The notes under the pieces: generated by a model
Told to the model about the DNA's origin: nothing
Database searches by the model: none
Seen by the model: the letters and a program-made list of their open reading frames with translations, nothing else
NCBI RefSeq assembly: GCF_024171955.1
Contig: NZ_JAMTCS010000001.1
Span: 62,001 to 126,000 of the forward strand
Source: Promicromonospora thailandica
GTDB taxonomy: Bacteria > Actinomycetota > Actinomycetes > Actinomycetales > Cellulomonadaceae
Direction: 5' to 3'
Length of the DNA: 64,000 nucleotides
In this document: positions 1 through 64,000 of the stretch, piece by piece
Numbering within the stretch: the stretch's first letter is position 1
How the letters are laid out: each line of letters opens with the position of its first letter
Made by a program: the position numbers and the translations under genes

Positions 1-566
1 CATCCGGGAGGGCCCCAGAGCAGCAGGCCGCCGCGGAGCGACTTGCCGAACTCCCGGCTCAGGTCGGGGTTGCGCAGCGGCGTGAGGAACGACTGGTCCA
101 GGCGCTTCTTCACGCTCGCCAGCCCGCCGACGTCGACCAGCGTGACCCCTGCCTGCCCGAGCGTGCCGAGGGTGGGTTCGGCGACGGGCTCGCTGTCGGA
201 CCACTGCTCGAGGATCTCGTCGGCGGTGTCGGGGATGGCGGCCGCGGCAGCCTGCGGAGCGTCCGCGACCGGAACCGGGGCAGCCGCGGCGGGGGTGGCC
301 GTCGGGGCCGCCGGTGCGAGCGCGTCGGCAAGGCGGCCGTAGGACGCCGCCTTCGTCTCGTCACCGAGGGCCCGTGCGGCACCGGCTGCGACGCGCAGCG
401 CCTCGACGTGGTCGGGCACGGCCGCGAGCACGGTGGTGGCGTGGGTGAGCGCCTCGTCCGGGCGGTCGGCCTCCGCGAGCAGTCTGGCGACGTGGGCGCG
501 CACCTCGTGATTGGCGGGGTCTGCGGTCAGCGCGACGAGCAGTGCGTCGATCACCGGATGCGTCAT
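1..566 (-). CDS. TPR-containing AAA+ ATPase (5' part, cut by window edge)
   Basis: The reading frame is open from an ATG at 566 to the left edge, so only the first 188 residues are visible. Residues about 10-70 look like TPR helices (ALLVALTADPANHEVRAHVA and similar). Then comes an Ala/Pro-rich linker. From about residue 140 there is an AAA+ entry motif (VGGLASVKKRLDQSF) and the start of a Walker A loop (LLWGPPG) at the very edge. Such proteins use ATP to remodel protein substrates; the target here is unknown. A -10-like TACCGT lies 7 nt before the ATG, so it is probably leaderless. It is divergent from another TPR protein at 682, which may be a partner. The fold call is firm; the function is not. 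Confidence 0.85.
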   Translation of the reverse strand, partial: MTHPVIDALLVALTADPANHEVRAHVARLLAEADRPDEALTHATTVLAAVPDHVEALRVAAGAARALGDETKAASYGRLADALAPAAPTATPAAAAPVPVADAPQAAAAAIPDTADEILEQWSDSEPVAEPTLGTLGQAGVTLVDVGGLASVKKRLDQSFLTPLRNPDLSREFGKSLRGGLLLWGPPG

Positions 567-573
567 TCGCCGA

Positions 574-579
574 ACGGTA
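574..579 (-). promoter_or_regulatory. -10 hexamer of leaderless promoter
   Basis: TACCGT on the minus strand ends 7 nt before the ATG at 566. The same spacing recurs at many genes in the window, which supports reading it as a leaderless promoter. Confidence 0.5.
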
Positions 580-681
580 CCGGATTGCTTTGGTCCGCTT
601 TGACCGGTCCTGTCTGGACCTCTACGGTGTGCCTCACTCGTGCTCGATCCCGAGCCACGACCAGTGCGCCCGGGGTGGACG

Positions 682-1908
682 ATGAACGAGACTGCAGCTG
701 CCGCTGAACAGCGTGGCCGTGCCCTGCTGGAGCTCGGCCGGGGGCGGGAGGCGGAGCAGCAGTTCCGCACCGCGCTGGCCGTGACCCCTGACGATCCGGA
801 CCTCCAGGCCCAGCTCGCTCAGGCGTTCCTGCTGCAGGACCGCTACCAGGAGGCGCACGACGCCAGTCGCGACGCCGTCGGCGCGGCGCCGGAGCACGCG
901 TTCGCGTACTCGATCCTCTCGGCGTCGCTCGCCGGCCTCGAGCGCCTGCCCGAGGCGCACGCCGCCGTCCGGCAAGCTCTGGCGCTCGCGCCGCACGTCG
1001 CGGGACTGCACGTGCAGGAGGCCCGGGTGCTGCTGGCGCAGAAGAAGCCCACCGAGGCGCTGGCGAGCGTCGCGCAGGCACGCGCGCTCGACCCGGAGGA
1101 CGCCGACGCCACGGCGGTGCAGGCCGCCGTCCTGTTCGAGCTGCAGCGGTTCGGTGAGGCCGACGCGGCGGTGCACGAGGCGCTGAGCCTGGAGCCGGAG
1201 AACGTGGCGGCGCACCGCGTCAAGGGTCTCCTGGCGCTCCGGCGCGGTGGCGGCGCCTCCGCGGTGCAGGCGCACCGGACGGCGCTGCGCCTGGAGCCCA
1301 CGGACTCCGGTGCGCGCCAGGGCCTCTCGTTGTCGCTCAAGTCGCGCAACCCGCTCTACGGGCTCCTGCTGCGCTACAGCATGTGGCTGCAGGCGCAGCC
1401 GAAGGGCCTGCGGATCGGCATGGCCTTCGCGCCGATGATCCTGATCCGGGTGCTGCGCCCGTTCGAGGGTCAGCTGTGGGCGGGCGTGCTGCTCGGCCTC
1501 GTGATCGCGTCCGTCGTGCTCAGCTGGAGCCTCGAGCCGCTGATGAACACGGTGCTGCTGCTCAGCCGCGACCGGCACGTGCTCGGCCGTCCGGAGCGGC
1601 TGGCGACCTATTCTTACCTCGGTTTCGCAGGGGCCGGCATCGCCGTGCTCGTCGTGGGCCTGACGGCGAGCATCCCGTTCTTCTCGACGCTGGCGATCGG
1701 GCTCGGCCTGTGGGCGATGGCCACCGGCTCCGCCCATCTGGTCCGGCCGGGCCTCGTCCGGGTGCTGATCATCGGGGCCGGGGTCGCCGCCGTCCTCGCC
1801 GCGGTGGCGTTCGGCGGCACGCTGGCCGGTGTCGCCGGCCTGGCGGTCGCGGCGCTGGTGGTGCTGCTCGGCGGCGTCGCGGCGCTCTGGTTCACCGCCT
1901 TCGCCTGA
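682..1908 (+). CDS. TPR-repeat integral membrane protein
   Basis: 408 residues. The first ~215 residues are tandem tetratricopeptide repeats (for example ALAVTPDDPDLQAQLAQAFL and ALSLEPENVAAHRVKGLLAL), expected to lie in the cytoplasm and bind partner proteins. The rest is hydrophobic, with about five or six membrane segments between residue ~235 and the C-terminus. I chose the ATG at 682 because the TPR pattern starts there; an ATG at 640 would add a charged tail without family support. It is divergent from the TPR/AAA+ gene at 566, so the two may work together at the membrane. No enzymatic motif is seen. Confidence 0.8.
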   Translation: MNETAAAAEQRGRALLELGRGREAEQQFRTALAVTPDDPDLQAQLAQAFLLQDRYQEAHDASRDAVGAAPEHAFAYSILSASLAGLERLPEAHAAVRQALALAPHVAGLHVQEARVLLAQKKPTEALASVAQARALDPEDADATAVQAAVLFELQRFGEADAAVHEALSLEPENVAAHRVKGLLALRRGGGASAVQAHRTALRLEPTDSGARQGLSLSLKSRNPLYGLLLRYSMWLQAQPKGLRIGMAFAPMILIRVLRPFEGQLWAGVLLGLVIASVVLSWSLEPLMNTVLLLSRDRHVLGRPERLATYSYLGFAGAGIAVLVVGLTASIPFFSTLAIGLGLWAMATGSAHLVRPGLVRVLIIGAGVAAVLAAVAFGGTLAGVAGLAVAALVVLLGGVAALWFTAFA

Positions 1909-1966
1909 CCGTTCACGGTGGACGACGGCGCAGTTCGCACGCAGTACCGCCTGCTGGACGCGGTCA

Positions 1967-2003
1967 CGCCCCCTCCGCGCCGGTGACGGCCGCGGAGGGG
2001 GCG
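1967..2003. terminator. GC-rich hairpin between convergent genes
   Basis: A perfect 13-bp inverted repeat, CGCCCCCTCCGCG (1967-1979) and CGCGGAGGGGGCG (1991-2003), has an 11-nt loop. It lies between the ends of the TPR protein (+) and the GH6 gene (-). There is no T-run, as is usual in high-GC actinomycetes. It could stop transcription from both sides. Confidence 0.6.
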
Positions 2004-2010
2004 CCGTCGG

Positions 2011-2955
2011 TCAGGAACCGTCGATCAGCCTGACGGCCAGGTTCGGGTCGAACGTGCCGGCCGGTACGGACGGCGCCGTGCCGCACGGGCCGTCGGAGAC
2101 GCCGGGCGTCTTGACCCACAGGAGCATCTCGGCCCCGCCGCCGACCTGCGCCGTGACGCCGAGCCGCCGCCCGGCCGGGTTGCACCAGGAGCCGCCGTGA
2201 CCGTTCCCGTTGCGGCTGGTGTCGACCACGAATGGCTTCGTCGTCCCGAGATATTCGTTCACGGAGTTCGCGTAGCTGATGGACTGGCTCGTCGTGTAGA
2301 AGTTCGAGACGTTCACCGAGAACCCGCGGATGTTGCCGATCCCTGCCTGATCGAGCCGGTAGGCGATCGTGGACGCGTTGGTCCAGCCGGGGTTGCCGGC
2401 GTCGAGGTACGCGTACGTGTTCGGCGCCTTCTGCTGAAACATCTGGGTGGCGTACAGCAGCATGCCGAGCCGCTCGTCCTTCTGCGCCTGGGTCATGCAG
2501 TCCATGCCGTTCAGCGCGTCCGGCTCGATGATCACGACGGCGGGCTTGCTGCCGATCCCCGCCGCGAAGCTGGAGATCCACGTGCGGTACGCGCTCACGC
2601 TGCCCGCGCCGCCACCCGAGTGGCCCGCGCAGATGTCCCGGTCCGGGATGTTGTAGGCGACCAGGACCGGCAGCTTGTCCTGCCCGTCCGCCGCCCCGGT
2701 GTAGCTGGCCACCGTGGCGCCGATCGAGGAGTCGTTGCCGAACCAGCGGGCGATCGGCTTGGACCCGATCGACGCCTGGATCCGGGACGCGCGGGAGTCA
2801 CCCGAGTTGTTCCGCGCCCAGACCGCCGGGAGCGAGTCGGGATTGACGTAGAACCCGTTGGTCATGCCGATCGGGTCAGCTGCTGATGCGGGCGCCGCCG
2901 GCAGAAGGAACGCGGCCGCGGCCAGCATCCCGGCGAGGGTCTTCAGGATCTTCAT
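2011..2955 (-). CDS. Secreted GH6 cellulase (endoglucanase or cellobiohydrolase)
   Basis: 314 residues, hydrolysing beta-1,4-glucan outside the cell with inversion. Residues 1-25 form a Sec signal peptide ending APASA. GH6 signature 1 is VAYNIPDRDICAGHSGGG with Asp107. Signature 2 is VIIEPDAL with Asp146, the expected proton donor. The family block NGNGHGGSWCNPAGRRLG is at 249-266. Four cysteines (109, 153, 258, 291) fit the two GH6 disulfides. The product is a bare catalytic domain without carbohydrate-binding module or linker. Signature 1 has an extra Ile between RD and C. The ATG at 2955 follows GAGAGGAAC, a good ribosome site. No other cellulase gene is adjacent. Confidence 0.93.
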   Translation of the reverse strand: MKILKTLAGMLAAAAFLLPAAPASAADPIGMTNGFYVNPDSLPAVWARNNSGDSRASRIQASIGSKPIARWFGNDSSIGATVASYTGAADGQDKLPVLVAYNIPDRDICAGHSGGGAGSVSAYRTWISSFAAGIGSKPAVVIIEPDALNGMDCMTQAQKDERLGMLLYATQMFQQKAPNTYAYLDAGNPGWTNASTIAYRLDQAGIGNIRGFSVNVSNFYTTSQSISYANSVNEYLGTTKPFVVDTSRNGNGHGGSWCNPAGRRLGVTAQVGGGAEMLLWVKTPGVSDGPCGTAPSVPAGTFDPNLAVRLIDGS

Positions 2956-3090
2956 TCCGGAGTTCCTCTCTGAGCCCCGGAGCCCTTCCTCGTTGAAGGA
3001 CTTCCGTGGGCGGCACGCTGGTCCTGTCACCGCCGGCGCGTCAATCGAGCAGGGGGTTTGCGAGCGAAAGCGATCGTGACGGCGACCCTG

Positions 3091-3873
3091 CTACTTCAGG
3101 TGCCGGGCGAAGAACCTCGCCGCGTCGTCCCCGGCGAATGGAGGGACACCCGTGTGACCGCCGAGGTTGGCCTGCAGGGTCTTCTCCCGCGAGCCGAAGG
3201 CGTCGAAAAGGTCCAGGGCCGCCTGGCGGTCGTTCCCCTCGTCATCCCACTGCAGCAGGACATGCAGCGGAATGGTGACCTGGCGTGCCTCCTCGAGCGT
3301 GGCCCGAGGCACATAGCTGCCCGCGAACAGCCCTGCGGCCACGATTCGTGGCTCGACCACGGCAAGCCGGACACCGACGGCGATTACCCCGCCTGCGTAC
3401 CCGACCGGCTCGTCGACCTCGGGCAACCGGAGGAGCGCGTCCAGGGCCGAACGCCACTCGGGGACCGACTGCTCGACCACCGGGAGGATCAGCCGGTCGA
3501 TGATGTCGTCGCTGACCGGCTCGCCGGCGGCCAGTGCGCGGCGCAGGTCCGCGCGGGCCTGGTCGGCTCCGGGCAGCGGTGGCCGTGTGCCACTGCCCGG
3601 ACCTTCGAGGGCGACGGTCGCGATGCCGTCGGACGCGGCAGACAGGGCCCGCCCCACCAGCCGGGGGTACATCCGATCCAGGCCGAAGCCGCCGGGCTGG
3701 CCGAGCAGGATCAGTGGACGAGGGTCGGACGGGGTGGCGGTCTCGGGCGTCCAGAGGATGCCGGGGACCTCGCCGAGAGTGAAGCGGCGCTCCACGACGC
3801 CGTCGTCGAGTCGCTGAGCCGAGGTGAAGACCACAGCGGAAGTGCGCGGGATCGAACTCGGAGTGGTGTTCAT
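3091..3873 (-). CDS. Alpha/beta-hydrolase-fold protein without a nucleophile serine
   Basis: 260 residues resembling the dienelactone-hydrolase/peptidase S9-like group. The expected nucleophile elbow, usually G-Y-x-G-x-S-x-G, reads GYAGGVIA at residues 158-165, with Val163 where Ser should be and Ala165 for the last Gly. The other triad candidates remain: an Asp in LLQWDDE (210-211) and His240 in LGGHTG. It may be an inactive pseudo-enzyme, or the true nucleophile may lie elsewhere. The ATG at 3873 follows GAAAGG; seven further codons upstream are possible but lack a site. There is no signal peptide. A hairpin (3886-3913) and a possible small ORF (3920-3970) lie in its leader. Confidence 0.7.
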   Translation of the reverse strand: MNTTPSSIPRTSAVVFTSAQRLDDGVVERRFTLGEVPGILWTPETATPSDPRPLILLGQPGGFGLDRMYPRLVGRALSAASDGIATVALEGPGSGTRPPLPGADQARADLRRALAAGEPVSDDIIDRLILPVVEQSVPEWRSALDALLRLPEVDEPVGYAGGVIAVGVRLAVVEPRIVAAGLFAGSYVPRATLEEARQVTIPLHVLLQWDDEGNDRQAALDLFDAFGSREKTLQANLGGHTGVPPFAGDDAARFFARHLK

Positions 3874-3885
3874 GGTCGTGCCTTT

Positions 3886-3913
3886 CGGGAGCACTGAGTG
3901 AGTGGCGCTCCCG
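3886..3913. promoter_or_regulatory. Hairpin in leader of the 3873 gene
   Basis: CGGGAGC (3886-3892) and GCTCCCG (3907-3913) are perfect arms with a 14-nt loop. The hairpin sits 13 nt before the ATG at 3873 and directly after the stop of a possible 16-codon ORF, so it could be an operator, an attenuator or a ribosome-site modulator. Confidence 0.35.
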
Positions 3914-3919
3914 GACGAC

Positions 3920-3970
3920 CTATCGCCCGACCATGACTCCGCGGAGGAGCACCCATGCCGATACGTTCAC
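3920..3970 (-). CDS. Possible 16-residue leader peptide
   Basis: GTG at 3970 is preceded by AAGGAGGT with 8-nt spacing, one of the best ribosome sites in the window. It opens a 16-codon frame (MNVSAWVLLRGVMVGR) ending just before the hairpin that precedes the hydrolase at 3873. No codon bias suggests a particular amino-acid attenuator. The support is the ribosome site and position only. Confidence 0.25.
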   Translation of the reverse strand: MNVSAWVLLRGVMVGR

Positions 3971-4193
3971 GGGTACCACCTCCTTGATCTGTCGTGCACG
4001 GCCTCCGCGAGGCTAGCAGCACCGATCCGCGCCCCTCAACGGAAATTCTGGTCACAAGCCGGGGGGCGTCAGCAGCGCGTGCACAGGGACGCTTTCGTCG
4101 GACTCGATGGGTCCGCTGAGGTCGGAGAACACTCGACCGCGGCACATGCCACGGTGCCTCCGCAGCGGCAGACGGTACGCAAAGATGGGCACC

Positions 4194-5177
4194 GTGAGCA
4201 GAGCGGCCAAGAGGGACAACGGGGCCAGCTGGTTCGTCGTGGACGACGATGCGGCGCGCGCCACGGTCGATGCTGCGATCCGTGGAGCCCTGCACGCCCA
4301 GCGCGACCGCCTGCACACGCTCCACATCGATCTCGTCTCCGACCGCGACTGGCCGGCGGAGGCGCTCGACGCCGTGCGCAGGGCGGAGCGTCGCCTTCCG
4401 GCGAGCCGCCGCGGCGGCATCTCTCTGACGCTCGATCCTCGCCTCGGCGAGGATTTTCGGATCGCATTGGACCTGGCGCCGGTCAGCATCGGCGGTACCG
4501 GCACAAGTCATGACGGCGCACCGATCTGGGACGCGAACGACACCGGCACCAGCGCCGCCTTCGCTCTCTACCCGGCCGAGGAGCTCGCGGTGCGTCGCTC
4601 CATCACCGATGCCGGCGGCGATCCTGCTCACCTCGTCAGGCTGGAGTCGCACCGACTCGCCGGCCGCGCCCTCACCTGCGACGTCGTAGGCGCCACCGCC
4701 CCGGACGCGGCACACTGGCAGCCGCCCGCCGGCTGGCGCGCCTACGAGCGCACCGTCTACCTGGGCTCCGGCGCCGACCTCTGGGACGCGGCCTCGGCGG
4801 CAGTCCTCTCGTGGGGCGTCAAGACGCGCAGCGGTTTCGCCGTCGACCCCCGGGTCGGAACCGGACGGACGGCCCGGCAGGGCGACCGCTTCTGGCTCGT
4901 TGCCCGGATCGGACCTCTGCGGGTGCGTGAACCCGTCGAGGTCGTGGCGACGGTCTCGACCGAGACCCGAGCCGCACTCGCCTACGGCACCCTGGACGGC
5001 CACCCGGTCTCCGGGGAGGAGGCGTTCATCGTCCACCGGGACGACTACGGAGTGCGCCTCACGCTGCGCTCTCTCACGCGCACCGGCCGGGGCCCGTGGC
5101 GGGTCGTGTTCCCGCTGATCCTGATCGCCCAGCGTGTGTATCGACGCCGCTACCTTCGGGCGCTGCGCCCCGGCTGA
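4194..5177 (+). CDS. DUF1990 protein with an extra N-terminal domain
   Basis: About 327 residues. The last ~165 match the DUF1990 pattern: LSWGVKTRSGF, GDRFWLVARIGPLRVREPVEVV, AYGTLDGHPVSGEEAF and the C-terminal QRVYRRRYLRALRPG. DUF1990 has no known reaction. The first ~160 residues (from WFVVDDDAARATVDAAI) form a separate alpha/beta-like region that I do not recognise, so the protein is about twice the usual DUF1990 length. Start: GTG 4194 follows AAAGAT by 7 nt, as in other leaderless genes here; ATG 4185 would add three residues. No membrane segment. It lies upstream of the 5275 and 5775 membrane genes with its own transcription start likely. Confidence 0.7.
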   Translation: MSRAAKRDNGASWFVVDDDAARATVDAAIRGALHAQRDRLHTLHIDLVSDRDWPAEALDAVRRAERRLPASRRGGISLTLDPRLGEDFRIALDLAPVSIGGTGTSHDGAPIWDANDTGTSAAFALYPAEELAVRRSITDAGGDPAHLVRLESHRLAGRALTCDVVGATAPDAAHWQPPAGWRAYERTVYLGSGADLWDAASAAVLSWGVKTRSGFAVDPRVGTGRTARQGDRFWLVARIGPLRVREPVEVVATVSTETRAALAYGTLDGHPVSGEEAFIVHRDDYGVRLTLRSLTRTGRGPWRVVFPLILIAQRVYRRRYLRALRPG

Positions 5178-5230
5178 CGTCAGCCCCATCCCCGCATCAC
5201 ACCCATTCCACGTGCTCAGCGCGCCGATCC

Positions 5231-5250
5231 TGATAGACATGCCACCGGTC
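5231..5250 (+). promoter_or_regulatory. Promoter-like block, first copy of a duplicated pair
   Basis: TGATAGACATGCCACCGGTC recurs almost unchanged (TGGTAGACATGCCACCCGTC) at 5731-5750, exactly 500 bp downstream. Each copy is the same distance before its paralogous gene. TG-N-TAGACAT looks like an extended -10 element. Conservation of a non-coding block with the genes argues that it is functional. Confidence 0.5.
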
Positions 5251-5274
5251 GCCACAGCGAAAGGGGTAGCACGG

Positions 5275-5691
5275 ATGCAGGACGTCAGGTCCCTGCGGGC
5301 ATGGGTGTGGGTCATCGCCGTCCTCGGCTATCTGATCCTGCCCGTCGTCGCGTTCTTCTCGCTCCTGGGCCTCGGCCCGGGCGAGGTCTTCGGCCGGTCC
5401 GGCGGCCTCGAGGGCCTGGGCGGCGTCGCGGGGATCGGGATGTTCGTGATCCCGGTGCTGACGTGGGTCATCACGGTGGCCCTGCACCGCGAGCGCCGTG
5501 CGCACGGTGAGCGGGCGGTGGACGGCGTCGTCCTCAACTGGGTCGGCGGCATGCTGATCGTGGTACTGGTGCTGACCACCGCCGGCGCGTCCCTGGTGCC
5601 CAGGATCACGGACTACCTCGAGCGTCACGAGCCGGGTCTTGCGGGCGCGGCGAGCTCGTCCGAGCAGGCCTCCGTCACACGCCTGCGGTAG
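5275..5691 (+). CDS. Small membrane protein, paralogue 1 of a tandem pair
   Basis: 138 residues starting MQDVRSLRAWVWVIAVLGYL. There are three hydrophobic segments, near residues 10-35, 55-75 and 90-110. Between them is RERRAHGERAVDGVVLNWVGG, and the end is hydrophilic (ITDYLERHEPGL). The layout suggests a small inner-membrane protein with a short C-terminal tail. The next gene (5775) shares the same N-terminal ~110 residues. ATG 5275 follows AAAGGGG. I do not recognise the family and see no catalytic motif. Confidence 0.7.
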   Translation: MQDVRSLRAWVWVIAVLGYLILPVVAFFSLLGLGPGEVFGRSGGLEGLGGVAGIGMFVIPVLTWVITVALHRERRAHGERAVDGVVLNWVGGMLIVVLVLTTAGASLVPRITDYLERHEPGLAGAASSSEQASVTRLR

Positions 5692-5730
5692 GGCACCGTC
5701 GGCATTTTCGTGTACCCGCGGGCCCCGCTC

Positions 5731-5750
5731 TGGTAGACATGCCACCCGTC
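5731..5750 (+). promoter_or_regulatory. Promoter-like block, second copy
   Basis: TGGTAGACATGCCACCCGTC, paired with 5231-5250. It lies 25 nt before the ATG at 5775, the same spacing as copy 1 to 5275. Confidence 0.5.
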
Positions 5751-5774
5751 ACTCACCGCGAGAGGGGCACGTCG

Positions 5775-6929
5775 ATGCAGGACGGCAGGTCGCTCCAGGC
5801 ATGGGTGTGGGTGGTCGCGGTGGTCGGCTACCTGATCGTCCCGTATAGCGCCGGTGTCCTCGGCGTGGGTCTCAGCCTGGGCAGCGCGCTGGGCGGCATG
5901 GCCGACGAGGCCGAACGGACCGCGGGCGCGGCTGCTGGGTTCGGGGTGTTCGTCGTTCCTGTGCTGGCCTGGGTCATCTCCCTCGCGCTCCACCACGAGC
6001 GCCGGGCACACGGTCAGCGCGCCCTTGACGGCGTCGTCCTCAACTGGATCGGTGGCCTCCTCGTGGCCTGCCTCGCGGTCACTGTCTTCGGCGCGTACGG
6101 CATGCCACGGGTGAACGAGTACCTCGAGCGGCACGAGCAGGCGAGCATCGAGGACGGAGCCGGCTTGTCCGAGGGTGATCCGCAGCCGAGTGCCCGGCCG
6201 ACGGAGTACACCAGTGCTCAGGTTGCCGCCGAAGCCGCCGACAAGGCGATGGGGCTGCTTCGGAACGACTCCTGGGAGAACCTCGACCTCACTGACGCCA
6301 CCAGCTCGGAGGCGATGGCTGAGGCGATCGGCGGAAGTCTGCCGGATCCGACGACCGTGCACCCGCTGCCCCTCACCTACGACGCCGACGTCGCCGCCCA
6401 CGAGGGGACTCCGTCCCATCCGCACGGCGGGCGCGTGAACTTGCGGGTGACCGTGCATCTCACCATGGACCGGGGTGAGGTCAGGGGTGGTGTCACGGAC
6501 TCGTCGACCACGACGGACCATGAGTCGTGCTGGGGCATGCGCGTCCACACGAGTGTCGGGATCACCGACGTGCAGCAGATCGACTGCACGTCGGCCGACT
6601 CCATCGGCGAGCTACCGGTCCTGAAGGTGCCGTCGCCGGACATGGTGCGGGCTCTCCGGTCGACGGCCGCCCTCGACGAGGGCATCGCCGCCAAGGACGC
6701 TCAACACGCCCTCCGGGATGCTCTCCAGGACGACGACCTCGTGGTCGCCCGGGCGGGTGTGGCGCTGGTGATCGCGCTCGAGGTGCACGGCAGCTGCGCC
6801 GTCGTCGTGCGGGAGCCGGGGCAGGAACCCTTCGAGTTCCTGGGGTACCGGCACCCGGCACAGCGTGCGTGCACCCCGGAGCTGTACACGGACGCGCCAG
6901 GTGTCCGCGCGGCCGGTCGCGTTCCCTGA
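5775..6929 (+). CDS. Membrane-anchored protein, paralogue 2 with large extra C-terminal domain
   Basis: 384 residues. Residues 1-115 repeat the 5275 protein (MQDGRSLQAWVWVVAVVGYL, HERRAHGQRALDGVVLNWIGG). A ~260-residue hydrophilic region follows that the shorter paralogue lacks, beginning near SARPTEYTSAQVAAEAADKA. Three Cys (CWGM, IDCTSAD, HGSCAVV) and one later (RACTPEL) could form disulfides if the domain is outside the cell. This looks like a membrane anchor duplicated and joined to a new sensor or binding domain. ATG 5775 follows GAGAGGGG. Function unknown. Confidence 0.7.
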   Translation: MQDGRSLQAWVWVVAVVGYLIVPYSAGVLGVGLSLGSALGGMADEAERTAGAAAGFGVFVVPVLAWVISLALHHERRAHGQRALDGVVLNWIGGLLVACLAVTVFGAYGMPRVNEYLERHEQASIEDGAGLSEGDPQPSARPTEYTSAQVAAEAADKAMGLLRNDSWENLDLTDATSSEAMAEAIGGSLPDPTTVHPLPLTYDADVAAHEGTPSHPHGGRVNLRVTVHLTMDRGEVRGGVTDSSTTTDHESCWGMRVHTSVGITDVQQIDCTSADSIGELPVLKVPSPDMVRALRSTAALDEGIAAKDAQHALRDALQDDDLVVARAGVALVIALEVHGSCAVVVREPGQEPFEFLGYRHPAQRACTPELYTDAPGVRAAGRVP

Positions 6930-6954
6930 GCCGACGCCAGGTGCAGAGCGGCGT

Positions 6955-7293
6955 TCACCGCCCCAGGAACTCCGTCAGCACCTCCCGCGTCCGGGCGAGC
7001 TCCGTCATCTGCCGGTCGACGTCGTCCCGCATCTCCGCCACCCGTGCCCGCGCCGCCTCGTGGTCCGCCGCGGACGCGGACGGCGACGCGCACGCTAGCA
7101 GCGACCGCACCTTCTCCTGCGGGAAGCCCATCTGGAACATCATGCGTACGGTGCGGGCGATCTCGACCGCGCTCTCGTCGTACTGCCGGTACCCGTTCGG
7201 GGCCCGGGTCGCGGTGAGCAGCCCCTGCTCCTCGTAGTACCGCAGCAGCCGCGGGCTCACGCCGCTGCGCGCGGCCAGCTCGCCGATGATCAC
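6955..7293 (-). CDS. MerR-family transcriptional regulator
   Basis: About 112 residues. The N-terminus IIGELAARSGVSPRLLRYYEEQGLL is the MerR winged-helix DNA-binding motif. The following NGYRQYDESAVEIARTVRMMFQMGFP and a C-terminal coiled-coil helix give the usual dimer arrangement. There are no conserved metal-binding cysteines: the single Cys is in LLACAS. GTG 7293 is chosen because GGGAGGTG lies 7 nt upstream; GTG 7323 would lie inside the operator. It is divergent from the esterase at 7350 and should control the shared promoter. Confidence 0.88.
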   Translation of the reverse strand: MIIGELAARSGVSPRLLRYYEEQGLLTATRAPNGYRQYDESAVEIARTVRMMFQMGFPQEKVRSLLACASPSASAADHEAARARVAEMRDDVDRQMTELARTREVLTEFLGR

Positions 7294-7312
7294 CAGCACA
7301 CCTCCCGGCCCC

Positions 7313-7342
7313 TTGACCTTCACATCATGTGAAACCTTAGCC
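7313..7342 (+). promoter_or_regulatory. MerR-type promoter and operator
   Basis: TTGACC (7313-7318) and TTAGCC (7337-7342) make a -35/-10 pair with an 18-nt spacer, a little long as MerR activators need. The spacer contains a perfect dyad TTCACATCATGTGAA (7319-7333). The esterase ATG at 7350 is 7 nt after the -10, so that mRNA is probably leaderless. Confidence 0.7.
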
Positions 7343-7349
7343 TCGCCGC

Positions 7350-8234
7350 ATGACCACCAGCACCCGCACGAGCATCGACGTCGACGGCCGCCTGCGCACC
7401 CTCGACGTCGTCGAAGGCCCCCGCACGCCGGGTCGCCCGCTCGTCCTCGTCTTCCACGGTTCGCGCCAGTCCGGCGCCGCGCACCGCCGGTTCACCGGCG
7501 GCATGTACGACGCGCTGGCCGCCGACCACGGCGCCGTCGTCGCCTACCTCGACGGGTACCGCGGCAACTGGAACGACGCCCGCGCCGAGAGCGCGTTCCC
7601 CGCGCGCCTCGCGGACGTGGACGACGTCGGCTTCGCGCGCCGGGTCGTCGCCGACCTCGTCGCGTCGCACGACGTCGACCCGCGCCGCGTCGTCGCCGTC
7701 GGCTACTCGAACGGCGGGCAGATGGTGCACCGACTGCTGCACGAGGTGCCCGACCTGCTCGCGGGCGCCGCGATCGTCGCAGCGACGATGCCGGCGCCCG
7801 AGAGCTTCCTCGCCCCCGACCCGGCCCCCGCGGCGGTGCCCGTCCCGGTGCTGCTGGTCCACGGCACGCAGGACCCGATCGTGCCGTACGGGGGCGGCCG
7901 GTTCCCCGCGGTGTCCCGGCGCGTGTTCAAGGTCGACGGCACAGCCCTGTCCGCCCCCGAGACGGCGCGCCACTACGCGCGGCGCAACGGGATCACCGCC
8001 GAGCCGGAGTCCGTCCGGCTCGGCGCACCGAGCCACGGCACCTGGATCGAGCGGACGGACCACCGGCAGGACGGCCGACCGCCCGTCCGCCTGCTCACCG
8101 TCCACGGCGGCGGGCACACCGTGCCCGGTCCGGGCCGGCAGCCGTTCTTCATCGGCCGGACGGCGCGCTCCCCGCGCACCGCCGACGTGGTCGCCGAGCA
8201 CCTGGGCCTCGGTACGGGGACAAACCAGGAGTAA
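7350..8234 (+). CDS. LpqC/PHB-depolymerase-like esterase
   Basis: 294 residues, alpha/beta-hydrolase fold of the LpqC/feruloyl-esterase/polyhydroxybutyrate depolymerase group. Oxyanion region is VLVFHGSRQSG (33-43). The nucleophile elbow is GYSNGG with Ser120. The acid is in LLVHGTQDP (Asp175) and the base His256 is in HGGGHTVPG. No signal peptide is seen, unlike most secreted LpqC members, so a cytosolic substrate or unusual export is possible. It is divergent from the MerR gene with the operator between, so it is the likely regulated target. Substrate unknown. Confidence 0.85.
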   Translation: MTTSTRTSIDVDGRLRTLDVVEGPRTPGRPLVLVFHGSRQSGAAHRRFTGGMYDALAADHGAVVAYLDGYRGNWNDARAESAFPARLADVDDVGFARRVVADLVASHDVDPRRVVAVGYSNGGQMVHRLLHEVPDLLAGAAIVAATMPAPESFLAPDPAPAAVPVPVLLVHGTQDPIVPYGGGRFPAVSRRVFKVDGTALSAPETARHYARRNGITAEPESVRLGAPSHGTWIERTDHRQDGRPPVRLLTVHGGGHTVPGPGRQPFFIGRTARSPRTADVVAEHLGLGTGTNQE

Positions 8235-8292
8235 CGACTTCGCACCGCGAAACACCGCTGGCCGGACGCGACACTGTCCCTAGGATCGAGCG

Positions 8293-9330
8293 GTGCCTGG
8301 TTTTTTCACCTTCGCGTTCGCCGCCCTGGGACTCTTCCTCGCCTACCGCGACCCGCGCCGGCTCCTGCCCGGGGTGCTGCTCGGTCTGGCGGCGACGTCG
8401 CTCGTCGCGTGGGTGGTCCGATCGGTGCTCCAGATCGGCGCCGCGCTGGCCGGGCTGGACGAGAACACCAGGAACATCGTCGGCGGCCTGCTCATGCTCG
8501 CCGTGCCGCTGCTCGCGGGCCTCGCGCTCGGCGTCGCGCTCGTGCTCAACGGGCTGACCATGCTACGCCGCGAGCGCCGCTCCCTGGGGAACATGCTGTC
8601 GCTGCTGGCAGGTGTCGCGGTGCTGGGCGTCATCGGCGTGGGTGTGCTGTCGGTGGCGACGGGCTGGCTGCTGCCGGCCGTGGTGCTGCTGCTGTTCGCG
8701 GCGCCGATCGAGTACGTCGGGTTCGGGTTCGCGGTGTATCTCGGGTGGTCGTTCGTGTACGCGCGGCTGGCGCGACGTGCACCGGACCCGGTGGCCGTGG
8801 TGGTGCTGGGGTCGGGGCTGATCCGGGGGCAGGTGCCGCCGCTGCTGGGTCAGCGGGTGGCGCTGGGCGTGGAGGTCCAGGGCGGGCAGGACGCGCCGCT
8901 GCTGGTGCTGTCGGGTGGTCAGGGCGCGGACGAGCCGCGCAGCGAGGGCGAGGCGATGGCGGAGTACGCGCGGGGGCTGGGGGCGCCGTCGGAGTGCCTG
9001 CTGGTGGAGGGTGCGGCGCGGACCACCGAGCAGAACCTCCGGTACTCGCGCGCGCTGCTGGCCGACGCCGGGGTGGAGGGCCCGCTGCTGGCGGTCACGA
9101 ACGACTACCACGCGTTCCGTGCGGCGACGCTGCTGCGGCGGCTCGGCATCGCCGGGCACGCGATCGGCGCGCGGACTGCCCGCTACTTCCTCCCGAGCGC
9201 GCTGCTGCGGGAGTTCATCGCGCTGCTGCGCGACCACCGGGTGCTGAACGCGGTGGCGCTCGGCGTGCTCATGCTGCCGGTGCTGGCGTTCGTGGTGTTC
9301 TGGTTCGCCCGGCTGGTGAGCGGCTCCTGA
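8293..9330 (+). CDS. YdcF/ElyC-family DUF218 membrane protein
   Basis: 345 residues. Four to five membrane segments cover residues 1-155. The DUF218 domain follows: VAVVVLGSGLIRG, LLVLSGGQGADEPRSEGEAMAEYA, VEGAARTTEQNLRYS and VTNDYHAFRAATLLRRLG. A final membrane segment is near the C-terminus. Relatives such as E. coli ElyC and SanA act in envelope maintenance; the reaction is uncertain. GTG 8293 follows TAGGAT by 6 nt, so translation is probably leaderless. It stands alone between the esterase and the oxidoreductase. Confidence 0.85.
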   Translation: MPGFFTFAFAALGLFLAYRDPRRLLPGVLLGLAATSLVAWVVRSVLQIGAALAGLDENTRNIVGGLLMLAVPLLAGLALGVALVLNGLTMLRRERRSLGNMLSLLAGVAVLGVIGVGVLSVATGWLLPAVVLLLFAAPIEYVGFGFAVYLGWSFVYARLARRAPDPVAVVVLGSGLIRGQVPPLLGQRVALGVEVQGGQDAPLLVLSGGQGADEPRSEGEAMAEYARGLGAPSECLLVEGAARTTEQNLRYSRALLADAGVEGPLLAVTNDYHAFRAATLLRRLGIAGHAIGARTARYFLPSALLREFIALLRDHRVLNAVALGVLMLPVLAFVVFWFARLVSGS

Positions 9331-9418
9331 CCCCACGGCTGACCCCACGACCGGGGAATGCCGGACCCCGGCCTGCGGGTTCGTACCGGTGACCGGACCC
9401 CGAGCCGAAGGCAACCCG

Positions 9419-10405
9419 ATGCGCATCTCGCTCCTGGACCGCACCCGCACGCGCCTCGGGGAGTCGGACGCCGACGCCGTGGCCGGGACGGTCGAGCGGG
9501 CCCGGCGGGCCGAACGCCTGGGGCTGCACCGGTTCTGGGTGGCCGAGCACCACTCGGTGCCGGGCATCGCGAGCGCCGCTCCCACGGTGCTGCTGGCGGC
9601 GATCGGCGCGCGGACCAGCACGATCCGCATCGGCACGGGCGGCATCATGCTGCCGAACCACACGCCCCTGGTCGCCGCGGAGCAGGTGCGACTGCTCGAG
9701 GCGCTGTACCCGGGGCGGGTCGACGTCGGCATCGGGGCGTCCCTGGCGTTCAAGTCCGCGATCCGGCGCGCGCTGGGCCGCACCACGCTCGACCCGGACG
9801 AGCACGCGCGGGCCGTCGAGGAGCTGCGCTCCTACCTGCACGGCGGGCCCGACGACGACGTGGTCGCCCGGCCGCACGTCGCGCCGCCGCCGCTGTTCCT
9901 GCTGGCGATCAAGGGCGGCCTCGACCTCGCGGCGCGGCTGGGCCTGCCCGCGGTGATCGGCGGGCCGCTGCTGCGGGACACCGCCGCCACCGACGCCTAC
10001 CGCCGCGACTTCCGGCCGAGCCCCGGGGTTCCCGAGCCGTACCTGGTGGCCAGCGTGGACGTCGCCGTGGCCGAGTCGGAGGACCGCGCCCGTGACCTGC
10101 TGCTGCCCGAGGTCTGGGCGCTGGCCAGCTCGCGCGAGACCGGCGGGTTCACGGCCCTGCGCCCGGTGCACGAGGTTCGCCGTCTGCTCGCCGAGGCGAG
10201 CCCGAAGGTGCGGGAGGCCGTGGACCGCGGGCTGGGCGGCGTGATCGCCGGGACCCCCGACCAGGTGCGTCGGGAGGTCGCGGTGCTGGCGGCCCGGACG
10301 GGCGCGGCCGAGGTCATGGCCACCACGAGCACGTTCGACCGGGCCGAGCTCGCGGAGGCCGACGAGGCGCTCGCCGCGCTGCGGCAGGTGCGGGCCCGTC
10401 AGTAG
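9419..10405 (+). CDS. LLM-class flavin-dependent oxidoreductase
   Basis: 328 residues of the bacterial luciferase-like family, close to the group that begins with SLLDRT. FWVAEHHSVPGIASAAP, GTGGIMLPNHTPLVAAEQ and LEALYPGRVDVGIGAS are the family blocks for binding reduced FMN or F420. The C-terminal helix GGVIAGTPDQVRREVAVLAARTGA is typical. Such enzymes are monooxygenases or reductases with broad substrates. ATG 9419 follows GAAGG. Its stop overlaps the convergent M15 peptidase by 7 bp, an unusually tight end-to-end arrangement. Confidence 0.9.
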   Translation: MRISLLDRTRTRLGESDADAVAGTVERARRAERLGLHRFWVAEHHSVPGIASAAPTVLLAAIGARTSTIRIGTGGIMLPNHTPLVAAEQVRLLEALYPGRVDVGIGASLAFKSAIRRALGRTTLDPDEHARAVEELRSYLHGGPDDDVVARPHVAPPPLFLLAIKGGLDLAARLGLPAVIGGPLLRDTAATDAYRRDFRPSPGVPEPYLVASVDVAVAESEDRARDLLLPEVWALASSRETGGFTALRPVHEVRRLLAEASPKVREAVDRGLGGVIAGTPDQVRREVAVLAARTGAAEVMATTSTFDRAELAEADEALAALRQVRARQ

Positions 10406-11463
10406 CTGTTGGGCGCCAGCACCGACTGCCAGTGCCACGGCTCCGGGTTGCGCCCGGACGGCTCGGCGAACGGCGGGTGCACCCAGCCGTAGGCCTCGGC
10501 GTTGGCCTTGAGCCAGTCGTACTGCGCCGACCCGAACGCCTGCACCCCACCACCGATGTCGACCGCCAGCCCGGTGCCGTGGTTCGAGCAGCCGGGCGGT
10601 GCCGCGGTCTTGGACGACGGGTCGTACAGGGACTCCTGCTCCGCGTAGGTGCGGTAGGAGGAGTTGATCGTCATGTCCACGCCGAACTGCTCCACGTACG
10701 CGTCGTTCAGGGCCGCCAGCTTGCCGGCGACGTCGGCGCGCACGTAGTGCCCCGGCGCGAACGGGATCTGCGCGAGCTCCGACGACGACAGGTGCCCGTT
10801 CTCGGCCGACCACACCTGGTCCGGCTCGGGGCAGGTGCCGGCGGGGGTGATGTCGTCGGGGGTGGTGTCGGTGGTGACGGTTCCGGGATCTGCCGCGGCC
10901 GCCGCCCGCTCCGACCGGACCTGCCGCCCTGAGGCGATCACCGCGTCGGTCGCCTCGCGCAGGGTGTCGGCCACGGCGGGCACGTCGTCGTCGAGGGCCG
11001 CGCTCGCCTCCAGCACCGCGGCGGCCTCGGCCACCGTGCCCGACGGCGCCGTGGTCACCGCCCCCAGCGCCGTCGCCACTCGCTCGGCGTCGTCGATCAC
11101 CGTCGCGAGCGCGCTCCGCGCGGCCTTGTCCGCGGCCCTGCCGTCCGGGCTCTTCAGTGCGGCGCGGGCGTGATCCAGCGCCGTGGTGAGGTCGGTCCGG
11201 AGTCGAGCGCTCTCGATGACCGCCGCCTCTGCGCCCGCGACCACGTCCGCCGACACCCCCGCCGTCACGGCCGGCTCCTGAGCCGGGCCGGGTTCGAGGA
11301 GGTCGAGCGCGTACGCGCCGCCCGCGCCCAGGAGTGCGCTCGCCACGGCGACGACGACACCGACGGTCCACCGCCTGCTCCTGCGTGCCGAGGCGCGGTG
11401 CCCGCGGCGCGGTGACGTCCGCGGCGTCGGCGGCTCGGGCCACAGCGGGGTCTGGGTCGGCAC
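10399..11463 (-). CDS. VanY-type D-alanyl-D-alanine carboxypeptidase (M15)
   Basis: 354 residues. A cytosolic Arg-rich N-terminus leads to one membrane segment (33-54). An Ala-rich helical stalk (70-190) follows, then the M15B zinc peptidase domain. Zinc ligands are His295 and Asp302 in SNHGTGLAVD and His344 in EPWHWQ; the domain also has the family block SSYRTYAEQESLY. It should trim D-Ala from peptidoglycan stems on the outer face. GTG 11463 follows TACGTT by 6 nt. A TetR gene lies upstream on the same strand and could control it. Confidence 0.9.
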   Translation of the reverse strand: MPTQTPLWPEPPTPRTSPRRGHRASARRSRRWTVGVVVAVASALLGAGGAYALDLLEPGPAQEPAVTAGVSADVVAGAEAAVIESARLRTDLTTALDHARAALKSPDGRAADKAARSALATVIDDAERVATALGAVTTAPSGTVAEAAAVLEASAALDDDVPAVADTLREATDAVIASGRQVRSERAAAAADPGTVTTDTTPDDITPAGTCPEPDQVWSAENGHLSSSELAQIPFAPGHYVRADVAGKLAALNDAYVEQFGVDMTINSSYRTYAEQESLYDPSSKTAAPPGCSNHGTGLAVDIGGGVQAFGSAQYDWLKANAEAYGWVHPPFAEPSGRNPEPWHWQSVLAPNSY

Positions 11464-11570
11464 TGACGGAACGTATCGCCGGGGCGCCGTCGCCGCAGCG
11501 CGAGCACCGCGCCGTGCCGGGACCGCCGCGATGCGCGGCTACCCCACGGCGACCCGGCCGGACGCCGGCC

Positions 11571-12161
11571 TCACGCGGCGATGCCCCGCTCGAACAGGTC
11601 GGCCAGCATGTCCGCGAAGGCGTCCGCGTCGAGCTCCGGGTCGTCGTGGAACGCCTGCTGGAAGCCCTCGACCGCGCACAGGATGCTCTGCGCCACCCAC
11701 TCCACGCGCACCGGCCGGAACGCGCCCGTCTCCCGGCCGGCGCGGAGCACCCGCAGCAGCGGTTCCAGCAGCAGGCCCTCGTCGAACGCGGCCGGCTGCC
11801 CCGGTCTCTTCCAGCCCGCGGAGAGCCGCCACAGCGCGTCGACCTCGTCACGGTGCGTGTCCTGCCAGCGCACGAACGCGGTCAGGTACGCCCTCAGGCC
11901 CTCGGCCGGGCCGTCCGCGCGGCCGACCGCGTGCTCGATCGTGGCCACGCAGTCCCCGAGCAGCGTGTCGCCGAGCACCGTGAGCAGCTCGTCCTTGTCC
12001 GCGAAGTGGTAGCTGATCATGCCGGGGCTCGACAGGCCGGCCTCGGCGGCGATGCGACCGAACGACGCCTTGGACAGCCCCTCGCGCGCGATGACCCGCA
12101 CCGTGGCATCGACGATCTGGGCGCGCCGGGCCGTGGCCGTGAACGTGCGACCTGTAGTCAT
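11571..12161 (-). CDS. TetR-family transcriptional regulator
   Basis: 196 residues. The N-terminal helix-turn-helix is RAQIVDATVRVIAREGLSKASFGRIAAEAGLSSPGMISYHFADKDEL. The remaining helices form the ligand and dimer domain, with a C-terminal region resembling TetR_C_6 members. ATG 12161 is preferred to GTG 12167. Neighbours on the same strand are the M15 peptidase (downstream) and a YCII protein (upstream); either could be the target, and no clear palindrome was found near its start. Confidence 0.9.
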   Translation of the reverse strand: MTTGRTFTATARRAQIVDATVRVIAREGLSKASFGRIAAEAGLSSPGMISYHFADKDELLTVLGDTLLGDCVATIEHAVGRADGPAEGLRAYLTAFVRWQDTHRDEVDALWRLSAGWKRPGQPAAFDEGLLLEPLLRVLRAGRETGAFRPVRVEWVAQSILCAVEGFQQAFHDDPELDADAFADMLADLFERGIAA

Positions 12162-12258
12162 GGACACATTCGAGCACGTCCGGGCACGACGACGCGGCGG
12201 CCCCGGCGTCGTGCACCGGGACCGCCGTCGTATCCCGTGACCGGGATCGGGGTGCGGG

Positions 12259-12621
12259 CTACTGCAGGCCCCGCACCTCGATGCGCGACCGGAGGGCGGC
12301 CGAGGCGCGCTCTGCCCAGCCGACCGCCGCGTCCTCGTCCGCGACGTCGATGATCCAGAAGCCGCCGAGGTACTGCGTGGCCTCCACGAACGGTCCGGCG
12401 GTGCGGGTGGTCTCCTCGCCGGTGGCGTCGACGGTCACCGCCGTCGACGGCGGCTGCAGCCCGCCCGCCGAGACGAACGCGCCGGACTCGCCGAGCGCCG
12501 TGTTGAACCCCTCGACCGCGGCCATCACGGCCTCCAGCTCGGCGGGGTCCATCTCCTGCATCGACTCCATCGTCGGTTCGTCGGCCGTGTCGTGCGGGAC
12601 GGTCAGGAAGTACTGGGGCAT
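12259..12621 (-). CDS. YCII-related (DGPF-domain) protein
   Basis: 120 residues with the YCII/DGPF pattern: FNTALGESGAFVSAGGLQPPS, GPFVEATQYLGGFWIIDVADEDAAVGWAERA. This ferredoxin-like fold family is often found next to ECF sigma factors, but none is here. Catalysis is unproven for the family. ATG 12621 follows AGAAAGGCG. It is probably monocistronic, 68 bp from the cupin upstream. Confidence 0.85.
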   Translation of the reverse strand: MPQYFLTVPHDTADEPTMESMQEMDPAELEAVMAAVEGFNTALGESGAFVSAGGLQPPSTAVTVDATGEETTRTAGPFVEATQYLGGFWIIDVADEDAAVGWAERASAALRSRIEVRGLQ

Positions 12622-12689
12622 GATCGCGCCTTTCTGTCTGGTCGAACTGAAGTTAGGTCATGTGAACAAGATCTGGCAACGACATTTTC

Positions 12690-13076
12690 TCAGGCCTCGG
12701 GGGCGAACTCCTGGATCATCACCGGCGAGGCGTGGATGCACACGATCCGGAGCGTCCCGGTGCCCGAGTTGGTGAACCGGTGCCAGGTGTCCGCGGGGGC
12801 GACGGCGGTGTCCCCCGCCCGGGCGACGAACGTCCGGTCGCCGACGACGATCGTCGCCTCGCCCTCCAGCACCGACCACGTCTCGTCGTACGGGTGGCGG
12901 TGCAGCGACGGGCCCTGGCCGGGGTCGGAGGTGACGAGGAAGAACGAGACGTTCGACCCGTGCGCGACGCCCTCGAAGCGGAGGGTGCGGCTCTCGCCGA
13001 TGCGGATCGCGTCGGCGGGGATCGGGGCGGGAACGGTAGCGGCGCCGGCGCTGGCGGAGGTGTCTGTTGTGGTCAT
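12690..13076 (-). CDS. Cupin-domain protein
   Basis: 128 residues, single small beta-barrel cupin. Motif 1 is SLHRHPYDETWSVLEGEATIVVG, with His-His and Glu positioned to bind a metal. Motif 2 is AGDTAVAPADTWHRFTNSG with the final His. The substrate is unknown. It is divergent from the ArsR-type regulator at 13124 across 47 bp, so it is the likely regulated gene. Confidence 0.88.
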   Translation of the reverse strand: MTTTDTSASAGAATVPAPIPADAIRIGESRTLRFEGVAHGSNVSFFLVTSDPGQGPSLHRHPYDETWSVLEGEATIVVGDRTFVARAGDTAVAPADTWHRFTNSGTGTLRIVCIHASPVMIQEFAPEA

Positions 13077-13111
13077 GGGCCCTACCCTCCGCGGGGCCGC
13101 GCACCCCTCGC

Positions 13112-13135
13112 TACGCTTTCGACGTGCATCGAAAG
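13112..13135 (+). promoter_or_regulatory. -10 element and operator over the ArsR start codon
   Basis: TACGCT (13112-13117) ends 6 nt before GTG 13124. An inverted repeat CTTTCGA (13116-13122) and TCGAAAG (13129-13135) surrounds the start codon. A repressor here would block both transcription and the leaderless mRNA start. Autoregulation by the 13124 product is a natural guess. Confidence 0.5.
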
Positions 13136-14125
13136 TTCGTGGAGTTCCGCCTCGGGTCGAGCGACATCTCGGCGGTCAGGTTCGGCATCTCCCCCGGTCA
13201 CGAGCTGGTGCACGCACTGCGCACGATCCTGCGACCGCAGGGTTCGCCGCTGCACTGGGGCTGGTTCCGCGACCTGCCCGCCAAGCCGTCCGGCGAGGCG
13301 TTCCGCCTCATGGCGGTGATCTGCGGCGTGGACGGCTACATGCCGGACTTCCTCACCGCGACGCCGTCGGGCGACATGACGCCCGAGGAGGAGGCCGAGC
13401 GGCTGCGGCACGTGCCCGACGAACGGCTCCGGTTCGACCTGGAGAAGATGGTGCTGCGCTCCACGGGCGCCCGGCAGCAGGAGATCCGTGACCTCATCGC
13501 GGAGCCCGACCGCGCCCGCGCCATGATCGTCGCGGCGTGGCAGGAGGTGTGGGACGTGCTGCTCGCCCCGGTGTGGCCCCAGATGCTGCGGCTGCTGCGC
13601 GCCGACATCGCGGTGCGCGCCCGGCGCAGCAGCGAGAACGGCCTCGCCGACATGGCCGGCACCCTGCACTCCACAGTGACCTGGGCCGACGAGATCGTCC
13701 GCGTGGAGATGCGCCGCCACGAGGAGATCGTCGAGTGCGGCGGCACCGGGCTGGTGCTGGTGCCCTCGGTCATGATGAACACCCGCGGGTGCGCCGTGCT
13801 CACCGAGCGACCCGCGCAGCCCACCATCTTCTACCCCGCCCACGGCGTCTCGGAGACGTGGCACCGGGGCGACGCCGACGCCCTCGCCGCGCTCACGGCC
13901 CTGCTCGGGGCGGCCCGCGCGCGGCTCGTGCTCGAGCTCCAGCAGCCGCTGTCCACCTCGGAGTGCGCGGCGCTGACCGACGTCGCGGTGTCGACGGCGT
14001 CCCACCACCTCACCGTGCTGCGCGACGCAGGCCTCATCGACAGCCGGCGCAGCGGCGTCCGCGTGCTGCACACCCGCACGCCGCTGGGCGAGGCCCTCGC
14101 GGGGTCGGCCGCGCCGCCGGGCTGA
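13124..14125 (+). CDS. ArsR-type winged-helix regulator with N-terminal DUF5937-like domain
   Basis: 333 residues. The N-terminal ~230 residues (FRLGSSDISAVRFGISPGHELVHALR...) are typical of long actinobacterial ArsR-type regulators. The C-terminal winged helix is STSECAALTDVAVSTASHHLTVLRDAGLIDSRRSGVRVLHTRT. No ArsR metal Cys motif is present, so the signal is probably not a metal. GTG 13124 is chosen from the leaderless promoter spacing. It is divergent from the cupin gene; the SDR gene follows with its own promoter. Confidence 0.85.
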   Translation: MHRKFVEFRLGSSDISAVRFGISPGHELVHALRTILRPQGSPLHWGWFRDLPAKPSGEAFRLMAVICGVDGYMPDFLTATPSGDMTPEEEAERLRHVPDERLRFDLEKMVLRSTGARQQEIRDLIAEPDRARAMIVAAWQEVWDVLLAPVWPQMLRLLRADIAVRARRSSENGLADMAGTLHSTVTWADEIVRVEMRRHEEIVECGGTGLVLVPSVMMNTRGCAVLTERPAQPTIFYPAHGVSETWHRGDADALAALTALLGAARARLVLELQQPLSTSECAALTDVAVSTASHHLTVLRDAGLIDSRRSGVRVLHTRTPLGEALAGSAAPPG

Positions 14126-14145
14126 CCGCGCCTACGATCGGGAGC

Positions 14146-14895
14146 ATGGACCATGCGACAGTGCACCGGATCCTCGTCACCGGCTCGGCCGACGGCCTCG
14201 GCCGCCTCGCGGCCGACACCCTCCTGGGCGACGGGTACGACGTCGTCGTGCACGCGCGCAACACCGACCGGGCCAGCGCGCTGGACCCCCTGGTCGAGCG
14301 CGGTGCCCAGCTCGTGGTCGCCGACCTCGCCGACCGCGCCGCCGTCCGTGACCTCGCCACCCGCCTGGCCGACGACGCCCCGCTCGACGCCGTGATCCAC
14401 AACGCCGGGGTCTGGAGCGGGCGCGCGGTGCTGCCGGTGAACATCGTGGCGCCGTACCTGCTCACGGCCCTGCTGCCCGCGCCGCGCCGGCTGGTCTACC
14501 TGAGCAGCGGCTCGCACTACAGCGGCCGGCCGGTGCTGGACGGTGTCGACTGGCAGGGCCGCACCCCGGGCTCCTACGGCGACAGCAAGCTGTACGTCAC
14601 GGCCCTGGCGGCCGCCGTCGCGCGCCTGCGGCCGGGGGTGCTGAGCAACGCCGTCGACCCGGGGTGGGTGCCCACCCGCATGGGCGGCGCGGGCGCCCCG
14701 GACGACCTCGACCTGGGACACGTGACGCAGGAGTGGCTCGCGACCAGCGACGACCCGGGGGCGCTGACCTCCGGCGGCTACTGGTACCACCAGGAGCGGC
14801 AGGAACCTCACCCGTCCGCGGGGGACGTCGCGTTCCAGGACCGCCTGCTGCAGGCGCTGGAGCGGGAGACGGGTGTGGCGCTCGCGCGGGGCTAG
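14146..14895 (+). CDS. Short-chain dehydrogenase/reductase
   Basis: 249 residues. The Rossmann cofactor motif is ILVTGSADGLGRLAADTL; HARN at the end of beta-2 suggests NADP preference. NAGVWSG is the NAG motif. The catalytic Ser is in YLSSGSHYS and YGDSK gives the Tyr-x3-Lys pair. Substrate unknown. TACGAT lies 7 nt before ATG 14146, so it has its own leaderless promoter. The gene end overlaps the convergent DUF2625 gene by 4 bp. Confidence 0.9.
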   Translation: MDHATVHRILVTGSADGLGRLAADTLLGDGYDVVVHARNTDRASALDPLVERGAQLVVADLADRAAVRDLATRLADDAPLDAVIHNAGVWSGRAVLPVNIVAPYLLTALLPAPRRLVYLSSGSHYSGRPVLDGVDWQGRTPGSYGDSKLYVTALAAAVARLRPGVLSNAVDPGWVPTRMGGAGAPDDLDLGHVTQEWLATSDDPGALTSGGYWYHQERQEPHPSAGDVAFQDRLLQALERETGVALARG

Positions 14896-15614
14896 AACGC
14901 CCCCAGCGGGCCGAGGTCGGCGTCGTCGATCTGGGCGGCCGCGGAGCGCGTGACGCCGAGCAGCTCCGCCATGGGCACGACGGCGCGGCTCGTCGCGGCC
15001 AGGTCCTCGTGCGCCTCCCTGGTCCAGAGCGGCGGGAAGACGTGCAGGCCGCGGTCGCCGTTCAGGCCGCGCGTCTCGGTGTCCCAGCCCTCCCAGCGCA
15101 GCCCCTCCGTGAACTCGGCCAGGCCGCCGTCGAGCACCCAGGTGAGCCACGCGGCATGACCGGCCTCGAGGCGCTCCCACTGGAGGGTGTCGGGTGCGAG
15201 GTAGATCATCTCGCCCGGTGTTCCGGGCCGCCCGGCGGCGGCGGGTTCGCTCCCGTTGAGCACGTACGTACCGCCGAGCACGTCGTGCCCGACGACGATC
15301 CCGTGCGCCGGCGACCAGTCCGCCGTCGGCTCGGCCGGGAAGTCGTTGACGGACGCCAGGCCGGGCAGGCGGATCCCCGTGGACGGGCTGCCGTACACAC
15401 GCAGCCAGCCGTGGTCGATGACGAGCCCACCCGTCTCGACCACGACGGCACCGAGGAAGGACCGGGTCGTCACCTGGAGCTGCTCGAGGGTGCGCCGGCT
15501 GGCCGCCGCGTCGGGCGGGAGCACCTCGACGGTCACGGGGGCCTCGGCCACGAGCCGCCGCAGCTCCGGCCAGGCCGGCTCCTGCGTCGCGGTCAGGTTC
15601 TCGAACAGTCGCAC
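14892..15614 (-). CDS. DUF2625 family protein
   Basis: 240 residues. LQVTTRSFLGAVVVETGGLVIDHGWLRVYG, GHDVLGGTYVLNG, MIYLAPDTLQWERLEAGHAAWLTWVLDGGLAEFTEGLRWEGW match the DUF2625 pattern. The fold is related to SMI1/KNR4 proteins, some of which are immunity proteins, but no toxin gene is adjacent. GTG 15614 follows TACGAT by 7 nt. Function unknown. Confidence 0.8.
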   Translation of the reverse strand: MRLFENLTATQEPAWPELRRLVAEAPVTVEVLPPDAAASRRTLEQLQVTTRSFLGAVVVETGGLVIDHGWLRVYGSPSTGIRLPGLASVNDFPAEPTADWSPAHGIVVGHDVLGGTYVLNGSEPAAAGRPGTPGEMIYLAPDTLQWERLEAGHAAWLTWVLDGGLAEFTEGLRWEGWDTETRGLNGDRGLHVFPPLWTREAHEDLAATSRAVVPMAELLGVTRSAAAQIDDADLGPLGAF

Positions 15615-15647
15615 AGGCGCGATCGTAGCCGTGAGCCGTGCGGACGG

Positions 15648-16178
15648 TCAGCAGTCGCTCTCGACCTCGTACCGCATCGTCCCGACGGCCTCGTACGTGC
15701 CCTTCGAACCCGCGGTGTACCGGACCGACACGGTCTGCAGAGAGCCGTCGCCCGCGCCGTCCCGCTCCAGGATCAGCACCAGGTCGGCCACGGTCCCTGG
15801 CTCGATCACGGCCCCCGCGGCCTCGACGCGCGACGGCCACCCCGGAGGCTCGCTCTCCCCCGCGCGGAACGAACCGATCCTGGTGTCGACGACCGGCACG
15901 ATGTAGTGCCCCACCACCTCCAGCCCCGTCGCGTCCCGGACGGACACCCGGTCGACGACGACGGCGTCGTCACCCGCCACCGTCACGGGCTGGCCGATGC
16001 CGACCGGCTCGCCCACGTCGGCGTTCGTGCAGACGATGTCGCCCGTGCCGCCGAGACTCAGTGGACCGTGGTCGACCAGCGTCTCCCACGCCGACCAGCC
16101 GAGCAGCCCGACCAGCACCGCTCCCCCCACCACCAGCCCGACCGACCGGGCTCCGCCCAGGTTTCCGCTCCTCCGCAC
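15648..16178 (-). CDS. Membrane-anchored protein of unknown function
   Basis: 176 residues. A short basic N-terminus (VRRSGNLGGARS) is followed by a membrane segment, residues ~12-30 (VGLVVGGAVLVGLLGWSAW). The rest is an outside beta-rich domain ending in Cys, with a second Cys in DIVCTNADVG that may pair with it. GTG 16178 is selected because TACGAT lies 6 nt upstream. No family recognised. Confidence 0.65.
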   Translation of the reverse strand: MRRSGNLGGARSVGLVVGGAVLVGLLGWSAWETLVDHGPLSLGGTGDIVCTNADVGEPVGIGQPVTVAGDDAVVVDRVSVRDATGLEVVGHYIVPVVDTRIGSFRAGESEPPGWPSRVEAAGAVIEPGTVADLVLILERDGAGDGSLQTVSVRYTAGSKGTYEAVGTMRYEVESDC

Positions 16179-16471
16179 GCCGCGATCGTAGCCCCGCCGC
16201 GGGCGCCCGCCCCTCCACCGATCTCCGCGAGGAGCCACTTTCTCGCGGAGATGTTGCGGTGCGTAGACAGTGTCTACTCACCGCAACATGCGCGCGGGAG
16301 CACGGTTCTCCCCGGGGCGACACGCCCGGAGCCCCGACACGCCCGCCGGGCGCCCTCCATCGAAGGATGCAACCCCCGCGGACCATCCGAAGGCCCGTAG
16401 AACCGCGCCCGCCCGCTGCCTACTGTCGATCGAGGTAAGAACGTCCCTTCTCCTCACGGAAAGGTCATCCC
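16179..16471. other. Divergent intergenic region with palindromic repeats
   Basis: 293 bp between the 16178 gene (-) and the ABC exporter (+). It holds the -10 of the former (16185-16190), a TCTCCGCGAG hairpin (16222-16251), copy A of the GTAGAC repeat family, and GGAAAGG before ATG 16472. I see no gene. Confidence 0.6.
16222..16289. repeat. GTAGAC palindromic repeat, copy A, with adjoining hairpin
   Basis: Two touching inverted repeats. TCTCCGCGAG (16222-16231) pairs with 16242-16251. Then ATGTTGCGGTG-C-GTAGACA-G-TGTCTAC-T-CACCGCAACAT spans 16251-16289, broken by one mismatched pair. Related elements are at 25060-25122 and 30789-30845. In this copy the outer CGCGCGGG remains only on the right side. 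Confidence 0.75.
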
Positions 16472-17224
16472 ATGACCTCGATCGCTGCGACGCCGCGAGT
16501 CGACTCCGCCGTCCGCCTCGCCCAGCTCACCAAGACCTACCCGAACGGCCCCGAGCAGGTGGCCGCCCTGCGGGGCGTGTCGCTCGACATCCAGCCCGGC
16601 GCGTTCACGGCGATCATGGGGCCCTCGGGCTCCGGCAAGTCGACCTTCCTCAACGTCGCCGCCGGTCTGGACACGCCCACCAGCGGACACGTCCACATCG
16701 GCGACACCGACATCACCACGCTGTCGCCGGACGCCGTCACGCGCTTCCGCCGTCGGCACATCGGCTTCGTCTTCCAGGCGTACAACCTGATCGGGCACCT
16801 CACGGTCGCCGAGAACATCCAGCTCCCCCTGCTGCTCGACGGCCGCCGGCCCGACGTGCGGTGGCAGGACGCCCTCATCGAGTCCGTCGGCCTCGCGGGC
16901 ATGGCCGACCGCCTGCCGACCGAGCTCTCGGGCGGTCAGGCGCAGCGCGTCGCCATCGCCCGCGCGCTCGTCACCCGGCCTACCGTCGTCTTCGCGGACG
17001 AGCCGACCGGTGCCCTCGACCGCCGCACCGGCGAGCAGGTGCTCGACGTGCTGCGCGGCACCGCCAAGCACTTCGGCCAGACGCTGGTGCTCGTCACCCA
17101 CGACCCGTACGTCGCGGCGACCGCCGACGACGTGCTGTTCCTCGCCGACGGGCAGCTCGCCGGCGGGTTCGTCGCGCCGACCACGGCCCAGATCGTCGAA
17201 CGTCTCGTCGAGCTGGGGCGGTGA
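16472..17224 (+). CDS. MacB/LolD-type ABC transporter ATP-binding protein
   Basis: 250 residues. Walker A is GPSGSGKST, Q-loop in FVFQAYNLIGHLTVAENI, signature LSGGQAQRVAIARAL, Walker B TVVFADEPTGALDRRTG, H-loop VLVTHD. The sequence GLDTPTSGHVHIGDTDI is characteristic of the lipoprotein or peptide-type exporters paired with FtsX permeases. It powers the permease encoded immediately downstream (4-bp overlap). ATG 16472 follows GGAAAGG. No regulator or two-component system is adjacent, unlike bacitracin-type modules. Confidence 0.95.
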   Translation: MTSIAATPRVDSAVRLAQLTKTYPNGPEQVAALRGVSLDIQPGAFTAIMGPSGSGKSTFLNVAAGLDTPTSGHVHIGDTDITTLSPDAVTRFRRRHIGFVFQAYNLIGHLTVAENIQLPLLLDGRRPDVRWQDALIESVGLAGMADRLPTELSGGQAQRVAIARALVTRPTVVFADEPTGALDRRTGEQVLDVLRGTAKHFGQTLVLVTHDPYVAATADDVLFLADGQLAGGFVAPTTAQIVERLVELGR

Positions 17225-19077
17225 CGACCATGTGGTCCTTCGCCCGTTCGGCCGTCCGCGCGCACCGCGCGAGCTTCGTCGGCAGCTTCCTGATCGTCGT
17301 GGCCGCCGCCGCGCTCCTGTCCGCCAACGGCGTGCTCATGGAGAGCGGTCTGCGCGGCGACGCCCCGCTGCTCACCACCATCGCCGGCTCGTTCGCGGGC
17401 ACCGCGGTCCTCGTGGTCGTGCTCGTGGTCGCCTCCACGTTCGCCTCGGCGCTGCGCCAGCGCAGCGAGCAGTTCGCCCTGCTGCGCGCCGTCGGCGCCA
17501 CCCCCGCGCAGGTGCGCCGGATGGTCACGGCCGAGGTCGCCCTGGTGTTCGCGTACGCGGCACCCCTCGGCGCCGTGCCGGGCCTGTTCGCGGCGCACCT
17601 GCTCACGCCGTCGCTCGAGTCCGGCGGCATCGTGCCCGAGGGCCTCACGCTCGTCGTCACACCCCTCCCCGCGGTCGGGGCACTGCTCCTGCTGTTCCCG
17701 ACGGCGCTGCTCGCGGCCCGGCTCGCGGCCCGCAAGGTGACCACCGTCAGCCCGACGGCGGCCGTGCGCGGGTCCTCGGCCGAGCCGGCAGGCCTGACCG
17801 GCGCCCGACGCGTCTGGGCCCTCGTTCTGCTCTTCTCGGGCATCGCCCAGGCCGGCATGCCGTTCGTCATGCCGGGCACGGTGGGCAGCGCCGCGGGCGC
17901 GACGTCCGCCTTCCTGCTCATCAGCGCGGCAGCCGTGGCCGGTCCGGCCCTCGTCAGCACGGCGGCCCGGCGGGCCGTGAGCGCCTCGCGCTCCTCACGC
18001 CACGCGGCCACGCTGCTCGCCCTGCTCAACAGCCGCGGCTTCTCCCGGCGGCTGACGACGGCGATCGTGCCGCTCGCCCTGTTCCTCGCACTGGGCACCG
18101 TGCAGACGGGGGTCAACGGCAGCATGGTCGACGCCGCCCAGGTGCAGCTGCGCGCCGGCCTGAGCGCGGACGCCGTCCTCATCTCGCCCGACGGCGTCTC
18201 GGCCGCCCAGGCGTCCGACGTCGCCTCCGCGCCCGGTACCGAGGCGGTGCTCGCGAGCTCGATGGTGCCCGCGGAGGTCCGGGTGGACCCGGCCGACGAG
18301 GTCGGTGACCTCGCGTGGGAGCAGGCCGGCCTGCGGGCCGTCTCGGGCAGCGTGCCGGAGCTGTTCGACGTCGGCGTGACCGCCGGCTCGCTCGACGACC
18401 TCGCCGGCCCCGGCACGATCGCCGTCAGCGGCGAGAGCCTGTTCGCCACGGGCAAGGGCGTCGGCGACACCGTGGACCTGCGGTTCGACGACGGTACCGC
18501 GCTCTCCCCCACGATCGTGGCCGTCTACGACCGCGGCCTGGGCTTCGGCGACTACCTCCTCGACGCGGCGACGCTGCCCGAGGACGCCCCGGTGGACACG
18601 CTGTTCGTCCGGGGGCAGGCGGACCTCTCTGGGCTGACCGGCCTGGCCGGCGCCCAGGTGCTCACCGTGGACGAGTACGTGACCGAGGCGGTCGATGGCG
18701 CGGCGTCGCAGCAGGAGCTCGGCACCATCCTGCTGTTCGTGCTCATCCTCTTCGTCGCCGTCGCCGCGGCCAACACCCTCGTCATGCTGACCAGCGCCCG
18801 CCGGCCGGAGCTCGCGCTCCTGCGCCGCATCGGCACCACGCGCCGTCAGCTCACCTCGATGATCACCGTCGAGTCGGTGTTCGTCATGGTCTCGGCGCTG
18901 GTGCTCGGCACCCTGTCGGTGATCCCTGCGCTGGTCAGCGTCTCCTACGGCATGGTCGGCGGCTTCGCACCGGCGGTCGACTGGCCGGTGTACGGGGCGC
19001 TGGCGGCCGCCGTCGTGCTCATCGCGGTGGTCGCGATGGTGCTCCCGGCCCGCCTCGCGAGCCGCGGCCGCGCCTGA
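17221..19077 (+). CDS. FtsX/MacB-type ABC permease
   Basis: 618 residues. TM1 is near the N-terminus (FVGSFLIVVAAAALLSANG). The first FtsX domain contains LRQRSEQFALLRAVGATPAQVRRMVTAEV, then three or four more TM segments. A ~200-residue outer domain (roughly 300-490) precedes the second FtsX domain with TSARRPELALLRRIGTTRRQLTSMITVES and the final TM segments. The duplicated layout is that of BceB/MacB-like exporters. GTG 17221 overlaps the ATPase stop (GTGA), so the two are translationally coupled. Substrate unknown; a lipid, lipoprotein or antimicrobial peptide is typical for the family. Confidence 0.93.
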   Translation: MTTMWSFARSAVRAHRASFVGSFLIVVAAAALLSANGVLMESGLRGDAPLLTTIAGSFAGTAVLVVVLVVASTFASALRQRSEQFALLRAVGATPAQVRRMVTAEVALVFAYAAPLGAVPGLFAAHLLTPSLESGGIVPEGLTLVVTPLPAVGALLLLFPTALLAARLAARKVTTVSPTAAVRGSSAEPAGLTGARRVWALVLLFSGIAQAGMPFVMPGTVGSAAGATSAFLLISAAAVAGPALVSTAARRAVSASRSSRHAATLLALLNSRGFSRRLTTAIVPLALFLALGTVQTGVNGSMVDAAQVQLRAGLSADAVLISPDGVSAAQASDVASAPGTEAVLASSMVPAEVRVDPADEVGDLAWEQAGLRAVSGSVPELFDVGVTAGSLDDLAGPGTIAVSGESLFATGKGVGDTVDLRFDDGTALSPTIVAVYDRGLGFGDYLLDAATLPEDAPVDTLFVRGQADLSGLTGLAGAQVLTVDEYVTEAVDGAASQQELGTILLFVLILFVAVAAANTLVMLTSARRPELALLRRIGTTRRQLTSMITVESVFVMVSALVLGTLSVIPALVSVSYGMVGGFAPAVDWPVYGALAAAVVLIAVVAMVLPARLASRGRA

Positions 19078-19089
19078 CCCCGGCCCGGC

Positions 19090-19095
19090 TACGCT
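19090..19095 (+). promoter_or_regulatory. -10 hexamer before small ORF
   Basis: TACGCT lies 7 nt before ATG 19103, the same geometry as at established leaderless genes in this window. Confidence 0.45.
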
Positions 19096-19102
19096 CCTCG
19101 AC

Positions 19103-19207
19103 ATGGACCAGGACGTCGTCGAGCTCGTGCAGGTGGCCACCACGATCGACGCCGTCGTGGCGGTCGTCGCCGCCGTGACCCGCCGACGCGCCCGCCGGCG
19201 GCCCTGA
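19103..19207 (+). CDS. Possible 34-residue leaderless small protein
   Basis: A 34-codon frame. It begins MDQDVVELVQVATTIDAVVA, has a hydrophobic stretch TIDAVVAVVAAVT and ends in an Arg-rich tail (RRRARRRP). A TACGCT hexamer 7 nt upstream and a strong terminator hairpin beginning at its stop codon make it a complete small transcription unit. A membrane-surface or nucleic-acid-binding role is conceivable but unproven. No homologue recognised. Confidence 0.4.
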   Translation: MDQDVVELVQVATTIDAVVAVVAAVTRRRARRRP

Positions 19208-19279
19208 TCGCCTTCGAAGCCGAGGTTGCTTCGCTTTCGAGGGTTCGAAAGCGAAGCAACCTCGGCTTCGAAGGTGATC
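19206..19279. terminator. Long hairpin family (GAGGTTGCTTCGCTTT), copy A
   Basis: Arms 19206-19240 and 19245-19279 form a 35-bp stem with a 4-nt loop and one G-T pair. The shared core is GAGGTTGCTTCGCTTT / AAAGCGAAGCAACCTC. It separates the small ORF (+) from the convergent HADH gene (-). Two further copies are at 38354 and 40081, both also between convergent genes, which supports a bidirectional terminator. Confidence 0.8.
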
Positions 19280-19302
19280 GGCAGCCGCGGCGGCCGGGAA
19301 CC

Positions 19303-20262
19303 TCAGGCCGGGGACGGGCCCAGGGTGCGCAGCAGGCGGCCCATCTCGCTGTAGGCCTTGTTGCGGTAGGCGACCAGCGCCTTGACCTGCTCCGGCGTGT
19401 AGTCCTTGGTGAGGCCCTTGCCATTCTTCACGCCCTTGCGGTCGTTCTCGACGGCCTCCTGGACCAGGCGCGGCGTGGCCAGCCGCTCGCCGAAGTTCTC
19501 CTCGAAGGTGCGGAACCCGCCCGCGTACACGTCGAGCCCGGCCTGGTCGGCGATGGCGAACGGGCCGAAGAACCCGAGGCGGAAGCCGAACGTCGTGCGC
19601 ACCACGGTGTCGATGTCCTCGGGCGAGGCGATGCCCTCCTCCGCGATCGACATGGCCTCCTTGAGCAGCACGTACTGGAGGCGGTTGAGGACGAAGCCCG
19701 GCACGTCGGCCACGAGGGCGCCCTGCCGGTCGGCGCGGCCCAGCAGCTCGCGCACCACGGGTACGACCTCGGGGTCGGTGCGGTCGCTCAGCACCAGCTC
19801 GACGCCGGGGATGAACGGCGCCGGGTTGGAGAAGTGCACGGTGAGGAACCGCTCGGGGTGCGTCACGGCCGTGACCAGCACACGTGCCGGGATGGTCGAG
19901 GTGTTGCTACCGATGATCGCGTCGGGGCGCGCCGCCGCCGAGATGCGGCCCAGCACGTCGTGCTTGACCTCGACCGACTCGAAGACGGCCTCCTCGACGA
20001 AGTCGACGTCCGCCACGGCCTCCTCGATCGAGCCGGCGGTGGTGAGGTTGGCGCGGATGGTGTCCGTGGCGCCGGCGTCGTACAGGCCGGCGTCCTCGAA
20101 CTCGCGGGCCTCGGTGAGCAGCCGCTCGTAGGCCGCTTTGGTGGCGTCGGCCGAGGCGTCCGCGATCGTGACGGGCAGCCCGGCCAGCGCGAACGACTGC
20201 GCGATGCCCCCACCCATGTACCCGGCGCCGACGACGGCGACCGACCTGATGTTCGTGACCAT
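19303..20262 (-). CDS. 3-hydroxyacyl-CoA dehydrogenase-like NAD-dependent enzyme
   Basis: 319 residues. NAD motif VVGAGYMGGGIAQSFALAG, active-site strand IIGSNTSTIPA, signature HFSNPAPFIPGVELV with the catalytic His, and a helical C-terminal domain (GFVLNRLQYVLLKEAMSIAEEGIASPEDID). The fold is that of 3-hydroxybutyryl-CoA or L-gulonate dehydrogenases. In a cluster with sugar-phosphate enzymes the substrate may be a small hydroxy acid instead of a CoA ester. ATG 20262 follows AGGAAGG. A LacI-type operator (20298-20308) lies upstream. It is last in the cluster, 65 bp after the RpiB-family gene. Confidence 0.85.
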   Translation of the reverse strand: MVTNIRSVAVVGAGYMGGGIAQSFALAGLPVTIADASADATKAAYERLLTEAREFEDAGLYDAGATDTIRANLTTAGSIEEAVADVDFVEEAVFESVEVKHDVLGRISAAARPDAIIGSNTSTIPARVLVTAVTHPERFLTVHFSNPAPFIPGVELVLSDRTDPEVVPVVRELLGRADRQGALVADVPGFVLNRLQYVLLKEAMSIAEEGIASPEDIDTVVRTTFGFRLGFFGPFAIADQAGLDVYAGGFRTFEENFGERLATPRLVQEAVENDRKGVKNGKGLTKDYTPEQVKALVAYRNKAYSEMGRLLRTLGPSPA

Positions 20263-20297
20263 GATGTCCTTCCTGGCCGCGCGAGGGCGGCGGTACT

Positions 20298-20308
20298 GAA
20301 ACGTTTGC
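20298..20308. promoter_or_regulatory. LacI-type operator
   Basis: GAAACGTTTGC contains AAACGTTT, the core of many LacI-family operators. It is 36 nt before the HADH ATG and is a natural site for the LacI-type product of the 24707 gene. Confidence 0.5.
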
Positions 20309-20327
20309 GAGAACGACGACGAGGAGG

Positions 20328-20825
20328 TCAGCAGGAGGCCCCGGGCGTGACCTCGCCCTCGACCAGGCCCTCCTCGATCTCCCCGATCGCGGCCACCTTG
20401 GGTGCCGACGGCGACTCCGGGTCGAACCGGTAGCCCAGCCACTCCCGGGCGAGCCGCCGGGCCAGCTCGATGCCGACGACGCGCTGCCCGAAGCACAGCA
20501 CCTGGGCGTCGTTGGACAGCACGGAACGCTCCACCGAGAACGAGTCGTGGGCGGTGACGGCGCGCACGCCGGGCACCTTGTTCGCCGAGATCGCGACGCC
20601 CAGCCCCGTGCCGCACACGAGCAGCGCCCGGTCGGCCTCGCCCGCGGCGACGAGCCGCCCGGCCGCGGCCCCGATCCGCGGGTACACGGTGTGCTCGTCG
20701 TCGCCCACGCCGACGTCGACCACCGACGCCACCCGCGGGTCCGCCTCGAGGTCCCGCTTGAGGATCTCCTTGTACTCGTACCCGGCGTCGTCCGAGCCGA
20801 CCACCAGCCGCAACCCGTCCGTCAT
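20328..20825 (-). CDS. RpiB/LacA-family sugar-phosphate isomerase
   Basis: 165 residues. [53 protein letters not shown] and [15 protein letters not shown] are the RpiB pattern, including the catalytic Cys and phosphate-binding loop. Family members interconvert pentose or tetrose phosphates; EryI and DerI isomerise tetrulose phosphates. With the DhaK-DhaL kinase gene overlapping by 4 bp (ATGA), a tetrulose-4-phosphate isomerase is the best guess. Confidence 0.88.
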
Positions 20826-22576
20826 GAGTCCACCTCCGTCGTCGTGGGGACGGCGACGCCGGCCTCGGCGCCCGCCTCCTTCAGCAGCAGGGCGAGCGAC
20901 GTCGCCCCCGGGTCCGGGACGCCGAGGCTCTTGTCCCCCAGCACCCGCGCGCGGCCCCGGCGGGCCGCGATGTTCTCGGTGGCACGTGCCCCCTCGTGGG
21001 CCGCCACGACCGTGGCGCGCCACGCGTCGGCGGGCGACGAGCCCGCGGCGGCGGCCGCGGCGAGCGCCTCGGCGGCGGGGTGCAGCGCGTCGACGAGCGT
21101 CTTGTCGCCCAGGCGGGCGCCGCCCACCTCCTGGATCTGGTCCCGTGCGGCGGTGATCCCCGCGGCGAGGTGCTCGATCGTCACGGGCGCGTCGGCGGGC
21201 AGGGCGTCGGCGAGAGCGAGCAGGCCCACGCCCCACAGGGCGCCGGAGGTGCCGCCGGCCTTGTCGGCCCAGGCGTCGGCGGCGCGGCGCAGCACGGACG
21301 GGGCGTCTCCCCCGGCCCGGACGGCGGCGTCGGCGGCGAGGACGGCGGCGTCGATACCGCGGCACATGCCCCGGCCGTGGTCGCCGTCGGCCGCGACGGC
21401 GTCGAGGTCGCCGAGCATCTGCTCGGCGTCGTGCAGGGCGACCTGCGCGCGGTGGAACAGGCTCGCGACGGTGCCGGCGGCGGCGATGCCCTCGGGTGTG
21501 CCGGCGGCGACGAGCTCGGTCTCGGGGTCGCTGGGCAGATGGTCGGGCAGAGAGCCGGGCAGGCTCGCCGGTGCGGGGCGCCAGCTGCCGTGGTGGAACC
21601 CGGGGGCGTCCGCGGGCGCGAGCCAGAGGCGCTCGAGCTCGTCGTCGAGCCACGTGACCGTGAGCGAGCAGCCGGCCATGTCGAGGCTGGTCACGTACTC
21701 GCCCACGAGCGGGGCGACGATCGTGACGCCGCGCTCGACGAGCAGGTCGTGCACGCTGTCCCAGAGCACGAACAGCTCCTCGTACTTGACGTTGCCGAGG
21801 CCGTTGAGCAGCACGGCGGCGCGGCCGTCGGCGTCGGCGGGGCGTTCGGCGAGCACGCGGTCGACGAGCTCGGCGGCCAGCTCGGCCGCGCTCGGCAGGG
21901 CCTCCTCGCCGACGCCGGGCTCGCCGTGGATGCCGAGGCCCCAGCCGGCGGTGCCGGGCTCCAGGCTGAACAGCGGGTGGTCGTGGCCGGGCAGCGTGCA
22001 GCCGTCGAAGGCGACGCCGAACGACTGCGTGCGGTCGTTGCCGTGGGAGGCGAGGCGGTTAACCTCGGCGAGGTCGGCGCCCTCCTCGGCGGCGGCGCCC
22101 GCCAGCTTGAACACGACGAGGTCGCCCGCGACGCCGCGGCGTTCGTGGGCGCGGTCGGCCGGGGCGGAGGCGACGTCGTCGGTCACCAGGAGGATGGTGA
22201 CGTCCGTGCCCTGGGCGCGCAGCCGGCTGGCGGCCGCCCCGAAGTTGAGCACGTCGCCCGCGTAGTTGCCGAAGGTGACGAAGACGCCGGCGCCCGCGTC
22301 GGCGGCGCGGCACACGTCGAGCACCTGGCGGGTGGACGGCGACGTGAAGATGTCGCCGCACACGGCGGCGTCGGCGAGGCCGTCGCCGACGAGCCCGGCG
22401 AAGGCCGGGTAGTGGCCCGATCCTCCGCCGACGACGACGGCGACCTTGCCGGGGCGGGTGCCGTCCGCGCGGGCGATGCCGCCGGGCACGCCGCGGATGC
22501 GCCCGGGGTGGGCCTTGACGAGACCGCGCAGGGCCTCGGGCACGAAGTCTTCCGGTCTGTTGTGGACGTAGGTCAT
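20822..22576 (-). CDS. Fused DhaK-DhaL ketose kinase (dihydroxyacetone or erythrulose kinase)
   Basis: 584 residues. DhaK part, 1-~330: [50 protein letters not shown] and GIHGEPG, whose His is the usual covalent substrate-binding residue. DhaL part, ~375-584: [37 protein letters not shown] for ATP and magnesium. It phosphorylates a short ketose with ATP. Related fused kinases in mycobacteria phosphorylate D- or L-erythrulose; neighbours fit that better than plain dihydroxyacetone. No PTS components are present. ATG 22576 has AGGTG upstream. Confidence 0.9.
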
Positions 22577-22620
22577 CTCACCTGCACCTTTGCTCGGGGA
22601 CCTGATTCTGTGCGGGCCGG

Positions 22621-23550
22621 TCAGCGCCCGGCGCCGCGGAGCACCTCGCGGATGTACTCCCGGTTGATGGCGGCGACGCCGAGGCTGTCGGACCCGTAGT
22701 GCTCGCACACGAAGACCCCCTCGAACCCCAGCTCCAGGGCGCGGCGGATCACGGCGCGGTAGTTCACGACGCCCTGGACCAGCGGCGTCGGGTGCGTGGC
22801 GTAGGCGCCCGTGGCCGGGTCCTCGTCGCGCGTGTAGTTCTTGATGTGCCAGAAGTTGGTCAGCGGCAGCACCTTCTCGAACATCGTGGGGATGTCCTCG
22901 ATCGGCCGGTGCAGCCGCACCAGGTTGCCCAGGTCGGGGTTGATGCCCACGTTGTCGCGGTCGACGTCGTGCACGAACCGCACGGCCAGGTCGGGCGTGC
23001 CGACGTAGGTGTCCTCGTACATCTCCAGGCTCACGTCGACGCCGACCTCGCGGGCGTGGTCGGCGAGCTCGCGGATGCGGGCCACGGCGAGGGCGTAGGC
23101 GTCCCGGTCGTCGAGGTCGTCGTGGTGGCCCTCGGCCAGCCAGAACCACAGGGCCTTCTCCTGGGCGGGGGTCAGGGCCTGCATGAAGCCGAAGTTCACG
23201 ACCTCGGCGCCGAGCTCCGGGGCGCGGTCGATGATGGTGTGGCCGAAGCGCAGGTAGTCCTCGCCCCGCTCGGCGTCGATGACGCTGCGCCGGGTGGTGG
23301 ACACCGACGGCACGGTCAGGCCCGTCTCCTTGAGCACGGCGAGCAGCTCGGCGAACCGGGCGTCGCTCAGCTCGCCGATCGACAGCCAGGCGTCGGTCGG
23401 GTCGACGTGCGTGAAGCCCAGGTCGGCGACCTGCTGGAGCTGCCCACGCCAGGACTCCGCGGGCGCGTCGACGTTGGGGGTGCCGTCCGCCGTCGTCGAC
23501 CCGAAGGAAAGCATGTTGGCCGCGATGGGCCAGGTGTCGGCTGTGCGCAT
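22621..23550 (-). CDS. TIM-barrel sugar-phosphate isomerase/epimerase
   Basis: 309 residues of the xylose-isomerase-like TIM-barrel (AP_endonuc_2) superfamily. Metal-ligand candidates are VSLEMYEDTY (Glu), NPDLGNLVRLHRP (Asp), WHIKNYTRDED (His) and VFVCEHYGSDS (Glu). Family members include tetrulose-phosphate isomerases of the EryH/LerI kind in function, though not all share this fold. ATG 23550 follows GGAG. It is first of the four structural genes, 45 bp before the kinase gene, so an operon is likely. Confidence 0.85.
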   Translation of the reverse strand: MRTADTWPIAANMLSFGSTTADGTPNVDAPAESWRGQLQQVADLGFTHVDPTDAWLSIGELSDARFAELLAVLKETGLTVPSVSTTRRSVIDAERGEDYLRFGHTIIDRAPELGAEVVNFGFMQALTPAQEKALWFWLAEGHHDDLDDRDAYALAVARIRELADHAREVGVDVSLEMYEDTYVGTPDLAVRFVHDVDRDNVGINPDLGNLVRLHRPIEDIPTMFEKVLPLTNFWHIKNYTRDEDPATGAYATHPTPLVQGVVNYRAVIRRALELGFEGVFVCEHYGSDSLGVAAINREYIREVLRGAGR

Positions 23551-23651
23551 GGTTGATCTCCGTCGATCTGCGATGCCGTGCGGCATCTCGGTCGTCCCGC
23601 CGGGCGGCTCGCCCGTCGGGTGGGTCGTGGGTCCGCCGGGGACCCGGCGGT

Positions 23652-24707
23652 TCAGCCCCGCGTGTCGCGGAGCAGCTCGGTCCGGGGTGCCGCCGTCGAG
23701 TCCCGGACGACGAACGTGGTGGCGATCTCGATGTGGTGCGAGTCCACGGGCTTGCCCTCGTGAAGCTGCTGCACGGTCAGGACGGCCCGCCGGCCGATCT
23801 CCTCCAGCGGCTGCCGGACGGCGGTCAGCGGCGGGTTGGCCCACGACGCCAGCGGGGTGTCGTCGTAGGCGACCAGGCTGACGTCCTCCGGCACCCGCAG
23901 GCCGGTGCGCCGGGCCGCCTCCAGCACGCCCATCGCCTGCGCGTCGCTGCCCGCGAAGATCGCGGTGGGCGGGTCGGGCCTGCGGAACCACTGCTCCGCG
24001 ACCTCGACGGCCTGGTCGTGGTCGAAGCGGATGGGGCGCACCAGCTCGGGGTCGATCTGCACACCCTTCTGCCGGCAGTACGTGAGGAAGCCGTCCAGCC
24101 GGGCGACCGCGCTGAGGGACTCCCCCGGGCCGGCCACCACCCCGATGTGCTGGTGCCCGAGGCCCACCAGGTGCTCCGCGGCGCTGCGCCCCCCGAGCCA
24201 GTTCGTGGAGCCCACCGACACCACGCCCTCCTGCGTGAAGTCCAGGGGGTCGATGACCACGACCGGCACGCGGGCCCGGGCGAGGCTGCCGTAGACGTCT
24301 GGCCCCAGCCCCGAGGTGAGCACGATGGCGCCCACGCGCTCGGCGGCGGCGAGCCGCTGCGCCCAGGCGGCGCTCGACTCCGGCACGCCGCGCGCCGACC
24401 GGCGCCGTACCCGGCCCACGACGACGTCGAGGTCCAGCTCCTCGGCGGCCAGCACCACGCCGCGCAGGATCTGTGTCGCGTACGTCGTGCTCAGCACGTC
24501 GACCATGAGCTCGACGGTGTGCGCCGTGCTGACCCGCGTGGGGCCGCGGTAGCCGAGCTCGGCGATGGCCCGCTCGACGCGCTCGCGCGTGCCCTCGGCC
24601 ACGTCGGGCCGCCCGTTGACGACCTTGGAGGCTGTCGCGGCGGACACGCCGGCGTGCGCGGCCACCGCGGAGAGGTTGGGACGCGCCGCCCCGGTCTTCT
24701 TCGTCAA
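23652..24707 (-). CDS. LacI-family transcriptional regulator of the ketose-kinase cluster
   Basis: 351 residues. N-terminal helix-turn-helix NLSAVAAHAGVSAATASKVVNGRPDVAEGTRERVERAIAELGYR, then a periplasmic-binding-like sugar domain (VAGPGESLSAVARLDGF, PTAIFAGSDAQAMGVLEAARRTGLRVPEDVSLVAYDD). The start is TTG 24707, preceded by GAGGAGG with 5-nt spacing. It is upstream of the isomerase, kinase and HADH genes on the same strand and likely represses them. An AAACGTTT operator occurs before the HADH gene. Confidence 0.92.
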   Translation of the reverse strand: MTKKTGAARPNLSAVAAHAGVSAATASKVVNGRPDVAEGTRERVERAIAELGYRGPTRVSTAHTVELMVDVLSTTYATQILRGVVLAAEELDLDVVVGRVRRRSARGVPESSAAWAQRLAAAERVGAIVLTSGLGPDVYGSLARARVPVVVIDPLDFTQEGVVSVGSTNWLGGRSAAEHLVGLGHQHIGVVAGPGESLSAVARLDGFLTYCRQKGVQIDPELVRPIRFDHDQAVEVAEQWFRRPDPPTAIFAGSDAQAMGVLEAARRTGLRVPEDVSLVAYDDTPLASWANPPLTAVRQPLEEIGRRAVLTVQQLHEGKPVDSHHIEIATTFVVRDSTAAPRTELLRDTRG

Positions 24708-24903
24708 GCGTGCCTCCTCGTTCCGACAGTTTCTATCCCGGATCCCCGAAAATCTCAAGGGACTGTGGCGTGCCGTGTGCGCCGTGCCGGCCGGAAGGGG
24801 CGCCCTTTGCAGCAGCAGAACGGGCAGTTGGCGTACGGCGCGGTTTCTGCCAGGCACTGAAATTTTTCGGCGAGATGTTCTGACCACGCACCGAGGAGCA
24901 CCC

Positions 24904-25000
24904 ATGCCGAACGTCGCCCCGCGCCGTATTTCCAGCTCCCCGAGGGCTGTCGCGTCGTCGCCCTGTGCGACGTCGTGCCGAACCGGGCCGAGGCGGGCCC
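24904..25000 (+). pseudogene. Possible remnant of a Gfo/Idh/MocA-type oxidoreductase
   Basis: A ribosome site GAGGAG and ATG 24904 are followed, in another frame, by LPEGCRVVALCDVVPNRAEA (from about 24931). That is very close to the second-strand consensus of Gfo/Idh/MocA dehydrogenases. The Rossmann glycine loop before it and all the rest are missing. It looks like a gene start with an internal deletion. The match is only about 18 residues, so chance cannot be excluded. Confidence 0.3.
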
Positions 25001-25059
25001 AGCTCCAGGCCGTCGACCTGGTGCCGCGCGCGGGCCGCTGAGACCTCCGGGGCGAGCCT

Positions 25060-25122
25060 CCTTCGCGCGGGTGTTGCGCACAGTAGACGCCGTCTACTCT
25101 CAGCAACATGCCCGCGCGAAGG
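25060..25122. repeat. GTAGAC palindromic repeat, copy B
   Basis: Outer arms CCTTCGCGCGGGTGTTGC (25060-25077) and the matching 20-nt arm 25103-25122 differ by a two-base gap. The centre is AGTAGACG-C-CGTCTACT (25082-25098). Same family as copies at 16251 and 30789. Confidence 0.8.
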
Positions 25123-25259
25123 CAACACGTCCGCGCGAGGAACGCTCCCCAGGAGTAGCGCCGGGTCTGCGCGAATCCCGTCGGCCCGCGCCGGCAGCCC
25201 GTTCGTGCCGGACCCGTTGGCGCACACGGGCGAGCACGGGCGCACACGGGCGCGCACGT

Positions 25260-26408
25260 TCAGGTGAGCAGGCCGCCAGCCGTCGGCAGCGCGACGTCGA
25301 GCCGGAAACCCTGCGGGGCGCGCTCAGCGCGCACGTCGCCGCCGTGGGCCCGCACGATGCCGCGCACGATGGCCAGGCCGAGCCCCGCACCGGGCGACCC
25401 GGTGGGCTCGGCCTGAGGAGTCCGGGCGCTGGAGGCGCGCCAGCCGACGTCGAACAGGTACGGCAGGTCGTCGCTGTCGACGCCGCCGCCCTGGTCCAGC
25501 ACCGACAGCACGAGCCTGCCGTCACGCTCCGCGGCCGAGACCAGCACCTCGGACCCCCGCGGCGCGTGCCGGATGCTGTTGGTCAGCAGGTTGACCACCA
25601 CGCGGGTCAGCTCGTGCGGGTCCGCGCGCAGCATCCGGCCCTCGACGTCGGCGTGCGTGATCCGGATGTCTTTCGCGGCCGCGAGCTCGTGCACGTCCGA
25701 GACGGCGTCCGACACCACGTCGAGCAGCTCCACGTTCTCCGGCCGCAGCTGGTAGGTGCCGCTCGTGAGCTGCGACAGCTCGAACAGGTCGTCGACCAGG
25801 CGGCTCATCGTGCCCGCCTGGTTCCGGATGCGCCGCACGTACTCCTCGGGGCGCGCCACGGCGCCGTCGTCCAGCGCTTCGGCGAGCGCGCTGATCCCCG
25901 TCAGGGGCGTGCGCAGGTCGTGCGAGATCCACGCGAAGAACTGCCGCCGCGAGGCGTCCAGGTGCTCGATCTGGGCGCGGGCCGCGGCGAGCCGCTCCGA
26001 CGTCTCCGCGAGCTGCGCGGACAGCTCCGCGAACTCCTTGCCGCCGTCGGGCCGGGCGTCCACCACGTCGCCGCGGCCCACGCGGACCACCGCCTCCTGC
26101 AGGCCGGCCAGGGCGGCGCTCGCCGAGCGGGCGGTCAGCAGGGCGGCCACGAGGCTGAGCGCCGTGGACACCCCGACCACCCACATCAGTACCTGCAGGT
26201 CGTGCAGCGACAGGTACATGAGGGCGGCGATCGCCAGCGTGGAGCAGACGACGGACGCCAGCGCGGCCACGACCACCACCACGAGCTGGAACGCGAGCGA
26301 GCGGGACGGGCGCAGGCGCAGCACGAGCAGCGCGAGCACCGTGGTGGCCGCCGTGCAGCCGGCGGCGGTGGCGACGACCAGGAGCAGGTCGTGCGGGCTG
26401 AGCATCAT
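25260..26408 (-). CDS. Two-component sensor histidine kinase
   Basis: 382 residues. Three hydrophobic segments in the first ~110 residues, with almost no outside domain, suggest intramembrane sensing. A HAMP-like linker is followed by HisKA (FFAWISHDLRTPLTGISALAEAL, phospho-His). The HATPase domain has N-box VVNLLTNSIRHA, DQGGGVD and GAGLGLAIVRGIVRAHGG. Its ATG overlaps the response-regulator stop (ATGA), so the pair is coupled. The operon is divergent from the DM13 lipoprotein/DoxX genes, the likely targets. Confidence 0.93.
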   Translation of the reverse strand: MMLSPHDLLLVVATAAGCTAATTVLALLVLRLRPSRSLAFQLVVVVVAALASVVCSTLAIAALMYLSLHDLQVLMWVVGVSTALSLVAALLTARSASAALAGLQEAVVRVGRGDVVDARPDGGKEFAELSAQLAETSERLAAARAQIEHLDASRRQFFAWISHDLRTPLTGISALAEALDDGAVARPEEYVRRIRNQAGTMSRLVDDLFELSQLTSGTYQLRPENVELLDVVSDAVSDVHELAAAKDIRITHADVEGRMLRADPHELTRVVVNLLTNSIRHAPRGSEVLVSAAERDGRLVLSVLDQGGGVDSDDLPYLFDVGWRASSARTPQAEPTGSPGAGLGLAIVRGIVRAHGGDVRAERAPQGFRLDVALPTAGGLLT

Positions 26409-27103
26409 GCGGCGTCCTCCACGGTGAAGCGGTAGCCCTGGCCCCACTCGGTGAGCAGGTACCGGGGGTAGCGGGGCTCCGGCTCGATCTTCTCCCGCAG
26501 CCGGCGCACGTGGACGGTCACGGTCGAGGTCTGGCCGAAGCTCCAGCCCCACACCTCGCGCAGGATGTCGTCGCGCGTCAGGGTGCGGTCCGGGTTGCGC
26601 AGCAGGAAGACGAACAGCTCGTACTCCCGCGTGGTGAGCGTCATCTCGGTACCGCCCAGCCAGATCCGCCGGCTCGCGGGGTCCACCCGGAACGGGCCCA
26701 GCTCGAACGGCGTGGGCGCCACGCGCGCGTTGCGGCTGCGGCGCACCACCGCGTCGATGCGCAACCGCAGCTCGCGCAGCACGAACGGCTTGGCGAGGTA
26801 GTCGTCGGCGCCGTGCTCCAGACCGTCGATCCGGTCCTCGACCGCCCCCAGCGCGGTGAGCATGATGATCGAGGTCAGCGGAGCCGACGCGCGCACCTGG
26901 CGGCACAGGTCGTCCCCGCTCACGCCGGGCAGCATCCGGTCCAGCACCAGCACGTCCGGTCGCGCGGTGCGCAGCAGGTCCCGGGCGGCACGACCGTCGG
27001 CCACCCCCGTCACCCCGTAGCCCCGGCCGCGCAGGTAGTCGGTCACCACGGCCAGGACGGTCGCGTCGTCCTCCACGACCATGACCTCGACGCTCGCCTC
27101 CAT
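26405..27103 (-). CDS. OmpR-family response regulator
   Basis: 232 residues. Receiver: acidic pair in VVEDDATV, phosphoacceptor Asp in LVLDRMLPG, Thr in IIMLTALG, Lys in YLAKPFVLREL. Winged helix: LTTREYELFVFLLRNPDRTLTRDDILREVWGW and TVHVRRLREKIEP. ATG 27103 is chosen because TACTGT (27111-27116) lies 7 nt before it, making a leaderless promoter. It is the partner of the 26408 kinase. Confidence 0.95.
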   Translation of the reverse strand: MEASVEVMVVEDDATVLAVVTDYLRGRGYGVTGVADGRAARDLLRTARPDVLVLDRMLPGVSGDDLCRQVRASAPLTSIIMLTALGAVEDRIDGLEHGADDYLAKPFVLRELRLRIDAVVRRSRNARVAPTPFELGPFRVDPASRRIWLGGTEMTLTTREYELFVFLLRNPDRTLTRDDILREVWGWSFGQTSTVTVHVRRLREKIEPEPRYPRYLLTEWGQGYRFTVEDAA

Positions 27104-27257
27104 GCCTGCGACAGTAGCCACCGCCCGCCCGCGGCGGGTGAGTTCTTACGGTGTTGAAAGACTCTCCGGGCAGGGCCGGCCGCGTGCCTAGGTTCGGTGA
27201 CGTCGGCGGCGCACCCGTGCCGCCGGAGTCACCACGGACCAGACAGAAGGACTCCTC

Positions 27258-27791
27258 ATGCGCAAGACAGCCTTTGCCGGCACCGCGATCCTCGCCCTGT
27301 CCCTCCTGCTCACCGCCTGCGGTGGCGGCGACCAGCCGGCGGACGACATGTCCGAGCCCACCGCGCAGTCGCAGACCGACGACATGAGCGGCCAGGACGA
27401 GATGTCGGACGACGAGATGTCCGAGGACGAGATGTCCGACGACATGTCGGAGGACGACATGGCGGACGACATGTCCGACGACATGGCCGCCGCCCGCACC
27501 GGCGAGTTCACCGGGCTCAACGACAAGGCCGTCTCCGGCTCCGTCGAGGTCACCGACACCGAGGTCGTCCTGTCCGGGTTCTCCTCCGACGAGGCGCCCG
27601 ACCTGCACGTCTACCTCACCAACGGCACCGAGGAGGCCGACGTCGAGGCCGGCACCGAGATCGACGCCGTCGCCTTCGACGAGGCCTCCCAGACCTTCAC
27701 GCTCGACGGCGTGGACGTCGCGGACTACGACACCGTGGTCATCCACTGCGACAAGGCGAAGGCCGTCTTCGGCGCCGCCGACCTCGCATGA
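27258..27791 (+). CDS. Met/Asp-rich DM13-domain lipoprotein
   Basis: 177 residues. Lipoprotein signal with lipobox LTAC, Cys21. Residues ~29-76 are a repeated acidic Met motif (DDMS, DEMSDDEMSEDEMS...), about ten Met spaced 3-5 residues. Then a DM13 domain: GEFTGLNDKAVSGSVEVTDTEVVLSGF, APDLHVYLTNG, DYDTVVIHCDKAKAVFGAADL, with the Cys conserved in DM13. DM13 is thought to take part in electron transfer at the cell surface; Met/Asp repeats could bind copper or silver. ATG 27258 follows AGAAGGACTC. The next gene (DoxX) overlaps by 4 bp. Confidence 0.88.
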   Translation: MRKTAFAGTAILALSLLLTACGGGDQPADDMSEPTAQSQTDDMSGQDEMSDDEMSEDEMSDDMSEDDMADDMSDDMAAARTGEFTGLNDKAVSGSVEVTDTEVVLSGFSSDEAPDLHVYLTNGTEEADVEAGTEIDAVAFDEASQTFTLDGVDVADYDTVVIHCDKAKAVFGAADLA

Positions 27792-28288
27792 CCTCGCACC
27801 CGTCGACCCTCGCCGCCGTCCTCGCGGGCGCGGCGAGGGTCGCCCTCGGGGCCCTCTGGGTCAACGAGGGGATGATCAAGTACCGCGCCGGCTTCGGCGC
27901 CGCCGACATCCAGCTCGTCGCCGACAGCGCCTCCGGCAACAGCCGCGTCCCCGCCTTCTTCCAGGGCTTCGCCGGCACCGTGCTCGGCGGGGCCCCCGAG
28001 CTCTTCGGCGTGCTCATGCCGCTGCTCGAGGTCGGCCTCGGCGTGGCCCTCGTGCTCGGGGTGCTCGCCCTGCCCGCCGCGCTCATGAGCGTCTTCACGC
28101 TCATGAGCTACTGGCTCGCGGACCAGCTCACCGACACCTACCCCGTCATGGTGCTGCTCGCCGTGGTCGTGATCGCCTGGACGCAGGCCGCCGCACGGTT
28201 CTCGGTGACCACGCTCGTCGAGACCGCCGTCCGACGGCGGGACCCGGCCTCCCGGTGGTTCGCCGACCCGCTGCGCCGGTGGCTGTGA
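27788..28288 (+). CDS. DoxX-family membrane protein
   Basis: 166 residues, four membrane segments, DoxX pattern: ARVALGALWVNEGMIKYRAGF, PELFGVLMPLLEVGLGVALVLGVLALPAALMSVFTLMSYWLADQ. DoxX proteins act in membrane redox processes such as quinone-linked oxidation. ATG 27788 overlaps the lipoprotein stop (ATGA), so the two are made together and probably function as an outside domain with a membrane partner. The convergent anti-sigma gene follows after 25 bp. Confidence 0.88.
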   Translation: MTSHPSTLAAVLAGAARVALGALWVNEGMIKYRAGFGAADIQLVADSASGNSRVPAFFQGFAGTVLGGAPELFGVLMPLLEVGLGVALVLGVLALPAALMSVFTLMSYWLADQLTDTYPVMVLLAVVVIAWTQAAARFSVTTLVETAVRRRDPASRWFADPLRRWL

Positions 28289-28313
28289 GACACGCGGACG
28301 GGGGACGGCGGTG

Positions 28314-28583
28314 TCAGACCGGGAACGAACCGGCGGCCGCCGTCGCCCGGCGCACCCACGAGGCCTGACGCACGTCGATGAACGCCCGGATGCACGCCGG
28401 GCACGCGTCCATGTGCGCCTCGAAGCGGCGCTCGCGGCGGGCCGGCAGGAGCCGGCCGAGGTAGTCGTGCATCACCGCGCGGGTGGTGCGGCACTCCGCA
28501 CCCCTGACCTCACCTCTGACCTCGTGGTCCCTGATGTCGTGCACGACGGCACCGCCGTGCGATCGATCATGGCCGGCTGTCAC
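28314..28583 (-). CDS. Zinc-finger anti-sigma-like protein (zf-HC2), orphan
   Basis: 89 residues. Cys31, His57, Cys61 and Cys64 (HMDACPAC) match the zinc site of anti-sigma factors (C-x25-H-x3-C-x2-C). There is no membrane segment, so it resembles soluble redox-type anti-sigma factors such as RsrA in layout. No sigma-factor gene is adjacent, which is unusual. GTG 28583 is tentative. A CCGGTTCGAACCGG dyad lies 30 bp upstream. Confidence 0.7.
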   Translation of the reverse strand: MTAGHDRSHGGAVVHDIRDHEVRGEVRGAECRTTRAVMHDYLGRLLPARRERRFEAHMDACPACIRAFIDVRQASWVRRATAAAGSFPV

Positions 28584-28612
28584 CCGGATCTGCCCCCTGT
28601 GTGCAACAACAT

Positions 28613-28626
28613 CCGGTTCGAACCGG
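28613..28626. promoter_or_regulatory. 14-bp palindrome CCGGTTCGAACCGG
   Basis: Perfect dyad between the UspA stop and the anti-sigma start, 30 bp before GTG 28583. It may be an operator. No regulator can be assigned from sequence. Confidence 0.35.
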
Positions 28627-28701
28627 CTCGCCCCATTCTCGCCGTGGATGAGGATGCATTGAAATGCCGCTGTGATATGCGCGGCCGCCCGGCCCGGGGC
28701 A

Positions 28702-29586
28702 TCACGAGCGGGGCGGTGGCACCACGGCCACGGGGCAGGCCGCGTGGTAGATCAGCGCCTGGCTCGTCGAGCCCAGCAGCAGGCCACGGAACCCGCCACG
28801 CCCGCGGGAGCCGACCACCACCAACCGGGCGCCCTCGGCCCGTTCCAGCAGGGCACGCGTAGGGGCGTCCCGCACCACCACCGGTTCCACGCGCACGTCC
28901 GGGTATCGCGTGCGGTAGGGGGCGAGCCACTCGTCGAGCTGCTCCAGCTCGGCCGCCTGGATCGGCTCCCAGGCAGTGGCCGGCGCCCAGGTGGTCGCCA
29001 TGGGCGCATCGCTCCAGGCGCGGACGGCGACCAGGGGCGCGTCGCGAGCGTCCGCCGCCTGGAAGGCCAGCTCCGTGGCCGCCTGGCTGTTCGGCGACCC
29101 GTCGACGCCGACCACCACCGGACCCTCCTCCGGCGGGTCGTCCTCGCCGGCACCCCGCACCACCACGACGGGGCAGTGGCCGTGGGTGGCGACCGCCACC
29201 GCGATGGACCCGACCACCAGACCGGTGAACCCGCCGAGCCCGCGCGACCCCAGCACCACCAGGTCGGCCGCGGCGGACCGACCGATGAGCTGGCCGGCGG
29301 CCGACCCGCCGGCGAGCCGGGAGCTCGTCTCCACCCCGGGTGCCACCTCGTCGGCTGCCGCCGCGGCGTCGGCGAGCCACCGGTTGCCCTGCTCGATCAG
29401 CCCGTCCTCGTACGGACCGAGCGCGGCGGCGTGCGGCACGCCGACCGGGACCGGCGTCCACACGTGGACGAGCTCCAGCGGAACGCCCCGGCGTCCCGCC
29501 TCGCGCGCCGCCCAGCGCACGGCCCGCGCCGACGACGCCGAACCATCCACCCCGACCACCAGGGGTCGTCTCGTCATGTCGGCCAT
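28702..29586 (-). CDS. Tandem universal stress protein (UspA x2)
   Basis: 294 residues with two UspA domains (about 5-145 and 155-290). Each has the nucleotide-binding glycine motif: GSRGLGGFTGLVVGSIA and GSRGRGGFRGLLLGSTS, and both begin VVVGVDGS. ATP-binding tandem Usp proteins are common stress and dormancy factors in actinobacteria. ATG 29586 follows GGGAGGACC. It is monocistronic as far as the gaps suggest; no dormancy-regulator palindrome was obvious upstream. Confidence 0.92.
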   Translation of the reverse strand: MADMTRRPLVVGVDGSASSARAVRWAAREAGRRGVPLELVHVWTPVPVGVPHAAALGPYEDGLIEQGNRWLADAAAAADEVAPGVETSSRLAGGSAAGQLIGRSAAADLVVLGSRGLGGFTGLVVGSIAVAVATHGHCPVVVVRGAGEDDPPEEGPVVVGVDGSPNSQAATELAFQAADARDAPLVAVRAWSDAPMATTWAPATAWEPIQAAELEQLDEWLAPYRTRYPDVRVEPVVVRDAPTRALLERAEGARLVVVGSRGRGGFRGLLLGSTSQALIYHAACPVAVVPPPRS

Positions 29587-29699
29587 CTGGTCCTCCCGCG
29601 TCTCGTGCCTGCCCCCAGCGTGCGCGCGTTGCCCGCGTCGGGCCAGAGGAGAGGGGGCACGAACCCCGGTACGGTGGTCCGCCGCGGCGTCAGAAGGCG

Positions 29700-30062
29700 T
29701 CAGACGGCGAACAGGAGGGCCGCGCTGATCAGCACCACCACGGCGGTGGCGAGGTGGATGCCGAAAGCGACGGCCCTGGTGCCGCCGTTCCGCAGCACGA
29801 TCAGGGTGTCGCCCAGCGGGGCGAGCGCGACGGCCAGCATGAACCACGCCTCGGCCTGGGCACCGGCGAACACCAGGAGCACCAGCCCCACGACGCCGAA
29901 CGTCGTGTCCCGCACGCCCTTGACCTCGAGGTAGGCACGGTCGGTCGTGGCGGGGACGCCGTAGCCCGCGGCGGCGACATAGGGGCGCGTCAGGAAGCGC
30001 ATCCCGATGAACAGGATGAACACGTTGAGCACGGCGGCCAGGGTGTACGCGACGACGGTCAC
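29700..30062 (-). CDS. DUF4267-like small membrane protein
   Basis: 120 residues with four membrane segments (VAYTLAAVLNVFILFIGMRFL, GVVGLVLLVFAGAQAEAWFMLAVALAPLGD, GIHLATAVVVLISAALLFAV). The pattern is that of DUF4267 proteins, function unknown. GTG 30062 is preceded by AAGGAGATCC. It is divergent from a TetR gene with three matching operators between them, so it is very likely the repressed target, perhaps an export or detoxification component. Confidence 0.75.
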   Translation of the reverse strand: MTVVAYTLAAVLNVFILFIGMRFLTRPYVAAAGYGVPATTDRAYLEVKGVRDTTFGVVGLVLLVFAGAQAEAWFMLAVALAPLGDTLIVLRNGGTRAVAFGIHLATAVVVLISAALLFAV

Positions 30063-30077
30063 GGCGGATCTCCTTGC

Positions 30078-30142
30078 TAGCGCTGATAGTGGAGTTAGCA
30101 ACGCTAGCAGAGCGCAGACAGGATTCCTAGCGGTGCTAGCAT
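30078..30142. promoter_or_regulatory. Three TAGC-N3-GCTA operators and leaderless -10
   Basis: TAGCGCTGATA (30078-30088, one mismatch), TAGCAACGCTA (30096-30106) and TAGCGGTGCTA (30128-30138) share a TAGC-N3-GCTA dyad. They lie between DUF4267 (-) and TetR (+). TAGCAT (30137-30142) is 6 nt before the TetR ATG and overlaps site 3, as expected for autorepression. Confidence 0.7.
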
Positions 30143-30148
30143 GTGAGC

Positions 30149-30739
30149 ATGGCGACAGGGACGCGGCGCGAGCGCGAACGGGCACAGCGCGAGGAGATGA
30201 TCGTCCGCACGGCGCGTGAGCTGGCGGAGGCGGAAGGCTGGGACGCGGTCACGACGCGGCGCCTCGCTGCCGAGATCGAGTACAGCCAGCCGGTCCTGTA
30301 CAGCCACTTCACGGGCAAGGCCGCCATCATGACGGCGGTCGCCACACAGGGTTTCGAGGAGCTGGCGCAGCTGCTGCGCACGGCGCGCTCGGCGGCGCGG
30401 GACGCCGGCGGGGTGCGTGCGGCACTGGCCGCCGTCGCCCGCGCCTACACAGACTTCGCCCAGGAGCGCCCCGCGCTCTACGACGCCATGTTCACGCATG
30501 CCGTCGAGCTGCGGTTCGCCGATCCGGAGGGGCCCGACGTGCTCCGGGCGGGGTTCGGCGAGCTGCTCCAGGCGGTCGAGCCGCTGGCCGGGGGCGACGA
30601 TCCCGGCGTGCTCACCGAGACGTTCTGGGCCGGCCTGCACGGCCTCGCCACGCTCGAACGCAGCGGCCGCCTGCCCGGATCCCTGCACGACCGGCGGCTC
30701 GAGCTCCTGGTCGGGCGGTTCGCCCCGGCGGACGGCTGA
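30149..30739 (+). CDS. TetR-family regulator of the DUF4267 gene
   Basis: 196 residues. Helix-turn-helix: REEMIVRTARELAEAEGWDAVTTRRLAAEIEYSQPVLYSHFTGKAAIM. The C-terminal domain (residues ~80-190) has the TetR_C pattern with RPALYDAMFTHAVELRF. ATG 30149 is chosen over GTG 30143 from the 6-nt spacing to TAGCAT. Its own promoter contains the same dyads as the divergent target, so it should be autoregulated. Confidence 0.93.
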   Translation: MATGTRRERERAQREEMIVRTARELAEAEGWDAVTTRRLAAEIEYSQPVLYSHFTGKAAIMTAVATQGFEELAQLLRTARSAARDAGGVRAALAAVARAYTDFAQERPALYDAMFTHAVELRFADPEGPDVLRAGFGELLQAVEPLAGGDDPGVLTETFWAGLHGLATLERSGRLPGSLHDRRLELLVGRFAPADG

Positions 30740-30788
30740 CCCGGGTCCAGGCGCCGGGCGCTGGCCGGACCGCGCCGGGAGTGCCCCT

Positions 30789-30845
30789 CGCGCGGGCATG
30801 TTGCGCACAGTAGACGCGGTCTGCTGTCAGCAACACGCCCGCGCG
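30789..30845. repeat. GTAGAC palindromic repeat, copy C
   Basis: Arms CGCGCGGGCATGTTGC (30789-30804) and GCAACACGCCCGCGCG (30830-30845) differ at one pair. The centre is AGTAGAC-GCG-GTCTGCT (30809-30825). It lies between the convergent TetR (+) and hydrolase (-) genes, so this copy may also end transcription. Confidence 0.8.
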
Positions 30846-30854
30846 GGACCGGCG

Positions 30855-31679
30855 TCAGGAGCGGATGAAGTCCAGCAGGTCGGCGTTGATCACGTCGGCA
30901 TGCGTGGTGGGCATGCCGTGCGGGAAGCCCTCGTACGTGCGCAGGGTCCCGTTCTGCAGCAGCTCGGCCGACTTCGGACCCGCGTTGGCGTACGGGACGA
31001 TCTGGTCGTCGTCGCCGTGCATGACCAGCACCGGGACGGTGATCCTGCGCAGGTCCTCGGTGAAGTCCGTCTCCGAGAACGCCTTGATGCCGTCGTAGTG
31101 CGCCTTCGCACCGCCAGCCATGCCCTGCCGCCACCAGTTCTGCACCAGCGGCTCACGCATCTCGACGCCCGGGCGGTTGAAGCCGTAGAACGGCCCGGCC
31201 GACAGGTTCCAGTAGAACTCCGACCGGCTCGCCGCCAGCTGGGACCGCAGGTCGTCGAACACGCCGATCGGCAGGCCGTCGGGGCTGGCGTCCGTCTGCA
31301 CCATCAGCGGCGGGACCGCGGCGATGATCGCCGCCTTGGCCACCCGCGACTCGCCGTGCCGCGCGATGTAGTGGACCACCTCGCCCCCGCCGGTGGAGTG
31401 GCCCACGTGCACGGCGTCGTGCAGGTCCAGGTGGGCGGTCAGAGCCGCCAGGTCGTCGGCGTAGTGGTCCATGTCGTGGCCGTCGGCCACCTGGGTCGAC
31501 CGGCCGTGCCCGCGCCGGTCGTGCGCGACGACCCGGAAGCCCTGCTGCAGGAAGAACAGCATCTGGGCGTCCCAGTCGTCGGCCGACAGCGGCCAGCCGT
31601 GGCTGAACACGATCGGCTGCCCGCTGCCCCAGTCCTTGTAGAAGATCTCGACGCCGTCGTTGGTGACAATCTTCGGCAC
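30855..31679 (-). CDS. Cofactor-free haloperoxidase/arylesterase-like alpha/beta hydrolase
   Basis: 274 residues. [30 protein letters not shown] and nucleophile elbow VGHSTGGGE with Ser95 are typical of bacterial non-haem chloroperoxidases. The acid is in [14 protein letters not shown] and the base His in [15 protein letters not shown]. These enzymes are serine esterases that also make peracids. GTG 31679 has GGAGACGG upstream. It stands alone; no regulator is adjacent. Confidence 0.93.
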
Positions 31680-31887
31680 GTTTCCGTCTCCGTCCTACGG
31701 GGGCGCCACCCCCGCCGAGAAGGCTGCACAACGGGTCCGGCACCGGCTCCGGGCCCCTCCCCCTCGTGCCAGCATCCGACGGCGAGTCCCCGACCGCAGG
31801 CCGGGCGACGCCTCCGGCGAAAATACCCGGGTGATTCGGCCGGGTACTCGCCGGAAGTCACCCTCACGAAGTGAGCGGAGGTCACGC

Positions 31888-32943
31888 TCACAGCGCGTGC
31901 ACCGCGATCTCGGCCGCCTTGACCACGAAGCAGGCGGACGCCCCAGGGGCCAGGTCGAGCTCGGCAGCCGCCTGCGGCGTGACGTCGGCGCTGAGCTCCG
32001 TCGTCCGCACCCGCACCTGCCCACCGTGTGGTTCCAGGTGCGTCACGGTGACGGGGAGCGCGTTGCGGGGGCTGCCCCCTGGTGGTTCGAGGAAGACCGA
32101 CACGGCGCCGGGTGGGAAGACGGCGACCACGTCGGCACCGGCGGCCGGGGCGGGGTCGCCGGGCGTCCCCTCGATCCGCAGGCCCGTCGCGGTGCGCACC
32201 GCGCCGTCGTCCCAGGTGCCCGCGAGCATGTTGAGCCCGGCGAGCTGGGCCGTGAACCGGCTGCGCGGCCGGGACAGGACGCGCGACGTCTCGCCGTGGT
32301 CCACGATCCGGCCGCCCTCGATCACGGCCACCCGGTCGGCGAGCAGCAGGGCGTCCAGGGCGTCATGGGTGACCAGCAGCACGGTGCGGTCGGCCAGCAC
32401 GCGGCGCAGCGTCTGGCGCAGCGCCGGCGTCACGGCGACGTCCAGCGCTGCCATCGGTTCGTCCAGGAGCAGCAGCCGCGGGTCGGCGGCCAGCGCCCGG
32501 GCCACCGCCGCGCGCTGCGCCTGCCCGCCCGAGATCTCACCGGGCCGGCGCGCGGCGAGATCCTCGATGCCGACCTCGGCGAGCCAGCGGCGAGCGACGT
32601 CCCGCGACGCGGACCGGCCCATCCCCCGGCTGCGCGGGCCGAACGCGACGTTGTCGAGCACGCTGAGGTGCGGGAACAGCAGGGGCTCCTGAGCAAGCAG
32701 GGAGACCTGGCGGTCGTGCGGCGGCACGAGGACGTCGCGCCCCCCTGCGCCGGCGACGGTCAGCGCGCGCCCGGCCAGCTCGACCCGGCCGGAGTCGGGG
32801 CGCAGCAGCCCGGCCGCCACGTCCAGGACCGTCGACTTGCCGGCACCGTTGGGTCCGAGCAGGGCGAGGGTCTCCCCGGCGGCGACCTCGAAGGCGACGT
32901 CGACGCCCCGGCCGGCCACGGCGGCGTCGTACCGGAAGGTCAC
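31888..32943 (-). CDS. modC: Molybdate ABC transporter ATP-binding protein
   Basis: 351 residues. Walker [10 protein letters not shown], signature [15 protein letters not shown], Walker [15 protein letters not shown]-loop [10 protein letters not shown]. The C-terminal ~90 residues are a TOBE/Mop-like domain ([34 protein letters not shown]...), the mark of molybdate or tungstate importers. GTG 32943 overlaps the permease stop. Last gene of the four-gene operon. The N-terminus is short, with the usual beta strand replaced by [13 protein letters not shown]. Confidence 0.93.
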
Positions 32944-33728
32944 AGGCTGCTCCTGCCCTGCCGCGCGAAGCCGATGACCAGCACCGCGACCGCCACGAGC
33001 ACCAGCGACAGCGCGACCGCGGCGGGCGCGTCGGTCTCGCGGCGCAGGTAGATCTCCAGCGGCAGCGTGCGCGTGACGCCCTGGAGACTGCCCGCGAAGG
33101 TGATCGTGGCGCCGAACTCACCCAGCGCGCGGGCGAACGCCAGCACGGCACCCGAGGTCAGGCCGGGCAGCACGAGCGGCAGGGTCACGCGCCGGAACAC
33201 CGTGGTGGGCCGGGCCCCCAGGGTGGCCGCCACGACCTCGTACCGCTGCCCGGCGGTGCGCAGCGCACCCTCCAGGCTGACCACGAGGAACGGGAGCGCG
33301 ACGAAGGTCTGGGCCAGCACGACCGCCGTCGTCGAGAACGCGACCTGGACGCCGAGCACCTCGAACGTCTCGCCCAGCAGGCCACGCCGCCCGAACGTGT
33401 ACAGCAGCGCGATGCCCCCGACCACGGGCGGCAGCACGAGAGGCAGCAGCACCAGCGACCGCAGCACGCCCTGGCCGCGGAAGCGCGTACGGGCCAGGAC
33501 CAGCGCCATCGGCACGCCGAACAGGAGGCACAGCAGGGTGCTGGTCGCCGACGTGCGCAGGCTCAGCAGGAGCGCCTCCGTGGAGGCGGGCGACGCGAGG
33601 AGGTCCAGGAACCTGGCCCACGGCGTGCGCAGCACGAGCGCGGCCAGCGGCAGCAGCACGAAGCCCGCACCCGCGACGGCGGGCACGAAGATCCAGGAGG
33701 GGACGCCGACGCGGCTCGGTGCTGCCAT
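32940..33728 (-). CDS. modB: Molybdate ABC transporter permease
   Basis: 262 residues, five or six membrane segments. The ModB pattern is clear: [47 protein letters not shown] and the EAA loop [44 protein letters not shown] is a ModB/CysT hallmark. ATG 33728 lies one base after the ModA stop, so translation is probably coupled. Confidence 0.95.
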
Positions 33729-33729
33729 G

Positions 33730-34491
33730 TCAGGGAGCCGGCGCGAACCCGGCGTCGCGCAGCGCGGACTGCCCGGCCTCGGCCAGGACGAGGTCGACGA
33801 ACTCCTGGGCCAGGTCGGCGTTCGCGGTGCCCGCGACCGGCGCGATCGGGTACACGTTGACCGCGGCGGCGGACTCGGGGAGCTCGATGCCCTCGACCGC
33901 GTCGCCAGCCGCGAGCACGTCGGTGACGTACACGAGGCCGGCGTCGGCCTCGCCGGTGGTGACCTTGGCGAGCACGCCGGTGACCGACTGCTCCTCGCTG
34001 ACCGGGTCGAGCTCCACGTCCGCCGCATCGGCGACCCTCCGGGTCGCCGCACCGCAGGGCACCTCGGGCGCGCACACGACCAGGTCGACGTCCCCGGCGA
34101 GGTCGTCGAGGCCCGCGATCCCGGCCGGGTTGCCCGGCGACACCACGATCTGAAGGGTGTTGGACGCGAACGCCACGGGGTCGGCGGCGGTCAGCCCCTC
34201 GGCGGTCAGCTTCGCCATGTTCGCCTCGTCGGCCGAGGCGAAGACGTCGGCGGGGGCACCCTCCTGGATCTGGGCCACCAGGTCCGAGGAACCGGCGAAG
34301 CTGAGCGCGACGTCCACGCCGTCGTGGGACGCCTCGAACTCCTGGGCGATCTGCTCGAAGGTCGCGGTGAGCGAGGCTGCCGCGTAGACGGTCAGGGTCG
34401 TCTCCCCGACGCCGCTCGCGCTCCCCGACGCGCACCCCGCCGTCGCCACCAGGGCCAGCGCGGCGGCCGCGATCCCGGACGCCCGCCTCAC
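33730..34491 (-). CDS. modA: Molybdate-binding lipoprotein
   Basis: 253 residues. Lipoprotein signal [10 protein letters not shown]. Binding-protein blocks [51 protein letters not shown] and [11 protein letters not shown] match ModA; the Ser residues of AAASL and GSS are the oxyanion ligands in the family. GTG 34491 overlaps the stop of the regulator gene by 4 bp. It delivers molybdate or tungstate to the ModB-ModC importer encoded next. Confidence 0.95.
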
Positions 34492-34883
34492 GACTCCCCC
34501 TGCGCCGTCTCGACGATCACCGTCGTGGACTTGATGACGGCCACCGCGACCGAGCCGAGCTCCAGGCCCAGGTCGCGCACGGCCTCGCTGCTCATGAGTG
34601 ACACCACGCGGAACGGGCCGCACTGCAGCTCGACCTGGGCCATCACGGCGTCCACCTGGATGTCGGTGACCAGCCCCACGAACCGGTTGCGCGCCGAGCT
34701 GGCCACCCCGCCCGGCGGGCCGGGCAGCGTGGACTGCTCCCGCGCGACGAGGGCGACCTCGTACCCGTCGACCACCTTGCGGCCCGACGCGTCGGTGGTC
34801 GCGGTGAGCATGCCGCGCTCGACCCAGCGGCGGACGGTGTCGTCGCTGACGCCGAGATACGTGGCGGCGTCGCGGATCCTCAT
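34488..34883 (-). CDS. Helix-turn-helix/TOBE molybdenum-responsive regulator
   Basis: 131 residues. The N-terminus MRIRDAATYLGVSDDTVRRWVERGML is an excisionase/MerR-like helix-turn-helix. The C-terminal ~65 residues (SSARNRFVGLVTDIQVDAVMAQVELQCGPFRVVSLMSSEAVRDLGLELGSVAVAVIKSTTVIVE) are one TOBE domain that binds molybdate. It is the common actinobacterial substitute for ModE and should sense molybdate for the operon it heads. A TACACT hexamer lies upstream, about 16 nt before the ATG. Confidence 0.9.
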   Translation of the reverse strand: MRIRDAATYLGVSDDTVRRWVERGMLTATTDASGRKVVDGYEVALVAREQSTLPGPPGGVASSARNRFVGLVTDIQVDAVMAQVELQCGPFRVVSLMSSEAVRDLGLELGSVAVAVIKSTTVIVETAQGES

Positions 34884-35000
34884 GTGCGGCACAGGAGCGA
34901 GTGTAGTAGCGCAGCAGCGGTTCCATCCACGGCAGGATGGAGCAGGTGCTTGTTCGCCCACTGGTGCCCCGGGCCGCCCGGCGTCGGGCGGCCCCGAGGC

Positions 35001-36332
35001 CTACGCGTTCGCGGTGACCGTCCGGAGCTCGTGGAGGCGCGAGCCGTCCGCACTGATGCGGGCCGTGGCGGTGGCGACCGCACCGACCACGCAGATGACC
35101 GCGGAGTAGACGACCACGGGCCAGATCTGCCCGCCGACCAGCGCCACCAGACCGGTGCAGATGAACGGCGCCAGCCCGCCGCCCAGCGTGTTGGAGATCT
35201 GGTAGCCGATGTTGACGCCAGTGGTGCGGGCCTCCGGGTCGAACATCTCGGCGAGCATGGTCTGCAGGGTGGCCTGCATGGCCACGCCGGGGATCACGAA
35301 CCCGACGATCATCCCGACCCAGATGAGCACCAGGTTGCTGGTGCCGAACAGGAGGAACGCGGGCCAGACCAGGAGCGCGAAGCCCACACAGCCCGCGATG
35401 TAGACCCGGCGTCGTCCTATCCGGTCCGAGAGCGCCCCGTAGGCGGGGGCGACGACGATCTGCAGCAGCCCCACGATCATCGTCCCGGCGAAGCCCTGCC
35501 AGGCCGGGATGTCGTTCTGGTTGACCATGTAGGCGATGCCGAACGTGAGCACCACGTACCCGGCGATGCTCTGCGGCAGGCCGATGAGGATGCCCATGAT
35601 CGCGTTCCTCGGGTGGCGGAACACCTCGACCAGGGGGTTGACGCGGACGCCCGCGTCGGCCTGCGCGCGCCTGGTCTCCTTGAACTCGTCGGACTCCTCG
35701 AGCCGGCTGCGCAGCACGACGGCGATGATCGCAAGCACCAGTCCGAGCACGAACGGGATGCGCCAGCCCCAGGTCAGGAACCACGACTCCGGACCCAGCC
35801 CGAGACCGGCCATGAGGCCCGCGGAGGCGACGTTGGCGATGCCGGCGCCGCTGATGAGGAAAGCCCCGTACATGCCGCGCCTGCCGACGGGAGCGTGCTC
35901 GACGACGAGCGTCGCCGCCCCGCCCATCTCCCCGCCGACGAAGAACCCCTGGCACATCCGGAAGAAGATGAGCAGCAGCGGCGCCGCGATGCCGATCGAC
36001 GACTCGGCCGGGATCAGCCCGATGCCCGCCGTCGCGATGCCCATGCCGACCACCGTGATGAGCAGCGTCATCTTGCGGCCCACCCGGTCGCCGATCGGCC
36101 CGAACACCAGGCCGCCGACCGGCCGCAGGAAGAAGCCGACGGCGAACGTCGCGAACGAGGAGAGCTGCGCGACGATCGGGTCCTCGCCCGTGAAGAACAC
36201 CGCGGGGAAGATCGCCGCCGACGCCAGGCCGTACAGGTAGTAGTCGTAGTACTCCATGAGCGTGCCGATGGCGCCACCTGCGATGGTGCGCTTCTGGGTG
36301 CCGCTCAGGGGCTGTGTCGCCGTCCCAGCCAC
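35001..36332 (-). CDS. MHS-family major facilitator transporter
   Basis: 443 residues, twelve membrane segments. N-terminal LMEYYDYYLYGLASAAIFPAVFF and loop FGPIGDRVGRKMTLL, central GFFVGGEMGGAATLVVEHAP and second-half ALSDRIGRRRVYIAG are the metabolite:H+ symporter pattern (ProP, ShiA). It imports a small organic acid or amino-acid-like solute with protons. GTG 36332 is chosen from CGGAGG 5 nt upstream. The YheO-type regulator is encoded directly upstream on the same strand, with a palindrome in the 93-bp gap. Confidence 0.92.
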   Translation of the reverse strand: MAGTATQPLSGTQKRTIAGGAIGTLMEYYDYYLYGLASAAIFPAVFFTGEDPIVAQLSSFATFAVGFFLRPVGGLVFGPIGDRVGRKMTLLITVVGMGIATAGIGLIPAESSIGIAAPLLLIFFRMCQGFFVGGEMGGAATLVVEHAPVGRRGMYGAFLISGAGIANVASAGLMAGLGLGPESWFLTWGWRIPFVLGLVLAIIAVVLRSRLEESDEFKETRRAQADAGVRVNPLVEVFRHPRNAIMGILIGLPQSIAGYVVLTFGIAYMVNQNDIPAWQGFAGTMIVGLLQIVVAPAYGALSDRIGRRRVYIAGCVGFALLVWPAFLLFGTSNLVLIWVGMIVGFVIPGVAMQATLQTMLAEMFDPEARTTGVNIGYQISNTLGGGLAPFICTGLVALVGGQIWPVVVYSAVICVVGAVATATARISADGSRLHELRTVTANA

Positions 36333-36386
36333 GGGAACCTCCGGTCGTCGGGTGAAGTCCTGCGAGTATGACGACCGGTCGAACAC

Positions 36387-36407
36387 AACGTCTACGGATC
36401 AGACGTT
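36387..36407. promoter_or_regulatory. Operator AACGTCT-N7-AGACGTT
   Basis: AACGTCT (36387-36393) and AGACGTT (36401-36407) are a perfect 7-7-7 inverted repeat 55 nt before the transporter start. It is a probable site for the YheO-type regulator encoded upstream. Confidence 0.55.
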
Positions 36408-36425
36408 TCGTTAATGTAAAGCCTG

Positions 36426-37130
36426 TCAGCCCTCGCCCGAGCGCAGCTGGTCCAGGTAGGCGTACGCCGTGACCCGCGAGATGCCGAGGCGCTTGGCCAC
36501 CGTCTCGACGGACCGCTTGACGTGGAACGCACCCCGCGCGTCGAGCGCACGCAGGACGGCGACACGGTCGCCCTTGCCCATCATCGCGACGGGGCGCCCG
36601 ACGGCGGCGATCGCGTCGCCGATCATCGTGTCGAGCAGGCTCGCGATGTCGGGCGTGTGGATCTCGCGATCCGGCTGGGCGGGGGCCCTCGCCGGCAGCA
36701 GGGAGGCCAGCACGTTCTGTGCCGTCTGGAGGGGCGTCAGGTCGACGTTGATGCACAGGGCAGCGATGACGCGCCCCGACGCGTCGCGGTAGTAGACCGA
36801 GGAGCAGTGCAGCTCGCGCCCGTCCGCCGTCCGCCCCACGTACCCGAACTCGTCGTGCTCCGCGCCCTCGTCGCGCACCACCTCGAGACCCAGGTTGGTG
36901 GACGGGCCGCCCACCGCGCGCCCGGTCACGTGGCCGTTGACGATCGCGTGGATCGTGTGGCCCAGGTCGCGCCGGCTGAGGTCGTGCAGCACCACCTCGC
37001 AGTGGTCGCCGACGGCGGCCGCGATGGCCCGCATGACCGGCCACAGCACCAGGTAGGCCGCCTCGATGCTCTCGAAGCGGCCCTTCGTCACCACGGCGCG
37101 CAGGTCGCCCGCACCCGTATCGCTCGTCAT
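36426..37130 (-). CDS. YheO/DauR-type PAS and helix-turn-helix regulator
   Basis: 234 residues. The N-terminal YheO PAS-like domain (GDHCEVVLHDLSRRDLGHTIHAIVNGHVTGRAVGGPSTNLGLE) is followed by a C-terminal helix-turn-helix (FHVKRSVETVAKRLGISRVTAYAYLDQL). DauR of Pseudomonas represses D-arginine use, so the MHS transporter downstream may import a D-amino acid or related compound. That is inference. ATG 37130 follows GCGGAG. Confidence 0.88.
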   Translation of the reverse strand: MTSDTGAGDLRAVVTKGRFESIEAAYLVLWPVMRAIAAAVGDHCEVVLHDLSRRDLGHTIHAIVNGHVTGRAVGGPSTNLGLEVVRDEGAEHDEFGYVGRTADGRELHCSSVYYRDASGRVIAALCINVDLTPLQTAQNVLASLLPARAPAQPDREIHTPDIASLLDTMIGDAIAAVGRPVAMMGKGDRVAVLRALDARGAFHVKRSVETVAKRLGISRVTAYAYLDQLRSGEG

Positions 37131-37193
37131 CAGCGCTCCGCCCGGTCGTGTCGCGCGAGATTCTACGCGGCGCGGTCCGCGCAGAATGGGCCC

Positions 37194-37805
37194 GTGACTC
37201 GCGCGCGTGTGACCCGGCTGCGCCGGACCGTCCTGGTCGTGGCAGCCCTCAACCTCGCCTACTTCGTCGTCGAGCTCACCGTCGCGCTGACGGCGGGGTC
37301 GGTGGCGCTCCTCGCCGACAGCGTGGACTTCCTGGAGGACACGGCGATCAACCTGCTCGTGCTCGTGGCCCTGAGCTGGCCGGCGGCCCGGCGCGCACTG
37401 ATGGGCAAGGCCATGGCCGTCGTCCTCCTGGTCCCGGCCGCGGTCGCGGCCTGGGAGGCGGTGCAGCGGTTCGCCGCGCCGACGGCGCCCGACGTCGTCC
37501 CGCTCGTGCTGGTGTCGGTCGGGGCGATCGCCGTGAACGGCACCAGCGCCTGGCTGCTGGCCCGGACCCACCACCACGGCGGGGCGCTGGGCCGCGCGGC
37601 GTTCCTGTCGGCCCGGAACGACGTGCTGGTGAACGTCGCGATCATCGCCATGGGCGTGCTCACCGCCTGGACGCGGTCCGGCTGGCCCGACCTGCTGGGT
37701 TGCGCGATCATCCTGCTCGCGCTGCACGCCGCCCACGAGGTCTGGGAGACCGGCGAGCAGGAGCGCCTGGCGGCGAAGGCGCTGGCAGGTGAGGACCTGG
37801 ACTGA
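37194..37805 (+). CDS. Cation diffusion facilitator-like membrane protein
   Basis: 203 residues, about six membrane segments, no long cytosolic C-terminal domain. LALTAGSVALLADSVDFLEDTAINLLV and SARNDVLVNVAIIAMG are the CDF positions for metal-binding Asp. The first motif is altered (SVDFLEDT for SxHxxxD), and a His cluster (RTHHHGGA) sits in the inner loop. A metal efflux role is likely but the metal cannot be told. GTG 37194 follows CAGAAT by 6 nt, so the mRNA is probably leaderless. Confidence 0.8.
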   Translation: MTRARVTRLRRTVLVVAALNLAYFVVELTVALTAGSVALLADSVDFLEDTAINLLVLVALSWPAARRALMGKAMAVVLLVPAAVAAWEAVQRFAAPTAPDVVPLVLVSVGAIAVNGTSAWLLARTHHHGGALGRAAFLSARNDVLVNVAIIAMGVLTAWTRSGWPDLLGCAIILLALHAAHEVWETGEQERLAAKALAGEDLD

Positions 37806-37846
37806 GCCCTCGCGCTTGCATCCGGACCTTCTGCGCCCTACGGTGA

Positions 37847-37860
37847 ACGTACTAGTACGT
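37847..37860. promoter_or_regulatory. 14-bp palindrome before the Ohr gene
   Basis: ACGTACTAGTACGT is a perfect dyad 33 nt before ATG 37894. Its position suits a repressor of the peroxide-resistance gene. The usual OhrR (MarR-type) regulator is not encoded nearby. Confidence 0.5.
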
Positions 37861-37893
37861 CTACAGGCGCACGGTCAACGACAGGAGCGGAAC

Positions 37894-38322
37894 ATGGCTG
37901 ACAGCATCTACACCGCAGTGGCGACCTCCACCGGCGAGGGTCGCGCGGGAGGCCACACGGTCTCCGACGACGGCGTCCTGGACATCAAGCTCGCCGTCCC
38001 GACGGAGATGGGCGGACCCGGCGGCGGCACCAACCCGGAGCAGCTCTTCGCCGCCGGCTGGGCCTCGTGCTTCCACAGCGCCCTCAAGGGGGTCGCGGCC
38101 GCGCAGAAGATCAAGATCTCGGACTCGGCCGTCATCGCCGAGGTGGGCATCCACCCCACGGAGGGTGGGGCGTACGGGCTGAGCGCCGCGCTGCACGTCG
38201 AGCTCGCGGGCGTGGACCAGGAGACGGCCGACAGCCTCGTCGCCGCGGCGCACCAGGTGTGCCCGTACTCGAACGCGACGCGCGGCAACATCGACGTGAC
38301 GGTCGACGCGACGATCGCCTGA
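37894..38322 (+). CDS. ohr: Organic hydroperoxide resistance protein
   Basis: 142 residues of the OsmC/Ohr family: GGPGGGTNPEQLFAAGWASCFHSAL, HQVCPYSNATRGNIDV. The two redox Cys (in ASCF and QVCPYS), plus Arg and Glu partners, reduce organic hydroperoxides using lipoyl thiols. ATG 37894 follows ACAGGAGCGG. A perfect ACGTACTAGTACGT dyad lies upstream. It is single-gene and ends at the long hairpin copy B. Confidence 0.95.
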   Translation: MADSIYTAVATSTGEGRAGGHTVSDDGVLDIKLAVPTEMGGPGGGTNPEQLFAAGWASCFHSALKGVAAAQKIKISDSAVIAEVGIHPTEGGAYGLSAALHVELAGVDQETADSLVAAAHQVCPYSNATRGNIDVTVDATIA

Positions 38323-38353
38323 GCCCTGCCGCCGGGGCCCGTCGCTCGGCCAA

Positions 38354-38443
38354 CCCGCCCGGATCCGCTTCGAGACCGAGGTTGCTTCGCTTTGAGGGGC
38401 TTCAAAGCGAAGCAACCTCGGTCTCGAAGGGGATCCGGGCGGG
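38354..38443. terminator. Long hairpin family, copy B
   Basis: 42-bp arms 38354-38395 and 38402-38443 with a 6-nt loop and one mismatch. It shares the GAGGTTGCTTCGCTTT core with copies at 19206 and 40081; its outer arms (CCCGCCCGGATCC) are its own. It lies between the convergent Ohr (+) and WYL (-) genes. Confidence 0.8.
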
Positions 38444-38494
38444 GCGAGGCGGATCGGCGCCGGGCGGCACCAGGCCGGGCCGCGCCGGACCCGC

Positions 38495-39478
38495 TCAGGT
38501 CGACGCCGCGCGGGCGGCGCGGCGCGACAGGTCCGCGAACGCCGCCCGGAGCTCGGGCGGGCTCACCACCTCGACCTCGGCGTCGAACCGCGCCAGCCCC
38601 GCCGCCAGCGCGGGCCAGCTCCAGGACCCGGTCAGCACGCGGGTCCGGTCGGGGCCGAGCGCCTCGGCCATGCCGTCCGCCACGAACGGGGCCACGCGCT
38701 CGGCGGGCAGGTGCAGGATCACCTCGCCCCGGCACGGCCACCGGTCGCTGTCCGACCCGCGGAAGCGCGCCGCGAGGAACGCCGCGACGCCGTCACCTGG
38801 CACCGGACGAGGCGTGAACCGGGGACCGTTCGGCACGCGGAGCGTCATCCGGTCGGCGCGGTAGGTCCGCCAGTCGTGCCGCTCGGGAGACCAGCCGACC
38901 AGGTACCAGTACCCCTGCCGTGCCACGAGATGGTGCGGCTGCAGGCGGCGGGGTGGGCGCGCGCCGTCGTCGTCCGCGCGGCCCGGTGTGCGGTAGTCGA
39001 ACCGCACCTCCTCCGTCGCCCGGATCGCCCGGCCCAGCTCGACCAGCACCTCGGTCCGAACCTGGTCGACGACGCCGGGCGCCGCCGCCGAGACCTCCAG
39101 CGCGTCGACCCGCCGCCGCAGCCGGGCGGGCAGCACCTGGCGCACCGTCGCGAGGGCGCGGGCCGCGGCGCCCTCGATCCCCGCCCCGGTCGCGACCGCC
39201 GTCCGGAGTGCGACGGCGAGCGCGACGGCCTGCTCGTCGTCGAACAGGAGGGGCGGCAGCTCGCTGCCGGCCTCGAGGCGGTACCCGCCCTCGGGGCCCC
39301 GGACCGCCTGCACCGGGTAGCCGAGCTCGCGCAGGCGGTCGACGTCCCGCCGCACTGTGCGCTCGCTCACCCCGAGGCGTTCGGCGAGCCGCTCCCCCGG
39401 CCAGTCACGGCGCGCCTGCAGCAACGAGAGCAGGGCGAGCAGGCGGGACGACGTCGTGGTCGCTGCGGCGATCGGCAT
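38495..39478 (-). CDS. HTH-WYL transcriptional regulator (YafY-like)
   Basis: 327 residues. N-terminal winged helix RLLALLSLLQARRDWPGERLAERLGVSERTVRRDVDRLRELGYPVQAVRGPEGGYRL, then a WYL domain (RLQPHHLVARQGYWYLVGWSPERHDWRTYRADRM) and the WCX extension. WYL domains sense small molecules or nucleic acids. ATG 39478. It is divergent from the VOC protein at 39593, a frequent partner of this regulator type, with two inverted repeats in the gap. Confidence 0.92.
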   Translation of the reverse strand: MPIAAATTTSSRLLALLSLLQARRDWPGERLAERLGVSERTVRRDVDRLRELGYPVQAVRGPEGGYRLEAGSELPPLLFDDEQAVALAVALRTAVATGAGIEGAAARALATVRQVLPARLRRRVDALEVSAAAPGVVDQVRTEVLVELGRAIRATEEVRFDYRTPGRADDDGARPPRRLQPHHLVARQGYWYLVGWSPERHDWRTYRADRMTLRVPNGPRFTPRPVPGDGVAAFLAARFRGSDSDRWPCRGEVILHLPAERVAPFVADGMAEALGPDRTRVLTGSWSWPALAAGLARFDAEVEVVSPPELRAAFADLSRRAARAAST

Positions 39479-39500
39479 GAGATCCAGGGTGGCACGAGTA

Positions 39501-39532
39501 CCGGACGTTCCCTGTCCGGAACTGCTGACAGG
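39501..39532. promoter_or_regulatory. Overlapping inverted repeats between WYL and VOC genes
   Basis: CCGGAC (39501-39506) pairs with GTCCGG (39514-39519), and CCTGTC (39511-39516) with GACAGG (39527-39532). They are candidate sites for the WYL regulator acting on both divergent genes. Confidence 0.45.
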
Positions 39533-39592
39533 TTGGTGCTCGCCGCCGGGACCTCCGGCGGCGTCCCTGCCACCTGCGAAGGACCGGTCATC

Positions 39593-40054
39593 ATGTCCGT
39601 CACCACAGTCCCCCACCTGAACTTCCGCGGCCAGGCGCGCGCGGCCCTCGAGTTCTACCGCTCGGTGTTCGGCGGGCAGCTCACGGTCGCCACCTACGGC
39701 GACTTCGGCATGCCCGCGGAGCTGCCCGACGCCGACAAGGTCGTCTTCGGCCAGGTCGTCGCCGACGACGGGTTCCGCGTCATGGCCTACGACGTGCCCG
39801 GGCACCACGAGCCCGCCGCTGTCCCGACCACCCGCCGGGAGAACGGGACCACGCTCACCGAGGCGCCGTTCTTCGTCTCCGTCCGGGGCGAGAGCGTCGA
39901 GGAGGTCGGCGCGCTGTGGACGGCGCTGGCCGAGGACGCGACCGTCGTCGAGGAGTACGGCCCGGCGCAGTGGGCCCCGGCGTCCGGGATGCTGACCGAC
40001 CGGTTCGGTATCACGTGGATCCTGGACGTCGCGGCGGAGCACCAGCCGGCCTGA
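39593..40054 (+). CDS. VOC-family PhnB-like protein
   Basis: 153 residues. PHLNFRGQARAALEFYRSVFGGQLTVATYGDFG and the closing ASGMLTDRFGITWILDVA are the PhnB/DUF899-like glyoxalase-fold pattern. These proteins lack a proven common reaction; several are resistance or demethylation-related. It is divergent from the WYL regulator and ends at long hairpin copy C. ATG 39593. Confidence 0.9.
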   Translation: MSVTTVPHLNFRGQARAALEFYRSVFGGQLTVATYGDFGMPAELPDADKVVFGQVVADDGFRVMAYDVPGHHEPAAVPTTRRENGTTLTEAPFFVSVRGESVEEVGALWTALAEDATVVEEYGPAQWAPASGMLTDRFGITWILDVAAEHQPA

Positions 40055-40080
40055 CGCGGCGCGGCGGGCGTGCTGCGTCC

Positions 40081-40166
40081 CGCCCCCATCGACTTCGAAC
40101 CCGAGGTTGCTTCGCTTTCAGCGACCTGAAAGCGAAGCAACCTCGGGTTCGAAGGCGATGGGGGCG
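40081..40166. terminator. Long hairpin family, copy C
   Basis: 41-nt arms 40081-40121 and 40126-40166 with a 4-nt loop and one mismatch. Core as in the other two copies; outer arms CGCCCCCATCG / CGATGGGGGCG are unique to it. Located between two convergent VOC genes. Confidence 0.8.
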
Positions 40167-40179
40167 GGGCGGGCCGAGG

Positions 40180-40650
40180 TCAGCGGTTGGGGGCCTCGTC
40201 GCTCCAGCGCGCGATGTCCTCCGGCGTCACCTCGACCGGCCCCGTCGCGGGCTGGGTGATGCGGATGTGGTTGCCGAACGGGTCGCGCAGCGCGGCGTCG
40301 ATGCCGTAGGGCTGCTGCGTCGGCAGCTCGGTGAACTCGACCCCGAGGGCGGCCAGCCGGTCGTACTCGGCGTGGCAGTCGTCGGTGTTGAGGATGCAGG
40401 CCGCGCCGAGCGCGCCCTTGGTGAGGAGGTCGCGCACCTGGGCGGCCGACTCCTCGCTGAGCGCCGGCGGCGCGGGCACCTCGAGCAGCAGGTGCCGGTC
40501 GGGGTCGGACGGCAGCGAGATGGTGAGCCAGCGCATGAAACCCATGTCGACGTCGGCGCTCACCTCGAAACCGAGCTTGCCGACGTAGAAGTCGAGAGCC
40601 TCCTGCTGGTCGAGCACGTGGACCGGGGTGATGGCGATGGATGTGAGCAT
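40180..40650 (-). CDS. VOC/glyoxalase-fold protein
   Basis: 156 residues. SIAITPVHVLDQQEALDFYVGKLGFEVSADVDMG at the N-terminus and LRDPFGNHIRITQ at the end are typical VOC modules; DPFGNHI carries the second-half metal position. Substrate unknown. TAGATT lies 6 nt before ATG 40650, so this gene has its own leaderless promoter although an AraC-type gene lies 52 bp upstream on the same strand. Confidence 0.9.
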   Translation of the reverse strand: MLTSIAITPVHVLDQQEALDFYVGKLGFEVSADVDMGFMRWLTISLPSDPDRHLLLEVPAPPALSEESAAQVRDLLTKGALGAACILNTDDCHAEYDRLAALGVEFTELPTQQPYGIDAALRDPFGNHIRITQPATGPVEVTPEDIARWSDEAPNR

Positions 40651-40702
40651 GCCGCCAATCTAGGTCGCGGCCCGGCGCCGGCGCTTCTCCGAAATCGCCC
40701 GA

Positions 40703-41161
40703 TCACAGCGGGGCCGCGGGGCGGGTCGCGGGGCGCGTCCAGGCACGCGTGAAGCAGCCGGGCGCGAGCAGCGGTGCGGCCGTGCGGCGGTAGGTGGTGG
40801 GCGAGGCGCCGACGATGTCGCGGAACGTGCGGCTGAACGTACCCAGGCTCTGGAAGCCCACCGCGAGGGACACCTCGGTCACGGGTGTCGCGGTCTCCCG
40901 CAGCAGGGCCATGGCGCGCTCGATGCGGCGTCGTTGCAGGTAGCGGTGCGGCGTCTCGCCGAAGGCGGCCTTGAACGCCCGGATCAGGTACGACGGCGAC
41001 ACGTGGGCGACCGCCGCCAGCGCGGCGATGTCGAGGGGCTCGGCGTACGCGCGGTCGATGGCGTCCCGCGCGCGCAGGAGGCGCAGGTTGTCGGCCTCGC
41101 GCGGGGTCGCGGCGCGGGTCGGCGCCGCGGGGGCACCTGTCGCGGACGTCGGCGTGACCAT
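40703..41161 (-). CDS. Short AraC-family regulator
   Basis: 152 residues, almost only the double helix-turn-helix: LRARDAIDRAYAEPLDIAALAAVAHVSPSYLIRAFKAAFGETPHRYLQRRRIERAMALLRETATPVTEVSLAVGFQSLGTFSRTFRDIVGASPTTYRR. There is no N-terminal effector domain, as in SoxS/MarA-like proteins, so its level or a partner must give the signal. TACCCT lies 6 nt before ATG 41161. The adjacent VOC gene is a common target in such pairs. Confidence 0.92.
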   Translation of the reverse strand: MVTPTSATGAPAAPTRAATPREADNLRLLRARDAIDRAYAEPLDIAALAAVAHVSPSYLIRAFKAAFGETPHRYLQRRRIERAMALLRETATPVTEVSLAVGFQSLGTFSRTFRDIVGASPTTYRRTAAPLLAPGCFTRAWTRPATRPAAPL

Positions 41162-41187
41162 GGGACCAGGGTAGGACCGGCCGCCGC

Positions 41188-41850
41188 TCAGGTCCCGGCC
41201 CGGGGGACGCCGTCCGGCCCCGCCGAGTCGTCGGCCAGCTGCGGGTAGACGGCGGTGAGCCGTTCCCAGACGATGTCGGCCACGCGGCCGGCATCCTGGC
41301 CGGTGGTGTCGACGACCACGTCCGGAGCCGCGGACTGAGGCGGCTGCCGGGCGTGGAACTCCGCGAGCCCGGCGGGGTGCCGGTGGCGGCGCTGGCGGTC
41401 GACGAGGTCCACGACGTCGGCCCGGAGCTCGACGACCACCACCACCGCGGCCCCGCTCGCACCCAGCCCGCGGAGCCGGGTCTCCAGGTCGCGGTTCGCC
41501 TCGGGCTCGAACGCCTGCCCGTCCACGACCACGCCCTGACCGGCCTCGAGCATCGCGACGATGGCCGCGTTCATCGCCGACAGCATGCGCCGGCCGTCCG
41601 GGCCGGTGCAGATGCGGCGGACGCCGTCGTGCCCGGCGACGTTCTCGTAGCGGAAGCCACGGCCGGAGTGGCGCGCGCCGGGCAGGCCGCCGCCCCAGTG
41701 CTCGGGCACCATGCGGAACAGCTCGTCGAGGCCGAACCGCAGCAGCGGCACCTCCGAGCGGTCCTGGATCGCTGTGGTCAGGGTCGACTTCCCTGCCGCG
41801 GACGGCCCGTTGACGACCAGGCACAGCGGCACGCCGGTGAGAGGACGCAT
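41188..41850 (-). CDS. Chloramphenicol-phosphotransferase-like P-loop kinase
   Basis: 220 residues. LVVNGPSAAGKSTL is Walker A in the exact CPT-like form; LLRFGLDELFRMVP, RRMLSAMNAAIVAMLEAGQGVVVDGQAF and VVELRADVVDLVDRQRRHRHPAGLAEF follow the CPT family. CPT phosphorylates chloramphenicol, but most relatives have unknown substrates and some resemble zeta-toxin kinases. No antitoxin gene is adjacent. ATG 41850 follows GAGGGTGG. Confidence 0.82.
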   Translation of the reverse strand: MRPLTGVPLCLVVNGPSAAGKSTLTTAIQDRSEVPLLRFGLDELFRMVPEHWGGGLPGARHSGRGFRYENVAGHDGVRRICTGPDGRRMLSAMNAAIVAMLEAGQGVVVDGQAFEPEANRDLETRLRGLGASGAAVVVVVELRADVVDLVDRQRRHRHPAGLAEFHARQPPQSAAPDVVVDTTGQDAGRVADIVWERLTAVYPQLADDSAGPDGVPRAGT

Positions 41851-41872
41851 GGCGCCACCCTCTCAGGCTCGG

Positions 41873-42256
41873 TCAGTCGTCCGGGTCGGTGCGCCGCGTG
41901 CCGACCGGGCCCGTCGCGCGCGGGAAGCCCAGCGTGCCCGCCGCGACCCACCACTCCATCACGTCGTAGGCCAGGCGGCCGGCGACGACGGACGGGTCTC
42001 CGTCCGACCACCGCGCCGCCTCGGCGGGATCGCACGCGAAGACCGACATGCCGCGGTAGGCCGGATCGCTCTGCGCGCCGAACGGGCCGTTGGCGACGAG
42101 CACGCCGCGGCGGACCAGGTCGGCGCGGTACGCGAGGTGCTCGGTCTGGAGGGCGTCGAGCTCGGCCGCCGACATCTCGGGCGCGCCGGGAGGGCGCCGC
42201 AGCACGACGACGGTGACCACGTCGAACGCGTCCGGGATGTTGGGGTCGCGACCCAT
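41873..42256 (-). CDS. YCII-related protein
   Basis: 127 residues. LQTEHLAYRADLVRRGVLVANGPFGAQSDPAYRGMSVFACDPAEAARWSDGDPSVVAGRLAYDVMEWW is the YciI pattern, with a His in the TEHL position and Asp in GD-P. A small dimeric ferredoxin-like protein; catalysis not established. TAGCCT lies 6 nt before ATG 42256. It is followed by the CPT-like kinase after 22 bp, so the two may be co-transcribed. Confidence 0.8.
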   Translation of the reverse strand: MGRDPNIPDAFDVVTVVVLRRPPGAPEMSAAELDALQTEHLAYRADLVRRGVLVANGPFGAQSDPAYRGMSVFACDPAEAARWSDGDPSVVAGRLAYDVMEWWVAAGTLGFPRATGPVGTRRTDPDD

Positions 42257-42347
42257 GCACCCAGGCTAGCCCCGGCGGTGCCCGCCGCCCCTGGTTCCGC
42301 GGAGTGGGTACCGCGGGGCGCCGGGCAGGGCGGGCGCCGGGCACCGC

Positions 42348-42435
42348 GAGATCTGGTGTCTGCGCCGAGATCTGGCAGTGCGCGACCAGATCTCAGCGTG
42401 CGCACCAGATCTCGGCGGCGCACGCACCAGATCTC
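42348..42435. repeat. AGATCT array 1 (5 sites)
   Basis: Two GAGATCTGG units (AGATCT at 42349 and 42368) are followed by three CCAGATCTC units (42388, 42407, 42429), linked by GC-rich spacers with GTGCGC. A degenerate GGGTCTGG follows near 42448. The flip of orientation allows the RNA to fold on itself. It occupies the 248-bp gap after the epimerase gene (42257-42504), in which I see no gene. Confidence 0.8.
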
Positions 42436-42504
42436 GGCGTGGGCGCCGGGTCTGGCGGCCGGGCGGGCGGCGAGACGGGGGCGAAGCGGGAGCGAGGGCA
42501 CCGG

Positions 42505-43404
42505 TCAGGGGTTCGTGGTGTAGGCGCCGGTCAGGATGTCCTCGACGAGCGCCGGGCCGGTCGGCTCCCAGCCGAGCTGCCGCCGCGTCGTCGTGCTCGT
42601 CGCCGAGAGGTCCTGCCCGAAGAAGTACGAGATCCAGCCGAAGTGCTCCCGCGCCTTCTCGGCCGGGACAGAAGCCACGGGCAGGTCCAGCACCCTGCCG
42701 ATCGCCTCGGCGATCTCCCGCGTCGGCACGCCCTCCTCGGCGATCGCGTGCAGCCTCGCGCCGGCGGGCGCCTTGGCGAGGCCGAGGGCTACCAGCCGGG
42801 CGGCGTCGGACCGGTGGACGGCCGCCCAGCGGTGGTCGCCGTCGTCCACGTAGCCGGAGACTCCGGTGCGGCGGGCCACGTCGTGGAGCACCGCGAGGAA
42901 CCCGTGGTCGTGCAGGCCGTGCACGGTCGGCGCGAAGCGCAGGCTCACGCTGTGCACGTCGCGGTCGACGAACCCGAGCGCCAGGTTCTCGCTGCCGCCG
43001 CGGGCGGAGTCCGGGCCGTGGGCCGGGGAGGCGTCGTCCTCCGTGACGGGTCGCCCGCTCACCACGCCCGCGATTCCCGCCGCGAGCAGGAACGGGCGAC
43101 CCGTGCCGGACAGTGCGTCACCGATGGTCTGCACCGCGGCACGCTCGGCCGCGTCCGAGACGGCAGGGTGGGCGAAGTCGTGCTTGTTCGCGAGGTGCAG
43201 CACGGCCTCGGCGTCCTGCGCCCCGCGGCGGATGCCGTGGAGGTCGTCGAGGTCGCCGCGCTGCACGGTGACGCCCTTCGCGGCGAGGGCCGACGCCGAC
43301 GCGTCGGACCGCGCGAGCGCGGTGATCGTGTGACCGTCGGCGAGAAGCTCGTCCACGGCGGCGGAGCCGATCCAGCCGGAGGCTCCGGTGACGAATACCT
43401 GCAT
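42505..43404 (-). CDS. NAD(P)-dependent epimerase/reductase (extended SDR)
   Basis: 299 residues. VFVTGASGWIGSAAVDELLADGHTITALARSDASA is the Rossmann motif, with GDLDDLHGIRRGAQDAEAVLHLANK next. The canonical Tyr-x3-Lys is not evident, so it may be an atypical SDR or use a divergent site. ATG 43404 follows GGAAGG. It is divergent from the TetR gene at 43498 and should be its target. AGATCT arrays lie beyond the 3' ends of both genes. Confidence 0.88.
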   Translation of the reverse strand: MQVFVTGASGWIGSAAVDELLADGHTITALARSDASASALAAKGVTVQRGDLDDLHGIRRGAQDAEAVLHLANKHDFAHPAVSDAAERAAVQTIGDALSGTGRPFLLAAGIAGVVSGRPVTEDDASPAHGPDSARGGSENLALGFVDRDVHSVSLRFAPTVHGLHDHGFLAVLHDVARRTGVSGYVDDGDHRWAAVHRSDAARLVALGLAKAPAGARLHAIAEEGVPTREIAEAIGRVLDLPVASVPAEKAREHFGWISYFFGQDLSATSTTTRRQLGWEPTGPALVEDILTGAYTTNP

Positions 43405-43432
43405 GGTGGGTCCTTCCAGTGATGTCAGTGAC

Positions 43433-43491
43433 TGATGTCAGCCACAGACATCACCGTACGCCCGAAGTCAGTCGCTGTCATCACCTAGACT
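43433..43491. promoter_or_regulatory. Operator TGATGTC-N7-GACATCA and TetR -10
   Basis: TGATGTC (43433-43439) and GACATCA (43447-43453) form a dyad; related half-sites GTCAGTGACTGATGTC and CAGTCGCTGTCATCA flank it. TAGACT (43486-43491) lies 6 nt before the TetR ATG. The layout fits control of both divergent genes by the TetR product. Confidence 0.6.
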
Positions 43492-43497
43492 GGACCC

Positions 43498-44079
43498 ATG
43501 GCGCGATGGCAACCCGGCACTCGGGGACGGCTGCAGGACGCAGCCCTGGAGCTCTTCGCGAGCCGCGGCTACGAGCAGACGACGGCCGCCGAGATCGCGC
43601 GGTCGGTCGGCCTCACGGAGCGCACGTTCTTCCGGCACTTCAGCGACAAGCGCGAGGTGCTGTTCGGCGGTCAGGAACGACTGACGGAGGCGTTCGTGCG
43701 CGGTATCGAGGCGGCGCCGGACGACGCGACACCGATGGAGGCGGTCGGCGACGCGCTGGACGTGGCCACCGGCCTGTTCCCGGACGACATGCGCCCGCAC
43801 TCCCGGCTGCGCCAGACCGTGATCGACCAGCACCCGGCGCTCCAGGAGCGTGAGCGGCACAAGATGTCGGGCGTGGCCACGACCATCGGCGACGCGCTGC
43901 GGGCGCGCGGCGTCGGCGAGCCCGCGGCAACTCTCGCCGCGGAGTCGGCGAGCACGGTGTTCGGTATCGCGTTCAGCCAGTGGATCCAAGACGGCGAGAG
44001 CCGCTCGCTCGGGGACATCTCCCGCGCGGTGCTGGCCGAGCTGCGGGACCTGACGGGCGCCGACCGCGCGCCCCGCTGA
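43498..44079 (+). CDS. TetR-family transcriptional regulator
   Basis: 193 residues. Helix-turn-helix: LQDAALELFASRGYEQTTAAEIARSVGLTERTFFRHFSDKREVLFGG, typical of actinobacterial TetR proteins (TERTFFRHF). A leaderless promoter (TAGACT, 6 nt) precedes ATG 43498. It is divergent from the epimerase gene across a region with GATGTC dyads. Its stop codon overlaps the first AGATCT of array 2. Confidence 0.93.
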   Translation: MARWQPGTRGRLQDAALELFASRGYEQTTAAEIARSVGLTERTFFRHFSDKREVLFGGQERLTEAFVRGIEAAPDDATPMEAVGDALDVATGLFPDDMRPHSRLRQTVIDQHPALQERERHKMSGVATTIGDALRARGVGEPAATLAAESASTVFGIAFSQWIQDGESRSLGDISRAVLAELRDLTGADRAPR

Positions 44080-44435
44080 GATCTGGGGTCCCGGCAGGTT
44101 CCGGCACCTGTGACGTGCGCTGAGATCTGGGTTCCCGGGCCCGAGACCCACGCCGAGATCTGGGGTCCCGTCGCCGAGATCTGGTGTTGCCGTCGAGATC
44201 TGGCCGTGCGCCACCAGATCTCAGCGCGGGCACCAGATCTCACCGGCGCAGCACCAGATCTCAGCACAGCGGCACCGGCGGGCCGCAGCGCAGCACCAGA
44301 TCTCAGCAGAGCCGCACCAGCCGGCCGCAGCGCAGCACCAGATCTCAGCAGAGCCGCACCAGCGGGCCGCAGCGCAGCACCAGATCTCGGCACAGCGGCA
44401 CCGACCGGCCGTAGCCCAGCGCGCCAGATCCGCCG
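44078..44435. repeat. AGATCT array 2 (11 sites)
   Basis: Five GAGATCTGG units (AGATCT at 44079, 44123, 44156, 44177, 44196) are followed by six CCAGATCTC units (44216, 44235, 44256, 44298, 44340, 44382). A degenerate CCAGATCCG follows near 44428. All left-hand units face one way and all right-hand units the other, so the whole block is one imperfect inverted repeat. It fills the gap between the convergent TetR and UBP genes; I see no gene in it. Confidence 0.85.
44249..44416. repeat. Four tandem 42-bp repeats inside array 2
   Basis: Units at 44249-44290, 44291-44332, 44333-44374 and 44375-44416 each begin CAGCACCAGATCTC and continue with a GC-rich tail ending GGCCGCAGCG. Units 2 and 3 are nearly identical. 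Because 42 is a multiple of 3, open frames cross it and mimic a 14-residue protein repeat. Confidence 0.88.
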
Positions 44436-44455
44436 TCAGGCGGCCGCCCGGGGCG

Positions 44456-44743
44456 TCAGCGGAGGGCCTCCAGGTCCGCCGTGTGGATCGTCTCCTCGTC
44501 GACGTAGCACCAGCCCCACCCCTCGCCCGGCTCGACCGAGCGCATGAGCGGGTGCCCCGTGGCCTCGAAGTGCGCCGTCGCGTGCTTGGCGGGCGACGAG
44601 TCGCAGCAGCCCACCTGACCGCACACCAGGCAGCTGCGCAGGTGCACCCAGGTGCCGCCCAGGGCCACGCACTCCGGGCACGCGTCCCGGTTCTCCGGTT
44701 CGAGGACGGCGACCTGGTCCAGGTGCGTGCAGTCGGTGCTCAT
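44456..44743 (-). CDS. UBP-type zinc-finger protein
   Basis: 95 residues. CTHLDQVAV, CPECVALGGTWVHLRSCLVCGQVGCCDSSPAKHATAHFEATGHPLMRSVEPGEGWGWCYVDE carry the zinc Cys and His of zf-UBP. In eukaryotes this fold binds ubiquitin C-termini; stand-alone bacterial copies are frequent in actinobacteria with unknown role. ATG 44743 follows GAGGACACC. It ends just before array 2. Confidence 0.9.
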   Translation of the reverse strand: MSTDCTHLDQVAVLEPENRDACPECVALGGTWVHLRSCLVCGQVGCCDSSPAKHATAHFEATGHPLMRSVEPGEGWGWCYVDEETIHTADLEALR

Positions 44744-44844
44744 CGTCGGTGTCCTCACGTCGGTCCGGTCGTCTGCGGCGGCGCACCGCCGTCCGCTCCT
44801 GCCGCGATTCTAGGCCGGGCGACGATGCCGCGGGCGAGCGGACG

Positions 44845-45870
44845 TCAGTGGTCTGCGAACAGGCCGCTGTACGCGTTCAGCGCGGGCTGGCCGCCCAGGT
44901 GCGCGTAGAGCACGGTGCTGTCGGCGGGGATGTCTCCGCTGGTCACGAGGTCGACCAGGCCGGCCATCGACTTGCCCTCGTAGACGGGGTCGAGAATCAC
45001 GCCCTCGAGCCGCCCGGTGAGCCGGATCGCGTCCAGCGTCGACTCCACGGGGATGCCGTACTCGTCCCCGGCCCAACCGGGCAGCACGGTGATCTCGTCG
45101 TCGCGCAGGGGGCGCTCCACGCCGATGAGCCCGGCCGTGGCGCGCGCGATCCGGGCCACCTGGTCGCGGGTCTCGGCGAGCTTCGCGCTGGCGTCGATGC
45201 CGATCACGCGCCGCGGCCGCCCGCCCGCCTCCTCCAGCGCGGCGAACCCGGCGATCATGCCCGCCTGCGTGGAGCCCGTGACCGCGCAGACGACCACGGT
45301 GTCGAAGAAGACGCCCAGCTCGCGCTCCTGCTCCTCGACCTCGTGGGCCCACCGCGCGAACCCGAGGCCGCCCAGCCGGTGGTCGGACGCGCCGGCCGGG
45401 ATCGCGTACGGTGTGCCGCCCCGCTCGACGACCTCCTCGATCGCGCGCGCCCAGGAGTCCTTGAACCCGATGCCGAACCCGGCCGGGTCGAGCCGCACCT
45501 CGGCGCCCATGATCCGGCTCAGCATGATGTTGCCGACGCGGTCGGCCACGGAGTCGGGCCAGCTCACCCAGTTCTCCTGCACCAGCACGGCCTTGAGCCC
45601 GAGCGACGCCGCGACCGCCGCCACCTGGCGCGTGTGGTTGGACTGGTAGCCCCCGATCGACACGAGCGTGTCGGCACCCTGGGCGAGCGCCTCCGGCACC
45701 AGGTACTCGAGCTTGCGGGTCTTGTTGCCGCCGTAGGCGAGTCCGGCGTTGCAGTCCTCGCGCTTGGCCCAGATCGCGGCGCCGCCGAGGTGCGCGGTGA
45801 GGCGCGGCATGAGGTGCACGGGACTCGGCCCGAACGTCAGCGGGTGGCGCGGGAAGTCGGACAGGGCCAT
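44845..45870 (-). CDS. acdS: 1-aminocyclopropane-1-carboxylate deaminase
   Basis: 341 residues, PLP fold type II. Lys50 in [10 protein letters not shown] binds [18 protein letters not shown] and VTGSTQAGM are phosphate and substrate loops. Glu298 (VYEGKS) and Leu325 (YAHLGG) have the same 27-residue spacing as Glu295/Leu322 of Pseudomonas ACC deaminase; D-cysteine desulfhydrases differ at both. So true ACC deaminase is favoured: ACC to ammonia and 2-oxobutyrate, a plant-associated trait. ATG 45870 follows GAGGAG. A strong palindrome (45899-45920) lies upstream; the D-aminoacylase gene is 79 bp upstream. Confidence 0.93.
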
Positions 45871-45898
45871 GGATGCTCCTCAGGCAGGGCGGAATGTC

Positions 45899-45920
45899 GG
45901 CATGCAATATATTGCATGCC
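45899..45920. promoter_or_regulatory. Perfect 22-bp palindrome before acdS
   Basis: The centre is TGCAATATATTGCA, extended by GGCA/TGCC on each side. It is the most AT-rich spot in the area and lies 29 bp before the acdS ATG. The shape suits a GntR- or Lrp-type regulator (AcdR is Lrp-type), but neither is encoded nearby. Confidence 0.65.
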
Positions 45921-45949
45921 CTTCGATGCCCCTGGCAAGGACCCGCACG

Positions 45950-47548
45950 TCAGGAGCGCGCGCGCCGCAGCGCCCGGCCCGGGCGGTCGGACGTGCGTAC
46001 ACCGTCCTCGACCACGGGCGTCCCGCCCACGAGCACCCACGGGATGCCCGCGGCCGTCCGGCGCGGCTGGTCCGGCGTCGCGCGGTCGGCCACCCGGTCA
46101 GGGTCGAAGACGACCAGGTCGGCCACGAACCCCTCGGCCACCCGGCCGCGGTCGCGCAGCCCGAGCCGGGCGGCGGGGCGCGCCGCGAGGTGCACCACCA
46201 TCTCCGCGAGCGAGAGCACCCCCTCCTCGCGCACGTACCGGCCGAGGTAGCGCGGGAACGTCCCCGCGGCCCGCGGGTGCGGCTTCGCGCCGACGAGGAT
46301 GCCATCGCTGCCCCCGGTATGCCGGCGGTGCCGCATGATCTCGCGCACGTTCTGCTCGTCGCCCACGTGCTGCAGGATGCTGGTGCCCAGCCGGTCGGCG
46401 AGCAGCAGCTCGAAGAACACCTCGGCCGGCGCACGGCCCTCGTCCCGCGCGATCCGCGCGACCGTGCGGCCCACCCGGTCGCCGAGCGCGTCGTCGCGCA
46501 CGCCCGCGATCTCGATCGTGTCCCAGTCGACGGGCACGCCGTGGCAGCCGTCGCTGCCCACGACCTCGACCTCGTGGGCGATCCGGGCCCGCTCGGCGGG
46601 GTCGCGCAGCCGCGCGAGGGTCCGCTCGGGACCGCCCGCCGCGGCACGGCTCGGCAGCAGCGCCGAGAGCGTCGTCGAGCCGGGCAGGTACGGGTAGGAG
46701 TCCAGCGTGACGTCGACCCCCGACGCGATCGCCTGGTCCACCAGCGCGAGCAGCTCGCCGGCGCGCCCGCGGTTCTCGGGGAAGTTCATCGTGGCGTGGG
46801 TGAGGTGCAGCGCGCACCCGGCCCGGCGGGCGACGTCGACCATCTCCGCGTACGCCGCCAGCGCACCGGCACCGTAGGAGCGCTGGTGCGGGGCGTAGAA
46901 ACCACCGTGCCGCGCGACCACCTCCGCGAGCGCGACCAGCTCGTCGGTGTCGGCGAAGATGCCCGGCACGTACGTGAGCCCCGACGACATGCCGAACGCG
47001 CCGTCGCGCATCCCCTGGTCCACCTGCGCCCGCATCTCGGCGATCTCGGCAGGCGTGGCCCTCCGGTCCTCCGTGCCGACGACGTTCATGCGGACCGTCC
47101 CCTGCGGCACCAGGTAGGCCACGTTGGTCGCGCTGCCCCGGCGGTCCACCTCCGCGAGGTACTCCGCCACGGTGCGCCACGCGAAGCCGACGCCCGCCGG
47201 CTCGCCGTTCCAGCCCGCGATCTGCTCACGGACCGTCGCCATGGTCGTGTCCGTGACGGGGGCGTACGACAGCCCGTCCTGGCCCACCACCTCGGTGGTC
47301 ACGCCCTGCGTCACCTTGGCGAGGTGGTCGCCGTCGGCCAGGACGGCGAGGTCGGAGTGCGCGTGCATGTCCACGAAGCCGGGGGCGACGGCCAGGCCGT
47401 CGGCGTCGACCACGCGCGCGCCGGGCGCGTCGACGCGCCCGCCCACGCGCGCGATCCGGCCGGAGCGCACCAGCACGTCGCCGCGCACGGGCTCACGCCC
47501 GCTCCCGTCGACCACCAGTCCCCCGCGCAGCAGCAGCTCGTCGCTCAT
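45950..47548 (-). CDS. N-acyl-D-amino-acid deacylase (D-aminoacylase) family
   Basis: 532 residues of the amidohydrolase superfamily. APGFVDMHAHSDLAVLAD has the HxH metal motif. MSSGLTYVPGIFADTDELVALAEVVARHGGFYAPHQRSYG, HLTHATMN and GSDGILVGAKPHPRAAGTFPRYLGRYVREE are D-aminoacylase signatures, with the C-terminal SLAEMVVHLAARPAARLGLRDRGRVAEGFVADLVVFD block. It removes acyl groups from D-amino acids, releasing free D-residues. ATG 47548 follows GGAGGACG. It lies between the GH5 gene (32 bp upstream) and acdS downstream. Confidence 0.9.
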   Translation of the reverse strand: MSDELLLRGGLVVDGSGREPVRGDVLVRSGRIARVGGRVDAPGARVVDADGLAVAPGFVDMHAHSDLAVLADGDHLAKVTQGVTTEVVGQDGLSYAPVTDTTMATVREQIAGWNGEPAGVGFAWRTVAEYLAEVDRRGSATNVAYLVPQGTVRMNVVGTEDRRATPAEIAEMRAQVDQGMRDGAFGMSSGLTYVPGIFADTDELVALAEVVARHGGFYAPHQRSYGAGALAAYAEMVDVARRAGCALHLTHATMNFPENRGRAGELLALVDQAIASGVDVTLDSYPYLPGSTTLSALLPSRAAAGGPERTLARLRDPAERARIAHEVEVVGSDGCHGVPVDWDTIEIAGVRDDALGDRVGRTVARIARDEGRAPAEVFFELLLADRLGTSILQHVGDEQNVREIMRHRRHTGGSDGILVGAKPHPRAAGTFPRYLGRYVREEGVLSLAEMVVHLAARPAARLGLRDRGRVAEGFVADLVVFDPDRVADRATPDQPRRTAAGIPWVLVGGTPVVEDGVRTSDRPGRALRRARS

Positions 47549-47580
47549 CGGGCCATCGTCCTCCACGCCGGCCGGTGCGC

Positions 47581-48828
47581 TCAGACGGCGTCCACCCGTA
47601 CCAGCTCGCGCACGCCGCGCGCCTCCAGCGCGGCCGGGTCGGCAGCGGTCGCGCTCGTCACGACGGCGACCGGCACGCCGTCCTCCCGGAGCGTGTGCCA
47701 CCGCTCGAAGACGGCGCCGCCCGGGCCCAGCGCGGGGCGCGACGCCGGCAGGTCGTCCGCGTCGACGTCGACCACCACGGCCACCGTGCGCTCGGGAGCC
47801 GCCGGCGTGGACCGCCGGGCGTCGGTGATCAGCTCGGCGAAGCGGTGGCCCAGCGGCTTGACCCGGTTCTCGGTGTCGAGCAGGCCGAGCGAGTACTCCA
47901 GGTCCTTGTAGTCGGCCAGGTCGCGCGTCACGTCGTGCGAGCACCACCAGGTGATCGCGTACAGGTCGCGCGTGGTCAGCGCCGCCTCGACGGTGCGCGT
48001 GCAGAACTCGGGCATCTCGGTCTCGGCGAGGTTCATCGAGGGGGCGCCGACCTCCTGCAGCCACACGGGCCGCCCGGGATCGGTCGCGAACGCCTTCGAC
48101 AGCTCGATCATCCACTCGGCGTGCCGCACCGACTGCGGCGACAGCGCGCCGTAGGTGGCCGCCGTGCCGTTGAAGATCCAGGAGTGCACGGTCGTCACGT
48201 CGCCCAGCCGCGCGGCGTGCACGGGGTGGAACGGGTGCTCGTCGCGGTACCAGAGGTGGTCGTTCTCGCTGTGCACCACCAGGTGGCGCGGGTCGCGGTC
48301 GCGCGGGGCACCCAGCAGCGAGCCGAGCCAGTGCGTCACCTCGGCGGGCTTGGCCGGCATGGCCGCGGGGTTGGGCCGCTGGAACTGGTTGAGCTCGTTG
48401 CCGAGGGTCAGGCCCAGGAAGTTCGGCTTCTCGCGCACCGCGTCGTACACCGCCGCGACGAGCGCCGCCTGGGCGTCGATCGCCGGCTGGTCGGTGAACA
48501 TGTTGCCGTCGTGCCAGTTGACCAGCCACGCGGGCACGAAGTCGAAGCCGGACATGTGCCCCTGGATCACGTCGACCGCGACGTCGAGGCCGACCTCGGC
48601 GGCGAGATCCGTCACGAGCGCGACGTCGTCCAGCGCCCGCTGCCGGATCAGGGTGCGGTTGGGCTGCAGCACCGGCCACAGGGGGAACACCCGCACGTGG
48701 TCGACGCCGAGCCCGGCGATCGCCTCGAGGTCGGCGCGGACGGCGTCGGCGTCGACGGCCATCCACTGGAACATCCAGTCCTGCGACGGGGTGTAGTTGA
48801 CGCCGAAGCGCGGCGGGGTGGTGTTCAA
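47581..48828 (-). CDS. GH5-like intracellular glycosidase, possible beta-mannosidase (GH5_18-like)
   Basis: 415 residues, clan-A TIM barrel. FGVNYTPSQDWMFQWM opens it; acid/base Glu145 is in LTLGNELNQF and nucleophile Glu259 in PVWLQEVGAPS, the GH5 strand 4 and 7 positions. No signal peptide, so it acts on imported oligosaccharide. Intracellular GH5_18 enzymes of bifidobacteria cleave Man-beta-1,4-GlcNAc, and GH125 in the same locus fits that; the subfamily is my inference. The start is TTG 48828 with GAGAGAGGG upstream. It lies 24 bp after the LacI gene on the same strand. Confidence 0.75.
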   Translation of the reverse strand: MNTTPPRFGVNYTPSQDWMFQWMAVDADAVRADLEAIAGLGVDHVRVFPLWPVLQPNRTLIRQRALDDVALVTDLAAEVGLDVAVDVIQGHMSGFDFVPAWLVNWHDGNMFTDQPAIDAQAALVAAVYDAVREKPNFLGLTLGNELNQFQRPNPAAMPAKPAEVTHWLGSLLGAPRDRDPRHLVVHSENDHLWYRDEHPFHPVHAARLGDVTTVHSWIFNGTAATYGALSPQSVRHAEWMIELSKAFATDPGRPVWLQEVGAPSMNLAETEMPEFCTRTVEAALTTRDLYAITWWCSHDVTRDLADYKDLEYSLGLLDTENRVKPLGHRFAELITDARRSTPAAPERTVAVVVDVDADDLPASRPALGPGGAVFERWHTLREDGVPVAVVTSATAADPAALEARGVRELVRVDAV

Positions 48829-48852
48829 GGATCCCTCTCTCGGTCGGGGCAC

Positions 48853-49878
48853 TCAGCTCGGGACGGACGACGGCGCCGCCGTCGACTCGCGGGTGCGCAG
48901 GCGGCGGCCGGTCACGGTCTGCGACGCGGCGGGCTCGCCCCGGACCAGCCGCTCCAGCAGCGCGACGGCGGTACGCGCGCTCTCCTCGACCGGGGCGTCG
49001 AGGGCGGTCAGGCGCGGGCGCACCAGCGTGGAGACCCAGGAGTCCTCCCACGCGACGACCGACAGCTGCTCCGGCACGCGCACCCCCAGCTCGGGGGCGT
49101 GCGCGACGATCTCCGCGGCGATCACCTCGCTGTCCACGAGGATCGCCGTCACGCCGTCGAGGCGGTCGAGCAGGTGGGCCACGGGGTCGGCGGCCGCGGC
49201 GTCCCAGACCGCGTACGTCGGTTCGATGCCCTGGTCGCCCGCGGCCTCGGCGAAGCGCTCGTCGCGCGCACGGGTGTGCGCCAGGCCCGGGGCGTCGTTG
49301 ACGCGTGCGACCCGCCGGTGGCCCAGCTCCGCGAGGTGGGCCAGCACCGTGGCGAACGCGGCGTCGTCGCCCACGGTCACCGCGGGGACGGCGGGGTCGA
49401 CGGACGCGCCGAGCACCACGGCCGGTGCGCCGATCTGCTGGACGAGCGCCAGGCGCGGGTCGTCCGTGCGCACGTCGACGAGCAGGAAGCCGTCGACGCG
49501 CTGCTCGGCCCACCACTCGCGGTACACGCGCGCCTCGTCGTCGACGGCGACGAGCGTGAGCGACAGCGACCAGCCGATGTCGGCCAGGGGCTGCGTGAGC
49601 CCGGCGAGCAGGCGCATGAAGAACGGGTCGCGACCGAAGGTGTCGCTCGCACGGGCGATCACCAGGCCGAGGCTGCGCCCGCCGCCGCCCGACACCTTGC
49701 GGGAGGCGTAGTTGGGGCGCCAGTTGAGCTCGTCGGCGGCCCGGCGGATGCGCTCGGCGGTGGCCGCCGACACGTTGGGCCGGCCGTTGAAGACGTGCGA
49801 CACCGCGGACGGCGACACGCCTGCGCGGCGGGCGACGGCGGCGATGGTCGCGCGTTTCGGGGAGGTCTCGGACGTCAC
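48853..49878 (-). CDS. LacI-family regulator of the glycosidase/ABC locus
   Basis: 341 residues. Helix-turn-helix and hinge: TIAAVARRAGVSPSAVSHVFNGRPNVSAATAERIRRAADELNWRPNYASRKVSG. The sugar-binding domain follows (LGLVIARASDTFGRDPFFMRLLAGL, VSVVAWEDSWVSTLVRPRLTAL). GTG 49878 follows TAGTGT by 7 nt, so it is probably leaderless. It is divergent from the ABC operon with two LacI-type operators between, and should repress both directions until the imported sugar is present. Confidence 0.93.
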   Translation of the reverse strand: MTSETSPKRATIAAVARRAGVSPSAVSHVFNGRPNVSAATAERIRRAADELNWRPNYASRKVSGGGGRSLGLVIARASDTFGRDPFFMRLLAGLTQPLADIGWSLSLTLVAVDDEARVYREWWAEQRVDGFLLVDVRTDDPRLALVQQIGAPAVVLGASVDPAVPAVTVGDDAAFATVLAHLAELGHRRVARVNDAPGLAHTRARDERFAEAAGDQGIEPTYAVWDAAAADPVAHLLDRLDGVTAILVDSEVIAAEIVAHAPELGVRVPEQLSVVAWEDSWVSTLVRPRLTALDAPVEESARTAVALLERLVRGEPAASQTVTGRRLRTRESTAAPSSVPS

Positions 49879-49885
49879 GACCCCG

Positions 49886-49958
49886 ACACTAGGGGGTTGA
49901 CCCTCCAAAGTAAAGCGGTATACATTCGCCGCCAGCCAGATTGTGTAGCGCTTTACAC
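49886..49958. promoter_or_regulatory. Two LacI-type operators and -10 of the LacI gene
   Basis: GTAAAGCGGTATAC (49910-49923) and GTGTAGCGCTTTACAC (49943-49958) are near-palindromes of one consensus (GTAAAGCGCTTTAC), centred 34 bp apart, about three helix turns. The minus-strand TAGTGT (49886-49891) is the -10 for the LacI gene. Confidence 0.7.
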
Positions 49959-50045
49959 GCCAGTTTCCCGGGCTCGGCACGCCGACGTTCCCCGCCCGCT
50001 CGACCGATACACCGCAGTTCCGGATCGACAGCTCCAGGAGGTCCC

Positions 50046-51368
50046 GTGACACCGGGCACGACACAGGGCGGCACGCCCGGCAACTCGCACGGCATCACCC
50101 GCCGCACCCTGCTGGGCGCGGCGCTCAGCGGCGGCCTCATCACGCCGCTGCTGGCCGGCTGCGGCGCGCTCGTGCCCGCGTCCAGCGGTGCGGGCACCCT
50201 GAGCGTCCACACCCAGATCAGCGGCGCCGTCGCGGGCGCCCAGACGTTCGCCGACGTCGTGGCCGCCTACCAGCGCGACACCGCACGGCGGGTCGCGCTG
50301 CTCAAGAACGGCTCCGACCTGCCCATCGTCTTCGAGACGAGCACGCTGGCCGGCAAGGAGGCCGACGTCGCCGTGGTCAACATGATGGGCCGCACGCTGT
50401 CCTGGACCCGGCTGGGCGCCACCGTCCCCGTGAACGACCACCTGGACGAGTGGGGCCTGCGCGACCTGATCATCCCCGAGGCGCTGGCGGAGTGGACCGA
50501 CGACGAGGGCCGCCTGCGCGCCTTCCCGTTCACCCGCACCAACTGGCCGGTGTCCTTCAACACCGCGCTGCTGGAGGAGGCTGGCGTCGGCGCGATCCCG
50601 ACCACGTCGGACGAGCTGGTCGCCGCCGCCGACGCGCTGCGCTCGCACGGCATCGGCCCGGTGACCGTGGGCGGCTCGGACTGGAGCGGCCAGAAGCTGT
50701 TCCTCCAGGTCATCCAGGGTTTCATCAGCCAGGACGAGGCGCGCACCGTGTTCTCCACGGGCAAGATCTCCGAGAGCGCCGGGGCCGTCAAGGGCGTCGA
50801 GCACTTCGTCGAGCTGCGCGACGCCGGCGTGTTCGTCGACAACGTCCAGGGCTACACGTCCGACTCGGAGCTCACGCAGTTCAACACGCGCAAGGCCGCC
50901 GTCGTCCCCGCCATGTCGTCCGCGCTGGCACTCGTGCCGGCCGAGCGCGCGGCCGAGGTGACCGTCGGCGGGTGGCCCGTGCCGTCGAGCGGCGGTGTGC
51001 TGGAGCGCCCGAGCGTGATCCAGAGCTACAACGGGCACGGCATCTGGATCAGCGAGAACGGCGCGCGGAAGCTCGACCTCGTCCGGCCGTTCGTCCAGCA
51101 CCTGTACAGCGCCGAGGTCACGGACCGGTTCATCCTCGAGTCCGGGCGCGACATGAGCCGGGTCACCGACACCGTGAGCCAGGACTTCCCGCTGGTCGCG
51201 CAGGCGTCCCGGCTCACGACCGACCAGGTCACCCCGGTGATGCTGCCCGACCTGCTCATCCCCGACGCCGTGTTCGAGCCGATGATCCAGGCCACCGCGC
51301 TGGCCTACGGCACGGCCCCCGCCGACCGCATCATCGACGCCTTCGAGAAGTCGTACCAGGCGGTCTGA
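50046..51368 (+). CDS. ABC sugar-binding lipoprotein (Tat-type signal)
   Basis: 440 residues. ITRRTLLGAALSGGLITPLLAGCGA combines a twin-arginine motif with a lipobox Cys (about residue 39), so it is probably a Tat-exported lipoprotein. The extracellular-solute-binding family 1 fold follows (FPFTRTNWPVSFNTALLEEAGV, ALRSHGIGPVTVGGSDWSGQKLF). It captures the oligosaccharide for the two permeases downstream. GTG 50046 follows CAGGAGG. First gene of the five-gene operon. Confidence 0.92.
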   Translation: MTPGTTQGGTPGNSHGITRRTLLGAALSGGLITPLLAGCGALVPASSGAGTLSVHTQISGAVAGAQTFADVVAAYQRDTARRVALLKNGSDLPIVFETSTLAGKEADVAVVNMMGRTLSWTRLGATVPVNDHLDEWGLRDLIIPEALAEWTDDEGRLRAFPFTRTNWPVSFNTALLEEAGVGAIPTTSDELVAAADALRSHGIGPVTVGGSDWSGQKLFLQVIQGFISQDEARTVFSTGKISESAGAVKGVEHFVELRDAGVFVDNVQGYTSDSELTQFNTRKAAVVPAMSSALALVPAERAAEVTVGGWPVPSSGGVLERPSVIQSYNGHGIWISENGARKLDLVRPFVQHLYSAEVTDRFILESGRDMSRVTDTVSQDFPLVAQASRLTTDQVTPVMLPDLLIPDAVFEPMIQATALAYGTAPADRIIDAFEKSYQAV

Positions 51369-51424
51369 CCGCCCGCCCCGGACCTGTGCGCCCGGGGCCC
51401 CCGAGCCGGGAAAGGACCCCGCCC

Positions 51425-52354
51425 ATGACCGCCCTCCTCGACACCGACGGGCCACGCACCGCCGTCGGCGCGCCACCACCCGCCGTCCGCCGCCGCGGCA
51501 CGCTCCGCGAGCGGTTCCCCGGCCTCGCCCTGCCCGCGCTCGTCTGGTACGCGGTGTTCATGATCGGGCCCGTGGTCGCGATGTTCGTCATCGCGTTCCT
51601 CTCCTGGCCGGGCATGCTCACCACCCCGACCCCGGCGGGTCTCGACAACTTCGCCCGGGTGCTGACCGACGAGACCTTCTGGACCGCCACCGCGAACTCG
51701 GCCGTCCAGATCGTCGTCGGCCTGCCGGTCATGATCGCGCTCGCCTTCCTGCTCGCGTTCTACGCGGTGCAGAAGCCGCGGGGGCACCGCGTGCTGCGGT
51801 ACCTGCTGTTCATCCCCGCCCTCATCTCCGCGCCGGCCACCGCCATGGTGTTCTACGCGATGCTCAACCCGGACGGCCTGGTCAACGGGTTCCTGCGCCC
51901 CCTCGGCCTGGAGGGCAACGAGTGGCTCGCCGACCCGGCCACCGCGCTCGGCGCCATCATCGCCGTCGAGCTGTGGAGCGGCATCGGCTACTCGGCGGTG
52001 CTCATCGCCTCGCGGCTCGACGGCGTCGAGGGCGAGATCGTGCAGGCCGCGCGGCTGGACGGGGCCGGCGACTGGCGGCTGGCCTGGCGCGTGTACTGGC
52101 CCATCGCGCAGGACTTCATCGGCGTGGTCGCGATGCTGCAGTTCCTGTCCATGCTGTTCAACTCGGCGCAGACCGTGCTGCTGCTCACGCAGGGCGGGCC
52201 CGAGAACGCGACCACGACGCTCGCGTACCTCATCTATCGCAAGGCGTTCGTCGAGACCGACCTGGGGTACAGCCAGGCCGTCGGCGTCGTGCTCTTCGTG
52301 ATCGGCCTGGCCGGGATGTGGGCCATCCGCCGCCTGCTCCGCGCCACGCACTGA
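51425..52354 (+). CDS. ABC sugar permease, MalF type
   Basis: 309 residues, six membrane segments. ALPALVWYAVFMIGPVVAMFVIAFLSW is TM1 and the coupling loop is EIVQAARLDGAGDWRLAWRVYWPI (EAA motif). NSAQTVLLLTQGGPENATTTLAYLIYRKAF is typical of MalF/LacF proteins. ATG 51425 follows AAAGGACC, 56 bp after the binding-protein gene. It pairs with the 52380 permease. Confidence 0.95.
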   Translation: MTALLDTDGPRTAVGAPPPAVRRRGTLRERFPGLALPALVWYAVFMIGPVVAMFVIAFLSWPGMLTTPTPAGLDNFARVLTDETFWTATANSAVQIVVGLPVMIALAFLLAFYAVQKPRGHRVLRYLLFIPALISAPATAMVFYAMLNPDGLVNGFLRPLGLEGNEWLADPATALGAIIAVELWSGIGYSAVLIASRLDGVEGEIVQAARLDGAGDWRLAWRVYWPIAQDFIGVVAMLQFLSMLFNSAQTVLLLTQGGPENATTTLAYLIYRKAFVETDLGYSQAVGVVLFVIGLAGMWAIRRLLRATH

Positions 52355-52379
52355 TCCCCGATCCCGCCCAGGAGAACCC

Positions 52380-53231
52380 ATGGCCCAGCGCACCGCCCTC
52401 CCCCTGCGCGACCGCATCGGCTCGATCACGAGCGGCACGCTCGCGTGGATCTACGCCGCCCTGCTGGTCGTGCCCTTCTACTACTTCATCGTCTCGGCGT
52501 TCAAGACGAACGAGGAGATCTTCGAGTCGCCCCTCGCCCTGCCGACGACGTTCGACCTGACCAACGTCACGACCGCGATCCGGCAGGCCGACCTCGGGCT
52601 CGCCGTCGCGAACTCCGTGCTCACCACGGTCGCGGCGCTCGTGCTCACGCTGCTGCTCGCGCTGCCCGCGGCGTTCGCACTGGCGCGGTCCACGGGGCGC
52701 GCCGGCAAGGTGGTCGAGGGCGTCTTCGCCCTGGGCTTCCTCATCCCGTCGTTCGCCGCGCTGTTCCCGACGTTCCTGCTCGCCGCGGCCCTCGGCCTGT
52801 TCCACACCCGCACGTTCGTGGTGTTCCTCCTGCCGGCGACGGCGCTGCCGCTGTCGATCGTCATCCTCACCTCGTTCATGCGCACCATCCCGCGCGAGCT
52901 CGAGGAGGCCGCGTCCATGGACGGCGCCTCCCCGCTGCAGGTGCTGCGCCAGGTCTACCTGCCCATCTGCGTGCCGGGCATCGCGACCGTGCTGCTGCTC
53001 AACTTCCTCTCCTTCTGGAACGCGTACCTCTACCCGCTGATCCTGATCGGCCCCGACACCGCGCAGCGCACCATCCAGGTGGCCCTGCCCACCCTCAAGG
53101 TCGACGCCGGCACGGACTACGGCGTGCTCATGGCGGGCACGCTCTTCACGCTGCTGCCGGTCTACCTCGTGTACACGCTGCTCCAGCGTCAGATGCAGCG
53201 TGCGCTCCTGTCGGGCGCGGTCAAGGGATGA
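52380..53231 (+). CDS. ABC sugar permease, MalG type
   Basis: 283 residues, six membrane segments. YYFIVSAFKTNEEIFESPLALP near the start and the EAA loop RELEEAASMDGASPLQVLRQVYLPICVPGI are MalG hallmarks. ATG 52380 follows CAGGAGAACCC. The operon encodes no ATPase; actinomycetes often use one shared MsiK ATPase for such importers. The GH3 gene overlaps its stop by 4 bp. Confidence 0.95.
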   Translation: MAQRTALPLRDRIGSITSGTLAWIYAALLVVPFYYFIVSAFKTNEEIFESPLALPTTFDLTNVTTAIRQADLGLAVANSVLTTVAALVLTLLLALPAAFALARSTGRAGKVVEGVFALGFLIPSFAALFPTFLLAAALGLFHTRTFVVFLLPATALPLSIVILTSFMRTIPRELEEAASMDGASPLQVLRQVYLPICVPGIATVLLLNFLSFWNAYLYPLILIGPDTAQRTIQVALPTLKVDAGTDYGVLMAGTLFTLLPVYLVYTLLQRQMQRALLSGAVKG

Positions 53232-55528
53232 CCCGCCCCGACCCGAGCGCGGCGGCGCTCCCGCTCCGCACCCGCATCGGTCAGGTGAACCAGCGGCTCA
53301 AGGGCTGGGAGGCGGTGCGGTGGGTCGACGGCGCTCCCCGCGTCACCGACGTGCTGCGCCGCGAGGTGGACCGCTGGGGCGGCCTCGGGGCGGTGTACGG
53401 CGTACTGCGCGCCGACCCCTGGTCCGCCGTGCACTGGGGCAACGGCGTGCCGCCCGAGCGCAGCGCCGAGGCCTACGCCGCGGTCCAGGACCACGTGACC
53501 GCGTACGGCGACGGCATCCCCGTGCTGTTCGTCGAGGAGGCGCCGCACGGCCTCATGGCGCTCGGCGGCACCACGCTGCCGGTGAACCTCGCGCTGGGCG
53601 CCGGCATGGACGCCGACCTCACCGAGGAGCTCGCCGCCGCCGTGGCCGCCGAGGCCCGGGCGCGCGGCACGCACGTCGCGCTCGTCTCCGGGCTCGACGT
53701 GCTGCGTGACCCGCGTTGGGGCCGCGCCGAGGAGTGCTTCTCGGAGGACCCGGCGCTGGCCGCCGCGCTCGTGGCCGCCACGGTGCGCGGCATGCAGGGC
53801 ACGACGTCGGCGAGCGACTCCATCGACGCGGCACACGTCGCCGTCGTCGCCAAGCACCTGGCCGGCCAGGGGGCGGGCATCGGCGGGCGGAACGGCTCGG
53901 GTGCGCCCGTCGGACGGCGGGAGCTCGGCGAGATCCACCTGCGCCCCGCCCACGCCGCCGCCCGCGTGGGCGTCGCCGGGTTCATGGCCGCGTACAACGA
54001 CGTCGACGGCGTGCCGTGCAGCGCGAACGAGGAGCTGCTCACCGGCACGATCCGCGAGCGCTGGGGCTGGGACGGCGTGGTCATGGCCGACGGCACCGCG
54101 ATCGACCGCCTCCGCGACAGCGCGCCGGACCCGGCCCGCTCCGCCGCGCTCGCCCTGCGGGCCGGGGTGGACCTCAGCCTGTGGGACGAGGCGTTCACCC
54201 ACCTGGGGACCGCGATCGAGCGGGGCCTGGTCGACGAGGCGGTGCTCGACCGGGCGGTCGGCCGGGTGCTGGGGCTCAAGCGGCGGCTGGGGCTGCTCGG
54301 GGCGGTCGGCGGCGACGCTCCAGAGGACCCCGCACCCGTGCCCGCGCGCGACGTCGTCGCGCTCGCCGGGCGTGCGGCCCGCCAGGCGGTCGTCGTGGTC
54401 GACGACGACGGCGTGCTGCCCCTGCGGCCCGGTCAGACGCTGGCCGTCGTGGGCCCGAACGCCGACGACCTCGACGCCCAGCTCGGCGACTACACGCCCC
54501 CGCGCCCCACGCCGGACCCGGCGGCCTCGACCGTGCTGACCGCGCTCGCCGCGCGGTTCGGGGCCGACCGCGTACGGCACGCCACGGGCAGCCGGCTGCG
54601 CGGCCCGCTCGACGGCCCGACCGGCGGGTCCGGGGCGCTGGACGAGGTGCGGGCCGCCGCCGGCGGCGCGGACGTCTGCGTGGCGGTGCTCGGCGGTACC
54701 AGCCGACGCACCTACGAGGACGAGTTCGCCGACAACGGCGCGGTCGCCGGGCCCGCACCCGACACGACGAACGGCGAGGGCGTGGACCTGTCCTCGGTCG
54801 CGCTCCCGGAGGCGCAGCTCGACGTCGTCCGCGCGGCACGGTCCGCGGGGGTGCCCGTGGTCGCCGTCGTGCTGGACGGGCGCCCGCGCGCGCTCACGGC
54901 GCTGCGCGAGCTGGTGGACGCGCTGGTGGTGGTCCCGTTCCCCGGCCCGTCGGGGGGCGAGGCGGTCGCTGCCGCGCTGTGCGACGGCACCGCGTCGGGA
55001 CGCCTGCCCGCGACGTTCCCCGCGGCGGACGGCGTGCTGCCCGTGGCCCACGACGAGCGGATGGAGACGGCGCGCGGGTACGTCGACGTGGACGTGCTGC
55101 GGCGGCTGCCGCTCGGCACGGCGCTGCTGCCGGACGTGGCGTTGCGGCTGCGCGGCGCAGAGCCTGCGACCGTGCCGGCAGCCGGGCTGGCCGACGGTGC
55201 CGCGCTGCGGCTGGTCGTCGACGTCACCAACGCCGGGACGGTCCCGCGGTCCCTGTCGGTGCCGCTGTATGGGCGCCGGCACGAGCCCGGCATCCGGCCA
55301 CGCCGTCGGCAGCTGCTCGCCGTGCGGCGCGCCACCGTGCCCGCCGGCGGCACCGCCGCCGTACCCTTCGACCTGGGCCTGGACGAGCTCGGCTCGTGGG
55401 CGAGCGGCGAGCCCGTCGCCGCCCCCGTCACCCTCAGCGTCTGGTGCACGCCAGAACCAGACCCGCCGTCCGACGCCCGCACGGTCCGCGTGACCGACCA
55501 GAACGGAGCCACCCCATGGGAGCGATGA
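53228..55528 (+). CDS. Intracellular GH3 glycosidase with atypical nucleophile motif
   Basis: 766 residues. GH3 N-domain: FVEEAPHGLMALGGTTLPVNLALGAGMD, GLDVLRDPRWGRAEECFSEDP, VVAKHLAGQG (Lys209-His210). The nucleophile motif, usually SDW or SDY, is VMADGTAID with Asp288. C-domain: RQAVVVVDDDGVLPL, VVGPNAD, acid/base candidate Glu in NGEGVDLSSVALPEAQLDVV, then a fibronectin-like tail. No signal peptide. Sugar specificity is uncertain: beta-glucosidase-type architecture, not NagZ. ATG 53228 overlaps the permease stop, so it is cotranslated with the importer. Confidence 0.88.
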   Translation: MTRPDPSAAALPLRTRIGQVNQRLKGWEAVRWVDGAPRVTDVLRREVDRWGGLGAVYGVLRADPWSAVHWGNGVPPERSAEAYAAVQDHVTAYGDGIPVLFVEEAPHGLMALGGTTLPVNLALGAGMDADLTEELAAAVAAEARARGTHVALVSGLDVLRDPRWGRAEECFSEDPALAAALVAATVRGMQGTTSASDSIDAAHVAVVAKHLAGQGAGIGGRNGSGAPVGRRELGEIHLRPAHAAARVGVAGFMAAYNDVDGVPCSANEELLTGTIRERWGWDGVVMADGTAIDRLRDSAPDPARSAALALRAGVDLSLWDEAFTHLGTAIERGLVDEAVLDRAVGRVLGLKRRLGLLGAVGGDAPEDPAPVPARDVVALAGRAARQAVVVVDDDGVLPLRPGQTLAVVGPNADDLDAQLGDYTPPRPTPDPAASTVLTALAARFGADRVRHATGSRLRGPLDGPTGGSGALDEVRAAAGGADVCVAVLGGTSRRTYEDEFADNGAVAGPAPDTTNGEGVDLSSVALPEAQLDVVRAARSAGVPVVAVVLDGRPRALTALRELVDALVVVPFPGPSGGEAVAAALCDGTASGRLPATFPAADGVLPVAHDERMETARGYVDVDVLRRLPLGTALLPDVALRLRGAEPATVPAAGLADGAALRLVVDVTNAGTVPRSLSVPLYGRRHEPGIRPRRRQLLAVRRATVPAGGTAAVPFDLGLDELGSWASGEPVAAPVTLSVWCTPEPDPPSDARTVRVTDQNGATPWER

Positions 55529-56829
55529 CGCGACCCACGCTCGATCCCGCCGTCACCGCGACCGTGCGCGCTGCCGCCGACCGGGTCCGCGCGACGTCCG
55601 GGCCGCGTGTCGGCGACCTGGTCGAGTCCGCGCTGCTGCGCACGCTGACCGACACGGTCACGGTCGGCGAGGACGGCACCGCCTTCGTCATCACGGGCGA
55701 CATCCCGGCCATGTGGCTGCGCGACTCGACCACCCAGCTCACGCCGTACCTGCGGTTCCTGACCTCGTGCCCACCGCTGGCCGACCTGGTGGCCGGCGTC
55801 GTGCGGCGGCAGCTCGCCTGCCTCGACCACGATCCGTATGCCAACGCGTTCAACGACGGCCCCACGGGCGCGCACTACGACCCGGACGACGTGTGCGACG
55901 ACCCGCATGTCTGGGAGCAGAAGTACGAGATCGACAGCCTCGCCTACCCCGTGACGCTGCTGCACACCCTGTGGCGCGCCACCGGCCGCACCGACGTGCT
56001 CGACGAGCGCGCCCACCGGGTGCTGCGCACCGTCGTCGACCAGCTCCGTGCCGAGCAGGACCACGACACGTCGCCGTACCGGTTCCGGCGCGACACCGAC
56101 ATCCCGACCGAGACGCTGGCCCGCGACGGCCGCGGCACACCGGTGGGCCGGACGGGTATGAGCTGGAGCGGGTTCCGCCCCTCGGACGACGCCTGCACCT
56201 ATGGCTACAACGTCCCGGCGAACCTGTTCGCGGCGCAGGCCCTCCTCGCCGTCGGCGAGCTGGCCGCCGACGTGCTCGGCGACCAGCCCCTGGCGGACGA
56301 CGCGCGTGCCCTCTCGCGTGAGCTCGTCGCGGGTGTCGAGGAGTTCGGGGTGGTCGGGGTCCCGGGCGGTCCGGACGGCCGCCGCATGTACGCGTACGAG
56401 GTGGACGGGCTCGGCGGCGTGCTGCGCATGGACGACGCGAACACCCCGTCGCTGCTCTCCCTGCCGCTCCTCGCGCCCGACGTGCTCGACGCCGAGGTCT
56501 GGCGGACCACCCGCGCTGTCGTGCTGAGCCCCGCCAACCCGTACTGGTACAGCGGCTCGGCGGCGAGCGGCGTCGGCAGCCCGCACACGCTCCCGGGCCG
56601 GGTCTGGCCCATCGCGCTGGCCGTCGAGGGACTCACGGGCACGGCCGAGGACCGCGTGCGCATCCTCGACCTGCTCGCGCGGACCGACGGCGGCACGGAC
56701 CGCATGCACGAGTCGTTCGACGTGTCGGACCCGACCGCCTACTCCCGGCCGTGGTTCTCCTGGGCGGACTCGATGTTCTGCGAGCTGGCCCTCACGGTCG
56801 CGGACGACGCCGACGCCCGTCGATCCTGA
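55516..56829 (+). CDS. GH125 exo-alpha-1,6-mannosidase
   Basis: 437 residues. GDIPAMWLRDSTTQLTPYLRF, DPYANAFNDGPTG, WEQKYEIDSLAYPVTLLHTLWRATGR, SGFRPSDDACTYGYNVPANLFA and MDDANTPSLLSLPLL are the GH125 pattern; RMHESFDVSDPTAYSRPWFSWADSMF holds the likely catalytic Glu. GH125 enzymes remove alpha-1,6-linked mannose with inversion, as in N-glycan cores. No signal peptide. ATG 55516 (GGAG at 8 nt) overlaps GH3 by 13 bp; ATG 55525 would overlap by 4. Last gene of the operon. Confidence 0.93.
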   Translation: MGAMTRPTLDPAVTATVRAAADRVRATSGPRVGDLVESALLRTLTDTVTVGEDGTAFVITGDIPAMWLRDSTTQLTPYLRFLTSCPPLADLVAGVVRRQLACLDHDPYANAFNDGPTGAHYDPDDVCDDPHVWEQKYEIDSLAYPVTLLHTLWRATGRTDVLDERAHRVLRTVVDQLRAEQDHDTSPYRFRRDTDIPTETLARDGRGTPVGRTGMSWSGFRPSDDACTYGYNVPANLFAAQALLAVGELAADVLGDQPLADDARALSRELVAGVEEFGVVGVPGGPDGRRMYAYEVDGLGGVLRMDDANTPSLLSLPLLAPDVLDAEVWRTTRAVVLSPANPYWYSGSAASGVGSPHTLPGRVWPIALAVEGLTGTAEDRVRILDLLARTDGGTDRMHESFDVSDPTAYSRPWFSWADSMFCELALTVADDADARRS

Positions 56830-57025
56830 GGACCACCGTGCCGCGGGGCGCGTCTTGTCTTTTCGCCGGGTGCCGGCTGGGCTGAATCTCGTGCACCTGA
56901 GCAAGCCCGGATCACGCTGTGCCTCATTGTTCGGCTCAACCGAACTGCGTGCGGTCAGGCCGGACACAGTCGAGCGCTGCCGGCACCCCCACGAGACGCT
57001 CGGCGACGCGCCGGGGCGCTCGCCC

Positions 57026-58132
57026 TCAGCGACGCTCCTGGTACGGGAGCACCACACGGTTGACGACCAGGAGGCCCGCCGCCGCCACGGGGACCGCGAC
57101 GAGGGCGCCCAGGATGCCGCCCAGCGCCGCACCCGCGAGCGCCGCGACGATGACCAGCGCGCCGGGCAGCGCGACGGCGCGGCTCATGACGCGCGGCGCG
57201 AGCACGTAGGCCTCGACCTGCATGTAGATGAGCAGGAGCGCCGCGACGACGACGGCGGTGACGGGGCCGACCGTGAGGGTGGCGAGCACCACCAGGATGG
57301 AGCCGATGACGGTGCCGACGACGGGGATCAGGGCCAGCACGAACGCCATCACGGCGAGCAGGATCGGCGCCGGGCTCCCCGCGAACAGGGTCAGCAGCAG
57401 CGTGAACGTCGCGTTGACGGTGGCCAGCGCGAGCTGGCCGGAGACGTACCGGCCCACGGAGTCCAGCACCTCGGTGAGGAGCGAACCGGTCAGGTCGCGG
57501 CGGGAGCGCGGCACGAGCCGCAGCAGCCCGGCGACCATGGCGGGCAGCGTGACGGCGAAGTAGATGGTCAGGGCCGCGACGACGACGACGGCGGTGACGC
57601 CGTTGATCAGCCCGCTGCCGACCTGGAGCACGCCGCCGGCGATCGCGGTGAGCTGCTGGGGGTCGGTGAGCAGCTCGGTGGCCGACGCGAGCAGGCCGTT
57701 GAGGTCGAGGGCCACCAGGTTCTCGGTGACCCACTCGTACCAGGGCTGCCGCGGCAGGTCTCGCAGGGCTCCCACCAACAGGTCCACGAAGATCCCGACC
57801 TGCTGCACCGCGAGCGGCAGCACCGTGACGACGAAGAGTGCGATGAGCAGCACGAAGCCCAGGATCGCGACGGCGGCGGCCGCCCAGCGCGGGAGCCCGC
57901 GCGCGGCGACGAACCGGATGGCGGGCTCCAGGGCGAGGGCCAGGAACAGGGCGAGCCCGACGTACACGAGCACCGTGGCGACGGCGGCGAGGGCACCGAG
58001 GATCGCGACGCCCGCGCCGACGCCGAGGGTGGCGAGCATGGCGTAGCCGAACGGCTGTGCCGGCAGCCCGACGACCGGCTCGCGCCGCCGGACGGCACGA
58101 GCACGAGCGACGCGGTGCGGCATGCGGGCCAT
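57026..58132 (-). CDS. AI-2E/PerM-family membrane protein
   Basis: 368 residues, about eight membrane segments. LFLALALEPAIRFVAARGLPRW near the N-terminus, the ~70-residue loop before LINGVTAVVVVAALTIYFAVTLP, and VNATFTLLLTLFAGSPAPILLAVMAFVLALIPVVGTVIGSILVVL are the AI-2E pattern. Members export small solutes or sodium; a quorum-signal role is proven for few. TACTGT lies 7 nt before ATG 58132 (leaderless). A weak GTTCGG-N5-CCGAAC repeat (56929-56945) lies beyond its stop. Confidence 0.9.
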   Translation of the reverse strand: MARMPHRVARARAVRRREPVVGLPAQPFGYAMLATLGVGAGVAILGALAAVATVLVYVGLALFLALALEPAIRFVAARGLPRWAAAAVAILGFVLLIALFVVTVLPLAVQQVGIFVDLLVGALRDLPRQPWYEWVTENLVALDLNGLLASATELLTDPQQLTAIAGGVLQVGSGLINGVTAVVVVAALTIYFAVTLPAMVAGLLRLVPRSRRDLTGSLLTEVLDSVGRYVSGQLALATVNATFTLLLTLFAGSPAPILLAVMAFVLALIPVVGTVIGSILVVLATLTVGPVTAVVVAALLLIYMQVEAYVLAPRVMSRAVALPGALVIVAALAGAALGGILGALVAVPVAAAGLLVVNRVVLPYQERR

Positions 58133-58146
58133 TCGCCACACAGTAC

Positions 58147-58920
58147 TCAGGTCCAGCGGAAGAACGCGGCTGACACAGCCGCACCGACCACCACCGTTCC
58201 CGCGAGCGCGAGCAGGTGCGCCGTGTCGACCGGTGCGCCGACCCAGGCCGCCGCAAGGGCCTCGACCGCGGCACCGAACGGCAGCCACTCCCCCACGGCG
58301 GCCAGGGCGGGCGGCAGGGTCGACCGTCCGCCGAACATCCCGCCGAGCGCGCCGAGGGCGAAGAAGCCGATGAGCCCGATCGCCACCGCGGAGTTGGGTG
58401 TCGGCGCGACGGCGGCCACGACCATGCCGACCGCGTACATCGCCGCCATGGCCAGCGCGTAGACGCCGAGGGCCGCGGCGAGGTGGGCCGGGGGCCGGGC
58501 GCCGAGGACCCCGAATGCGACGGCCAGGGCTCCGGCGAGGCCGACCAGTGCCTGGGCCACGCTCACGACGACCTGTGCGACCAGCACCATGGCCGGGGAG
58601 GCCGGAGTGGCGGAGAGTCGGCGCAGCACTCCCGTGCGCCGGTAGTAGGCCAGGAAGCTCGGCATGTTGATCACGCCGATCGTGCCGAGCACGATGGTGA
58701 GCACCAGCGGCAGCACGAACACGTCGAGGGCGGTGTAGCCGTCGGCGACGGGCTGCTCGGCGGCCGAGCCGGCGCTCATGACGAGGATCAGCAGGGGCAG
58801 CACGACGGGCACCACGAGCCCCGCGGTGTCGCGCACCACCATCTTCGCCTCGCAGACCACGAGGACCAGCCACGACCGGAGGGCGGGCCGGCGGGCGGCC
58901 ACGGCGTGCACGGTGCTCAT
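58147..58920 (-). CDS. ABC-2 type permease (drug-export type)
   Basis: 257 residues, six membrane segments. ALDVFVLPLVLTIVLGTIGVINMPSFLAYYRRTGVLRRLSATPASPAMVLVAQ carries the ABC-2 feature YRRTGVLRRLSATP. It pairs with the ATPase encoded upstream, with a 4-bp overlap (ATG 58920 in its stop). Probably exports a hydrophobic compound. The divergent two-component system likely controls the pair. Confidence 0.93.
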   Translation of the reverse strand: MSTVHAVAARRPALRSWLVLVVCEAKMVVRDTAGLVVPVVLPLLILVMSAGSAAEQPVADGYTALDVFVLPLVLTIVLGTIGVINMPSFLAYYRRTGVLRRLSATPASPAMVLVAQVVVSVAQALVGLAGALAVAFGVLGARPPAHLAAALGVYALAMAAMYAVGMVVAAVAPTPNSAVAIGLIGFFALGALGGMFGGRSTLPPALAAVGEWLPFGAAVEALAAAWVGAPVDTAHLLALAGTVVVGAAVSAAFFRWT

Positions 58921-59675
58921 TCGACGTCCTCCAGCTGCTTTCCGGTGAGGGTCACGAAGGCGTCGTCGAGGGTGGTCGCCCCGGCCCGGGCGACGAGTCC
59001 CGCGGGGGTGTCGGTCGCCACGACACGGCCCGCGTCGAGCAGCACCACCCGGTCGCAGAGCCGCTCGACCTCCTCCATGGCGTGACTGACCAGCAGGACG
59101 GTCACACCGTCGTCGCGCAGGCCCTCGACGGTGGCCCACATGCGGCGCCGGGCCCGGGGGTCGAGACCGGTCGTGAGCTCGTCGAGGACCACGAGGCGGG
59201 GTGCGCCCGCGAGCGCCAGGGCGATGGAGAGGCGCTGCTGCTGCCCTCCGGACAGCTTCTCGAAGCGGACGTGGCGCTGCCCGTCCAGGCCGACGAGCCC
59301 GAGCAGCTCCGCGGCCGGCCGCGGGTGGGGGTAGAAGCTCCGGTAGAGCCCGACGAGCTCGGCGACGGTCAGCGCGCCGTGCAGGTACGCGTCCTGCAGC
59401 TGGACGCCGAGCACCTGCCGCACCCGGGCGCGGTCCCGCTGCGGGTCGAGGCCGAGGACGCGGACGGTGCCGCCGTCGGGGCGGCGCAGGCCGGCGATCA
59501 TCTCGACGGTGGTGGTCTTGCCGGCGCCGTTGACGCCGAGCACGCCGACGATCTCGCCCCGGTGCACGCGCAGGCTGACGTCGTGCACGGCGGTGGTGCC
59601 CCGGTAGCGCTTGTGCAGGCGCTCGGCGACGATCGCGGGCGCACCGCTCGGCTCGGCGGATGTTGGTGGGCTCAT
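58917..59675 (-). CDS. ABC exporter ATP-binding protein (DrrA/CcmA type)
   Basis: 252 residues. Walker A GVNGAGKTT, Q-loop in VLGVQLQDAYLHGALTVAELV, signature LSGGQQQRLSIALALAG, Walker B LVVLDELTTGLDPRARRRMW, H-loop VLLVSHAMEEVERLCDRVVLLDAGRV. Walker B has Leu after the catalytic Glu. The head of a two-gene operon with the permease. ATG 59675. The 112-bp region to the histidine kinase holds both promoters. Confidence 0.95.
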   Translation of the reverse strand: MSPPTSAEPSGAPAIVAERLHKRYRGTTAVHDVSLRVHRGEIVGVLGVNGAGKTTTVEMIAGLRRPDGGTVRVLGLDPQRDRARVRQVLGVQLQDAYLHGALTVAELVGLYRSFYPHPRPAAELLGLVGLDGQRHVRFEKLSGGQQQRLSIALALAGAPRLVVLDELTTGLDPRARRRMWATVEGLRDDGVTVLLVSHAMEEVERLCDRVVLLDAGRVVATDTPAGLVARAGATTLDDAFVTLTGKQLEDVE

Positions 59676-59774
59676 GGCAGTGACGCTAGGTGTGCCGGGT
59701 GCCGCTTCGCCTGTGCCGATGGTCAGGTATCCACAGCATGACTTTCGGCACCTGCCCGCGCCGGGTGTGGACCG

Positions 59775-59780
59775 TACTGT
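59775..59780 (+). promoter_or_regulatory. -10 hexamer of the histidine-kinase gene
   Basis: TACTGT lies 7 nt before ATG 59788, giving a leaderless transcript for the kinase and response-regulator operon. Confidence 0.5.
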
Positions 59781-59787
59781 GGTCGGC

Positions 59788-60885
59788 ATGCGACGACTGG
59801 GTACGGATGAGTGGTCGGGACTGGCCATGCTCGCCGTCTCGGTGGGGGTGGGTGCACCGGTGCTGTTCGGTGCCGCGGACCCGGTGATCGCCCGGGGCTG
59901 GTGGATCGCCCTGTTCGGGGCGCTGATCGCGGCACTGCTGGTGTCCCTCGCCCTCACCGCGGGGCGGGGGCGGTACGCGGTGTTCGCGACGGCGGTCGCC
60001 CTGTCGTGGGCCGTGGTGCTCACGGCGCCGCGGATGGGTCTGCTGCCGATCCTGCTGGTGATCACCGCGGCGCTGAGCGTCTACGTCATGCCGCTGCGCG
60101 CCGGTTTCGTCGTGGCCGGGCTGAACACGGTGGTGGTCGCCCTCGTGATGGTCACGGCGCACCGGGGCCTCACGGACACCCTGGTCACGGTCGTGTTCTA
60201 CCTGCTCATCCAGGTGGCGACGATGCTGAGCTCCGCGACCCTCATCCGGGAGCAGCGGCTGCGGCAGGAGCTGAGCGTGGCGCACGTCGACCTGCAGGCC
60301 GCGTCGGCCCTGCTGGCCGAGTCCGCCCGGACCGCGGAGCGGCTGCGCATCTCGCGGGAGCTGCACGACCTCATCGGGCACCAGCTCACGGTCCTGACCC
60401 TCGAGCTGGAGGCCGCCCGGCACCGGGAGGGCGACCGGGCGCGCGAGCACATGGAGCGCGCGAACCAGGTGGCGCGGGAGCTGCTGACCGACGTCCGGCA
60501 CACGGTGGGCGAGCTGCGGACCACGTCCGCGGACCTGGGCGAGACGCTGCGCGGCGTCGTGCGCGACCTGCCCGAGCTGGCGGTGACCGTCGACGTGGAG
60601 CGCGAGGTGCGGGTGGACGAGGAGCAGGCGTCGGCGGTGGTGCGCGCCGTGCAGGAGATCGTCACCAACACGCTGCGGCACGCCGAGGCCCGGGCGCTGC
60701 GGATCGAGGTCGCGGCGCGGCCGCCCGGGTTCGTCCTGACGGCGTCCGACGACGGGCGGGGGTTCCACGAGCTGGTGCCGGGAAACGGCCTGCGGGGCAT
60801 GACCGAGCGGTTCGAGGCGCTGGGGGGCGAGGTGGAGCTCGACGGCACGGACGGGTTCCGGGTCACCGCGCGGGTGCCCGCGTGA
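59788..60885 (+). CDS. NarL-type sensor histidine kinase (HisKA_3)
   Basis: 365 residues. Five or six membrane segments fill residues 10-150 with no outside domain. A coiled linker leads to HisKA_3 with RISRELHDLIGHQLTVLTLELEAAR (phospho-His). HATPase: VVRAVQEIVTNTLRHAEA, DDGRGFHE, GNGLRGMTERFEALGG. Such short DesK/LiaS-like kinases often sense membrane or antibiotic stress and control the neighbouring ABC exporter. The regulator gene overlaps by 4 bp. Confidence 0.95.
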   Translation: MRRLGTDEWSGLAMLAVSVGVGAPVLFGAADPVIARGWWIALFGALIAALLVSLALTAGRGRYAVFATAVALSWAVVLTAPRMGLLPILLVITAALSVYVMPLRAGFVVAGLNTVVVALVMVTAHRGLTDTLVTVVFYLLIQVATMLSSATLIREQRLRQELSVAHVDLQAASALLAESARTAERLRISRELHDLIGHQLTVLTLELEAARHREGDRAREHMERANQVARELLTDVRHTVGELRTTSADLGETLRGVVRDLPELAVTVDVEREVRVDEEQASAVVRAVQEIVTNTLRHAEARALRIEVAARPPGFVLTASDDGRGFHELVPGNGLRGMTERFEALGGEVELDGTDGFRVTARVPA

Positions 60886-61526
60886 CGCGGGTGGTGGTCG
60901 TCGACGACCACACCCTGATGCGGCAGGGCATTCGCACTCTGCTGGAGATCGCGGAGATCGACGTGGTGGGCGAGGCGGACGACGGGCGGTCGGCGCTGGC
61001 GGTGGTCGAGGACACGACACCCGACGTCGTGCTGCTGGACCTGCGGATGCCCGGGTACGACGGCCTGTGGACGCTCCGGGCCCTCCGAGACCGCGGCGTC
61101 GACATCCCGGTGCTGGTGCTAACCACGTTCGACGACGACGCCCTCGTCCTGGACGCGCTGCGCGCGGGAGCGCGCGGATACCTTCTCAAGGACGTCACCG
61201 TCGAGCGGCTGACCGGGGCGGTCCGCACCTTGGCCGGGGGCGGAACCCTCGTCGCGCCGTCCATCACCAGCCGGATGCTGCGCGCGCTGCGCACCCTCCC
61301 GGACTCCGCCGGGCCCGACGCGCCGCCCGCCCAGGCGCTGACCGAGCGGGAGCTGGAGGTGTTGCGACTCGTCGCCGAGGGCTGGACCAACCGCGAGATC
61401 TCCCGGGCGCTGTGCGTCGTCGAGGGCACCGTCAAGAACCACGTCTCCGCCATCCTCCTCAAGCTCACGGCACGGGACCGGACCAACGCCGTGCTGCGGG
61501 CGCTCCACATGGGGATCCTCGGCTGA
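60882..61526 (+). CDS. NarL/LuxR-family response regulator
   Basis: 214 residues. Receiver: VVVVDDHTLMRQGI, phosphoacceptor Asp in VVLLDLRMPGYDG, Thr in VLTTFDDD, Lys in YLLKDV. LuxR helix-turn-helix: LTERELEVLRLVAEGWTNREISRALCVVEGTVKNHVSAILLKL. GTG 60882 overlaps the kinase stop (GTGA). Likely target: the divergent ABC exporter operon at 59675. Confidence 0.96.
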   Translation: MTRVVVVDDHTLMRQGIRTLLEIAEIDVVGEADDGRSALAVVEDTTPDVVLLDLRMPGYDGLWTLRALRDRGVDIPVLVLTTFDDDALVLDALRAGARGYLLKDVTVERLTGAVRTLAGGGTLVAPSITSRMLRALRTLPDSAGPDAPPAQALTERELEVLRLVAEGWTNREISRALCVVEGTVKNHVSAILLKLTARDRTNAVLRALHMGILG

Positions 61527-61551
61527 GGCGCCGGATCGGTAGGGTCGCAGG

Positions 61552-62280
61552 GTGCGCATCGAGACCGACGGCCGCCCCGCCGAGCCCGGCGACCTGTTCA
61601 GCACCTACGGCCACTTCACGGCCATGCAGGTGCGCGGCGGCGGCGTCCAGGGCCTGGCGCACCACCTGGACCGGCTCGACGCCGCGCACCGCGAGCTGTT
61701 CGACCGGCCCCTGGCCGGCGACCGGGTGCGGGACCTGGTGCGGCACGCCCTGGCGGGCACGGCGGATGCCTCGGTCCGGGTGACGCTCCGGGACGCCGAC
61801 CGGGTGCTGGTGTCGGTCGCCCCGCCGAACACCCCGCCGTCCGCGCCGCAGCGCCTGCGGTCGGTGCCCTACCTGCGACCGTTCCCGCACCTCAAGCACC
61901 TCGGCGGCTTCGCGCAGCTCGAGTGGGCCCGCCGCGTGCGCCGGGACGGGTTCGACGACGCCCTGCTCACCGGCCCGGACGGCGCCGTCGCGGAGTCCTC
62001 GATCGCCAACATCGGCTTCTTCGCGGCGGACGGCTCCGTGGTCTGGCCCGACGCCCCGCAGCTGCACGGCACGGCGATGCGCCTGGTCGAGGCGACGACG
62101 CCGTCGTCCCGCCGCCGGGTCCTGCCCGACGACCTGCCCGGGTTCGCCGGGGCGTTCCTGATCAACTCGATCGGTGTGGTCCCGGTCGCCTCGATCGACG
62201 ACGTCCCCCTCCCGGACCCGGCCCCCCACCTGGCCGCGGTGACGGCTCGTCTCTCGACGATCCCCTGGGACCACCTGTAG
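61552..62280 (+). CDS. PLP-dependent aminotransferase class IV
   Basis: 242 residues. GHFTAMQVRGGGVQGLAHHLDRLDAAHRELF is the usual N-terminus; the PLP Lys is in HLKHLGGFAQLEWARR and the cofactor Glu in GAVAESSIANIGFF. Family members are branched-chain or D-amino-acid aminotransferases or aminodeoxychorismate lyases; I cannot tell which. No folate or amino-acid genes are near. GTG 61552 follows TAGGGT by 6 nt (leaderless). It ends at a 22-bp hairpin. Confidence 0.88.
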   Translation: MRIETDGRPAEPGDLFSTYGHFTAMQVRGGGVQGLAHHLDRLDAAHRELFDRPLAGDRVRDLVRHALAGTADASVRVTLRDADRVLVSVAPPNTPPSAPQRLRSVPYLRPFPHLKHLGGFAQLEWARRVRRDGFDDALLTGPDGAVAESSIANIGFFAADGSVVWPDAPQLHGTAMRLVEATTPSSRRRVLPDDLPGFAGAFLINSIGVVPVASIDDVPLPDPAPHLAAVTARLSTIPWDHL

Positions 62281-62288
62281 GTCGGCCG

Positions 62289-62344
62289 CGAGAACGACCT
62301 GCGGGACGGGATCGGGGCCTGACCCGTCCCGCAGGTCGTTCTCG
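62289..62344. terminator. Perfect 22-bp hairpin between convergent genes
   Basis: Arms 62289-62310 (beginning CGAGAACGACCTGCGGGACG) and 62323-62344 match perfectly around a 12-nt loop. It lies between the aminotransferase (+) and the secreted protein (-). Unlike the three long hairpins it does not contain the GAGGTTGCTTC core, so it is a separate terminator. Confidence 0.8.
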
Positions 62345-62359
62345 GACTGTCAGCGGTGG

Positions 62360-64000
62360 CTAGCCGCAGTACTCGTCCAGCTCGAAGTCGTGCACCACCG
62401 TCTGGCCCTTGATGATGCGCGCGTTCTTCGACTCCGGCGGGTACCCCGACGCCGAGCTGAGCAGGCTCAGCCGGTTGTTGGAGACACCCATCCAGCGGGC
62501 GTAGCCGCCGTCCTCGCCGGTCACGAGGGTGACGTCGTACTCGGATCCGTCGATGACCACGAACGCGCCCTCCAGGGGCACGGTCTCGTCGTCGCACGTG
62601 GCCCCGGTGACGGTGCCCGCGATCTTGCCCCAGCTCGCGGGCGGCGTGACCGACAGCGACACCTGCACCCGCGGCTCGGCGTACGGCGTGCTGCCGTCGG
62701 CCACCACCGCGGAGGTGTAGGTGCCCGGCTGGTCCACCCGGCTGCTGTCGAGGTCGAGCAGCACCGTGGCCGACTCGCCCGGGTCCAGCGTGAACGCCGG
62801 CGGCTGGACGTCGAGCCACGGCACCTCGACCGTGGTCTCACCGGTCACGTTGAGCACCGTGTGCATGTCGGGGAACCCGAGGTCCGCGACGGTGCTCGGC
62901 TCGGGCGTCCCGCAGTCGTCCGAGGCGATGTACGACGGCGCCGTCTCCGGCTCGGCGTTCGAGCCGATGAAGAACTCGCCGGCGGCCCCGATCACCTCGA
63001 CCACGAGCGTGCTGCCCGCGGGCGCGGTGCCCGTGACCGGCACGTCGACCATGGTGAGGTCCTGCGCCTCGAGGGTCGCGTCCGCGGAGCCGAGCAGGTT
63101 CATGTTCGCGTAGACGAACTCCCCGTCCAGCTCGTAGAGGTTGACCGTGACCTCGGTGTCCGTCGCCGTCTCCACGCCGAAGGACACGTTGGTCACCGCG
63201 AACTCACCCTCGATGTCGAAGTCCTCGAGGGTGAAGGTGCGCAGGAACTGCGTCGGGCCGGCGAGGCACGCCACGGAGTTGCCCGCCGTGACGTCCTGCG
63301 ACGACGAGTGGGTGATGGTGGTCCCCTCCGCGAGCAGCACCGGCGGTGCCGCCGGCGTCACCGTGCGGCCGGGCTTGCCGTGGCGGCCGAACCGGTCGTC
63401 CTTGGCCGCGGCGACACCCTTGCGGGCGGACGTGCCCGCGGTGCTCACCTCGGTCGTCTCCGACGTGGCGCCCTGGATGACACCCGTGCGGGACGCCGAG
63501 CCGAGGATCTCGAAGTCGGACGACGCAGGCGCCACCTCGACGTCCGCGGGCGCGGTGCCCTCGTTCGTCACCGTGAACCGGCCGGACCTGGTGCCGCCGA
63601 GCCGCACCTCACGGTTGATCTCGCCCGGCGAGACGGTCAGGAGCGGAGCGGCGAGCTCCACGTCCTGGCGGGTGATCTCGTCGGCCGCCACGGTGACGGT
63701 CGCCTCGGTGGCCGCGTAGTCCTTGGCCGTGTAGCCGAGCTGCTGCTCGCCCGCCGAGGTGAACAGCGAGTAGTAGCCCGCACCCACCGTCGGGTTCTCC
63801 GGGTCCGCGGACGTCGCGGTCACGTCGCCCGCGGTCACCGTGGCGCCGTTCACGCCGTCACCGGTGTTGAGGTCCTGGACGAACCCGGCCACGAGGCCGC
63901 CGTCGACCGGCTCGCACGAGCCGACCCCGACGTTGTCCACCTGCCACCAGAGCGCCCACGCCCCGTCGCCGTAGTGGAACCGGACCTGCACGTCGGACTG
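62360..64000 (-). CDS. C-terminal part of a large secreted multidomain protein (cut by window edge)
   Basis: At least 546 residues; the start is beyond the right edge. Visible from the edge: a jelly-roll end (VQVRFHYGDGAWALWWQVDNVGVG), then a carboxypeptidase-regulatory-like beta domain (GGLVAGFVQDLNTGDGVNGATVTAGD). Next come anchoring beta-sandwich domains (SPGEINREVRLGGTRSGRFTVTNEGTA; VPWLDVQPPAFTLDPGESATVLLDL) and a last regulatory-like domain (KIAGTVTGATCDDETVPLEGAFVVIDG) ending FELDEYCG. This train is common at the C-terminus of secreted subtilisin-type peptidases in actinobacteria, but no catalytic part is in view. Confidence 0.75.
   Translation of the reverse strand, partial: QSDVQVRFHYGDGAWALWWQVDNVGVGSCEPVDGGLVAGFVQDLNTGDGVNGATVTAGDVTATSADPENPTVGAGYYSLFTSAGEQQLGYTAKDYAATEATVTVAADEITRQDVELAAPLLTVSPGEINREVRLGGTRSGRFTVTNEGTAPADVEVAPASSDFEILGSASRTGVIQGATSETTEVSTAGTSARKGVAAAKDDRFGRHGKPGRTVTPAAPPVLLAEGTTITHSSSQDVTAGNSVACLAGPTQFLRTFTLEDFDIEGEFAVTNVSFGVETATDTEVTVNLYELDGEFVYANMNLLGSADATLEAQDLTMVDVPVTGTAPAGSTLVVEVIGAAGEFFIGSNAEPETAPSYIASDDCGTPEPSTVADLGFPDMHTVLNVTGETTVEVPWLDVQPPAFTLDPGESATVLLDLDSSRVDQPGTYTSAVVADGSTPYAEPRVQVSLSVTPPASWGKIAGTVTGATCDDETVPLEGAFVVIDGSEYDVTLVTGEDGGYARWMGVSNNRLSLLSSASGYPPESKNARIIKGQTVVHDFELDEYCG

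Follow-up and report, generated by a model that had tools for sequence, protein, structure and literature searches.

A dispersed modular palindrome at gene 3' ends in Promicromonospora, putatively a two-way transcript-end hairpin

The two arrays of inverted 9-mers that bracket a divergent epimerase/TetR gene pair in Promicromonospora thailandica are copies of a dispersed, multi-copy, intergenic modular palindrome. Its 66-bp core, GAGATCTGG-N10-GAGATCTGG-YNGYGCRCNR-CCAGATCTC-N10-CCAGATCTC, consists of two direct and two inverted 9-mers with unit starts at 0, 19, 38 and 57, every step being 19 bp. Copies of this four-unit core are spread through the genome, lie at gene 3' ends and have the potential to form hairpins, and at two orthologous convergent gene ends most of the relatives that lack it have a hairpin of another sequence family. 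Judging from these sequence features, we lean towards the view that the element is a putative interchangeable transcript-end hairpin that would work in both directions.

The window, that is, the whole stretch of 64,000 nt that was analysed, contains 17 exact GAGATCTGG or CCAGATCTC units (0.38 expected; maximum of 2 across 100 shuffles), of which 16 fall into two clusters and the remaining one, at position 35194, is a stray within a gene. The AGATCT hexamer occurs 26 times in the window, although only 3.9 occurrences are expected. The earlier note had therefore rightly described 16 perfect units in two clusters and the chance rarity of AGATCT; it had also extended the second cluster to 44435, but the exact units end at 44388 and only a degraded unit lies beyond. 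The features are as follows.

41873-42256, minus strand: gene for a YCII-domain protein, downstream neighbour of array 1
42348-42435: array 1, five exact units, ++ then ---, in the gap that separates the epimerase stop from the start of the YCII gene
42376-42385: centre of array 1, CAGTGCGCGA, the orientation flip point
42505-43404, minus strand: gene for an NAD(P)-binding epimerase / NmrA-like protein, with array 1 beyond its 3' end; outside the element
43498-44079, plus strand: gene for a TetR-family regulator, whose TGA runs into the first unit of array 2; outside the element
44078-44388: array 2, eleven exact units, +++++ then ------, the first unit on the TetR stop codon
44254-44388: 42-bp tandem repeat in the right arm of array 2, in three near-identical copies
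44389-44435: right-arm continuation of array 2, degraded unit CGCCAGATCC only
44456-44758, minus strand: gene for a zf-UBP protein, facing TetR convergently across array 2

The switch from plus to minus units is exact in both arrays, and, as the earlier note had it, one array follows the 3' end of each gene of the pair, with array 1 starting 69 bp past the stop of the minus-strand epimerase gene. What that note missed is the fixed spacing. In array 1 the core (42348-42413, ++ --, 19-bp steps) is joined by one extra outer unit at +22 (42427-42435); in array 2 the core (44176-44241) is flanked by outer units at 21, 33 and 44 on the left and 21, 42, 42 and 42 on the right, so that the steps in the two arrays are 19/19/19 in the core, followed on the outside by 21 or 22 and, farther out, by 33, 42 or 44. 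The family consensus of the array centre, YNGYGCRCNR, is near-palindromic in itself.

Far from being scattered evenly and without order, a pattern that the earlier note had set against its own claim, the 244 copies of the 9-mer in the P. thailandica genome (118 forward, 126 reverse) are in many cases part of orientation-ordered arrays, with 26 four-unit cores at 23 intergenic sites. The reversed word has 2 copies in the genome, a control that is loose because GAG-ATC-TGG is a run of ordinary codons, so that stray 9-mers within genes are to be expected. P. citrea and the other three species have mostly the bare core, to which P. thailandica adds outer units, usually after a 21-bp step and then mostly after 32 or 42 bp (gap clusters at 32, 40 and 42). 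Across the genome, the remains of a unit are seen at offset 21 in many of the 42-bp gaps, which thus resemble a pair of 21-bp modules whose middle unit has decayed; together with the three 42-bp copies in array 2, this makes the outer growth look like tandem duplication of 21-bp modules. Strict helical phasing of the outer units was rejected, since 42 is better read as two such modules and uniform gaps are a weak null.

A scan of the genome collection for the core gave matches only in P. citrea ATCC 15908, P. sp. AC04 and P. sp. MEB111. The exact double unit is present in 5 of 13 Promicromonospora species and in none of the 209 other genomes of the family; G001 has three arrays only, and the single direct pairs in G025, G043 and G056 were set aside as they are not the four-unit core. 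These presence/absence statements are based on species-level comparisons. A plasmid search with array 1 gave no match, IMG/VR contigs yielded one direct pair, and a literature search on the 9-mer returned nothing relevant. A covariance model of the element has hits in all 13 Promicromonospora species, and those of the weaker ones that were inspected proved to be mostly a sister subfamily, GAGATCGGT, and in two cases other hairpins. Rfam contained no match above the gathering score, only sub-threshold microRNA models, i.e. generic hairpins. Several arrays of P. citrea (G008) lie at contig ends (C54, C77, C151, C232, C116), which suggests that the palindromes probably break the assembly and that the true copy number is higher.

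In Promicromonospora the sister motif, GAGATCGGT-N10-GAGATCGGT, has a four-unit geometry identical to that of the GAGATCTGG core. Its direct pair occurs in 10 of 13 Promicromonospora species and in 8 genomes from four other genera of the family. In three genomes, two from genus g20 and one from g7, most GAGATCGGT arrays have 19/19/19 steps, and their placement is convergent in 9 cases, tandem in 8 and divergent in 2. The two spacer arms of a locus in these genomes, however, are no more alike than arms taken from different loci (5.47 vs 5.36 of 10). Because GAGATCGGT keeps the 19/19/19 spacing without arm matching, the units, their order and their spacing look like the shared constraint and the arm matching like an addition in Promicromonospora. 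In G179 (genus g7), L227:2999-4357 carries longer 19-bp tandem GAGATCGGT arrays, with up to six same-orientation units including degraded ones. Outside the family hardly any genome has a looser double-unit pattern: it occurs in 3 others among the 396 of the order sample and in one other of the phylum sample.

That clusters in related genomes should be sought at 3' ends had been proposed in the earlier note, and the placement bears this out: 24 arrays are in convergent, 28 in tandem and 4 in divergent gaps, compared with 39, 176 and 92 other gaps in the same loci (convergent versus divergent, Fisher p=5e-8), as judged by a purpose-written codon-usage caller rather than standard annotation, single calls of which can be wrong. 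In tandem gaps the arrays lie at a median of 28.5 bp from the upstream stop versus 112.5 bp to the next start (p=1.5e-5).

The hairpins that the earlier note anticipated are predicted to be strong, with energies of -43 to -85 kcal/mol and z from -5 to -16. Unit mismatch, calculated for the pair not used for detection, is 2.0%, a lower bound because detection let only a limited number of mismatches pass in each core, whereas the spacers depart from consensus in 27.7% of positions at fixed length. Yet the two spacer arms of a Promicromonospora core match each other at 7.6 of 10 positions within a locus versus 6.0 between loci (5000-permutation maximum 6.6), and the 38-core alignment has 134 doubly changed cells in register, 74 when shuffled and at most 61 when slid; these 38 cores were picked for exact units, hence the unit invariance in that alignment is by selection. 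In the orthologous arrays L082 and L088 (G001 and G003, flanks 90-94% identical) the units are identical, and five spacer pairs are altered on both arms and all still pair. At tandem sites G-U mismatches are not favoured on the transcribed strand (28 GU vs 25 AC), for which reason strand-specific RNA selection via G-U pairs was rejected. The absent G-U excess favours copying of one arm onto the other at the DNA level, by the template switching at hairpins described in PMC8794818, over slow RNA compensation, and the arm matching indeed looks like a DNA-level process. No U-tract was found after the stem (T fraction past the element 0.05-0.07 vs 0.13 overall), and no classical terminator in window positions 42200-44600.

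Replacement by other hairpins is seen at two orthologous junctions, both between convergent genes, in most of the species that lack the GAGATCTGG element. At the convergent P450/FMO junction, which has a GAGATCTGG array in P. thailandica, most of the 10 relatives fetched have strong hairpins, and the sequence families of these are others, no fewer than two or three in number. CGAGGTAGTC-like modules make up the hairpins of G004, G008, G009 and G012, and a GGGCCCGGCCGA-type hairpin is present in G001 (within a longer structure), G003 (beside an inserted reading frame), G006, G007, G010 and G011. At the polA junction 6 of 10 relatives have other-family hairpins, and G001, G005 and G007 have little or nothing. 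In samples of 200-264 kb, strong hairpins occupy 13 of 24 convergent and 2 of 38 divergent gaps in G000, and 15 of 28 and 0 of 29 in G006; the enrichment is not seen in the sample of G001, where they occupy 3 of 16 convergent and 2 of 26 divergent gaps. What is said here of the other hairpin families applies to such samples only.

Several further observations were made on these junctions and families. In G002 the polA junction holds an inserted DUF433/DUF5615 pair, which is toxin-antitoxin-like (L160:792-1384). A second family of dispersed palindromes (TTCGAGACCGAGGTTGCTTCGCTTT..., also present as its inverse), with stems of 32-43 bp, occurs in the window at 19206-19279, 38354-38443 and 40079-40168, with a further copy at G000 C3:371240 and relatives in G001, G006, G008, G010 and G011. 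A third modular hairpin type consists of 16-bp modules (CGARRTAGAAC/CGAGGTAGTC plus NNNNGG), at least two per arm, on an inverted plan like that of the GAGATCTGG element; its sites are L188:12770, L194:17844 and L195:3136 in P. thailandica, L074:1123 and L230 in P. citrea, and L231 in G009. A perfect 22-bp palindrome (CGAGAACGACCTGCGGGACGG...) lies in a convergent gap at window 62289-62344, with similar words at L045:11217 and L053:10239.

Together, our data suggest a model in which RNA from either side of the element would fold into a long stem, which may stop or trim transcription, either by itself or with the help of Rho/NusG or RNase III, and may insulate convergent genes. Template switching during replication would copy one spacer arm onto the other, selection would then keep the stem, and the near-invariant 9-mers might be read by a candidate sequence-specific protein that spreads the element or acts at gene ends. 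The 3'-end placement, the hairpin stability, the in-register covariation and the replacement by other hairpins all speak for the transcript-end reading, and the first, second and last of these lend partial support to the earlier note's suggestion of terminators or protein-binding arrays. The absence of a U-tract, without which it is disputed whether hairpins terminate in actinobacteria (PMC12288462), the absence of a G-U bias, and junctions without a strong hairpin (G005 and G007 at polA) speak against it, as does the fact that a hairpin alone needs no near-invariant 9-mer. Since the 9-mers are not explained by the stem alone, a sequence-reading protein is plausible. Carried further, the ++-- core, whether of GAGATCTGG or GAGATCGGT and with its 19-bp steps, could serve a dedicated, hitherto undescribed protein as its substrate, with that protein both spreading the core and acting at gene ends, so that these would be mobile terminators unrelated to RAYT/REP, with several hairpin families competing for the same ends; we regard this extension as rather doubtful.

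The main rival to a transcript-end hairpin, serious but on the whole unlikely, is an array for a protein on double-stranded DNA, like the BIME sites for IHF or gyrase: a protein would occupy four 9-bp ++-- sites in 19-bp steps near 3' ends, for example for supercoil handling between convergent genes, and the hairpin would be a by-product. This agrees with near-fixed units beside variable spacers of fixed length, with the exact geometry of GAGATCGGT in another genus where the arms are unmatched, and with preferred outer distances of 21, 32 and 42 bp, each close to a whole number of helical turns; these outer spacings can, however, also be obtained by tandem duplication of 21-bp modules. No candidate protein was identified, protein binding alone does not predict arms matched beyond consensus in Promicromonospora, and unrelated hairpins take the element's place at the same gene ends. 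We consider it improbable that the element is a non-autonomous mobile repeat of MITE or REP type, devoid of host function and surviving best in 3' intergenic gaps. Multiple copies, the patchy occurrence among species, presence and absence at syntenic sites, and the several sequence-unrelated families common to the same sites would all be expected of such a repeat, but direct repeats in the flanks are not above chance (3.56 vs 3.86 and 4.26 vs 4.47 between unrelated loci), and a Y1/RAYT transposase (Y1_Tnp, PF01797) is absent from all 13 genomes of the genus, although 5 of 14 control genomes were positive. Moreover, units are kept at orthologous sites while spacers change, and a purely selfish repeat does not require a hairpin at the P450/FMO junction of most relatives as well.

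Finally, the arrays might be scars left behind when the epimerase/TetR pair was inserted, as the earlier note had proposed, given that an array is found at both ends of the pair. Likewise, three species have an extra gene without a Pfam family at the polA junction, next to a methyltransferase gene on its other side (L054:6006-6941, L075, L087); it has arrays on both sides and is absent from this junction in the other species examined. P. citrea, however, has YCII, epimerase, TetR and zf-UBP in identical order; its two junctions measure 57 and 43 bp and hold no array, and its TetR stop is followed by an unrelated perfect short hairpin. Because the gene order is kept there without both arrays, the scar explanation was ruled out for this pair and appears hardly credible; most arrays are single and flank other genes, and about 20 other array sites in the P. 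thailandica genome have no epimerase/TetR-like pair. The arrays are thus unrelated to the gene pair they flank, and the difference between the two species would reflect either gain in P. thailandica or loss in P. citrea.

If the transcript-end reading is right, gene ends in these actinobacteria would be marked by swappable repeat families, and a single junction between the same two genes would carry different hairpin families in different species. Such variation would serve as a natural experiment on the requirements of a U-less actinobacterial terminator, a disputed point, both views of which are cited in PMC12288462. Near-fixed 9-mers beside co-varying spacers would then represent two separable constraints, sequence recognition and stem pairing.

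Among known systems, canonical intrinsic terminators share with the element a stable predicted hairpin shortly past the stop codon but have the U-tract that is absent here. The U-less "I-shaped" terminators of actinobacteria are closer, being GC-rich hairpins near the stop codon without a U-tract (PMC12288462), yet they are not described as repeat families with an invariant repeated word. MITEs are likewise short, non-coding and multi-copy with inverted symmetry, but neither target-site duplication nor autonomous partner was seen for the Promicromonospora element. DNA uptake words generally number 1000 or more copies, in genes as well as in gaps, whereas the 9-mer has the 244 given above, many in arrays, with three arrays in G001 and the exact pattern absent from 8 of 13 species. 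The uptake sequences of Neisseria and Pasteurellaceae are 9-10 bp words that form inverted pairs in gene-end hairpins or terminators (PMC1852404), and in this they are alike; the four-site 19-bp geometry, however, is foreign to uptake sequences. REP and BIME sequences come nearest. According to PMC3733652 and PMC2817692, they are interspersed extragenic palindromes at or just after 3' ends, mainly convergent or tandem, in clustered modules, and have been proposed to act in termination, at mRNA ends and in protein binding. Membership in RAYT/REP was rejected, as both the transposase and the GTAG/CGTC tag are absent (core consensus ccgctGAGATCTGGTGttcgcG.cGAGATCTGG..., symmetric, 66 bp), and the phyla listed for tagged REPs in the excerpt of PMC3733652 do not include Actinobacteria; a REP is also a single hairpin of 20-40 bp, unlike the 66-bp core with its two direct and two inverted 9-mers. 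The earlier note knew of no described element of this form, which holds for the genus in the literature searched, but the kind, palindromes interspersed at 3' ends, is familiar from REP/BIME. The best reading is that the element, though without RAYT transposase, REP tags, target-site duplications and U-tract, is related in kind to REP/BIME, being interspersed, extragenic, palindromic, modular and concentrated at 3' ends and in convergent gaps.
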